DNA of 36,065 nucleotides from Bacteroidales bacterium (GTDB lineage: Bacteria; Bacteroidota; Bacteroidia; Bacteroidales; UBA932), in NCBI GenBank assembly GCA_017620335.1, contig JAFZQO010000051.1:1-36065 (forward strand), in the 5' to 3' direction. The translations under genes were made by a program, and so were the position numbers. This document shows, one piece after another, positions 1-36,065 of this stretch. How positions within the stretch are numbered: the first letter of the stretch is position 1; every line of letters starts with the position of its first letter. A model generated the notes under the pieces. The model worked only from the letters and a program-made list of their open reading frames with translations. It was not told where the DNA came from and made no database searches.

Positions 1-112
1 ACGCACCCTTCCGCCGGTCGCCGCCAGGTATTGCTACCCGCGCTGCCCCGCGACTTGCATGTGTTAAGCCTGCCGCTAGCGTTCATCCTGAGCCAGGATC
101 AAACTCTTCTTT
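1..112 (-). rRNA. rrs: 16S ribosomal RNA, 5' end (partial)
   Basis: The reverse complement holds the universal 16S 5' primer site (AGAGTTTGATCCTGGCTCAG, complement of 88-107), followed by GATGAACGCTAGCGGCAGGC and the ACACATGCAAGTCG block typical of Bacteroidetes 16S. Only about the first 112 nt lie in the window; the gene continues beyond position 1. The exact mature 5' end is an estimate by similarity to other 16S genes. It is transcribed away from groEL, from the promoter at 261-291. Confidence 0.97.
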
Positions 113-255
113 GTATAAATTTTATTATAACTCTAGTCTGTCCTGACGCTTTCTTTCAAAGAAATCAACGCTCTCGATTCTCTAATTTTTCTCGGTACTT
201 GCTTGTACTTCCTTCAGTCTTTTCAATGAACTTTTCAAGTCGCTTCCGTAAAAGC
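113..255 (-). other. rRNA operon leader region
   Basis: About 140 nt separate the predicted transcription start from the 16S gene. On the minus strand the leader carries two direct copies of TTGAAAAG (complements of 231-238 and 219-226), 12 bp apart. Repeats at this place could serve antitermination or precursor processing, but that is inference. A short open frame on the opposite strand here is not considered a gene. Confidence 0.6.
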
Positions 256-260
256 GGCTG

Positions 261-291
261 CAAAGGTAGGAATTAAAATCAAACTTGCAAA
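261..291 (-). promoter_or_regulatory. rRNA operon promoter (Bacteroidetes type)
   Basis: On the minus strand TTTG (complement of 288-291) is followed after exactly 19 bp by TACCTTTG (complement of 261-268). This matches the Bacteroidetes primary sigma factor consensus, TTTG / TAnnTTTG. The sequence upstream (292-320) is almost pure A/T, like an UP element, as expected for a strong rRNA promoter. Predicted transcription start is near 255. Confidence 0.85.
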
Positions 292-323
292 TTATTTTTA
301 TAAAAATTTTTAATAATTGTTGA

Positions 324-357
324 AAAGTCCCGCCCGAGGCCTCTCGAGCGGGACTTT
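324..357 (-). terminator. groESL transcription terminator
   Basis: A perfect 10-bp inverted repeat, AAAGTCCCGC (324-333) with GCGGGACTTT (348-357), has an inner 4-bp CGAG/CTCG pair in its loop. It lies 20 bp past the groEL stop on the minus strand. The T-run after the stem is short (TTTT), so this is a moderate intrinsic terminator. It separates groESL from the rRNA promoter on the same strand. Confidence 0.75.
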
Positions 358-376
358 ATACCGTTTTAATGATAGA

Positions 377-2002
<1,626 letters not shown>

Positions 2003-2014
2003 TCAATCTCCTTA

Positions 2015-2281
2015 TTAAATAATTGCCAGAATGTCCGACTGCTTCACGATGAGGTACTTCTTGTCGTCGACGGTCACCTCGGTACCGGCATACTTGCCGT
2101 AAAGGACGACGTCGCCCACCTTCACTTCCATGGGTTCGTCCTTCTTTCCGGGGCCTGCGGCCACAACGGTGCCCTGCTGGGGTTTCTCTTTAGCGGTGTC
2201 AGGGATGAAAAGTCCCGACGCAGTCTTGGTCTGGGCCTCCTGGGGCTCAACGACCACTCTGTCTGCCAATGGCTTGATCAT
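2015..2281 (-). CDS. groES: Co-chaperonin GroES (Hsp10)
   Basis: The 88-residue protein begins [13 protein letters not shown] and contains the mobile-loop region (about residues 22-37, [15 protein letters not shown]) that docks on GroEL, then the [15 protein letters not shown] segment of the beta-barrel and the usual DILAII end. It caps the GroEL ring. It is the first gene of the groES-groEL pair. The 5' region is unusual: the only promoter-like sequence (2350-2382) lies upstream of a hairpin with a seven-T run (2308-2338). Confidence 0.98.
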
Positions 2282-2307
2282 AACTTTATAACTTTTAAGA
2301 TATTGTC

Positions 2308-2338
2308 AAAAAAAGCGCTCCCGACGTGCGGGAACGCT
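2308..2338 (-). terminator. Intrinsic terminator-like hairpin, glyA end or groES leader
   Basis: On the minus strand a 10-bp stem with one G-U pair (2329-2338 with 2314-2323), a 5-nt loop and seven T residues (complement of 2308-2314) forms a textbook terminator. It could end glyA transcripts, whose stop is 50 bp upstream. It also lies between the groES promoter candidate and the groES start, only 27 bp from the ATG, so it could act as an attenuator or leader structure. Confidence 0.8.
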
Positions 2339-2349
2339 TATATAGAAAT

Positions 2350-2388
2350 CAAAGTATGTGCCAGCCGGCAGTGACTGACAAATTGTCA
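2350..2388 (-). promoter_or_regulatory. Candidate groES promoter with palindrome over the -33 box
   Basis: On the minus strand TTTG (complement of 2379-2382) precedes ATACTTTG (complement of 2350-2357) by 21 bp, close to the Bacteroidetes consensus. The -33 box lies within the palindrome TGACAAATTGTCA (2376-2388), immediately after the glyA stop codon. A palindrome over a promoter element is the usual position for an operator. No regulator is identified. Predicted transcription start is near 2344, at the foot of the hairpin 2308-2338. Confidence 0.5.
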
Positions 2389-3741
2389 CTAATACTTGTT
2401 GAGAGGATAGCCGGCGGTCATCTGGTGCACCTTGGAGGCGACCTTCTCGAGGACGGCCCTGTGCTCGTAGAGCGAGGCAGTCTGCTCCTCCGTCGGCACT
2501 TCGCCCTTCTTCAGGGTAAGGGCGGAGATGTGCGAGGAACATGACGAAAGGACTGTGTCGATCAGGTCCACGATGTCCTCCATGTCCTTCTCGACGAAGC
2601 CGCGGGAAGTGACGGCGGGAGTGCCGATACGGAATCCTGATGTCTGGAAAGCGCTGCGGCTGTCGTACGGGACCATGTTTTTGTTGAGCGTGATGTCAGC
2701 CTTCTCGAGCTCCTTCTCGGCGACGCGACCCGAAACATCGGGGAACTTGGTGCGAAGGTCGATCAGCATCAGGTGATTGTCGGTGCCGCCCGAAACTACA
2801 TGGTACCCCCTGTCGAGGAAAGCCTTGCACATGGCCTGGGCATTGGCTATGACCTGCTTCTGATAATTGATATACTCCGGTTGCATGGCCTCGTAGAAAG
2901 CCACCGCCTTGGCGGCGATGACGTGCTCGAGGGGACCGCCCTGGATACCGGGGAACACGCTGGAGTCGATAATCTGGCTCATCTTCTTCACGACACCCTT
3001 AGGAGTGGTAAGACCCCAGGGGTTGTCGAAATCCTTGCCGATCAGGATGATGCCGCCGCGGGGACCGCGAAGGGTCTTGTGCGTGGTGGAAGTGACGATA
3101 TGGGCGTATTTCACGGGGTTCTTGAGCAGGCCGGCGGCGATGAGGCCGGCGGTGTGCGCCATGTCGATCCAAAGGATCGCGCCGACCTTGTCGGCTATGG
3201 CGCGCATACGCTCGTAGTCCCACTCGCGGGAGTAAGCCGAGGCGCCGCCGATGATGAGTTTGGGCTTATGCTCAAGCGCGAGGGCCTCCATGGCGTCGTA
3301 GTCGATGAGGCCGGTGTCGGGATTGAGGCCATAGGCCACGGCATTGTAAAGGATGCCGGAGGCATTGACCGGGGAGCCGTGGGTGAGGTGGCCGCCCTGT
3401 GAAAGGTCCAGGCCCATGAAGGTGTCGCCGGGCTTGAGGCAGGCCATGGTCACGGCCATGTTGGCCTGGGCGCCGGAATGCGGCTGCACATTGGCATATT
3501 CCGCATCGTAGATCTTGCAGAGGCGGTCGATGGCCAGCTGCTCGATCTGGTCGACGACCTGGCAGCCGCCGTAGTAACGCTTCCCGGGATATCCTTCGGC
3601 GTATTTATTTGTGCAGATGGAGCCCATGGCTTCCATCACATAGTTGCTTACATAGTTCTCGGAGGCGATGAGCTCGAGGCCCGAGGCCTGCCTGTCCCTC
3701 TCCTTGCGGATGAGGTCGAATACTTGGAGATCCTGTTTCAT
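2389..3741 (-). CDS. glyA: Serine hydroxymethyltransferase
   Basis: This PLP enzyme interconverts serine and glycine with tetrahydrofolate, feeding one-carbon metabolism. The 450-residue product contains the cofactor lysine in [14 protein letters not shown] (Lys222), the substrate region LIASENYVS near residue 25, [15 protein letters not shown] at 45-59 and the [10 protein letters not shown] motif near 113-122. Its length is slightly above the E. coli enzyme (about 417). It is transcribed divergently from the methyltransferase gene at 3803, and groES follows on the same strand after a terminator-like hairpin. Confidence 0.98.
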
Positions 3742-3760
3742 AGAATTGTTTTTGAACCTT

Positions 3761-3768
3761 CAAAGATA
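3761..3768 (-). promoter_or_regulatory. glyA promoter -7 element
   Basis: The minus strand reads TATCTTTG (complement of 3761-3768), a full match to TAnnTTTG, about 20 bp ahead of the glyA ATG. No clear -33 TTTG is seen at the right distance. Predicted start near 3755 gives a very short leader. Confidence 0.5.
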
Positions 3769-3789
3769 AGGATAAATATCCTTTTTTAC

Positions 3790-3797
3790 TACCTTTG
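3790..3797 (+). promoter_or_regulatory. -7 element for the SpoU methyltransferase operon
   Basis: TACCTTTG is a full match to TAnnTTTG. It ends 5 bp before the GTG start at 3803, so the expected transcription start (about 5-6 nt after the element) falls at or next to the start codon. No clear -33 TTTG is present. Confidence 0.5.
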
Positions 3798-3802
3798 TAA
3801 AT

Positions 3803-4357
3803 GTGAAGGACAGAAAATTATTGAATATAGAGCTCGGTCGCATAAGCGCCGAGGAGTACAGGAATCTCCCGGAGTCCGGACTGGTCGTGGTCCTGGACAA
3901 TATCCGCAGCGCGCATAATGTCGGATCGGCTTTCCGGACGGCGGACGCCTTCAAGGCCGACAAGGTCTGGCTCTGCGGCATCTGTGCCGTCCCGCCCTCC
4001 GCCGAGATCCACAAATCGGCCCTCGGCGCCGAGGACAGCGTCCCGTGGGAGCATGCCGGCGATACGCTGGAAGCGGTCGCGGCCCTGAAGGCGGCCGGCT
4101 ACACCGTCGCGGCCGTCGAGCAGACGGTCCGCTCGGTGAAGCTCGACGCCTTCCGTCCCGAGCCCGACGGCCGATACGCCCTCGTCTTCGGAAACGAAGT
4201 GGAAGGCGTACGCCAGGACGTCGTCGACGCCGCCGACCTCACCCTGGAGATTCCCCAGCGCGGTACCAAGCACTCCCTCAACGTAAGCGTAGCAGTCGGC
4301 GTGGTCCTCTGGCACTTCTTTTGCCACTCCCTCCCCTGTCACTCCGATAATCACTAA
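3803..4357 (+). CDS. SpoU/TrmH-family RNA methyltransferase
   Basis: The 184-residue protein has the three SPOUT motifs: the knot-forming NIRSAHNVGSAFRTADAF (about residues 33-50), VFGNEVEGV (about 132-140) and IPQRGTKHSLNVSVAVGVVLW (about 153-173). Enzymes of this family 2'-O-methylate tRNA or rRNA riboses using S-adenosylmethionine; the exact target is not readable here. The GTG start is chosen because the ATG two bases earlier runs straight into a stop and the N-terminus aligns with family members. The following lipoprotein gene starts 11 bp later, so the two are probably co-transcribed. The -7 element ends only 5 bp before the start. Confidence 0.9.
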   Translation: MKDRKLLNIELGRISAEEYRNLPESGLVVVLDNIRSAHNVGSAFRTADAFKADKVWLCGICAVPPSAEIHKSALGAEDSVPWEHAGDTLEAVAALKAAGYTVAAVEQTVRSVKLDAFRPEPDGRYALVFGNEVEGVRQDVVDAADLTLEIPQRGTKHSLNVSVAVGVVLWHFFCHSLPCHSDNH

Positions 4358-4368
4358 ATACTGATACC

Positions 4369-4875
4369 ATGAAAAGAATCCTCATCACCCTAATGGCGGC
4401 GGCCCTCCTTTTCCAGGGCTGCGGCGTCCTGAACGAGAGCCGTGAAGACCGCCTGGCCCGCCTCGAGCGCGAAGCGCAAATGGTCCGTGATGGCGTCGAA
4501 AACGGCGACTTCAAGGTGGACATAGACAGGATGATTCCCCTAAGAGGGGGCTCAAGGCATGTCGACAACTATTCCGTCAAGGTCAAGGACGGACACATCG
4601 TATCCTACTTACCGTACTTCGGCCGCGCCTGGGACCTCCCCTACGGCGGCGGCCACGGCCTCAACTTCGAGGCTGACATCCAGGAAAGCGAAGTATACAG
4701 GGAAGCCGACGGCTCATACACCGTCCGCCTCCTCATCAAGACCGATGAGGACACCCACGTATATACCTTCCAGATTTTCACGAACGGCAGCACCTCCCTT
4801 CTGGTCCAGTCCAAAAACCGGGAACCTATCAATTTCAACGGAGATTTCTCCTTCGAAAAGGAAGACGACAAATAA
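4369..4875 (+). CDS. DUF4251-type lipoprotein
   Basis: The 168-residue protein starts with a lipoprotein signal (charged MKR, hydrophobic stretch, lipobox FQGC with Cys18). An amphipathic Arg/Glu-rich segment follows (about 22-42). The rest resembles the DUF4251 family of Bacteroidetes: YSVKVKDGHIVSYLPYFGRA around residues 68-87 and a beta-rich end with VYTFQIFTNGSTSLLV. Function of the family is unknown; it should be attached to the outer or inner membrane on the periplasmic side. It follows the methyltransferase gene by 11 bp and ends at a terminator shared with ppdK. Confidence 0.8.
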   Translation: MKRILITLMAAALLFQGCGVLNESREDRLARLEREAQMVRDGVENGDFKVDIDRMIPLRGGSRHVDNYSVKVKDGHIVSYLPYFGRAWDLPYGGGHGLNFEADIQESEVYREADGSYTVRLLIKTDEDTHVYTFQIFTNGSTSLLVQSKNREPINFNGDFSFEKEDDK

Positions 4876-4903
4876 AAAAACCGGCCTTGCAGCCGGTTTT
4901 TTT
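4874..4903. terminator. Bidirectional terminator between the lipoprotein gene and ppdK
   Basis: ACCGGC (4880-4885) pairs with GCCGGT (4892-4897) around a 6-nt loop and is flanked by A7 on the left and T7 on the right, which extend the pairing. It sits between the convergent ends of the DUF4251-type gene (plus) and ppdK (minus), so it can stop transcription from both sides. Confidence 0.9.
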
Positions 4904-4916
4904 AATATCGGAAAGC

Positions 4917-7643
4917 CTAGGCATTCTGCTTGATGACGGCCTGGGCGGCGGCGAGACGTGCGATGGGCACGCGGAAAGGTGAGCAGCTGACGTAGTCCAC
5001 GCCGATCTTGTTGAAGAAGTCGATCGATGCGGGATCGCCGCCATGCTCGCCGCAGATGCCGCACTTGAGGTCGGGCCTGCGGGAACGTCCGCCCTGGATG
5101 CCGAACTCGACAAGACGGCCGACGGCCTTGGTGTCGATGGTCTGGAACGGATCGTCGTCGAGGATCTTGTTGCCGAGATAGTCGCCCATGAAGGTGCCGA
5201 TGTCATCGCGCGAGAAGCCGAAGGTCATCTGTGTGAGGTCGTTGGTACCGAAGGAGAAGAACTCGGCGGCGCGGGCCATGCGGTCGGCGGTCAGGGCGGC
5301 GCGGGGGATCTCGATCATGGTGCCGAACTTGTAGTAGATGGCGGTCATGGTCTGGCCCTCGATCTCAGCCTTCACGCGGTCGCAGATGGCTTTCTGGAAG
5401 CTCAGCTCACGGGCGGAGATGGTGACGGGGATCATGATCTCCGGCATCGGGTTCAGGCCCTCCTTGAGGAGCTCGGCGGTGGCGGTGAAGATGGCCCTGT
5501 ACTGGGTCTCGGCGATGAAAGGATAGGTGACGTGCAGACGTACGCCGCGCAGACCCATCATCGGGTTGATCTCGTGCAGGCTCTCGCCGCGCTTCTCGAT
5601 CTCCTCCACGGAGACTCCGAGTTCGGCGGCCAGCTCGGCCTTCTTGTCCTCGGAACGGGGGACGAACTCATGGAGAGGCGGGTCGAGGAGACGGAACACG
5701 ACGGGCTTGCCGTCCATGATGCGCAGGGTGCTCTTGACGGCGGCCTTGATGAACGGCTCGAGCTCGGAAAGGGCGGCCTTGCGCTCCTTGTCGGTATCGC
5801 ACATGATCATCTTGCGCAGCTTTGCGAGCGGGGTCTCGGAGTTCTTGCCGTAGAACATGTGCTCGATACGGAAGAGGCCGATGCCCTCGGCGCCGAACGA
5901 GAGGGCCTTGGCGGCGTCCTCAGGGGTGTCGGCGTTGGTGCGGATGCCAAGTTTGCGGTACTTGTCGACGATGGCCATGAAGTTGATGAACAGAGGATTC
6001 TCGGAAGCGTCCATGGTCTCGATCTTCTCACCATAGACAAGGCCCTTGGTGCCGTTCAGGGATATCCACTCGCCCTCCTTGAAAGTCTTTCCGCCTTCTC
6101 CGAAGGTGACGGTCTTCTTGTCGAAGTTGATCTTCATGGCCTCGCAGCCGACGATGCAACACTTGCCCCAGCCGCGGGCGACGAGCGCCGCGTGGGAGGT
6201 CATGCCACCGCGGGTGGTAAGGATACCGGCAGCGGCGCGCATACCTTCAATGTCCTCAGGGGAGGTCTCCTCACGGATGAGGATACACTTTCCGCCATCC
6301 TTCGCGACTGCCATAGCGGCCTCGGAGGTGAAGACGATAGTACCTACGGCTCCGCCCGGAGAAGCGGGAAGGCCCTGTGCGAGTTTCTTCGCGATCTTCT
6401 CGGAAGCGGGGTTGAGGATAGGGTGAAGGATCTCGTCGAGCTGGGAAGGAGCGACGCGCATGATGGCGGTCTTCTCGTCGATCATGCCCTCGTTGAGCAT
6501 ATCCATGGCCATCTGAAGGGCGGCCAGGCCGGTGCGCTTGCCGATGCGGCACTGCAGCATCCAGAGCTTGCCCTCCTGGATGGTGAATTCGATGTCCTGC
6601 ATGTCGTGGAAGTGGTTCTCGAGCTTGAGACGGATATCGTCGAGCTCCTTGTACACCTCCGGCATGGCGGTCTCGAGGGACTTGAGGTTGCGGTTATGGT
6701 CGTTCTTGGTGGCCTCGTTCAGCGGGTTGGGGGTGCGGATTCCGGCGACGACGTCCTCGCCCTGGGCGTTGATGAGCCACTCGCCGTAGAACTTGTTGTC
6801 ACCGGTGGCGGGGTTACGGGAGAAAGCGACGCCGGTAGCGGAGTTGTCACCCATATTACCGAACACCATGGACTGGACGTTCACTGCGGTGCCCCAGTCG
6901 TCCGGGATGCGCTCGATACGCCTGTAGGCGATGGCGCGCTTGCCGTTCCAGGACTTGAAGACTCCGCCGATGGAACCCCAGAGCTGGTCCTTCGCGGTGT
7001 CGGGGAACTCGACGCCGAGGACTTCCTTCACCTTGAGCTTGAACTGCTCGCAGAGCTCCTTGAGCTCGTCGGCGGTGATCTCGGTGTCGGACTTGTAACC
7101 CTTGGCCTCCTTAAGTTCGGCCATCATGCGGTCAAGCTGCTGGCGGATGCTCTGTCCGTCCTCAGGCTCGATGCCCTCGGCCTTCTCCATGACGACGTCG
7201 GAGTACATCATGATGAGACGACGGTAGGAGTCGTACACGAAGCGCGGGTTGCCGGTCTTCTTGATCATGCCGGGGATGGTCTCGGAGCAAAGGCCGATGT
7301 TGAGGATGGTATCCATCATGCCGGGCATGGAGCTGCGGGCTCCGGAACGGCAGCTGACGAGGAGGGGATTCCCTGGATCGCCGAATTTCTTGCCCATGAC
7401 CCTTTCGGTAGCGGCAAGGGCGGCGCCCACGTCCATCTTGAGCTCTTCGGTATATCCTCCGCCGAGAGCATAATACTCGGCGCAGCACTCTGTCGTAATA
7501 GTGAATCCGGCGGGCACAGGCATTCCGAGCCTGCTCATCTCAGCCAGGTTGGCTCCCTTTCCACCAAGGAGCTCGCGCATGGTACCATCGCCCTCGGCCT
7601 GCTTGCCGCCGAAGCGATAGACTCTTTTCTTGCTTTCAAACAT
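4917..7643 (-). CDS. ppdK: Pyruvate, phosphate dikinase
   Basis: The 908-residue enzyme converts pyruvate, ATP and phosphate to PEP, AMP and pyrophosphate, reversibly; in anaerobes it often works in glycolysis with pyrophosphate. Domains in order: N-terminal ATP-grasp (GGKGANLAEMSRLGMPVPAGF near residues 28-48), the phosphohistidine swivelling domain with GGMTSHAALVARG (catalytic His, about residue 460) and the C-terminal TIM-barrel PEP/pyruvate domain with CGICGEHGGDP (catalytic Cys864). Length is close to the usual 870-910. No clear promoter was found in the 76 bp before the start. It ends at the bidirectional terminator 4874-4903. Confidence 0.98.
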   Translation of the reverse strand: MFESKKRVYRFGGKQAEGDGTMRELLGGKGANLAEMSRLGMPVPAGFTITTECCAEYYALGGGYTEELKMDVGAALAATERVMGKKFGDPGNPLLVSCRSGARSSMPGMMDTILNIGLCSETIPGMIKKTGNPRFVYDSYRRLIMMYSDVVMEKAEGIEPEDGQSIRQQLDRMMAELKEAKGYKSDTEITADELKELCEQFKLKVKEVLGVEFPDTAKDQLWGSIGGVFKSWNGKRAIAYRRIERIPDDWGTAVNVQSMVFGNMGDNSATGVAFSRNPATGDNKFYGEWLINAQGEDVVAGIRTPNPLNEATKNDHNRNLKSLETAMPEVYKELDDIRLKLENHFHDMQDIEFTIQEGKLWMLQCRIGKRTGLAALQMAMDMLNEGMIDEKTAIMRVAPSQLDEILHPILNPASEKIAKKLAQGLPASPGGAVGTIVFTSEAAMAVAKDGGKCILIREETSPEDIEGMRAAAGILTTRGGMTSHAALVARGWGKCCIVGCEAMKINFDKKTVTFGEGGKTFKEGEWISLNGTKGLVYGEKIETMDASENPLFINFMAIVDKYRKLGIRTNADTPEDAAKALSFGAEGIGLFRIEHMFYGKNSETPLAKLRKMIMCDTDKERKAALSELEPFIKAAVKSTLRIMDGKPVVFRLLDPPLHEFVPRSEDKKAELAAELGVSVEEIEKRGESLHEINPMMGLRGVRLHVTYPFIAETQYRAIFTATAELLKEGLNPMPEIMIPVTISARELSFQKAICDRVKAEIEGQTMTAIYYKFGTMIEIPRAALTADRMARAAEFFSFGTNDLTQMTFGFSRDDIGTFMGDYLGNKILDDDPFQTIDTKAVGRLVEFGIQGGRSRRPDLKCGICGEHGGDPASIDFFNKIGVDYVSCSPFRVPIARLAAAQAVIKQNA

Positions 7644-7719
7644 AACGTCGTCTTTTTTATTTGTATTCTTCTATAAATCGGCCGCGAATTTACAACTTTC
7701 CGGCCTAATTAAAAAATAA

Positions 7720-9099
7720 TTATAACAGTTTAGCCGCAATCTCGGAGAGTTCGCTCCTCTCCCCCTTGCGCAGGAACACGTGCTCGAAGAGTTTCTGGCC
7801 GATCATCTTCTCTCCCAAGTGTGTCAGGCCGTTGGACCACTGGTCCAGATAAGGCTGGTCAATCTGGAAGATGTCGCCGGTGAAGACCATCTTGGTACCC
7901 TCTCCCGCGCGTGTGATGATGGTCTTGATCTCGTGCGGAGTGAGGTTCTGGGCCTCGTCGATGATGAAGAAGGCCTTGCCGAGGCTGCGGCCCCTTATGT
8001 AAGCCAGAGGCGAGATGACGAGCTTCTCGTCCTTCAGGAGCCCTTCGATTTTCAGCGCCTCCTTGGACGAGGGACGGAACTGCGCCTTGATGACGTTGAG
8101 GTTGTCCATGAGCGGCTGCAGGTACGGGCTCATCTTCTGCTTCTGGTCGCCGGGCAGGAAACCGATGTCCTGGTTTCCGAGGATGACCGTCGGGCGCGAG
8201 AGGATGATCTGGTCGAAGTCGCGCTCCTGCTCCAGGGCCGAAGCCAGGGCCAGGAGGGTCTTGCCGGTGCCGGCGCCTCCGGTCAGCGAGACCAGCTGGA
8301 TCTTGGGATTGAGGCAGGCGTCGAGCGCGAATTTCTGCTCGTCGTTGCGCGGCCGGATACCGTAAGCCTCGCGGACCTTGACCAGGACGATACGGCCGCG
8401 CTGCGCGTCATAGCGCGCGCAGACCGTGCCCTTATCGGTGCCCTTCCAGCCGAATATGAACAGCTGGTTGGCGCGGGGCTCGTCCTCGGTCACCGCCTCC
8501 CAAGGGACGGAAGTCTCCGAGCCATAGGCCAGGGACTGCAGCACGGAGGGATCAGGCTCCATGACCAGGACCTCTTTCGTGGCCCCTTCCACCTTGGCCT
8601 CCTCGACCTTGTCGGTGAGATAGTCCTGGACCTCCATGCCCACGGCCTTGGCCTTCATGCGGAGGTTGACGTCCTTGGTGATAAGGGCGACGAAGGTGCC
8701 GGGATTGTTGTCCCTCACCCACATGGCGGTCGCCAGGATGCGGTGGTCCGGGATGTCGTCCATGAAGAAGTCCTTGAACTCCTCGGCGAAGGGATGGTTG
8801 GGCTCAATCTTGATCTTTCCGAGGCGCGGGCCGATGGGGACGCCTTCCTTTCCGAAGAGCTTGCCGTCGGTAAGGCGGTCTATCTCGCGCATGAATCCGC
8901 GCGCGTTGAACGACAGTGCGTCGTTGCCTTTCTTGAATTTGTCAAGCTCCTCTATCACCGCAATGGGGATGACGACATTGTTGTCCTGGAACTTGCGGAT
9001 GGACTTGTAGTCGTGCAGGATGATGTTGGTGTCGAGCACGAAGATCTTGGGCTTCCCGTGGGATTTCTTCCCTGTGGGGACATTGGCGTATCTTGGCAT
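7720..9099 (-). CDS. PIN domain-PhoH family ATPase (PhoH2 type)
   Basis: The 459-residue protein joins two domains. Residues about 17-140 form a PIN nuclease-like domain (KIFVLDTNIILHDY, the acidic IEELDKFKKG, and VALITKDVNLRMKA). Residues about 220-459 form a PhoH ATPase domain with Walker A SLTGGAGTGKT and Walker B AFFIIDEAQNLTP followed by KMVFTGDIFQID. PIN-PhoH fusions in other bacteria act as ATP-dependent RNA helicase/ribonucleases; the target here is unknown. It lies 15 bp after the AIR-synthase-like gene on the same strand, suggesting one transcript. Confidence 0.93.
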   Translation of the reverse strand: MPRYANVPTGKKSHGKPKIFVLDTNIILHDYKSIRKFQDNNVVIPIAVIEELDKFKKGNDALSFNARGFMREIDRLTDGKLFGKEGVPIGPRLGKIKIEPNHPFAEEFKDFFMDDIPDHRILATAMWVRDNNPGTFVALITKDVNLRMKAKAVGMEVQDYLTDKVEEAKVEGATKEVLVMEPDPSVLQSLAYGSETSVPWEAVTEDEPRANQLFIFGWKGTDKGTVCARYDAQRGRIVLVKVREAYGIRPRNDEQKFALDACLNPKIQLVSLTGGAGTGKTLLALASALEQERDFDQIILSRPTVILGNQDIGFLPGDQKQKMSPYLQPLMDNLNVIKAQFRPSSKEALKIEGLLKDEKLVISPLAYIRGRSLGKAFFIIDEAQNLTPHEIKTIITRAGEGTKMVFTGDIFQIDQPYLDQWSNGLTHLGEKMIGQKLFEHVFLRKGERSELSEIAAKLL

Positions 9100-9114
9100 A
9101 GTGCGTTATTGTGG

Positions 9115-10278
9115 TCAGTCTTCGCCCTCGGAGCTCTGGCTGCGAAGGAGCGACTCGAGTATGGTCTGGATACCTGGTTTGTCGGAGGAAAGGACGTCCA
9201 CGCCCGGCCGGCCCGGCACGGGATGTCCCAGAGGGTAGAACGCGATGTCCTGCAGCAGCAGTTCGGCATCGACGTAGTCATAATCTATGTCGGCGATCTG
9301 GAAGAGGACGCCGGGAACCTCGGCGAAAAGCAGACGGACGATGTCCCTGTCGCCCTTGGCGCGCATGAGGTCGGCCAGGTTGACGCTTGCGCCGACCTTG
9401 GGGCCCGTCATGCGCTTCAGCGCGCTGATGAGGCCGCCGCGCCCCACGGTGACGCCTGAGAGCACGACGCCGTCCTCCACCAGCTCACGCACCACCTCGT
9501 AGCAGTCGATGAAGTAGTCAGCGTCGACGATCTGCGGGGCGAGGGCGCCGGAGGAACCGAGCGCCTGCGCCAGCAGCGAGGCCCCGAGGCGGTACTCGCA
9601 GTCCTCGAAGGGGACATAGATCAGCCAGCTGCCCGCATCCGGGAGGAGCTTGGAGGGATGGTAATTCTGCGCGCGGAGCCTGGGATGCTCAGTGCGGAAA
9701 GGCAGGTCGGGGAAAAAACCTGAGTCATCGGGAAGGGACAGGTCCTCTTCCTGGCGCTGGAGCGCAAGCGAAGGCACTGCCTTCACGTCACTCTCGCCAT
9801 CTGTTTCCGAATATGAGTATCCTGAGATTTTGAGGCCCAGGGAATCGACGTAATCGGCCGCGGAGGAGACAGAGGCGTAGAACGCCGCCATGTCTCCGAT
9901 GCGCCGCGGGGACCAGGTCCAGTCGAGGCGTACCGCCAGGTCGCCGAGGCGGAAATGCCCCTTGCGCCAGATGGCGTCGATAAGGGCGCAGGCAATGCGG
10001 CTTTTGGTATATGTCTCCGGAAACGCCACGGGGAACGCAGGGGTGCGGATGCCCCTTACAAGCCTGAGATACTCCCCTATCCTGGAGGGATCGGTGGCGC
10101 AGGGCTTGGGGGCCGGGTCGACGGTCTCGTCGACCACGGGGTCGAAGCTCCCGCCCTGTGCGGAAATCCTCTCCGCGTCCTCCGCCATGCAGGCATCGAG
10201 TATCCTCGCAGGAGTCAGCTCCTGAGGAACGCCGTCAATGACGTATTCGGATAACAATGCTGATGTCTTTTCGTTCAT
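9115..10278 (-). CDS. Protein with PurL/AIR synthase-like C-terminal domain, function unknown
   Basis: The 387-residue product is not a recognised full enzyme. Residues about 270-365 resemble the C-terminal domain of PurM/PurL-type ATP enzymes: IDCYEVVRELVEDGVVLSGV followed by GRGGLISALKRMTG, then VRLLFAEVPGVLFQIADID and IAFYPLGHPV. The middle (GHFRLGDLAVRLDW, RLGASLLAQALG) is vaguely like the N-terminal half of the same fold. At 387 residues it is far too short to be PurL, and no glutaminase domain is present, so it may be a degenerate paralogue or a regulatory protein. There is no signal peptide, so it is probably cytoplasmic. It is divergent from folC and is followed at 15 bp by the PhoH gene. 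Confidence 0.7.
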   Translation of the reverse strand: MNEKTSALLSEYVIDGVPQELTPARILDACMAEDAERISAQGGSFDPVVDETVDPAPKPCATDPSRIGEYLRLVRGIRTPAFPVAFPETYTKSRIACALIDAIWRKGHFRLGDLAVRLDWTWSPRRIGDMAAFYASVSSAADYVDSLGLKISGYSYSETDGESDVKAVPSLALQRQEEDLSLPDDSGFFPDLPFRTEHPRLRAQNYHPSKLLPDAGSWLIYVPFEDCEYRLGASLLAQALGSSGALAPQIVDADYFIDCYEVVRELVEDGVVLSGVTVGRGGLISALKRMTGPKVGASVNLADLMRAKGDRDIVRLLFAEVPGVLFQIADIDYDYVDAELLLQDIAFYPLGHPVPGRPGVDVLSSDKPGIQTILESLLRSQSSEGED

Positions 10279-10307
10279 GTATCAGGCAATGATTTTGTAA
10301 AAATAAC

Positions 10308-10328
10308 TAAATTTGGAATCAGTTCCAA
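10308..10328 (+). promoter_or_regulatory. folC promoter -7 element overlapped by a palindrome
   Basis: TAAATTTG (10308-10315) matches TAnnTTTG, 22 bp before the folC ATG. It overlaps a perfect 6-bp inverted repeat, TTGGAA-TCAG-TTCCAA (10313-10328), which would cover the transcription start of folC and lies upstream of the divergent 10278 gene. No -33 TTTG is seen at standard spacing. An operator role is inference. Confidence 0.45.
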
Positions 10329-10337
10329 GAAATCGAC

Positions 10338-11759
10338 ATGAACGAGTCAGATTATCAGCACAAACTCGAAGAATTGTTCGTCCGCTTCCCTTCCGTGCAG
10401 AAGACCGGATTCGGTGACGCGTACAAGCCAGGACTGGCCCACATGGAGGAGTTCGGGGCACTGCTGGGGCATCCAGACAGGGCGTACCGTACCATTCATG
10501 TAGCGGGGACCAACGGCAAGGGCTCCGTGGCCAACATGCTGGCATCCGCCCTTGCGGCGACGGGCCTGAGAGTGGGCCTTTATACCTCGCCTCATATCCT
10601 TGATTTCCGGGAGCGGATGCGCGTCATCGACGCCGGCTCGGACGGGCCTGCAAGGATGATAGGCCGGGAAGAGGTATGGGACTTCATCTGCCGCTGGGAG
10701 GAGACCTTCGACAAGCTGGACCTGTCGTTCTTCGAGATCACGACAGGTATGGCATTCCGCTGGTTCGCCGACGAGAAGGTCGACCTGGCTGTCATAGAAG
10801 TCGGTCTGGGCGGCCGTCTGGACAGCACAAACATCATCACGCCAGAGGTTTGCGTCGTGACGAGCATCGGGCTCGACCACTGCGCGATGCTCGGCGACAC
10901 GCGGGCGGAAATCGCCGGCGAGAAGGCCGGGATCTTCAAGCCCGGGGTGCCCGCCGTCGTCGGCACGCGCGACGGGGAGACGGCGCCCGTCTTCGAGGCC
11001 CGCGCCGCTACCATTGGATGTCCTCTTACCTTCGCTTCCGGAGGGCAAGGGGGTTGCTCCGCTTTTTCTTCAGCGTTCGCTAAATGCTCCGCAACCCCCT
11101 TGCCCTCCTCCAGCTTAGTGATGGATTTACAGGGCGAGTGGCAGGAGGAGAATCTGCGGACGGTGCTAACGGTGCTGGCGGTGATGGGCGTCCAGGCGAC
11201 GGAGGAGGTCCTCCGCGCCATCGCGCACACCGCCCGCCGCATGGACTTCCACGGCCGATGGGAGCTCCTCCACCGCGATCCGGACATGCTCTGCGACATC
11301 GGCCACAACCCTCCGGCACTCAAGCGCAATTTCGCCCAGCTGGAACAATACCTCGCCGAAGGACGCTACGGCAGCCTCATAATCGTTTACGGCGTCATGG
11401 CCGACAAGGACCTCGACGGCATCATTCCCCTGATGCCCCGGGAGGCCACTTATATCGCCGTCGCTCCCGACACTCCCCGCGCCATGAAGGCCGAAGCCCT
11501 CTTCGGGAGGCTCTCGGAAGCCTTCCCCGGGAAGGTCCTCTTCGGCGGCAGCGTCGCTTCGGGCCTCGAACTGGCTTCGGGATTGGCTGCGGACCTCCGG
11601 CTGCATTTGCCCGGAACGGGTCTGAACGGCGCTTCAGCGCGCTCTGACAGATCGCAGCCGGAGGTCCGACAGCCAATCCCGGGCAACAGCAAACCCCTGA
11701 TCTACATCGGTGGCAGTACTTTTGTAGTATCCGAAGCAGTAACCGCCTTAAGAGTATAA
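10338..11759 (+). CDS. folC: Bifunctional folylpolyglutamate / dihydrofolate synthase
   Basis: The enzyme adds glutamate to (dihydro)folates using ATP in folate biosynthesis. The 473-residue product shows the Mur-ligase-type P-loop HVAGTNGKGSVANML (about residues 54-68), TSPHILDFRERM, the VEVGLGGRLDSTN-type motif (IEVGLGGRLDSTN), SIGLDHCAMLG and, late, MLCDIGHNPPA. The ending IYIGGSTFVVSEA is typical of Bacteroidetes FolC. Two stretches look inserted: about residues 235-258 (FASGGQGGCSAF...LPSSS) and about 415-450 (LASGLAADLRL...PIPGNSK). Both correspond exactly to long DNA inverted repeats (11040-11108 and 11578-11681) and keep the frame open, so the enzyme is probably intact but carries two extra loops. 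It is followed by the 108-bp palindrome at 11763. Confidence 0.95.
   Translation: MNESDYQHKLEELFVRFPSVQKTGFGDAYKPGLAHMEEFGALLGHPDRAYRTIHVAGTNGKGSVANMLASALAATGLRVGLYTSPHILDFRERMRVIDAGSDGPARMIGREEVWDFICRWEETFDKLDLSFFEITTGMAFRWFADEKVDLAVIEVGLGGRLDSTNIITPEVCVVTSIGLDHCAMLGDTRAEIAGEKAGIFKPGVPAVVGTRDGETAPVFEARAATIGCPLTFASGGQGGCSAFSSAFAKCSATPLPSSSLVMDLQGEWQEENLRTVLTVLAVMGVQATEEVLRAIAHTARRMDFHGRWELLHRDPDMLCDIGHNPPALKRNFAQLEQYLAEGRYGSLIIVYGVMADKDLDGIIPLMPREATYIAVAPDTPRAMKAEALFGRLSEAFPGKVLFGGSVASGLELASGLAADLRLHLPGTGLNGASARSDRSQPEVRQPIPGNSKPLIYIGGSTFVVSEAVTALRV
11040..11108. repeat. In-frame palindrome 1 within folC
   Basis: Two perfect 18-bp arms (11040-11057 and 11091-11108, left arm GGAGGGCAAGGGGGTTGC) flank a 33-nt loop that itself contains AGCG-TT-CGCT. 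The element reads through in the folC frame without a stop. The encoded Gly/Ser/Cys-rich stretch is poor in conserved residues and lies between the central domain and the conserved EWQEENLRTVL segment, so it looks like an insertion in a surface loop. Confidence 0.85.
11578..11681. repeat. In-frame palindrome 2 within folC
   Basis: A 27-bp left arm (11578-11604) pairs with 11654-11681; the only imperfection is one extra A at 11669. The 49-nt loop contains a smaller GCGC-TTCA-GCGC hairpin. The repeat keeps the folC frame open and encodes about 33 residues rich in Gly, Ser, Arg and Pro between GGSVASGLELA and the conserved IYIGGSTFVV end. Confidence 0.88.
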
Positions 11760-11762
11760 GGC

Positions 11763-11870
11763 CGTGTTTTGTAAATATCTTATTATTAGCTGGTTATAAA
11801 TGTCTCCCCCTTCGATTTCAGCAGGGGACATGTTAACAATAAGCTGATTATGAGACAGTTACAAAACACG
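11763..11870. repeat. 108-bp near-complete palindrome (MITE-like) between folC and the macroglobulin gene
   Basis: The ends are perfect 12-bp inverted repeats (CGTGTTTTGTAA at 11763-11774 with TTACAAAACACG at 11859-11870). Inside, an ATGTCTCCCC / AGGGGACAT pair (11800-11809 with 11822-11830) and partly matching AGCT-containing stretches continue the symmetry. It starts 3 bp after the folC stop and ends 17 bp before the next start. No target-site duplication is obvious. It may be a miniature inverted-repeat element or a large RNA hairpin, and it must hold or replace any promoter of the downstream gene. Confidence 0.7.
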
Positions 11871-11887
11871 ACATAATAGTACACGAT

Positions 11888-14800
11888 ATGAAAAGGATAC
11901 TTTGGCTCATACCACTGGCCTTCATTATTTTTACAGGATCGATAGTAATGGGAGACAACAACGCGAACAACAGCCCCGCGCCGGACAAATCCGTCGCGCA
12001 ATTGTGGAAGGACTACGAAGCCGCACGCAAGGCCGACCGGCCCCAGAAACAGATGGACATCCTCAAGGATATCCAGAGCGTCGCCCTCAAGGAACGCCTG
12101 CCCTGGGACTTTTACAAGGCCGGGGACATGTATGTCGACGTAGCGACATCCCGCAACTGGAAGCTGCGCGACAGCCTTAACACGCAGTTCCAGAAGGACA
12201 TCGAGGCCTTCGACGAGCCCGTCCTGACCTTCTACGACTCCCGCTACAGCATCGGTGGAAAGGAACAGTTCCTGAAAGAGAACAAAGACCGCCTGGAGAA
12301 GGGACGCCACACCGAATTCTATGAAAACGACGGCAATCTCTCGTCGGAAGTCTACTCCCCCGTCCTCAGGGAGCTCATCTCGAACGACTGGGAGTACGCG
12401 TTGTGGTCGCTGATACTCGGCAACCGGTGGAACAGCCACTATACCAAGGGATTCTCCGAGATGCTGGAGGAAAGCCTCGCCGGGAGATATCCCGACTCGG
12501 CCTTCCTCGAATACACCCGCACGACCCGGCTGGATGACGATTTTCGCGAGAAGGAACAGCTGGAGGAATATGCGCGCAAATACGACGGCAAAGCCGTCGC
12601 CATGCTTGCGCGCCAGTCCCTGCTTCAGATGGAGTTCGAAAGCCTGAACAGGGATAACAAAGGCACCGCATCCGACTATAGGGCCCTGCGCGAACGCTGC
12701 GCCGCCTTCGAAAAGGACCGCAAGGCGTTTTCCGGCTCCGAGAAGAAGATCGCCGACTGCTGCGGAGCGGTCGCAGACATGATCGAGACACTTGACGGCA
12801 AGCAGATATCGTTTTCCGTCGAAGACGGCCTGCTCACCGCCTCGCTGAGGAACCTCCCCGGCATCACCGTGACGGTCAAGGACAAGAAGGAAAAGGTCTG
12901 GTCCACCCGCCTCGACAATCCCGTCAACAGTTATTATGTAGAAGACACCGTCAAGGTGCGCCTTCCGGCCTTCGACGACGGGACCTATTCCATAGAATGC
13001 AGCGAGGGGAAAGAGAGCTCCGAAGCCGAATACGAGCGCTACGGCCTGTCCTCGGCACACAAGGAGGATGCACAGGGCTATGCGGTGTACGTCACCCGTG
13101 CCAAGAGTGGCGAGCCTGTTCGCAAGGTCGACATAAAGCTTCTTGACAACAAGGACAACGTCGTCGCCGAACTGAAGGATTTCGCCCTCGGAGAGGGCTT
13201 TACATATCTGCCCAAGGACTTCACGGGCAAATTCGACTCCAACCGCTGGAGGAACAACCTCGTCTTCTCCATGCGGGACACGGACGGGTTCACGCGCAAG
13301 AGCCGGGAAAGTTCCCTCACAAGGAACAATGACAGGGCAAGGTCCGCGCAAGACGAAACCTTCGCTTCGATCTTCGTGGACCGCAGCGCCTTCAATCCCG
13401 GCGAAACCGTCCAGTTCAAGGTAGTGACTTACCATGGCGACAGGAGCGTAAAGCTCAGCGCCCTGGAGGGCAAGACTCTGACTGTAAGGCTTTTTGATGC
13501 CCAGAACAAGGAAGTGGCATCCAAGGAATTGAAGACGAACGAGTTCGGCTCCGCCGCCGGATCCTTCGTACTTGAACGTAGGGAACGGAACGGCATGTTC
13601 AGCATCAGGGTCGAGAGCGGAGGCAGACAGCTTTGCAGCACCCAGATACGTGTCGACGACTTCGTCCTGCCCACCTTCGACCTCAGCTTCGATTCTGACC
13701 CGAATCTCTATTTCCCCGGGGATGACATCGAGGTCAAGGGTACCCTGAAGAGCTATTCCGGGCATTCGCTCGCCGCCGCCGACATCCGCTACTCCGTCAC
13801 GGAAAGCGGTAATGTCGTCAGCGAAGGCGTGCTGCACCCGGACCGCGACGGACGTTTCACCATTCCCTTCAAGTCCGGCCAGGGCAGATACCTATATTAT
13901 AACGTGCACGTGACGGTCTCCGACACCACGGGTGAGACCCTGGAGTGGAATACCGGACGCAACGTGCGTCGCAACATCCAGTTCTACGCCAGCCTGGAGA
14001 ATGCCGCAGAGGCGCAGGTCGACATGGAAGAAGATCGCAGGTGGGTTGAGGACGAGGACTATGAAGAGGGCGTCGTGGCAGGCGACCTTATCCGCATCTC
14101 CCTCCATACCGAGACTTACCGCCAGGGCGCGGACCTTGACCGCAAGTCACTGAGAATCAATTATTCCCTGATGTTCGGAGACAAGGTTCTGGCTGAAGGC
14201 AAGGCCCGTCCGGGAGAAACCCTGGAGTTCGACACGGCAGGCTCTCCGTCCGGGCTCTACGTGTTAAAGGCCGTCGCCTCCGACAAGGATGTGTTCGGCA
14301 ACGAAGTCAAGGCCACTGCCGTTTACGACATCCTGAAGGTCAGGGAAGGTGATACGATGCTCAACGCCGACGTCAGGAATCTCTTCATGTCTTCGGACAA
14401 GGACGGAGGCATAAGCCTGACCATCGGCACCACGGACGGCCCCGTTTGGGCCGTGGTGGAGCTCTTCGGGTCCGGCAACATCGTGCTGGGATCGAAAACG
14501 GTGCATCTGGAAGGCGTCAAGGGCAGGAAGGGCTCGCTGGAAACCGTCCGTTTCGACTGGCCTGACAGCGCCCCGGACGTCGTACGTGTGAACGTCATCT
14601 ATTTCAAAGATTACAGGCAATATTCGTACGCCAACCAGTTCGACCGCAGCGCCAAAAGGCTCGAGCTCCCGCTCTCCTTCACGCGCTTCCTTGACAAGAC
14701 CTCCCCGGCGGCCTCCTACAGCTTCGAGATAGGGACGAAACCCGGGGTCGAATGTGTCGCGACCATCTTCGACAAATCCAGCGAACGCATACAGGCCAAC

Positions 14801-17197
14801 CGCTGGAACCGTATTTACATGAATGGCCCGGAAAGCCCCAGCGTCTATTTCAGCACCATTACCGGCACGGACAATGCCAGACAAAGGAGATTGTACCGGA
14901 CCGGAGGCGTCATGATGAAGAGCGCGGCCAATGCCGCCGTCTATGATGAGATGGTCGTCGAATCGGCTGCGACTCCCATGATGGTCATGGATGAAGAGCT
15001 TGCCCTCGGAGAGACCGTGGTAGTGGGATATGCTGCCTCGGCCAAGGGAGCCATGGATGATGACATGGGCGAGGACATCGCAGTGCGTGAGGATTTCGCC
15101 AAGACGATAGCCTTCGAACCCTTCCTGCGCTCGGATGCCGACGGAAAGATCACCTTCAATTTCACCAACGCAGACAAGCTTTCGACCTTTGTCGTGCAGC
15201 TGTTCGCGCATGACAAGGATATGGATAATGCCGTCCTGCGACAGGAGATGGTCGTTACCGTGCCGGCAAAGGTCTCGCTCGTCGAGCCGCAGTACCTCTA
15301 TGCGGGCGACCGCTACTTCGTCAAGGCATCGCTGTCCAGCAGCGTGGACGAGACCCTGGCCGGCCGGCTCCGCATCGACCTGTACGACGGAAAAGACTAT
15401 AAAAACGGCACCCCGATCAGCAGCACGGTCAAGACTCTCACTCTCGGGCCGCGCGAGGCCCTTTCCGACGAACTTGAAATAGAAGTACCTGATATCAAGG
15501 AACTTGGCATCAAACTGACATTCATCGCAGACAGTGAAGATTATGGATCCGACGCGGTATTTGTCTCAGTGCCCGTATACAAGGCCGTACAGACTATCAC
15601 CGAAGCCCACTCCTCCATCCTTCACAGCGGAGAGTCCATGGAGGCGCTGCTCGCGCAACTGCGCGGCGAATTCACCAACGGCTCCGCCGACGGCGCGGAA
15701 CAGAGAGTAATCTCGATAATCGACATGGTGCGCGAGGCGCTGCCTGACAAGGTCGAGCCCGCTTCGGAGAATGCGCTCGACCTCTCCGAGGCGCTCTACG
15801 TGAGGCTGGTGGCGGCCAGGCTCGGCTCCAATATTGTCACTGAAAAGTCTGACGCTGAAATACTGGCGGCCCTGATGGCCTGCCGTGACACGGACGGCGG
15901 ATTCGCTTGGTTCAAAGGCATGGACAGCTCCCCGGTCATCACAGCCGTACTGCTTGACCGCTTCGCCAAGCTGCGCTGGCACGGCATGGACACCGGAGCC
16001 GTTCCCTCCGAAACGGTCGAGGCGGCCGTGAAGTATCTTGACAAGGTATTCTTCGGGGACAACAAGCGCCCGATCTGGTGCGGAGGCCTTTCCGAGGAGC
16101 AGTACGTGTCTGTAAGGGTGCAATATCCCGAGGTGGAGTTCTCCTCCAAGGGCATAGATACCAAGCATTTGCGTGATTTCCGCAAGAGGATGAAGGAATA
16201 CCTGACTCCCAGGAAGGAACGCGGCCTGAACGGATATATCCTGGCGAAGGCGCGGCGGCTGCACGCCCTCGTGAGCCTTGCAGGCTCGGACGAGGGCCGC
16301 AGGCTCGCCGCCGCCTGGGGCGTCCGCCTCGGCACCGGCTCCAAGCTCCGCAAGTCAGCCGTCAAGGACCTCGAGTCGCTGCTGGAGTACGCCGTCGGGC
16401 ACAAGTCCGGCGGGTGGTATTATCCCAACGCCGTCATGCCGTTCCGAGGTCTGCTGGAAAGCGAGGCTTACGCCCACGCTTTCATCGCAGACCTGCTCCG
16501 CGACCGACAATCCTACATGGACAAGAGCCCTGACACGGCTGAAGCCCTGTCCATCGCCGACGGTATCAGCCTCTGGCTGATGGTCCAGAAGGAGACACAG
16601 CACTGGAACGAGGACGCTTCCTTTGTCGATGCCATCTCCGCTATCCTCGATGCGTCCGAGCCCATCCTCCAGACCAAGGTAGTCACCCTGACAAAGACCT
16701 TCACAAAGCCCTTCGCCGAGGTGGAAGCATACGGCAACGGCTTCACGGTCGAGCGCCGCTTCTTCGTCGAAAGGACCGAGAACGGAAGCGTTTCCCGTAA
16801 GGAAATCACTGATGGTGAAATGCTTGCGATTGGAGACAAAGTCTTCGCCGAATACCGTATCTGGAATGAGGAGAACCGCAGCTTCGTCAGGCTGACGGCT
16901 CCCAGGCCGGCTTCGCTGCGTCCGGCAAACCAGCTCTCCGGCCATTACGGCTGGTGGCTGAGGCCGTTGTCCGTCGCCGGCTGGCACACCTTCAGTCCTC
17001 ACGGCTACCGCAGCGTCCTCTCCGACCGCACCGAATACTGGTTCGACGCCTATCCTGAGGAGAACACCGTCATCACGGAGGAGTTCCTCGTCACCCAGGC
17101 AGGATCGTTCCAGACCCCCGCTGTCAGCATCGAGTCGCTCTACGCCCCGCATTACCGCGCCGGCGACCGCGCCCACGCTCCCCTCCTCTCCCACTGA
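11888..17197 (+). CDS. Alpha-2-macroglobulin-like envelope protein
   Basis: The 1769-residue protein starts with a hydrophobic export signal (about residues 4-22) without a lipobox cysteine. The N-terminal 300 residues are helical. About 490-620 resembles the MG2 domain (FVDRSAFNPGETVQFKVVTYHGD, then a beta-rich domain ending DDFVLPTFDLSF). About 1070-1110 (IAFEPFLRSDADGKITFNFTNAD) resembles the macroglobulin A2M domain. Then comes a helical alpha/alpha-toroid-like region and a C-terminal beta domain ending TPAVSIESLYAPHYRA, as in bacterial relatives. Such proteins are thought to trap proteases in the periplasm. The thioester motif CxEQ is not visible. A segment near residue 1040 reads LGETVVVGYA, like TonB-receptor plug starts. 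It follows folC after a 108-bp palindrome; no clear promoter is seen. Confidence 0.88.
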   Translation: MKRILWLIPLAFIIFTGSIVMGDNNANNSPAPDKSVAQLWKDYEAARKADRPQKQMDILKDIQSVALKERLPWDFYKAGDMYVDVATSRNWKLRDSLNTQFQKDIEAFDEPVLTFYDSRYSIGGKEQFLKENKDRLEKGRHTEFYENDGNLSSEVYSPVLRELISNDWEYALWSLILGNRWNSHYTKGFSEMLEESLAGRYPDSAFLEYTRTTRLDDDFREKEQLEEYARKYDGKAVAMLARQSLLQMEFESLNRDNKGTASDYRALRERCAAFEKDRKAFSGSEKKIADCCGAVADMIETLDGKQISFSVEDGLLTASLRNLPGITVTVKDKKEKVWSTRLDNPVNSYYVEDTVKVRLPAFDDGTYSIECSEGKESSEAEYERYGLSSAHKEDAQGYAVYVTRAKSGEPVRKVDIKLLDNKDNVVAELKDFALGEGFTYLPKDFTGKFDSNRWRNNLVFSMRDTDGFTRKSRESSLTRNNDRARSAQDETFASIFVDRSAFNPGETVQFKVVTYHGDRSVKLSALEGKTLTVRLFDAQNKEVASKELKTNEFGSAAGSFVLERRERNGMFSIRVESGGRQLCSTQIRVDDFVLPTFDLSFDSDPNLYFPGDDIEVKGTLKSYSGHSLAAADIRYSVTESGNVVSEGVLHPDRDGRFTIPFKSGQGRYLYYNVHVTVSDTTGETLEWNTGRNVRRNIQFYASLENAAEAQVDMEEDRRWVEDEDYEEGVVAGDLIRISLHTETYRQGADLDRKSLRINYSLMFGDKVLAEGKARPGETLEFDTAGSPSGLYVLKAVASDKDVFGNEVKATAVYDILKVREGDTMLNADVRNLFMSSDKDGGISLTIGTTDGPVWAVVELFGSGNIVLGSKTVHLEGVKGRKGSLETVRFDWPDSAPDVVRVNVIYFKDYRQYSYANQFDRSAKRLELPLSFTRFLDKTSPAASYSFEIGTKPGVECVATIFDKSSERIQANRWNRIYMNGPESPSVYFSTITGTDNARQRRLYRTGGVMMKSAANAAVYDEMVVESAATPMMVMDEELALGETVVVGYAASAKGAMDDDMGEDIAVREDFAKTIAFEPFLRSDADGKITFNFTNADKLSTFVVQLFAHDKDMDNAVLRQEMVVTVPAKVSLVEPQYLYAGDRYFVKASLSSSVDETLAGRLRIDLYDGKDYKNGTPISSTVKTLTLGPREALSDELEIEVPDIKELGIKLTFIADSEDYGSDAVFVSVPVYKAVQTITEAHSSILHSGESMEALLAQLRGEFTNGSADGAEQRVISIIDMVREALPDKVEPASENALDLSEALYVRLVAARLGSNIVTEKSDAEILAALMACRDTDGGFAWFKGMDSSPVITAVLLDRFAKLRWHGMDTGAVPSETVEAAVKYLDKVFFGDNKRPIWCGGLSEEQYVSVRVQYPEVEFSSKGIDTKHLRDFRKRMKEYLTPRKERGLNGYILAKARRLHALVSLAGSDEGRRLAAAWGVRLGTGSKLRKSAVKDLESLLEYAVGHKSGGWYYPNAVMPFRGLLESEAYAHAFIADLLRDRQSYMDKSPDTAEALSIADGISLWLMVQKETQHWNEDASFVDAISAILDASEPILQTKVVTLTKTFTKPFAEVEAYGNGFTVERRFFVERTENGSVSRKEITDGEMLAIGDKVFAEYRIWNEENRSFVRLTAPRPASLRPANQLSGHYGWWLRPLSVAGWHTFSPHGYRSVLSDRTEYWFDAYPEENTVITEEFLVTQAGSFQTPAVSIESLYAPHYRAGDRAHAPLLSH

Positions 17198-17218
17198 CGC
17201 TTTCGCCTACCCTGAGAT

Positions 17219-17337
17219 GCGGTAGGTGGAATAATAAGGTAAGGACCTACCGCAGTTATTTGCATCATTGGCCAATTTGCGCGCTAGGTGGTCTCCCTTA
17301 TATTCCACCTACCGCACTGATTGTCCCCACCTACCGC
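17219..17337. repeat. REP-like doublet, flank A of the RAYT gene (119 bp)
   Basis: It contains TGCGGTAGGT / ACCTACCGCA (17218-17227 with 17245-17254), GCGCTAGGTGG / CCACCTACCGC (17281-17291 with 17305-17315, one mismatch) and a further CCACCTACCGC (17327-17337). Each stem base carries GTAG, the tetranucleotide bound by the E. coli REP transposase. The 119-bp unit is repeated in the same orientation at 18560-18678. Confidence 0.85.
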
Positions 17338-18224
17338 TGTTTGACAAGGCGTTCGACCATTGTCTTTTCCAAGCCTAGTCCCCTTGCGATTTGAGCCGGA
17401 GTAGTCTTAGAAACATGATAGAGATACGGCGCCAGTCGGATCTTATTCTCCAAAGACAGTTCATCAACCGTCTTGTTGAACCATCGGCCCGCGGTATCAG
17501 AAACAAGCCGGTGAAAATCCTGATCGTTCAGCCTCGTTCTGGGTCCATCCATGAACCTGGCTTCCATAACGGCGTTATCTGTCACTCCCAAGGCCCTATA
17601 GAAATAGGATATATCATTGTTGAAGGCCGACTCGGCATATGATGCTTCGCAGGCAGAAGCCGGATCCAACCTGTTCTTGTCGTCAATCTTCCATCCTGTC
17701 GATGAAATATCCATATTCGTGTGGAATATCTTTTCGACTTCACGCGTTGACAATCGGGATACCGGCCATAATCCCGTTACCGGTCCGGAAGGGAATATTG
17801 CCCGGTAAGCGGACCATTGATATTGGTCTACCTTACAACCTGCATCCAGAGAGTTCTTTAGCGTGTAAGCGACCGAATTCCTTAGGTATGAGTTAGTGTC
17901 CAAATACAAAGCACTGGCATCCAGGTATTTAAGTACTTTATTCCGGCCATACTTCCAAGCGAAATACATTGAGAACATACGCTTGATTTCAATGGCAAAG
18001 GCATCGGCTGTTCCCTGATCCGGAGCAAGGATCGTAACATGTACATGGTTCGACATCACGATGTACACGACTACAAGCACATTCTTTCTTCTGGCACAAA
18101 TATGTATGTATTTGACGAAGACATCGAAATCTTCATCGTCGCGGCAAAGAATGGCATCTGACACTCCTTTTATGCATACATGAAAAGGAAAGAAACGACA
18201 TCTGCGCCCATCGGGCAAGGTCAT
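17331..18224 (-). CDS. REP-associated tyrosine transposase (RAYT, Y1/HUH family)
   Basis: The 297-residue protein has the Y1 transposase layout. The HUH metal-binding motif is SNHVHVTI (His60 and His62), and the likely catalytic tyrosine is Tyr120 in SVAYTLKNSLDAG, followed by YQWSAYRA, the counterpart of the NPVRAGL...WSSYRA signature of this family. A helix-turn-helix-like tail (TTPAQIARGLGLEKTMVERL) follows. RAYTs nick single-stranded palindromes and mobilise REP sequences. I chose the ATG at 18224 because a TTG 21 bp upstream would lie inside the -7 element TAGTTTTG (complement of 18243-18250). The stop codon TAG is part of a REP-like motif (17327-17337). The gene is poorer in G+C than its neighbours, which suggests transfer. 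Confidence 0.88.
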   Translation of the reverse strand: MTLPDGRRCRFFPFHVCIKGVSDAILCRDDEDFDVFVKYIHICARRKNVLVVVYIVMSNHVHVTILAPDQGTADAFAIEIKRMFSMYFAWKYGRNKVLKYLDASALYLDTNSYLRNSVAYTLKNSLDAGCKVDQYQWSAYRAIFPSGPVTGLWPVSRLSTREVEKIFHTNMDISSTGWKIDDKNRLDPASACEASYAESAFNNDISYFYRALGVTDNAVMEARFMDGPRTRLNDQDFHRLVSDTAGRWFNKTVDELSLENKIRLAPYLYHVSKTTPAQIARGLGLEKTMVERLVKQR

Positions 18225-18242
18225 GGTTACAATTCTCTCAAA

Positions 18243-18250
18243 CAAAACTA
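18243..18250 (-). promoter_or_regulatory. RAYT gene promoter -7 element
   Basis: The minus strand reads TAGTTTTG, a full TAnnTTTG match, about 19 bp before the ATG at 18224. No good -33 box is seen at the standard distance, so expression is probably weak. Confidence 0.4.
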
Positions 18251-18537
18251 ATAGCTTGACTGGGTGACACTTCTGAATGTGTTTTCTGATTCGAAAATAA
18301 AATCTGCAGAACGAATCTCAATCGAACATATAAATATATACTTCAGAAATATATGTTTTTATATATCTGATATATATTTATACCTGTTGTTACGGGTAAC
18401 CCCCATTCACTAATTCCCTTTGCGGTGAACAATCATTCTCCTTTGGTCTCCAACTTTCCCATCATAGCCTTGATAGCTTAGGTGCGAAGGAACAGAGCAT
18501 TCCCTCTGACTCTTCTCTCCTCCGGGACAGTTCTAAT
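18251..18537. other. AT-rich non-coding segment upstream of the RAYT gene
   Basis: No convincing gene is present. The part 18330-18390 is very A/T-rich, with repeated TATATAT runs, in contrast to the surrounding high-GC DNA. The rest shows no feature I recognise. It separates the transposase start from REP flank B. Confidence 0.6.
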
Positions 18538-18546
18538 GCGGTAGGT
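18538..18546 (+). repeat. Extra single REP-like motif
   Basis: GCGGTAGGT stands alone 13 bp before flank B and has no inverted partner close by. It is a direct copy of the stem motif of the doublets. Confidence 0.6.
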
Positions 18547-18559
18547 CAACGACATAACT

Positions 18560-18678
18560 GCGGTAGGTGGAATATTAAAATGGATACATACCGCACTTTT
18601 GCGCATTGATTGGCTATTTGCGCGGTAGGTCAGGGACATCTATTTCCACCTACCGCAGTTGCCACTTCAACCTACCGC
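18560..18678. repeat. REP-like doublet, flank B of the RAYT gene (119 bp)
   Basis: It starts with GCGGTAGGTGG (18560-18570), whose partner is degenerate (ACATACCGCA ending at 18595). It continues with GCGGTAGGT / ACCTACCGC (18622-18630 with 18648-18656) and ends with CCTACCGC (18671-18678). It aligns end to end with flank A: same order, same orientation, same length, shared spacer words such as TTTGCGCG and TTCCACCTACCGCA. Confidence 0.85.
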
Positions 18679-18691
18679 ATCGATTCAGGAG

Positions 18692-19026
18692 AAAGGGAGG
18701 AGAAAGGGCCGACAGGAAAGAGAATCGGAGAGGAGAAAGGAAGGAGGGGCCAGGAATGATGGAGAGGAGGACGGGAGGGAGGAAAGAAGGAAGAAAGAAA
18801 GAAAGGAGGAAGAGGAGAAGGGAGGAGAAGGGAGGAGAAGAAGGAAAAGAAGGAAAAGAAGGAAAAGAAGGAAACGAAGGAAAAGAAGGAAAAGAAGGAG
18901 AAGAAAAGGGGCAGATAGGACGGGGCAGGAAAGCAAGAACGGGAAACCGAGACGGGAAAGAAAGCCAGGAAACCAGGGACGGGGAAACGGGCAGGGAAAA
19001 GGGGCAGGAGAACAAGGGCAAAAGCG
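18692..19026 (+). repeat. Long homopurine tract with 9-bp tandem repeats
   Basis: The plus strand is almost only A and G for about 335 bp. Positions 18773-18874 are 102 purines in a row; after one C come 36 more. Inside, 18841-18903 is seven copies of the 9-bp unit AAGGAAAAG with two single-base variants. Open frames across it (Lys/Glu/Gly-rich or Ser/Phe/Pro-rich) are low complexity and not counted as genes. It lies beyond the ompA terminator. Confidence 0.9.
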
Positions 19027-19064
19027 AAAAGAGCCGGGTTGGAAGGATCCACTCCGGCTCTTTT
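19027..19064 (-). terminator. Terminator after the OmpA-family gene
   Basis: A perfect 11-bp inverted repeat, AAAAGAGCCGG (19027-19037) with CCGGCTCTTTT (19054-19064), has a 16-nt loop. On the minus strand the stem ends in TTTT, 30 bp past the OmpA stop. Confidence 0.85.
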
Positions 19065-19093
19065 CTCTATTAATGCTCTATTGTTTAATGAAA

Positions 19094-20191
19094 CTATTTC
19101 ACGAAACAAACAGTAACACGGTTCTCCTCAGGAGTAGCGAACGGGTTCGCAGTGTCACCCTTGAAGGTGGAGGAGATACGGGAAGCAGCGACACCGCGCT
19201 TTACGAGCTCGTTGGTGACGACCTCGGCACGCTTCTCGGAGAGGAACAGGTTCCTCTGGGCGGTACCTGTGGCCTTGTCGGCGTGGCCGGTGAGCTGGAC
19301 CTTGGTGTCAGGGTTGGCAGCCATGAAGGCAGCGATCTCGTCAAGCTTGGCAACCTCGGAGGCCTGGATATCCCACTTGTTGATGATGAAGTAGATATTC
19401 TCCTGGAGCTCCGGAGCCGGGGCGGGAGCGGGCTGGGCGACAACGACAGGTTCCGGTTTCGGTTCCGGTTTCGGAGCCGGAGCGGGAGCCGGGGCCGGTG
19501 CCGGAGGAGGAACCACCACCGGAGCGGGGGCCTTCTTGGTAGGGCCGAGGGCGATCTTCAGGCCGAGGAGAGCGGTGTACTGGTAGTCCATGTCAGGAAG
19601 CTTGCCGGCACGCTCGTTCTTCTTGGAGTTGAAGTGGTCGCTGAGAGCGTTCACACCAGCCTCAAGGTTGAGCTTGATGGCGTCGGAGAGGCGGATGTCG
19701 AAGCCGAGACCGGCACGGCCGGCGGGGCTGAACTGCTTGCCATCCCACAGATACTGGAACTTCGCACCCTTGTTGGCGAGAGCCTGGGCCTCGTCGTTAT
19801 TGAAAGCCATGTTGGCGCCAATTCCGAGGTAGGCGTAAGGGTTGAGTACACGGTCAACGTTGACATTGAAAAGGTTGCAGATGTCGAAGGTAGCGTCGAG
19901 AGCGGCCTGGGCGAAGTTGAACTTGTAAAGCTCAGTTCCACCGTTGATACCGTTCTGCGCACCCTTGGCCTGCCAACCCATGATGTCGCCGCGGAGGCCG
20001 AAGACAGGGCTGAACTGATAACCAAGAGCGAGGTCGGCAGCAGGGCTGATGAGGTCCTGGAATTTGGTCTCACCGATGGTCTCGGCAGCACCGCCACGGA
20101 GCTGGAGGTACCAGTGAGGATTGAACTCCTGGGCGGAGACACCGATACCCATCATCAATGCGGAGGCAAGAATAAGTATAGCTTTCTTCAT
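19094..20191 (-). CDS. OmpA-family outer membrane protein
   Basis: The 365-residue protein has a signal peptide (MKKAILILASALMMGIGVSAQ, cleavage near residue 20), an N-terminal beta-barrel domain (about 21-220), a Pro-Ala linker with PAP and KPEPKPEP repeats (about 222-262) and a C-terminal OmpA domain. The last contains VQLTGHADKATG and NLFLSEKRAEVVTNELVKRG, the peptidoglycan-binding signature. It would tether the outer membrane to the cell wall and is probably abundant. It lies 37 bp after a lipoprotein gene on the same strand; no clear promoter was found in that gap. Confidence 0.95.
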   Translation of the reverse strand: MKKAILILASALMMGIGVSAQEFNPHWYLQLRGGAAETIGETKFQDLISPAADLALGYQFSPVFGLRGDIMGWQAKGAQNGINGGTELYKFNFAQAALDATFDICNLFNVNVDRVLNPYAYLGIGANMAFNNDEAQALANKGAKFQYLWDGKQFSPAGRAGLGFDIRLSDAIKLNLEAGVNALSDHFNSKKNERAGKLPDMDYQYTALLGLKIALGPTKKAPAPVVVPPPAPAPAPAPAPKPEPKPEPVVVAQPAPAPAPELQENIYFIINKWDIQASEVAKLDEIAAFMAANPDTKVQLTGHADKATGTAQRNLFLSEKRAEVVTNELVKRGVAASRISSTFKGDTANPFATPEENRVTVCFVK

Positions 20192-20228
20192 AAATATAAA
20201 TTTTAAAGTTTCATCTATCCATTGTCCG

Positions 20229-20789
20229 CTACTCGGACTTCCTGTTCAGGCGCGGAGTATTGGGAGCGGGAGCGAGCTCATGGATCTGAAGGTCTTTGGG
20301 AAGGTCCTTGCTGGACATGCCGACATCCTTCAGGGCCAGATACCACTGCCCGTCCACATACACCGGATTGAACATAAGCTTCATGGTCTGTGCGGGAGAG
20401 CCGTCCTTAGCAGGCGAGAAAACGTATGAATAGGAGATATCATTGTTGCCCTCGGTGGAGAAACTGTAATACAGCCTTTCATACGAACGCACGGGGAACA
20501 TGCGGAACCGCATCTGAAGCTCGGCGGTATAAGAATCGGATTTCTTATAGAGCACGTCGTCGTAGAGGACATAAATCATATCCACCGCCTCTTCAACCTC
20601 ACCGGCCATCAACTTGTCCATACACTTGTCAGCCAATGCCAGGACGGCATCCTGGCTCTCCTGTGTAAGGGAAGAGAGGAACTCGGCTTCGGCATCCTTC
20701 TGGGTCTTCTCTCCGTTCGAACCGGAATATCTGGAACCGCAGGAAACCGAAACAGCGAAAGCGGCAAGCAGAATAAGGAGTTTTTTCAT
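20229..20789 (-). CDS. Lipoprotein of unknown function
   Basis: The 186-residue product begins with a lipoprotein signal (MKKLLILLAAFAVSVSC, Cys17), then a helical segment rich in acidic residues (about 30-75, including DKLMAGEVEEAVDMIYVLYDD) and a beta-rich end (about 95-170, e.g. MFNPVYVDGQWYLALKDVG), reminiscent of NTF2-like or DUF4878-type folds. I do not recognise the family with certainty. It lies between the OmpA gene and the large coiled-coil lipoprotein gene, all on one strand; a terminator at 20811-20840 separates it from the latter. Confidence 0.75.
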   Translation of the reverse strand: MKKLLILLAAFAVSVSCGSRYSGSNGEKTQKDAEAEFLSSLTQESQDAVLALADKCMDKLMAGEVEEAVDMIYVLYDDVLYKKSDSYTAELQMRFRMFPVRSYERLYYSFSTEGNNDISYSYVFSPAKDGSPAQTMKLMFNPVYVDGQWYLALKDVGMSSKDLPKDLQIHELAPAPNTPRLNRKSE

Positions 20790-20810
20790 GAGATATGATT
20801 TTTGATTTGG

Positions 20811-20840
20811 AAAAGGCGCGCCTTCAAGACGCGCCCTTTC
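20811..20840 (-). terminator. Terminator after the large coiled-coil lipoprotein gene
   Basis: A 10-bp stem with two G-U pairs (20828-20837 with 20813-20822, GC-rich core GGCGCG) and loop TTGAA is followed on the minus strand by TTTT. It lies 27 bp past the gene's stop. Confidence 0.7.
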
Positions 20841-20866
20841 TTAAATCATAGATATAAACTATATCA

Positions 20867-23800
20867 TTATTGACCAGGCTGAGTCTCACTGGTTTCCTTG
20901 ATATTGATCACCATGTAGTCGGACAGAGTGCCCCAAGCATAGTCGATCTCAATAGGAACAAGGATCGTGAACTTGCTTGCATAACCCTGAGTGTTCTTAT
21001 AGTTCAGAACATAAGTCGCAAGATTATTGAAGTCATCGATAGACACCTCGTAAATCTTGTCATAAATAGGAGGATTAGCAGAAGGATTAGGACTTACGAT
21101 AGGAGTCTCCGAAGTCTCGGTAAACTTGCCGGTCGTCTCGTCAACGGAGCCGAGGAAGAGCATATGAGCAGGAGTCTGTTCAGCCATGACGCCCCACTTG
21201 GAAGGATCCTTGGAATCCCAGTTGTTACGGAGAGCGCCTCCGACATTGATGCGGATCTTATCGAACTCGTAGTACTTGTACATGTTGATCGTCTTGATGA
21301 CAACCTCCTCATAGGTACCATCCCACTCCTGGACAGGCTTGCCATCCTTATCCTTGACAACCTTACCATCCTCGTCAAGAACATCAACCATGTGCTTACG
21401 GATTACAGGCTGGTTGTTCCAGTCGGTGATACCCTCGAAGAAGTTGATGATATTGACATTGGCACCGTCGACCTGGGACTCCTCAGCGATATCCTGAGCA
21501 GCGAAGTCGATGTCGATAGGACGGATGAAGCGGACATGGAAGTTACCGTCGTCAACGCTTACGCAAGAGGTGGAACCATACTTGTTCTTGGCGGTAATAT
21601 TGGCATAGAGCATGTTCTCCTGCTTGTCGGTCTTGTAGCTCCAGAGGTTCAGGAGATACTTGGCGACATCGGTGTCAGCGTACTCGATGACATAACCACC
21701 TTCCTCACCCTCGGTGATGGTAGCAATAAGCTGAGAATCATAGATGTGATAATGGTAGGTGTAGCCACCCTTGCCATCGCTGATCTCATCCATAACAGGA
21801 TCGTAAGCGAACTTATTCCAGTTGAAGTTATATTTAACAGCATAGAGCTTGGTATAGTCTTCAGCTTTACCGTCATCCTTCCAGGACTTCACGAACAACT
21901 GGGTATCATACCCGAGGTCGGCAGCAGTAGCGATGAGAGGCTGAGTCTTGGAGAACTGGAACTTAGAAGTGGTAGTGGTAAGTTCGCTCCTGTACGTGTT
22001 GTAAGGGTTGTTATAGATGGAGGCGTAGATAGGATCGGACTCCTCGGCGACCAGACCAAGCACAGGCTTGCCAGGATTACCGTTGAAGAACTCGAAGAGA
22101 TTCTTATAGAAGTCCATTACAGTCAGACCCTTCGTGTTATCAGGAACAGGGACACTGATACGGACAGTGTTCATAGGCTCCTTGTCAATGTCAGGGAACC
22201 AGAGGTTGTTGGTCTTGTTCTCAGCGAAGGACATCTTGGCCTTCTTGGCGACATCGGCCTTCATCTCGAAGTAAACGATGGAGTCACCGTTGTGGAACTT
22301 GAAGTAGATGGACTGGGTCTTGCCCTCACCAACCTTCTGAGGATCGACCTTCCATGCGAATGCATCGTTGATGCCGTCGCCGGAAGCATCCTTCTTGTAC
22401 TGAGCCTTACCCCAGTTCTTATCTTCATACTTACCCTTATCCTTGTTGTAGCTCTGGAACGTGACATCCTGGAACGAGCCCTCAGTGGTAACACCGGTAG
22501 CAACAAGCTCATTCTTGACAGTCTTCCCATCAGCCTGGAGAACATTGGCATAGACGAAGACACCGTCGAACTGGTAGGAGTTGATGAACTGGTTGTAGTC
22601 AACCTTCAGGGCCTCGAGCACGAAGAAGGAGAACTCATGCCACTTGGTGGCAAGCTGGTAGGTGGAGCAGATGAAAGGAACCTTGCCGAGGTCAGGAATC
22701 TCGAAGAACTGAGGCAGCTTGGCATCCTTGCTGATGACGAGCTTGAACCAACCGTAAGCCTGGATGTTCTTGGTCTCGTCGTTGACGAGGGTCACGAGGA
22801 CGACAGGCTGGCGGCCGACGGCGGAGATACCATCCTCAGAATCCTTGGCGATGGGCTTGCTGGTGGCCTTGCCACCGGCGCTCTCAACATAGCAAGGAGT
22901 GAAGGAGGAACCATCAAGCTTGCCATACATATCCTCACTGGTGGCATTGGCACCGATGGTGTAAGGAACCATCTCGAACTCGAAGTGATAGCCAGGATAC
23001 TTCTCGTTGAACTCGGCGAGGGTGTACTCGGCGAGGGCCTGATAACTCATGGCGTCAAAGGTGTGGATGGCGATAAGCTCGGCGAGGTCGATGGCGCCGC
23101 CATTCCACTTGACGGGAACGCTGGCGGGATCGATAATAGCCCACTTAGAAGAGGTATAGAGGTCCTTCTCAACCTGATAGAGGTTAATACCGCAGTCACC
23201 CCACTCAGTCACATAAGGGTTGCTGGCATTGAATGCGAGGTGGCCGACAACCTCCTCGGAGGAAGAGATGGCGTGCCAATCGGAAACGATCTGACGGCCG
23301 TCGCCGAGGGTACCGACAAGCTGCATGGTCGGGACGTTGTTGTAACGGTAGCTCTTGGCGAGAAGCTCGTTCTGGGCCTGCTCCATCCAGTTCATGTTGG
23401 TATTGGAGGCAAGCTTGTTACGGCCAAGAAGCTCATCAAGATCGAAGACATCAACGATATCCTCAACAGCGTCCTCATTCTCAGCGTATTTGTTATACAG
23501 GCCGATAGCGCAATCGATGACGGCGCCGAGGATGGAGCTGTAGATCTTGTCAGGATTGTCGATAGCATACTCGACAGTGGCGAGACCGGCACCGTCGGAG
23601 GTAATACCGACGAAGACGGGGCTCCAGGTCTCCTCCTCCTCAGCCTTGAGGACGTACTTGACATTACGGCCGTTCAGGCTCCACTCTGCGGAGTCAACGG
23701 GGAAGGAAGAAGGATTGAGGTTGTAGTTGGCCTTGCCGACCTGACCCTGCAGATAGTTGGCGGGGAAGTAACGGCGGACATTCGCATCACCTTCCTTGCC

Positions 23801-24667
23801 GGCGACCAGCTTGCCATCCTTGTAGATCCACTCATAGGTATCAGGATCGTACTTGTACCACATGGCATTGCCCTTGGCGTCAGTATTGTAATAGAGGTCG
23901 GCCAGATACTTGGCACCCTTCTTAATCACATACTTGATGGCGCCTTCGGGAGCCTGAGTCTGCGGGGCGACAGTAATTTCATCGCCGTCCTGGGCGTAGA
24001 AAGTATAGTCGGCATAAGGATTGCCATAGACGAGGTAGCCGATGAAGGAACCGAAGTCATAGGAAGTGGCCTCGATACCGGCGAAGTAGAAGTCAGGCAG
24101 GAAGACGATGCTGCGGAGCTCGTCGGAGAGGAAGCCGTAAACGGCGTCAACCTCGGCCTGAGCATCCTCGAGAGCCTTGAGCTTGGCCTCGACATCCTCG
24201 GCGTCAGCCTTCTTCTTGAGCTCTTCCTTGAGGTCGGCGATCTGCTTGGCGAGGTCGTCGGTCACCTCGAGGATGTCAGCCTTGAGGGCGGCGATTTCGT
24301 CGGTGATCTTCTTCTCAAGAGCCTCGCGGGCCTCCTTAAGCTCGTCCTTGGTGGCGAACTTGTTGAGATCCTTGACCTGGTCCTCAAGTTTGCCGACTCT
24401 GGTCTTGAGATCAGAGATGTCGGTCTTGAAACCTTCGTCAGCGGTCTTCAGTGCAGCGACTGCGGACTCGAGGGAAGACACGCCAGACCTGAGGTTGGAA
24501 ACCTCGGTCTGAAGGTCGGCAAGCTGCTTGGAAAGCTGGTCCTGGACAGAGCTCAACTTGGCATCCAAGTTGTCGATGTCCTCGCCATAATCTTTCGTAC
24601 AGCCCGTGTACATCAGTGTAGCACCCGCGAGGGCGAACACCAAAGCCATTCTAAAGATTTTTTTCAT
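20867..24667 (-). CDS. Large coiled-coil lipoprotein
   Basis: The 1266-residue protein has a lipoprotein signal (lipobox YTGC, Cys23), then a long heptad-repeat coiled coil (about residues 30-175, with KLSSVQDQLSKQLADLQTEV and similar stretches). About 1090 residues of beta-rich sequence full of aromatic residues, Asn and Asp follow, ending at TSETQPGQ. The N-terminal layout resembles the domain often annotated in Bacteroidales as PL29-type N-terminal; I see no catalytic motif. TKD after the Cys resembles part of a surface-export signal, so exposure at the cell surface is possible. Codon use is highly biased, leaving a 1270-codon open frame on the other strand, which suggests strong expression. 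It has its own promoter and a leader of about 130 nt. Confidence 0.8.
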   Translation of the reverse strand: MKKIFRMALVFALAGATLMYTGCTKDYGEDIDNLDAKLSSVQDQLSKQLADLQTEVSNLRSGVSSLESAVAALKTADEGFKTDISDLKTRVGKLEDQVKDLNKFATKDELKEAREALEKKITDEIAALKADILEVTDDLAKQIADLKEELKKKADAEDVEAKLKALEDAQAEVDAVYGFLSDELRSIVFLPDFYFAGIEATSYDFGSFIGYLVYGNPYADYTFYAQDGDEITVAPQTQAPEGAIKYVIKKGAKYLADLYYNTDAKGNAMWYKYDPDTYEWIYKDGKLVAGKEGDANVRRYFPANYLQGQVGKANYNLNPSSFPVDSAEWSLNGRNVKYVLKAEEEETWSPVFVGITSDGAGLATVEYAIDNPDKIYSSILGAVIDCAIGLYNKYAENEDAVEDIVDVFDLDELLGRNKLASNTNMNWMEQAQNELLAKSYRYNNVPTMQLVGTLGDGRQIVSDWHAISSSEEVVGHLAFNASNPYVTEWGDCGINLYQVEKDLYTSSKWAIIDPASVPVKWNGGAIDLAELIAIHTFDAMSYQALAEYTLAEFNEKYPGYHFEFEMVPYTIGANATSEDMYGKLDGSSFTPCYVESAGGKATSKPIAKDSEDGISAVGRQPVVLVTLVNDETKNIQAYGWFKLVISKDAKLPQFFEIPDLGKVPFICSTYQLATKWHEFSFFVLEALKVDYNQFINSYQFDGVFVYANVLQADGKTVKNELVATGVTTEGSFQDVTFQSYNKDKGKYEDKNWGKAQYKKDASGDGINDAFAWKVDPQKVGEGKTQSIYFKFHNGDSIVYFEMKADVAKKAKMSFAENKTNNLWFPDIDKEPMNTVRISVPVPDNTKGLTVMDFYKNLFEFFNGNPGKPVLGLVAEESDPIYASIYNNPYNTYRSELTTTTSKFQFSKTQPLIATAADLGYDTQLFVKSWKDDGKAEDYTKLYAVKYNFNWNKFAYDPVMDEISDGKGGYTYHYHIYDSQLIATITEGEEGGYVIEYADTDVAKYLLNLWSYKTDKQENMLYANITAKNKYGSTSCVSVDDGNFHVRFIRPIDIDFAAQDIAEESQVDGANVNIINFFEGITDWNNQPVIRKHMVDVLDEDGKVVKDKDGKPVQEWDGTYEEVVIKTINMYKYYEFDKIRINVGGALRNNWDSKDPSKWGVMAEQTPAHMLFLGSVDETTGKFTETSETPIVSPNPSANPPIYDKIYEVSIDDFNNLATYVLNYKNTQGYASKFTILVPIEIDYAWGTLSDYMVINIKETSETQPGQ

Positions 24668-24744
24668 AAACGAATAGATTAGAAATTAAAGAGTTAAACT
24701 ATAATAGTATTCTTTCACTTTGTTTCTTTACGTTACTATCTGTG

Positions 24745-24785
24745 GCACAATAACTTGTGCTCGTCAGGGCACAATACCGCACAAT
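24745..24785 (-). promoter_or_regulatory. ATTGTGC repeats in the leader of the coiled-coil lipoprotein gene
   Basis: On the minus strand ATTGTGC occurs three times (complements of 24779-24785, 24769-24775 and 24745-24751) and its inverse GCACAA once (complement of 24755-24760). The inverse copy can pair with either neighbour (6-bp stems), giving two exclusive hairpins. The site lies just after the predicted transcription start, so it may be a leader RNA switch or an operator cluster. Confidence 0.45.
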
Positions 24786-24806
24786 GGGGGTACTATACTC
24801 AACGCA

Positions 24807-24837
24807 CAAAGTTATGAAGAATTTTTTGTTTTGCAAC
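24807..24837 (-). promoter_or_regulatory. Promoter of the coiled-coil lipoprotein gene
   Basis: On the minus strand GTTG (complement of 24834-24837, three of four bases of TTTG) lies 19 bp before TAACTTTG (complement of 24807-24814), a full -7 match. The predicted start is near 24801, giving a leader of about 130 nt. Confidence 0.65.
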
Positions 24838-25001
24838 AACTTTTTAATCAATTTTTCTCATAAGTAAACCCCCTCAAAGAAGGGTTGTACGGCTTTAAGA
24901 TGCGTTTTTCGTCCCATTCGTTGCATGACCCGCACTTTTTTTTCAACATTTGCGTAACTTTTTTGTAACCCGTACGTCTATAGTCTTTCTCCCGCACCCG
25001 A
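24838..25001. other. Non-coding spacer
   Basis: No gene is seen. The stretch is A/T-rich with T-runs on the plus strand (for example 24937-24944). A weak plus-strand promoter-like pair (GTTG, 21 bp, AACATTTG, ending near 24952) could start a short RNA that ends at the terminator 25002-25032. Confidence 0.4.
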
Positions 25002-25032
25002 TGCCGGACGGCCGGGTCCGGCAGTTTTTTTT
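25002..25032 (+). terminator. Strong intrinsic terminator without an upstream gene
   Basis: TGCCGGAC (25002-25009) pairs perfectly with GTCCGGCA (25016-25023) and is followed by eight T residues (25025-25032) on the plus strand. No plus-strand gene precedes it for 7.8 kb. The T-run overlaps the -33 box of the tRNA promoter. Confidence 0.8.
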
Positions 25033-25060
25033 GGAAGATAGAAAAAATGCCGTAACTTTG
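25030..25060 (+). promoter_or_regulatory. tRNA-Val promoter
   Basis: TTTG (25030-25033), 19 bp, then TAACTTTG (25053-25060) is a perfect Bacteroidetes promoter. Transcription should start near 25066, 10 bp before the tRNA. Confidence 0.85.
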
Positions 25061-25075
25061 CAGTCCTCAAATCAC

Positions 25076-25150
25076 GGGAGATTAGCTCAGTCGGTTTAGA
25101 GCACCTGCCTTACAAGCAGGGGGTCAATGGTTCGAATCCGTTATCTCCCA
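25076..25150 (+). tRNA. tRNA-Val (anticodon UAC)
   Basis: The 75-nt gene folds as a cloverleaf: acceptor stem GGGAGAT with ATCTCCC, D-arm AGCTCAGTCGGTTTAGAGC, anticodon stem CCTGC / GCAGG with loop CTTACAA (anticodon TAC) and T-arm with GGTTCGAATCC. The CCA end is not encoded; the gene is followed by a terminator. Confidence 0.96.
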
Positions 25151-25156
25151 CACATG

Positions 25157-25187
25157 AAAAGCCCCGGAATCCGCTTCCGGGGCTTTC
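25157..25187. terminator. Bidirectional terminator between tRNA-Val and the Bat operon
   Basis: A perfect 12-bp inverted repeat, AAAGCCCCGGAA with TTCCGGGGCTTT around a 5-nt loop, with A-rich and T-rich sides. It can end the tRNA transcript (plus) and the long Bat transcript (minus), whose last stop codon is at 25192. Confidence 0.9.
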
Positions 25188-25191
25188 TTCG

Positions 25192-27834
25192 TCAGATGAG
25201 TTCGAGGTCGGAGGACGGGATCCATCCCTGGCGGCCGTCCGTGAGCTCGATGTTCCACCAGCCGCCGACTTCGTCAAGGATGCGGACCTTGGTGCCCTCG
25301 TGGAGGACGAAGAGGTCCTTGGCGGCCCCGGAGCCGGGAGAACTCAGGACCGAAGAAACAGGTACGGTGACTATGGCGCTGTCGGCTCGGTTGTAGGCGG
25401 CCTTCTGCGAAGCGGCGAAGCCGAGGCAGCAGAGAGCCAGGAGCAGCGCCGCGAGGCCGGCGAAGAAGCCGGTACGGCGGCGCGCGGCGCCTGTTCCGAG
25501 CAGGAACAGCAGCGCGCCCGCGAGCGCCAGCCCCAGAAGGACGAGGAACAGCACGGCCCATGTGTCGGACGAGAACAGGTATCCGAGCTTCCTGACCCAG
25601 GTCCTGAGGAAGAACTCCGGAACGCTGTCTATGCGGTCCTGGACCGACCCCATGGCGAACTCGAGGTTGAACCTCGCGTCGGAATAGGAAGGGTCGAGTT
25701 TCAGAGCCCTCTCGTAATAAAGGATGGCGTGAGCATAGTCCGAGGCCTTGAAGTACGCGTTTCCTATATTATAATATAGCTCCGGCGACTCGAGGCCCTC
25801 AGCCTCTATGGCGCCCCAGGCGGATGCGGCCCCGGTCCAGTCGCCATCGGTATAGGCGGCGGCTCCGGCTTCCCAAAGGGAATCGGCGGGAGCCTGGGCG
25901 CCATAGGCCCAGAACGGGGCAAGCAGCATCAGCAGCGCGGTCACTGCCGTGGCCTTCGCGGCCGGAGTACTCTTCTTCTTCATGCTCGAATCGATCATTG
26001 AGATGACATTCACCGCGGTTTCATAATGGGCGTTCATCGCTTCGTTGCCGGAATCCGGGGCGTAGCGGGCGAACTCGCAGGCGTCCAGAAGACCGTTGAA
26101 CTCGGAAACCAGGGCGTCCGGCACCCCACCGGAAGCCAGGGCCGAAGCGATGTTCTCCCTGGTCATGTCGGCCGGGTCCATGTTAAGCTTGTCGGTAATG
26201 AATCCGAGCAATGCACGGTGCAGTTCCTCGTAGAAAGCGGTATACAGGTTGTTCCTGAGGTAGCCCTCGGCCACGGAAAGGCGCTTCTGCGCCATCTTGG
26301 TGGCCGCGCGGCTGCGCGTGCCGACCACGTCGGCGCGGCGCGCGGCCCGGCGCCTGAGCAGCATGAACGCTGCCGCGACCGCCGCCAGCAGCGCTGCCAG
26401 CAGAGCCCAGAAAGTTCCGGAGAACACGAAGAAACTGCCCTGCTTCGACAGCGAAGGCTTCTTCGTCGCGATGAAGCGAATGTCGGAGCCGAGGCTCTTG
26501 ACGTCGCGGCGGACCGTTCCCTGCACCATCTGACCTCCCTGAGGGGCGTCGGAGTCGTTGCCCCTGGCGACATTGAGCGTCACGGGGTCTGTACGCAGGG
26601 TGACATAGCGTCCGGCGTCGATGTCATAGTAGCTGTATTCAATAGGATCCAAGGTGAAAGTGCCGTGGCTGCGGGGGATGAAGGGGTACTCGAAGGTCTT
26701 GGAACCGCTGGTACGTCCTGTTGAGCTGTCGGTATTGTCCGTCACCTTGGCGTCGTACACCTCGAAATCCGGGGGGAACTTGATCTTCGGCGCCTCCAGC
26801 AGGGAGACGTTGCCCTTTCCGGAGACCGTGACGATCAGCGAACCGGCATCATGCGTGCGGAGCGAATCCTTGCTGAGGGAGGACTTGATGGTGAAGGAGC
26901 CGACTCCCCCTCCGAAGGACGCGGGGGCTCCTGCCGGAAGCTTCGACACGTGCACCTTGTAAGACTCGGAGGTCACGCGCTTGCGGATGGTGCGGTAGTC
27001 GTCCTCGAAGAAACTGTCGAAGATGCTGTTGGAACGTCCGGAATTCGCGCGTACGTTGACCAGGCAGACCAGTTCGGCCGGGTCTATGGCGATGTCGCCC
27101 GACTGCTGCGGGATAAGCACCCAGCTGCGCAGGACGGCGGTGTTATAGATCGAGTTGTTGTAGCTCTCGCGCTTGAAGTCGATGGTGGTGGGGGCAAGGA
27201 CCTCCTGGCTCCAGAAGCCGTTGAAAGTGGGGAATCGGGCATCCTCGAAACCAGCGATGTTGACGCGCTGGTACAACTTGAGCGTAGCGGTGACGGGCTC
27301 GCCAACCACGACGTTGGTGCGGCTCAGGGAAAGGCGGAGGAAAAGGTCGTCGCGGGCTATCTCCCCGGTGGCGGAAGACTGGGAGGAGCCTCCCTGCGCG
27401 GCGCCGCCGGAGGAGGAGGCCCCTCCTCCTGACTGCGCGCCGCCCGACGCGCCACCGGACACCACCTCGACGGTGGTGCGCCCGGACTGAATCTGCTCGC
27501 CCTTCACCATGGCGGTAGCCGTGGGGAGGGTGAATGTTCCGGCCTTTCGCGGGATAAGTATATAGGTATAGGTATGCTGCGTGGAGCGGGCGCGCTTGCC
27601 GTTCACGATGGTAATGCTGGTGGAAGTGCCCTTCTGCGGACCCCAGACGAGCTGGAAGTCGTCGCCCTGGGACCACGAGAAATCAGAAGGGGCGTTCTCC
27701 CCTTCGATTATGAAGGAGATGTTGAACTGCTCGTCCACGGCCACCACGTTCGGTACCTGTACCTTAATCGAAGACTGCGCGAAGGCGGCCGTTGCGGCCG
27801 CCAGCAGCGCGATTATGAGGGAAAGTCTTTTCAT
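25192..27834 (-). CDS. BatD-BatE fusion protein (aerotolerance operon)
   Basis: One 880-residue frame covers two proteins that are normally separate. Residues 1-617 are BatD: signal peptide (MKRLSLIIALLAAATAAFAQ), beta-rich periplasmic domain (VVAVDEQFNISFIIEGENAP and so on), a membrane segment near 475-500 (FWALLAALLAAVAAAFMLL) and a cytoplasmic helical tail. Residue 618 is a Met starting MKKKSTPAAKATAVTALLML..., a complete signal-peptide-like stretch, followed by BatE features: TPR repeats (YYNIGNAYFKASDYAHAILYYERAL), two membrane segments and a C-terminal SH3-like domain (GTKVRILDEVGGWWNIEL). The topology works as one chain. It may also be made as two proteins if the internal ATG (25981-25983) is used. 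It is last in the operon, 3 bp after batC. Confidence 0.92.
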   Translation of the reverse strand: MKRLSLIIALLAAATAAFAQSSIKVQVPNVVAVDEQFNISFIIEGENAPSDFSWSQGDDFQLVWGPQKGTSTSITIVNGKRARSTQHTYTYILIPRKAGTFTLPTATAMVKGEQIQSGRTTVEVVSGGASGGAQSGGGASSSGGAAQGGSSQSSATGEIARDDLFLRLSLSRTNVVVGEPVTATLKLYQRVNIAGFEDARFPTFNGFWSQEVLAPTTIDFKRESYNNSIYNTAVLRSWVLIPQQSGDIAIDPAELVCLVNVRANSGRSNSIFDSFFEDDYRTIRKRVTSESYKVHVSKLPAGAPASFGGGVGSFTIKSSLSKDSLRTHDAGSLIVTVSGKGNVSLLEAPKIKFPPDFEVYDAKVTDNTDSSTGRTSGSKTFEYPFIPRSHGTFTLDPIEYSYYDIDAGRYVTLRTDPVTLNVARGNDSDAPQGGQMVQGTVRRDVKSLGSDIRFIATKKPSLSKQGSFFVFSGTFWALLAALLAAVAAAFMLLRRRAARRADVVGTRSRAATKMAQKRLSVAEGYLRNNLYTAFYEELHRALLGFITDKLNMDPADMTRENIASALASGGVPDALVSEFNGLLDACEFARYAPDSGNEAMNAHYETAVNVISMIDSSMKKKSTPAAKATAVTALLMLLAPFWAYGAQAPADSLWEAGAAAYTDGDWTGAASAWGAIEAEGLESPELYYNIGNAYFKASDYAHAILYYERALKLDPSYSDARFNLEFAMGSVQDRIDSVPEFFLRTWVRKLGYLFSSDTWAVLFLVLLGLALAGALLFLLGTGAARRRTGFFAGLAALLLALCCLGFAASQKAAYNRADSAIVTVPVSSVLSSPGSGAAKDLFVLHEGTKVRILDEVGGWWNIELTDGRQGWIPSSDLELI

Positions 27835-27837
27835 GCC

Positions 27838-28614
27838 TTACCAATTCTTCTCTTTCTGGCGGGACTTGAGTACCGCCGCCTTTTCCTTGTTCACCTTGTC
27901 CTGGGTCTCGCGCTCCTTGGCCTGTATGGCCTGGAGCATCTGCTGGGCCTGCTGTGGGGATATCTTCTGCTCCCGGGGCTGGTCTGACTGGCCCTGGTTC
28001 TGATCCTGGTTCTGGTCCTGGTTCTGGTCCTGATTCTGGTCCTGGTTTTGATCCTGGTTCCGGTCCTGATTCTGGTCTTGGTTCTGGTCCTGATTCTGGT
28101 CCTGGTCGTTCTGGCCGCCGCCACCGCCGCCGTCCTGCTGGTTCTGGAGCATCAACTTGGCGTAGATATAGTTCTCCTTGGCGTCCAGGTCGTCCGGACG
28201 GCGGAGGAGTGACTGCTTGAAGGCCTCGACCGCTGCGGCATAATCCTTCTGCTGCAGGGCGGCGTCGCCCTGGTTGTAGAAGACGTCGGCCGCGTCGCCG
28301 ACGGCTTTCCGGGCCGGCTTGGCAGCCGGGTCCGGAAGCGGCGTGACCTCGGACGCGGCCTGCACCGCCGGGGCGGCCGCCCCGGCGGCCTCCTGATACG
28401 ACTCCTGCCTGTACAGGGCGTTCGAGAGATTGTACGTACCCGCCATGGAGGTCGAATCCTTCAGCACAGCCTTGCGGTAGTCGATCTCGGCCGCCTTGAA
28501 ATCCCCCTTGCTGAAACGGCGGTTGCCGGAACGCACCTCGCGGCGGTCGGCCTGGCCGGAGGCGGCGACCGACAGCAGCAAGAGAGCGGCGGTGAGTATC
28601 AATGACTTGTCCAT
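27838..28614 (-). CDS. batC: BatC, TPR protein of the Bat operon
   Basis: The 258-residue protein has a signal peptide (about residues 1-20), TPR-like helices in two blocks (NRRFSKGDFKAAEIDYRKAV and FYNQGDAALQQKDYAAAVEAFKQSL), a Gly run and then a low-complexity stretch of Asp-Gln-Asn-Gln repeats. The last is encoded by nine 12-bp units at 27994-28101, followed by a Gln/Lys-rich helix. TPRs suggest it holds the complex together on the periplasmic side. It lies 3 bp after batB and 3 bp before the BatD-BatE gene. Confidence 0.9.
   Translation of the reverse strand: MDKSLILTAALLLLSVAASGQADRREVRSGNRRFSKGDFKAAEIDYRKAVLKDSTSMAGTYNLSNALYRQESYQEAAGAAAPAVQAASEVTPLPDPAAKPARKAVGDAADVFYNQGDAALQQKDYAAAVEAFKQSLLRRPDDLDAKENYIYAKLMLQNQQDGGGGGGQNDQDQNQDQNQDQNQDRNQDQNQDQNQDQNQDQNQDQNQGQSDQPREQKISPQQAQQMLQAIQAKERETQDKVNKEKAAVLKSRQKEKNW
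27994..28101 (-). repeat. 12-bp coding tandem repeat in batC
   Basis: Nine copies of a 12-bp unit (minus strand GACCAGAACCAG with one- or two-base variants) encode Asp-Gln-Asn-Gln repeats. The unit length is a multiple of three, so copy-number change would keep the frame. Confidence 0.9.
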
Positions 28615-28617
28615 TTC

Positions 28618-29616
28618 CTAAAACAGTTTTCTGCGGGAGCGCCTGTCCCCGACGAGCATCTCGATAACGAAGAACGCCAGGGCTATGGCGAAGAAATACA
28701 TGTACTGTTCGTCATATTCCTCGAATACCACGGAATTGAAACGCTCAGCCTCCATCTTCTTGATATCGTCCACGATGGGGTTGAGTCCGAACTCCTCGTT
28801 GCCGGCATGCACGTAAGCCCCGCCGCCGGCGTCGGCCATCTGCTGCAGGGTACCCTCGTCCAGCCTGGACACGACTATGTTGCCTTCACGGTCCTTCATC
28901 AGCTCGCCGTCCTTGGGTATCGGCTGTCCTCTGAGCGAACCTACGCCGATGGTGTACACCTTGATGCCCATCTCCGCCACCTGGCGGACGGCGTCGACGG
29001 GATCGTCCTCGTGGTTCTCGCCGTCGGTAATGACGATGATGGCACGGCTCTTCTCGCTCTGGGCGCTGAAGCTGCGCGCCGCCGTCAGGACGGCGTCGCC
29101 GATGGCGGTACCCTGGACGGGCACCGAGCCCGTGTCAATGGAGTTGAGGAACATCTTGGCCGACACGTAGTCGGTGGTAATGGGCAGCTGGACGAACGAG
29201 GACCCTGCGAAGACGATGAGTCCGATACGGTCGTCCTGCAGGCGGTCCACTATGCGTGAAATGGCCAGCTTGGCCCTCTCCAGGCGGTTCGGGGAATAGT
29301 CCTCGGCCAGCATGGAGTTGGAAACGTCGAGGCAGATCATGATCTCCGCCCCCTTCGCCTCATGCTCCCTCAGCTTGGCGCCGATCTGCGGGCGGGCCAG
29401 GCCGATGACGAAAAAGAAGAATCCCAGGGCGAAGAGCACCGTGCCAACCCAGCCCTTGGCGCGCGAATAGGAGGGCATCAGCTCCTCCACGAGCGCCGCG
29501 TCGCCGAAGCGCTCCACGCGCTTACGGCGCAGGCGCAGCTTCACCGCATGCGCGATGAAGATCACCGGCACAAGCAACAGGAGCAGAAGGAATCTGTATT
29601 GGGCGAAATAGATCAT
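28618..29616 (-). CDS. batB: BatB, von Willebrand factor A domain membrane protein
   Basis: The 332-residue protein has membrane segments at about 8-25 and 55-73, a VWA domain with the metal site DVSNS (97-101) and the later DGENHEDDP segment, and a C-terminal membrane helix (MYFFAIALAFFVIEMLV). VWA domains bind partners through a metal ion; here the partner is expected to be the MoxR/Bat complex. I place the start at MIYFAQYRF (29616), not at an upstream Met, because this ATG overlaps the batA stop (ATGA) and the protein then begins like other BatB proteins. Confidence 0.93.
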   Translation of the reverse strand: MIYFAQYRFLLLLLLVPVIFIAHAVKLRLRRKRVERFGDAALVEELMPSYSRAKGWVGTVLFALGFFFFVIGLARPQIGAKLREHEAKGAEIMICLDVSNSMLAEDYSPNRLERAKLAISRIVDRLQDDRIGLIVFAGSSFVQLPITTDYVSAKMFLNSIDTGSVPVQGTAIGDAVLTAARSFSAQSEKSRAIIVITDGENHEDDPVDAVRQVAEMGIKVYTIGVGSLRGQPIPKDGELMKDREGNIVVSRLDEGTLQQMADAGGGAYVHAGNEEFGLNPIVDDIKKMEAERFNSVVFEEYDEQYMYFFAIALAFFVIEMLVGDRRSRRKLF

Positions 29617-30596
29617 GGCAGGCGTCTGAAGAATAGGCGGAGAATTAGTTCGAGCAGCAGGCACGCCAGCGCCAGCAGGGCGTAGCGTGTGAACAGTTCC
29701 TTATATACGGGGAAGCTGTCGATGGTGGTGCGGGCCTTCTCCATGCGGTTGATCTCTGAGTAAATCTCGGCGAGCTTAGTATTGTCCGTGGCGCGGAAAT
29801 ACCGGCCTCCGGTGGTCTCGGCGATGGACTTCAGGAGGTCCTCGTCGATCTCCACCTCAACCCTCTGGACATCCACGCCCCATGGGGTCATGACCGGATA
29901 CGGAGCAGTACCGTTGGCACCGACTCCGATGGTATAAACCCTTACCCCATAGGTGTTTGCAATCTCCGCTGCGGTCAGGGGGGCGATCTCGCCGCTGTTG
30001 TTGACGCCGTCCGTCAGCAGTATGACTACGCGGCTCTTGGCGTCGGACTCGGCCATGCGGGCCACCGCGGTGGCGAGGCCGTTGCCAATGGCCGTGCCGT
30101 CCTCGATGAGGTCGGTCTGCACCTCCTTCATGAGGTTGATGAGGGTGGCGCGGTCAGTGGTGAGCGGGCACTGGGTGTAGCTCTCGCCGGCGAAGACCAC
30201 GATGCCGATGCGGTCGGAGGGCCTCTGGGCGATGAATTCTATGGCGATGTCCTTCGCGGCGCTGATGCGGTCGGGGTTGAAGTCGCGGGCAAGCATGCTG
30301 GTGGACACGTCCATCGTAAGGACTATGTCGATGCCCTCGGTGTCGATCTTCTCCATCTGGGAAGAGGAGCGCGGACGCGCCAGGGCCACGATGATCAGCG
30401 ACAGGGCCGCGATGCGGAGGATGAAGGGGATGTGGCGGAGGAAGGCCGGGGCGCCGGGCCCCAGGCGCTTCCACGGCACCGCCGTGGAGACGCGCAGATG
30501 GGGCTTGCGCCCGGTCAGCTCCCTGTAGACATAATGTCCGACCAGGAGCGCCGGGACCGCAAGCAGCCAGAGGAGATATGGATACTCGAAGAACAT
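29613..30596 (-). CDS. batA: BatA, von Willebrand factor A domain membrane protein
   Basis: The 327-residue protein has two N-terminal membrane segments (about 5-22 and 53-73), a VWA domain with the metal site DVSTS (96-100) and ILLTDGVNNSGEIAP, and a C-terminal membrane helix (RYALLALACLLLELILRLFF). It is a paralogue of BatB. The ATG at 30596 overlaps the preceding stop codon by one base (TGATG); a GTG one codon earlier is possible. It overlaps batB by 4 bp. Confidence 0.93.
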   Translation of the reverse strand: MFFEYPYLLWLLAVPALLVGHYVYRELTGRKPHLRVSTAVPWKRLGPGAPAFLRHIPFILRIAALSLIIVALARPRSSSQMEKIDTEGIDIVLTMDVSTSMLARDFNPDRISAAKDIAIEFIAQRPSDRIGIVVFAGESYTQCPLTTDRATLINLMKEVQTDLIEDGTAIGNGLATAVARMAESDAKSRVVILLTDGVNNSGEIAPLTAAEIANTYGVRVYTIGVGANGTAPYPVMTPWGVDVQRVEVEIDEDLLKSIAETTGGRYFRATDNTKLAEIYSEINRMEKARTTIDSFPVYKELFTRYALLALACLLLELILRLFFRRLP

Positions 30597-31603
30597 CACT
30601 CTCCCTCCTTGGTTTTATCATCCTGGCCCTGAGGGGTTTCCTCCTCGAGGGCGGACTGGTAGGTGGACGTGACGAAGCGGACCGACTGCGGCAGGGCCGC
30701 GGCGTTTTCCGCGTCGCCGGCTATATGCTTGGCGAACTTGACGAAGTCGGCCAGCTCGAAGAGTTCCTTGGTGCTGCCGTAAAGCTCGTCGGTCAGCCGT
30801 TCATCGCCCTTCAGGGCGTCGAAGATCTCGGCGGTGGTCATCTCGCAGGCATCGATTCCGAAGGTCGCGGCGATGTATTCGCGCAGGGTGTCAGTGATGC
30901 CGGAGTAGAAGGCCTTCTGCTTGTCGGGAGCCCAGTATTTGTCGCCGCGGAATCCCTCGAGCTTGCGGAGGGCGACGATGTACGGGGGATCCTTGTGCTC
31001 GTCGGCGAGCGCGGTCCGGCGGCGCCGGACCAGCACGACCGCCAGCGCCACGAGCCCTGCCAGCAGCAGCACTCCCAGCAGATATGGCAGTATTTCCTTG
31101 AAAGTCAAAGGGTAACGCATCTGTCCCTTGATATCGTGGGGGACGTAGGTCGTGGTGTCGACAGGCATGGTCCTGACCTCCATCTCCCGCTCTTCGAAGA
31201 GAAGCGTGTCGACTACTCCGTCCGGCGATATGCGCTGTACCGCGATTCTTGGAAGGTGGTAGGTGCCGGCCTCGAAGGGCGCGATGACCAGGTCCCCGCG
31301 CAGGTTGTAGCGCGCGGGGCCCTTGCGACCCTTCCGGACAGTCTTGAGCGTGTCGATTTTCCAGTTTCGAACCACCGCCAGGGTGTCTCCGAACACCTTC
31401 GAGTAGTCCTGCATGCGGAACTCGGTGCCCTCGGCGACGTCGTCCAGGGTGAAACCGTAGCGCAACTGGTCAGCGATCAGTATGGAATCCCTCTGCTGCA
31501 GGGGCTCGAGGAACGAGCCCTCAACCTCCTTCAGGCCCTGGGCCCGGGAGGTGAGCGGCATAAGGAGCGCCGCCAAGGCTGCAGCTATGGTTATCTTTCT
31601 CAT
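30596..31603 (-). CDS. Membrane protein of the Bat operon (DUF4381/BatD-like)
   Basis: The 335-residue protein has a signal peptide (MRKITIAAALAALLMPLTSRAQG), a beta-rich periplasmic part (about 25-175, with FEAGTYHLPRIAVQRI), one membrane helix followed by arginines (LPYLLGVLLLAGLVALAVVLVRRRR, about 195-220) and a helical cytoplasmic domain. This layout is found between the DUF58 gene and batA in Bacteroidetes operons; the role is unknown. The start ATG (31603-31601) overlaps the DUF58 stop by 4 bp, so a longer upstream start is rejected. Confidence 0.85.
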   Translation of the reverse strand: MRKITIAAALAALLMPLTSRAQGLKEVEGSFLEPLQQRDSILIADQLRYGFTLDDVAEGTEFRMQDYSKVFGDTLAVVRNWKIDTLKTVRKGRKGPARYNLRGDLVIAPFEAGTYHLPRIAVQRISPDGVVDTLLFEEREMEVRTMPVDTTTYVPHDIKGQMRYPLTFKEILPYLLGVLLLAGLVALAVVLVRRRRTALADEHKDPPYIVALRKLEGFRGDKYWAPDKQKAFYSGITDTLREYIAATFGIDACEMTTAEIFDALKGDERLTDELYGSTKELFELADFVKFAKHIAGDAENAAALPQSVRFVTSTYQSALEEETPQGQDDKTKEGE

Positions 31604-32490
31604 TTCCTGTTGAAGAATAGCATCAGGCGGCTCACGTAATCGTCGCTCGTGGCGATATCGATGTTGTCCGTCCGGTATTTGTTGAACAGCTTCCCTTCGT
31701 TCTCCCCCACCGTCCGGAACCATTCCGCGTACGCGTCGCGCACCTTCCGGCTTCCGGTGTCTATCCATGCCGAATCCCCTGTTTCCGAGTCCTTTACGTG
31801 GACTACGCCGACGTCGGGGATAGTCCTCTCGCGGGGGTCGTAGACCTTGAGGACGGATAGGTCGTGGCGGTTCACAGCAACCTTAAGGGCGTCCTCGTAG
31901 CGCGGGCGGCCCTCCTCGTCGACGTCCAGCATGTCGCTGAGCAGGAAGGCGGTGCACTTCTTCTTCATGGCGTTGGTAAGGAAGCGCAGGGCCCCGGATA
32001 TGTCGGTGCCGTCGGAAGTCGGCTTGAGGCCGATTATCTCGCGGATGATGTGCAGCAGGTGGCTGCGGCCCTTCTTCGGAGGGATGAACTCCTCCACATG
32101 GTCGCTGAAGAACAGGGCGCCGACCTTGTCGTTGTTGAGGATGGCGGAGAAGGCCAGGACGGCGGCGACCTCGGCGACCAGCTCGCGCTTGGTCATCGTG
32201 TCCGTGCCGAAGAGGCCGGAGCGGCTGACGTCGACGAGCAGCATGACCGTGAGCTCGCGTTCCTCCTCGAAGACTTTGACGTAAGGCGAACGGAGACGTG
32301 CGGTGACGTTCCAGTCCATGTTGCGGACGTCGTCACCGTACTGATACTCGCGCACCTCGCTGAAGGCCATGCCCCGGCCCTTGTAGGCGGAGTGGTATTC
32401 GCCTGCAAAGACCTGGTGGCTCAGCGCACGGGTGCGGATCTCGATCTTCCTGACCTTCTTGAGAAGGTCTGTCGCCTGGGGATTGTCCAT
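31600..32490 (-). CDS. DUF58 domain protein
   Basis: The 296-residue cytoplasmic protein has the DUF58 signature: GEYHSAYKGRGMAFSEVREYQYGDDVRNMDWNVTAR (about residues 30-65) and a VWA-like metal site DVSRS near residue 87. DUF58 proteins act with MoxR ATPases. It shares one base with the moxR stop (TAATG) and 4 bp with the next gene, so translation is probably coupled. Confidence 0.93.
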   Translation of the reverse strand: MDNPQATDLLKKVRKIEIRTRALSHQVFAGEYHSAYKGRGMAFSEVREYQYGDDVRNMDWNVTARLRSPYVKVFEEERELTVMLLVDVSRSGLFGTDTMTKRELVAEVAAVLAFSAILNNDKVGALFFSDHVEEFIPPKKGRSHLLHIIREIIGLKPTSDGTDISGALRFLTNAMKKKCTAFLLSDMLDVDEEGRPRYEDALKVAVNRHDLSVLKVYDPRERTIPDVGVVHVKDSETGDSAWIDTGSRKVRDAYAEWFRTVGENEGKLFNKYRTDNIDIATSDDYVSRLMLFFNRK

Positions 32491-33482
32491 TACGGCACGT
32501 TCACTGCGTTGATGACCTGGGAGATGATTTCCTCAGTCGTAACATTCTCGGCTTCAGCCTCATATGTGAGGCCGATACGATGGCGGAGCACCTCGGGGCA
32601 CACGGCGCGGACATCCTCGGGGATCACGTAGCCGCGTCGCTTGATGAAGGCATAGGCCTTGGCGGCAAGCGACAGGGAGATGCTGGCGCGGGGCGAGGCT
32701 CCGTAGGAAATGAGGTCCTTGAGATTGGCGAGGTTGTATTCGCCGGGGGTGCGGGTGGCATAGACGATGTCCACTATGTATCGCTCGATCTTCTCGTCCA
32801 TGTAGACGTCGCGGACTACCTGGCGGGCGCGCATGATATCCTCGGGGCTGACGACCGGGCTGGCCTTAGGGAATTCGCCGGAATTGTTCATCCTGACAAT
32901 CAGGCGCTCCTCGTCCTTCTTCGGATAATCCACCACGACCTTCAGCATGAAACGGTCCACCTGGGCCTCGGGGAGAGGGTAGGTGCCTTCCTGCTCGATA
33001 GGGTTCTGCGTGGCCATTACCAGGAAGGGCTCGGGCAGCTTGAAAGTCTCGTCGCCGAGGGTGACCTGCTTCTCCTGCATGGCCTCGAGAAGGGCGGACT
33101 GGACCTTCGCCGGGGAACGGTTGATCTCATCCGCGAGGACGAAGTTGGCGAAGACGGGGCCCTTGCGGACCTCGAAGCGCTCGTTCTTCTGGGAGTAGAT
33201 AAGCGTACCGGTAACATCGGCGGGCAGGAGGTCAGGGGTGAACTGGATGCGGCTGAACTTGGCATTGACGGCCTGGGACAAAGTGTTGATGGCCAATGTC
33301 TTGGCGAGGCCGGGGACACCTTCCAGCAGGATGTGTCCCCCGGCCAGCAGGCCGATGAACAGATTCTCCACCAGGTGCTTCTGTCCTACGATGACCTTGC
33401 CCATCTCCAGGGAGAGGATGTCCACGAACGCGCTTTCTTTCTGAATGCGGTCGTTGAGCTCCTTGATGTTTACACTTTCCAT
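32490..33482 (-). CDS. MoxR-family AAA+ ATPase
   Basis: The 330-residue ATPase has Walker A GVPGLAKT (55-62), Walker B VLADEINR (115-122), sensor 1 in FLVMATQNP and the sensor 2 region GASPRASISL. MoxR ATPases act as chaperones that load metals or remodel VWA-domain partners. It is the first gene of the Bat operon and has only 25 bp between its ATG and the divergent truA start; its own promoter must lie in the truA 5' region and was not recognised. Confidence 0.96.
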   Translation of the reverse strand: MESVNIKELNDRIQKESAFVDILSLEMGKVIVGQKHLVENLFIGLLAGGHILLEGVPGLAKTLAINTLSQAVNAKFSRIQFTPDLLPADVTGTLIYSQKNERFEVRKGPVFANFVLADEINRSPAKVQSALLEAMQEKQVTLGDETFKLPEPFLVMATQNPIEQEGTYPLPEAQVDRFMLKVVVDYPKKDEERLIVRMNNSGEFPKASPVVSPEDIMRARQVVRDVYMDEKIERYIVDIVYATRTPGEYNLANLKDLISYGASPRASISLSLAAKAYAFIKRRGYVIPEDVRAVCPEVLRHRIGLTYEAEAENVTTEEIISQVINAVNVP

Positions 33483-33499
33483 ATATTTTGATAATTTTG
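33469..33499 (+). promoter_or_regulatory. truA promoter, overlapping the moxR start
   Basis: TTTA (33469-33472), 19 bp, TAATTTTG (33492-33499, a full -7 match). The expected start is near 33505, only 3 nt before the truA ATG. The -33 box lies inside the moxR coding sequence. Confidence 0.6.
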
Positions 33500-33507
33500 C
33501 ATTCCGT

Positions 33508-34314
33508 ATGCGTTACCGTATCCAACTCTCCTACCGGGGTGAGGGCTTCTGCGGCTGGCAGGTCCAGCCCGAAGCGCCGAGCGTCCAGCAGACCCTCGAG
33601 CAGGCGCTCACCACCCTGTTGCATGAACCCGTGGCCGTGACCGGCGCCGGCCGGACCGACACGGGCGTGAATGCAATCGGCTACATCGCTCATTTCGACG
33701 CAGCCGGAGGGCTTGACACGCGTCAATTATGCTACAAATTAAATGCCATTCTACCCGACGGCGTCGTGGTCCACGGCATCAGGGAAGCGGCGCCCGAATT
33801 CCACGCCCGCTTCGACGCCGCGCGCCGCGAATACACCTACTTCCTGCACCGGGTCAAGGATCCCTTCGTGGCGCCGTTTTCCTGCCTGTACACATTCCCG
33901 GAGGTGGATTTCGAGCGCATGAACCAGGCGGCGCAGGCCCTGCTCGGGCAGCATGATTTCCGCTGCTTCGAGAAGACGGGTGCGGACAGCAAGACCTCCG
34001 TCTGCACGGTCACGGAAGCGGCCTGGCACCGCTACACCCCCACGCATCTGCAGCTCACCGGCGGCACAGGGGGCGAGCACTACAGGTACTTCCGCATCGC
34101 GGCGGACCGCTTCCTTCGCAACATGGTCCGCGCCATCGTGGGTACCCTGCTCGAAGTCGGCCGCGGCAAGCGCACCGTGGCAGCATTCCAATCTCTGGTC
34201 CTGCCCGCAGACTTTGGTGCTTCGAGCCTTGGTGCGGAGGAGTCGGCAGGGCGCAGCCAAGCCGGCGAATCAGCACCGGCGCACGCCTTGTTCTTGAGCG
34301 GAATCGATTATTAA
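33508..34314 (+). CDS. truA: tRNA pseudouridine synthase A
   Basis: The 268-residue enzyme makes pseudouridine at positions 38-40 of tRNA anticodon arms. The catalytic Asp51 lies in GAGRTDTGVNA, with FHARFDAARREYTYFL and FRIAADRFLRNMVRAIVGTLLEVGRGK further on. I start at MRYRIQLSYRGEGFCGWQ (33508); upstream in-frame codons overlap moxR and are not conserved-looking. Near the end, about 15 residues (GASSLGAEESAGRSQA) precede the usual AxxxPAHALFL and coincide with an inverted repeat at 34216-34277, an apparent insertion. The gene converges on the nucleoside kinase gene, with no clear terminator in the 18-bp gap. Confidence 0.95.
   Translation: MRYRIQLSYRGEGFCGWQVQPEAPSVQQTLEQALTTLLHEPVAVTGAGRTDTGVNAIGYIAHFDAAGGLDTRQLCYKLNAILPDGVVVHGIREAAPEFHARFDAARREYTYFLHRVKDPFVAPFSCLYTFPEVDFERMNQAAQALLGQHDFRCFEKTGADSKTSVCTVTEAAWHRYTPTHLQLTGGTGGEHYRYFRIAADRFLRNMVRAIVGTLLEVGRGKRTVAAFQSLVLPADFGASSLGAEESAGRSQAGESAPAHALFLSGIDY
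34216..34277. repeat. In-frame imperfect palindrome in truA
   Basis: GGTGCT (34216-34221) pairs with AGCACC (34272-34277). Inside, CTTGGTGCG (34228-34236) pairs with CGCAGCCAAG (34252-34261) with one bulged base. The right arm read on the minus strand contains TTGGCTGCG, a 9-mer also present in the arm of folC palindrome 2. Confidence 0.6.
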
Positions 34315-34332
34315 CGAAACGGTTTCTGCTAT

Positions 34333-35325
34333 TTACAGCGTCTGGCCGCCGATGAATTCCCGCATGATCGAGGTGGGCGGGATGGCCGCGATCTCGGCCG
34401 GCTTGAGGGCCGTCACCAGCACGAGGAACGACAGCAGGCTCTGCGCCTTCTCGTAGGCCGGGGAGGACTCGCTGATGCCGCACAGGAGCGGTTCTGCGTA
34501 ATACTTCAGCAGAGGGATGTCGTAGAGCGTGGAGGAGTTGAAGACGACGTTGGCGTTCTCCTCATAGGGGAAGATGTTGCGCGTCTCGCCGCGGCGCACG
34601 GACGGCCAGCGGAGGATGTTCTCCTCGGGGGAGATGCCGCGGGTGCGGTTGTCGCGTACGATGCGGCGCAGCAGGCGCTTGTCGGTGGTGGAGCCGTGGT
34701 CCTTTTCGCCGCCGGGCAGGGCGGACAGGGCGGAGATATAGATACCGAAGATGCGGTCGCGGGGGATGGCCGGAGTGAGGGCCGGGTTGAGGCCGTGGAT
34801 GCCCTCCATGAAGAGGATGTCGCCCTCCTCCATCCGGAGCCGGTCGCCGTTGAAGACACGGTGGCCCGCCTTGAAGTCGAACTTCGGGAGCTCGACCTCC
34901 CTGCCGGCGAGCAGGTCGGTCAGCTGCTCGTTCAGGAACGCCACGTCCATGGCTTCGAGCGCTTCGTAATCGCGCTCGCCGTTCTCGTCGATCGGGGTCT
35001 GGTCGCGGGCGACAAAATAGTTGTCAAGCTCCAGCACCTGGGGGCGCAGGCCGAGGACGCGCGCCTGCTGGGCGATGCGCAGCGAGGAGCTGGTCTTGCC
35101 GCTGGAGGAAGGCCCGGACATCATGACGATGCGGCAGCGGTTGCGGTTCCAGAAGATCTGGTCGGCCGCCTGGGCGTACTGACGCTCCTGGCGGGCTTCG
35201 CAGAGGTTGATGAGGTCGATGGCTTTGCCGCTGCTGACGATCTCGTTCACTTTTTGCAGGGTGTCGACGCCGATGGCCTGGCACCATTCTTTGTACTCCG
35301 CACGCGCGGCTTCAATCTTGGTCAT
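34333..35325 (-). CDS. Uridine kinase-like nucleoside kinase, short form
   Basis: The 330-residue protein has a P-loop GPSSSGKT (71-78), the substrate/metal region [40 protein letters not shown] and the tail [15 protein letters not shown]. It matches the kinase part of the Bacteroidetes nucleoside kinase related to Udk/phosphoribulokinase, which usually has about 220 extra N-terminal residues (a TGS and threonyl-tRNA synthetase-like part). Those are absent here. The start at 35325 overlaps the uvrA stop by 4 bp (ATGA); longer frames upstream are shadows of uvrA. Confidence 0.9.
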
Positions 35326-36065
35326 AACATTTCTTTTAAATAGGGACCGGTCACGGAGGCCGGGTTGGCGGCGACCTGTTCCGGGGTTCCCGTTGCAATA
35401 ATCCTGCCGCCGGCTTCTCCGCCGCCGGGGCCCATGTCTATGAGATAATCGACGCTTTTGAGGACGTCGAGGTTGTGTTCGATCACGATGACGGTGTTGC
35501 CCTGGTCCACCAGGCGCTGCAGCACTTCCATCAGGACCTTGATGTCCTGGGCATGCAGGCCCGTGGTGGGCTCGTCGAGCAGATAGAGGGTGCTTCCGGT
35601 AGCCTTGCGGGCCAGCTCGGCGGCCAGTTTCATGCGCTGGCTCTCGCCGCCGGACAGGGTCACGGCGGACTGTCCCAGGTGGATGTAGCCCAGGCCCACA
35701 TCCATGAGCGCCTTGAGTTTCGGGGCGATTTTGGGATGGGCCTTGAAGAATTCGTAGGCTTCCGTGACGGGCATTTCGAGCACGTCGCAGATGCTCCTGC
35801 CCTTGTACCGGACGGCGAGGGTGTCTTCCTTGTAGCGGCGGCCGCCGCAGGCTTCGCAGACGACGCTCACCGACGGCAGGAAGTTCATTTCGATGACCTT
35901 GATGCCGGCTCCCTTGCATTCCTCGCAGCGTCCGCCGGGGACGTTGAACGAGAAGCGGCCGGCCTTGAAACCGCGCACCTTGGCGTCGGGCGTTTCCTCG
36001 AAGAGGGTGCGGATGTCGGTAAAGACGCCGGTGAACGTGGCGGGATTGGAGCGCGGCGTGCGGCC
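35322..36065 (-). CDS. uvrA: Excinuclease ABC subunit A, C-terminal part (partial)
   Basis: The visible 247 codons, open to the window edge, start at [15 protein letters not shown]. They include the second zinc-finger cysteines (CEECKGAG, then [10 protein letters not shown]), the ABC signature [15 protein letters not shown], Walker [14 protein letters not shown] and [11 protein letters not shown]. UvrA finds DNA damage for nucleotide excision repair. The N-terminal three quarters of the gene lie beyond position 36065. It overlaps the nucleoside kinase gene by 4 bp. Confidence 0.98.

Follow-up and report, generated by a model that had tools for sequence, protein, structure and literature searches.

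The window analysed here is a stretch of 36,065 nucleotides that makes up one entire contig (G000:C54) of its genome, hereafter the source genome (G000). It contains a folC gene for folylpolyglutamate/dihydrofolate synthase, identified from its open reading frame, its match to NCBIfam TIGR01499 (E = 3.9e-88) and its solved relatives. The gene and its palindromes are laid out as follows.

10338–11759, plus strand: folC, 473 amino acids and a stop codon.
11040–11108, plus strand: palindrome 1 of folC.
11578–11604, plus strand: left arm of the C-terminal palindrome, 27 nt; its outer part, GGATTGGCTGC, is also found in RUG470 (L082).
11592–11681, plus strand: inserted 90 nt, codons 419–448, located by DNA comparison with L082 (RUG470) and L081 (RGIG6008); its exact breakpoint is ambiguous within a few nucleotides.
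11605–11653, minus strand: apical core, 49 nt, reading on the minus strand as a variable second hairpin, the GACCCGTTCCGGG hairpin, AAAT and the arm.
11610–11620, minus strand: core hairpin CCCG-TTC-CGGG, within the best conserved part of the element.
11629–11640, minus strand: second core hairpin GCGC-TTCA-GCGC, which varies from copy to copy.
11654–11681, plus strand: right arm, 28 nt, with a single bulged base at 11669.

The two arms are completely complementary apart from the bulged base, which is a T on the minus strand and is seen in all eight aligned copies of the element. The RNA fold of positions 11570–11690 has an energy of −82.1 kcal/mol, compared to −46.9 ± 3.6 kcal/mol for shuffled sequences (z = −9.9; 0 of 200 shuffles as good). 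The original prediction of a palindrome at 11578–11681, with 27-bp arms and one bulge, in frame near the C-terminus of folC, is thus confirmed by complementarity, reading frame and fold energy, and the GCGC-TTCA-GCGC hairpin that it placed within the loop is present.

Palindrome 1 lies at a loop where other species carry different palindromes, and its own loop matches that of RGIG6008 (L081). It has a short motif in common with the C-terminal element, a TTC-loop hairpin followed by AAATGC, and the pattern CGTTCN{2,6}AAATGC has 8 matches in the source genome, compared to 2 for the reversed pattern. The covariance model R1, built from eight copies of the C-terminal element, does not recover palindrome 1. 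Elsewhere in the window, a 55-nt inverted repeat (11755–11878, 73% complementary) begins at the folC stop codon and precedes the next gene; long inverted repeats at 17218–17316 and 18536–18680 have TGCGGTAGGTGGAA and ACCTACCGC blocks in common and may belong to another hairpin family; and the start of a 16S rRNA gene is found on the minus strand at the contig end (1–114).

The relatives retrieved with the window FolC are rumen and gut metagenome genomes, and we infer that they and the source genome belong to the genus Candidatus Cryptobacteroides. RUG13108 (G097; locus L083) carries the same 30-codon insertion as the window, in frame in both. RUG470 (G186; L082) has no insert, and its protein reads GGSVASGLNLASGLAAG-SSRPLIYIGGST at this place; the folC of RGIG6008 (G133; L081) is short at the same place, also with no insert. 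The possibility, raised alongside the original prediction, that the segment is a normal part of FolC in relatives therefore does not hold. The segment had been said to add about 33 residues; the addition stands, but against the RUG470 empty site it amounts to 90 nt, or 30 codons (84–90 nt in RUG13108). The outer left arm of the window is old host sequence, since L082 has GGATTGGCTGC at its empty site, and the outer part of the right arm repeats it in inverted orientation. The inserted DNA thus consists of the core and the right arm. No target site duplication was seen by eye at the folC site, the one site inspected.

The consequences for the protein were assessed with an AlphaFold2 model based on 56 sequences from the genus (mean pLDDT 88.7; 345 of 473 residues at 90 or above). 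The blocks across residues 421–450 have pLDDT values of 64, 50 and 62, compared to 96 and 95 for the adjoining blocks, and the modelled insert sits between a helix ending at residue 422 and a strand starting at residue 453. Low values are otherwise observed in the region of palindrome 1 (residues 231–260; 68, 54 and 62), at residues 11–30 (76 and 64) and at residues 181–190 (77). Solved FolC chains align by sequence up to residue 420 at most. A normal fold is thus predicted for FolC, the insert forming a floppy, disordered loop, which agrees with the earlier suggestion that the segment might fall in a surface loop.

Palindromes are recurrent in folC. With an inverted-repeat score of at least 13, they were detected in 13 of 75 FolC genes, compared to 5 of 375 codon-shuffled genes; this count excludes the partial genes L154 and L155, the latter of which holds a palindrome as well. 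Ten of the 13 fall in three regions, namely the insert site of the window, residues ∼96–108 and residues ∼235–260. The other three are of another kind, L138 and L143 being in conserved sequence and L148 in the open frame beyond the FolC end. The folC palindromes of RUG12703 (L103) and UBA3289 (L108) have identical 24-nt arms, and their 38-nt spacers are exact reverse complements of each other. Judged by eye, one arm of L103 also seems to consist of host sequence when compared with L114, and the type D cores of L103, L108 and L116 resemble a shortened form of the folC-type core. Near residues 238–260, the folC genes of L121 and L128 contain palindromes whose arms measure 25–26 nt and whose loops measure 25 nt (GATAAMAACAGGCTTGACGCCGAAA), and a loop that looks similar by eye occurs between other arms at L128 4068–4152. 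The L128 folC (JAGCYZ010000032.1) also encodes the peptide VILSEAKDL twice, once beside the palindrome, which we take to be a frequent translation of a dispersed repeat.

The folC segment represents a single copy of a hairpin element dispersed in genomes of Candidatus Cryptobacteroides. Similarity of the whole segment at the DNA level was found in 5 of 400 genus genomes, including the source genome, and in two of these it was limited to 24-nt matches; the search also revealed three tandem copies within one stretch of RUG13108. In the source genome, a plain DNA search with the palindrome returned the palindrome itself and then matches at E values of 0.43 or worse, although one weak match (C6:66861) falls in a real copy according to R1. 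At E ≤ 0.001, and with up to 9 candidates scored per genome, R1 identified at least 33 rows in at least 13 of 400 genus genomes, corresponding to at least 32 places, as the window hairpin accounts for two rows, one per strand. At least five places are in the source genome: folC, a gene for a SpoU-family methyltransferase (C41), mutS (C52), and the C6 and C20 copies, which lie between open frames. Thus, the genomic copies that had been proposed for a search do exist in the source genome, but a plain DNA search detects them weakly or not at all because the arms differ between copies. According to protein family matches, in-frame copies in relatives are located in mutS, in ligA near the C-terminus, in rsmH and in an endonuclease/exonuclease/phosphatase gene; another copy, located where a secA frame begins, may precede the true start. 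Related cores therefore occur in unrelated proteins, and in both orientations.

A stricter search was carried out with the core pattern GACCCTANNCCGGGNAAANGC, allowing one mismatch, which misses the GTTC form of RUG13108, RUG470 and the window folC. It matched 8 of 250 genus genomes, with 38 copies in G006, 15 each in G104 and G265, 5 in G108, 3 in G182, 2 in the source genome and 1 each in two others; the reversed pattern gave a single match in the same 250 genomes. In an order-wide set, 4 of 247 genomes matched, comprising the source genome and three with a single one-mismatch match, and the reversed pattern matched in 2. Of 30 copies placed relative to crudely called open frames (16 in G006, 5 in G108, 9 in G265), 18 lie within 20 nt of a stop codon. 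Strong inverted repeats in general (score ≥17) number 11 in 436 kb of the source genome and 11 in 400 kb of RUG13108, compared to none in 100 kb of G016, from the same genus. Eight of the 11 in the source genome and 3 of the 11 in RUG13108 are inside open frames of at least 150 residues, some of the former frames being probably spurious. Two other families gave 1 repeat in 240 kb and 1 in 60 kb, a weak control given their much lower G+C content. No match to Rfam was found at the elements in 13 sources, and no viral contig contained an exact match to three core patterns.

In an ordinary inverted-repeat element, the arms are expected to be the best conserved part. Paired arms (score ≥11) surround 46 of the 51 distinct cores with sufficient flank, compared to 44 of 1020 random flank pairs, and range from ∼11 to 43 nt among copies. 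Core identities of 0.94–0.99 are high by construction, since these letters are the search pattern; the comparison with the arm, in which gaps were allowed, was therefore restricted to the remainder of the core. Identity of the core outside the pattern is 0.71 in G006 (shuffled 0.54), 0.58 in G265 (0.46), 0.85 in G104 (0.60) and 0.94 in G108 (0.59), compared to 0.60 (0.55), 0.57 (0.52), 0.76 (0.59) and 0.66 (0.53), respectively, for the arm. The arms are hardly above shuffled values in two genomes and are less shared than the core in all four, although just barely in G265; they are thus not the conserved terminal inverted repeats of a MITE. Ungapped arm identities are 0.38 (G006), 0.35 (G265), 0.69 (G104) and 0.59 (G108), such that the arms in G104 are fairly alike among copies. 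The inner 8 nt of the arms are more alike between copies than the outer part.

Despite these differences, pairing is maintained. In the alignment of eight copies, 14 of 37 pairs have changed on both sides, the covariation score is 0.232 compared to 0.080 ± 0.017 for shuffled alignments (0 of 500 reach it), and slid partners score 0.085 or less. Helix 1 of this alignment contains no one-sided changes that preserve a pair. Orthologous elements in the SpoU gene behave similarly: between RUG470 and the source genome, both bases have changed in 4 arm pairs, 3 of which are paired in each genome, and a single base in none; between RUG470 and RGIG6008 the counts are 5 (4 paired in each) and 3, and between the source genome and RGIG6008, 7 (6 paired in each) and 2. 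The comparison of folC itself, which had been suggested as a check for compensatory changes in the arms, gave a divided answer, as between the window and RUG13108 one pair differs on both sides and is compensated, but the other two of the three changed pairs are one-sided. In the arms of 54 copies, there are 1449 Watson–Crick positions, 13 G.T, 24 A.C and 42 other mismatches. Selection for an RNA hairpin should spare G.U pairs on the transcribed strand, and a strong excess is seen on neither strand. The predominance of two-sided changes, without enrichment of G.T, points to a DNA-level process, rather than selection of an RNA hairpin, as what keeps the arms paired. The arms had originally been attributed to either recent insertion or selection for the hairpin at the DNA or RNA level. 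Insertion is borne out by the empty sites in two relatives and the recurrence of the core, and maintained pairing by the changes above; selection at the RNA level is disfavoured.

Comparison of orthologous sites revealed inversion and replacement of the core. In the linker of mutS, the core is sense in RUG470 and the source genome and antisense in RUG13108 and RGIG6008, with four different arm pairs, and six further relatives have no element in mutS. The mutS bodies of these four genomes are 0.94–0.99 identical at codon positions 1 and 2 and 0.65–0.75 at position 3. The SpoU gene contains a folC-type core in the source genome, RGIG6008 and RUG470, while RUG13108 has a different core, type E, at the same place within an outer stem that is similar by eye. 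Type E is present in the SpoU gene of G226 too, and neither type was detected in G339, G234, G241 or G218; this survey covered 14 loci, 5 of which were unrecognised by the motif used. The type E core CCCCTCTTANNNTGCCGAGGGNGGCA (up to 2 mismatches) occurs in 96 of 200 genus genomes, with up to 30 copies per genome and 11 in the source genome, and the reversed pattern has 1 match among the matches listed. In RUG13108, type E hairpins are in frame in dnaX, hemW, uvrA and truB, with different arms and a common core. Their positions are:

L188 10244–10353: type E hairpin.
L188 19543–19667: type E hairpin.
L186 18410–18513: type E hairpin.
L198 14256–14376: type E hairpin.

Our best explanation, to which we give about an even chance, is that the element was inserted in frame into folC, that its arms were made and are renewed by template switching during replication, and that host selection retains the copies that are tolerated. 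The core hairpin would fold back, such that the nascent strand takes a reverse copy of the adjoining host DNA, leaving one arm as host sequence and the other as its inverted copy; we suggest that the core hairpin itself starts this copying. Later switching between arms would keep them complementary, carry mutations from one arm to the other and occasionally flip the spacer. Selection on the host gene would then retain insertions that are in frame and in loops or linkers. In folC, the insertion point follows the last long helix and precedes the last strand and the C-terminal helix, where a floppy loop may be tolerated. An arm of host DNA, concerted changes of the arms and flipped spacers all fit template switching. 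Both concerted changes and spacer inversion are observed, together with some one-sided changes. Template switching homogenises inverted-repeat arms and inverts spacers in coding genes of yeast (PMC8604942), and it has also been put forward as a process that generates and preserves RNA stems (PMC8794818). Several observations fit this explanation less well. No insertion has been observed directly, and an arm of host origin is evident at one site and suggested at a second, the SpoU and mutS outgroups being too diverged to reveal it. The flips described in yeast span 2–5 bp, compared to 38 here (PMC8604942). Only one of three changed arm pairs is compensated between the window and RUG13108 folC, and the G104 arms are fairly alike between copies.

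An extension of the template-switching explanation is that the heritable part of the element is mainly its tip. The core would prime fold-back copying, each insertion would build its arms from landing-site DNA, and later switching would keep the pairing, flip the tip and sometimes replace the core by one of another type while the outer arms stay similar. The idea of core exchange comes from the two core types at the SpoU site, and we consider the whole extension speculative and rather improbable. If true, a self-priming fold, and not a set of terminal repeats, would be what defines this mobile element.

The age of the folC copy is a separate question. It may have arrived laterally, or by separate insertion at the same site, rather than through an ancestor in common with RUG13108, which we rate just short of an even chance and which is compatible with the other explanations discussed here. 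In a table of 14 core rows, the GACCCGTTCCGGG form is found in the window folC and otherwise only in RUG13108 (4 rows) and RUG470 (3 rows), while the other four rows of the source genome and both rows of RGIG6008 have the GACCCTA or GACCCTG form. Trees of folC, mutS and the SpoU gene place RUG470 beside RUG13108 with support of 0.995–1.0 (the placement of RGIG6008 varies among trees), and RUG470, the sister, is without the insert. Furthermore, the insert is more similar between the two carriers (0.885) than is the rest of folC (0.757). At codon positions 1–3, identity is 0.88, 0.88 and 0.91 for the insert, compared to 0.85, 0.89 and 0.53 for the rest, and the high value at third positions is contrary to neutral decay since a common insertion, a point that also weighs against our best explanation. 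However, the flanking codons have diverged like the rest of the gene, so a lateral tract would need to be very short, and gain in a common ancestor followed by loss is about equally simple. Three histories suit these data, namely an independent arrival at this site, lateral transfer of a short tract, or strong constraint on the DNA.

The element could alternatively be a conventional mobile palindrome of the REP, MITE or RPE type, moved by a transposase in trans, with arms that belong to the element and have drifted while staying paired; we regard this as possible but on the unlikely side. Its patchy, high-copy distribution, the tandem copies in RUG13108 and the greater similarity of the inner 8 nt of the arms would suit such an origin, as would the proximity of 18 of 30 copies in G006, G108 and G265 to stop codons, which is reminiscent of REPs (PMC3733652). 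Y1 transposases (PF01797) were matched in 13 of 18 genomes, 11 above the cut-off, with the most (6 each) in G006 and G265. Over 17 hand-picked, related genomes, their number rises with the strict core count (Spearman 0.63, p = 0.007), which favours a transposase over our best explanation. Additionally, two Y1 proteins of ∼300 residues have the REP-associated tyrosine transposase model as their best match, below its cut-off. In contrast, none of 20 Y1 loci (G265, G006, the source genome, G104, RUG13108 and G108; 0.1–2.4 kb on each side) contains the core, and R1 returned one weak row on them (E = 0.063). At several of these loci, other hairpins flank the Y1 gene on either side. G182 contains three strict cores with no Y1 match, whereas the best Y1 matches come from G241 and G226, in which the strict core is absent. 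A GTAG or CGTC tag is not consistently present, being found no more than 6 nt from an arm end in 5 (GTAG) and 3 (CGTC) copies out of 30, with ∼2 of 30 expected by estimate. The arms, moreover, are the least shared part of the element. A RAYT-like agent that moves the core is thus possible, but unproven. As a separate observation, RAYT-like Y1 genes at L338, L345, L347 and L349 (G265, G006 and the source genome) are flanked by matching hairpin pairs, similar to a REPtron or TIRtron and unrelated to the folC core.

It is improbable that the element is instead a structured RNA or a 3′-end RNA signal under selection, with the copies in genes as by-products. The strong covariation, the branched fold and the many copies just 3′ of stop codons would be expected of such a signal, but the lack of G.U enrichment in the arms, the helix 1 changes, the presence of the core in both orientations and the Rfam result all argue against it. 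Covariation in long stems thus need not imply a selected RNA. Least of all do we favour a benefit of the insert to FolC as a functional peptide loop, which is very improbable: the frame is intact in both the window and L083, but the three codon positions of the insert vary alike, unlike those of the rest of the gene, the insert is predicted to be disordered, and related cores are found in unrelated proteins in both orientations.

The closest known kinds of element are Rickettsia palindromic elements (RPEs) and intragenic REPs. RPEs are palindromes of ∼100–150 bp from several families, found in frame in genes for conserved proteins and also between genes, and different families (RPE-4, -6 and -7) can occupy one locus in orthologues (PMC2229807, PMC10969869, PMC3767692). 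The Candidatus Cryptobacteroides element is likewise in frame in folC, the SpoU gene, mutS, ligA and rsmH, and also intergenic. The likeness is one of description. For RPEs, 12-bp terminal inverted repeats are listed; here, the arms vary among copies with a common loop core, spacers flip, and the host belongs to an unrelated genus. REPs are situated mainly behind genes, with some in repair genes such as uvrA, and CGTC repeats are known in Bacteroidetes among other phyla (PMC3733652). Our element resembles them in its positions behind genes and inside repair genes. It differs in that REP stems of 5–13 or 8–9 bp carry a tag at one end (PMC3733652), compared to arms of ∼11–43 nt, a larger core and an inconsistent tag, and in that the hallmark of REPs, a RAYT-type Y1 gene flanked by the repeat, was found at none of the 20 loci. 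Template-switch repeats also have arms that change together and spacers that invert, and their stems are described as arising and persisting without selection; those cases involve existing short repeats with inverted spacers of 2–5 bp, whereas the present element is dispersed and its spacer measures tens of nucleotides (PMC8604942, PMC8794818). Mitochondrial hairpin elements similarly invade compact genomes as repeated hairpins, and long palindromes are found in mitochondrial coding genes (PMC2800124, PMC6649704). These are organelle genomes, and in Nematomorpha both arms encode conserved protein, in contrast to the extra sequence inserted here.

In-frame palindromic elements are best known from Rickettsia, and REPs within genes from several other bacteria. 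In the literature covered, mostly titles and abstract openings, with preprints and most subscription papers outside its scope, such elements were not described for this genus. Candidatus Cryptobacteroides is a large gut and rumen genus with several core types in housekeeping genes, and because its many related species display empty sites, flips and turnover of arms, the origin and upkeep of the hairpins can be tested by comparison. Another repeated hairpin family, with arms like GACCAGGAGCAAAAACGGC, is found in RUG13108 at L195 (1955–2062, 5367–5490 and further), with more matches in the same 20 kb.
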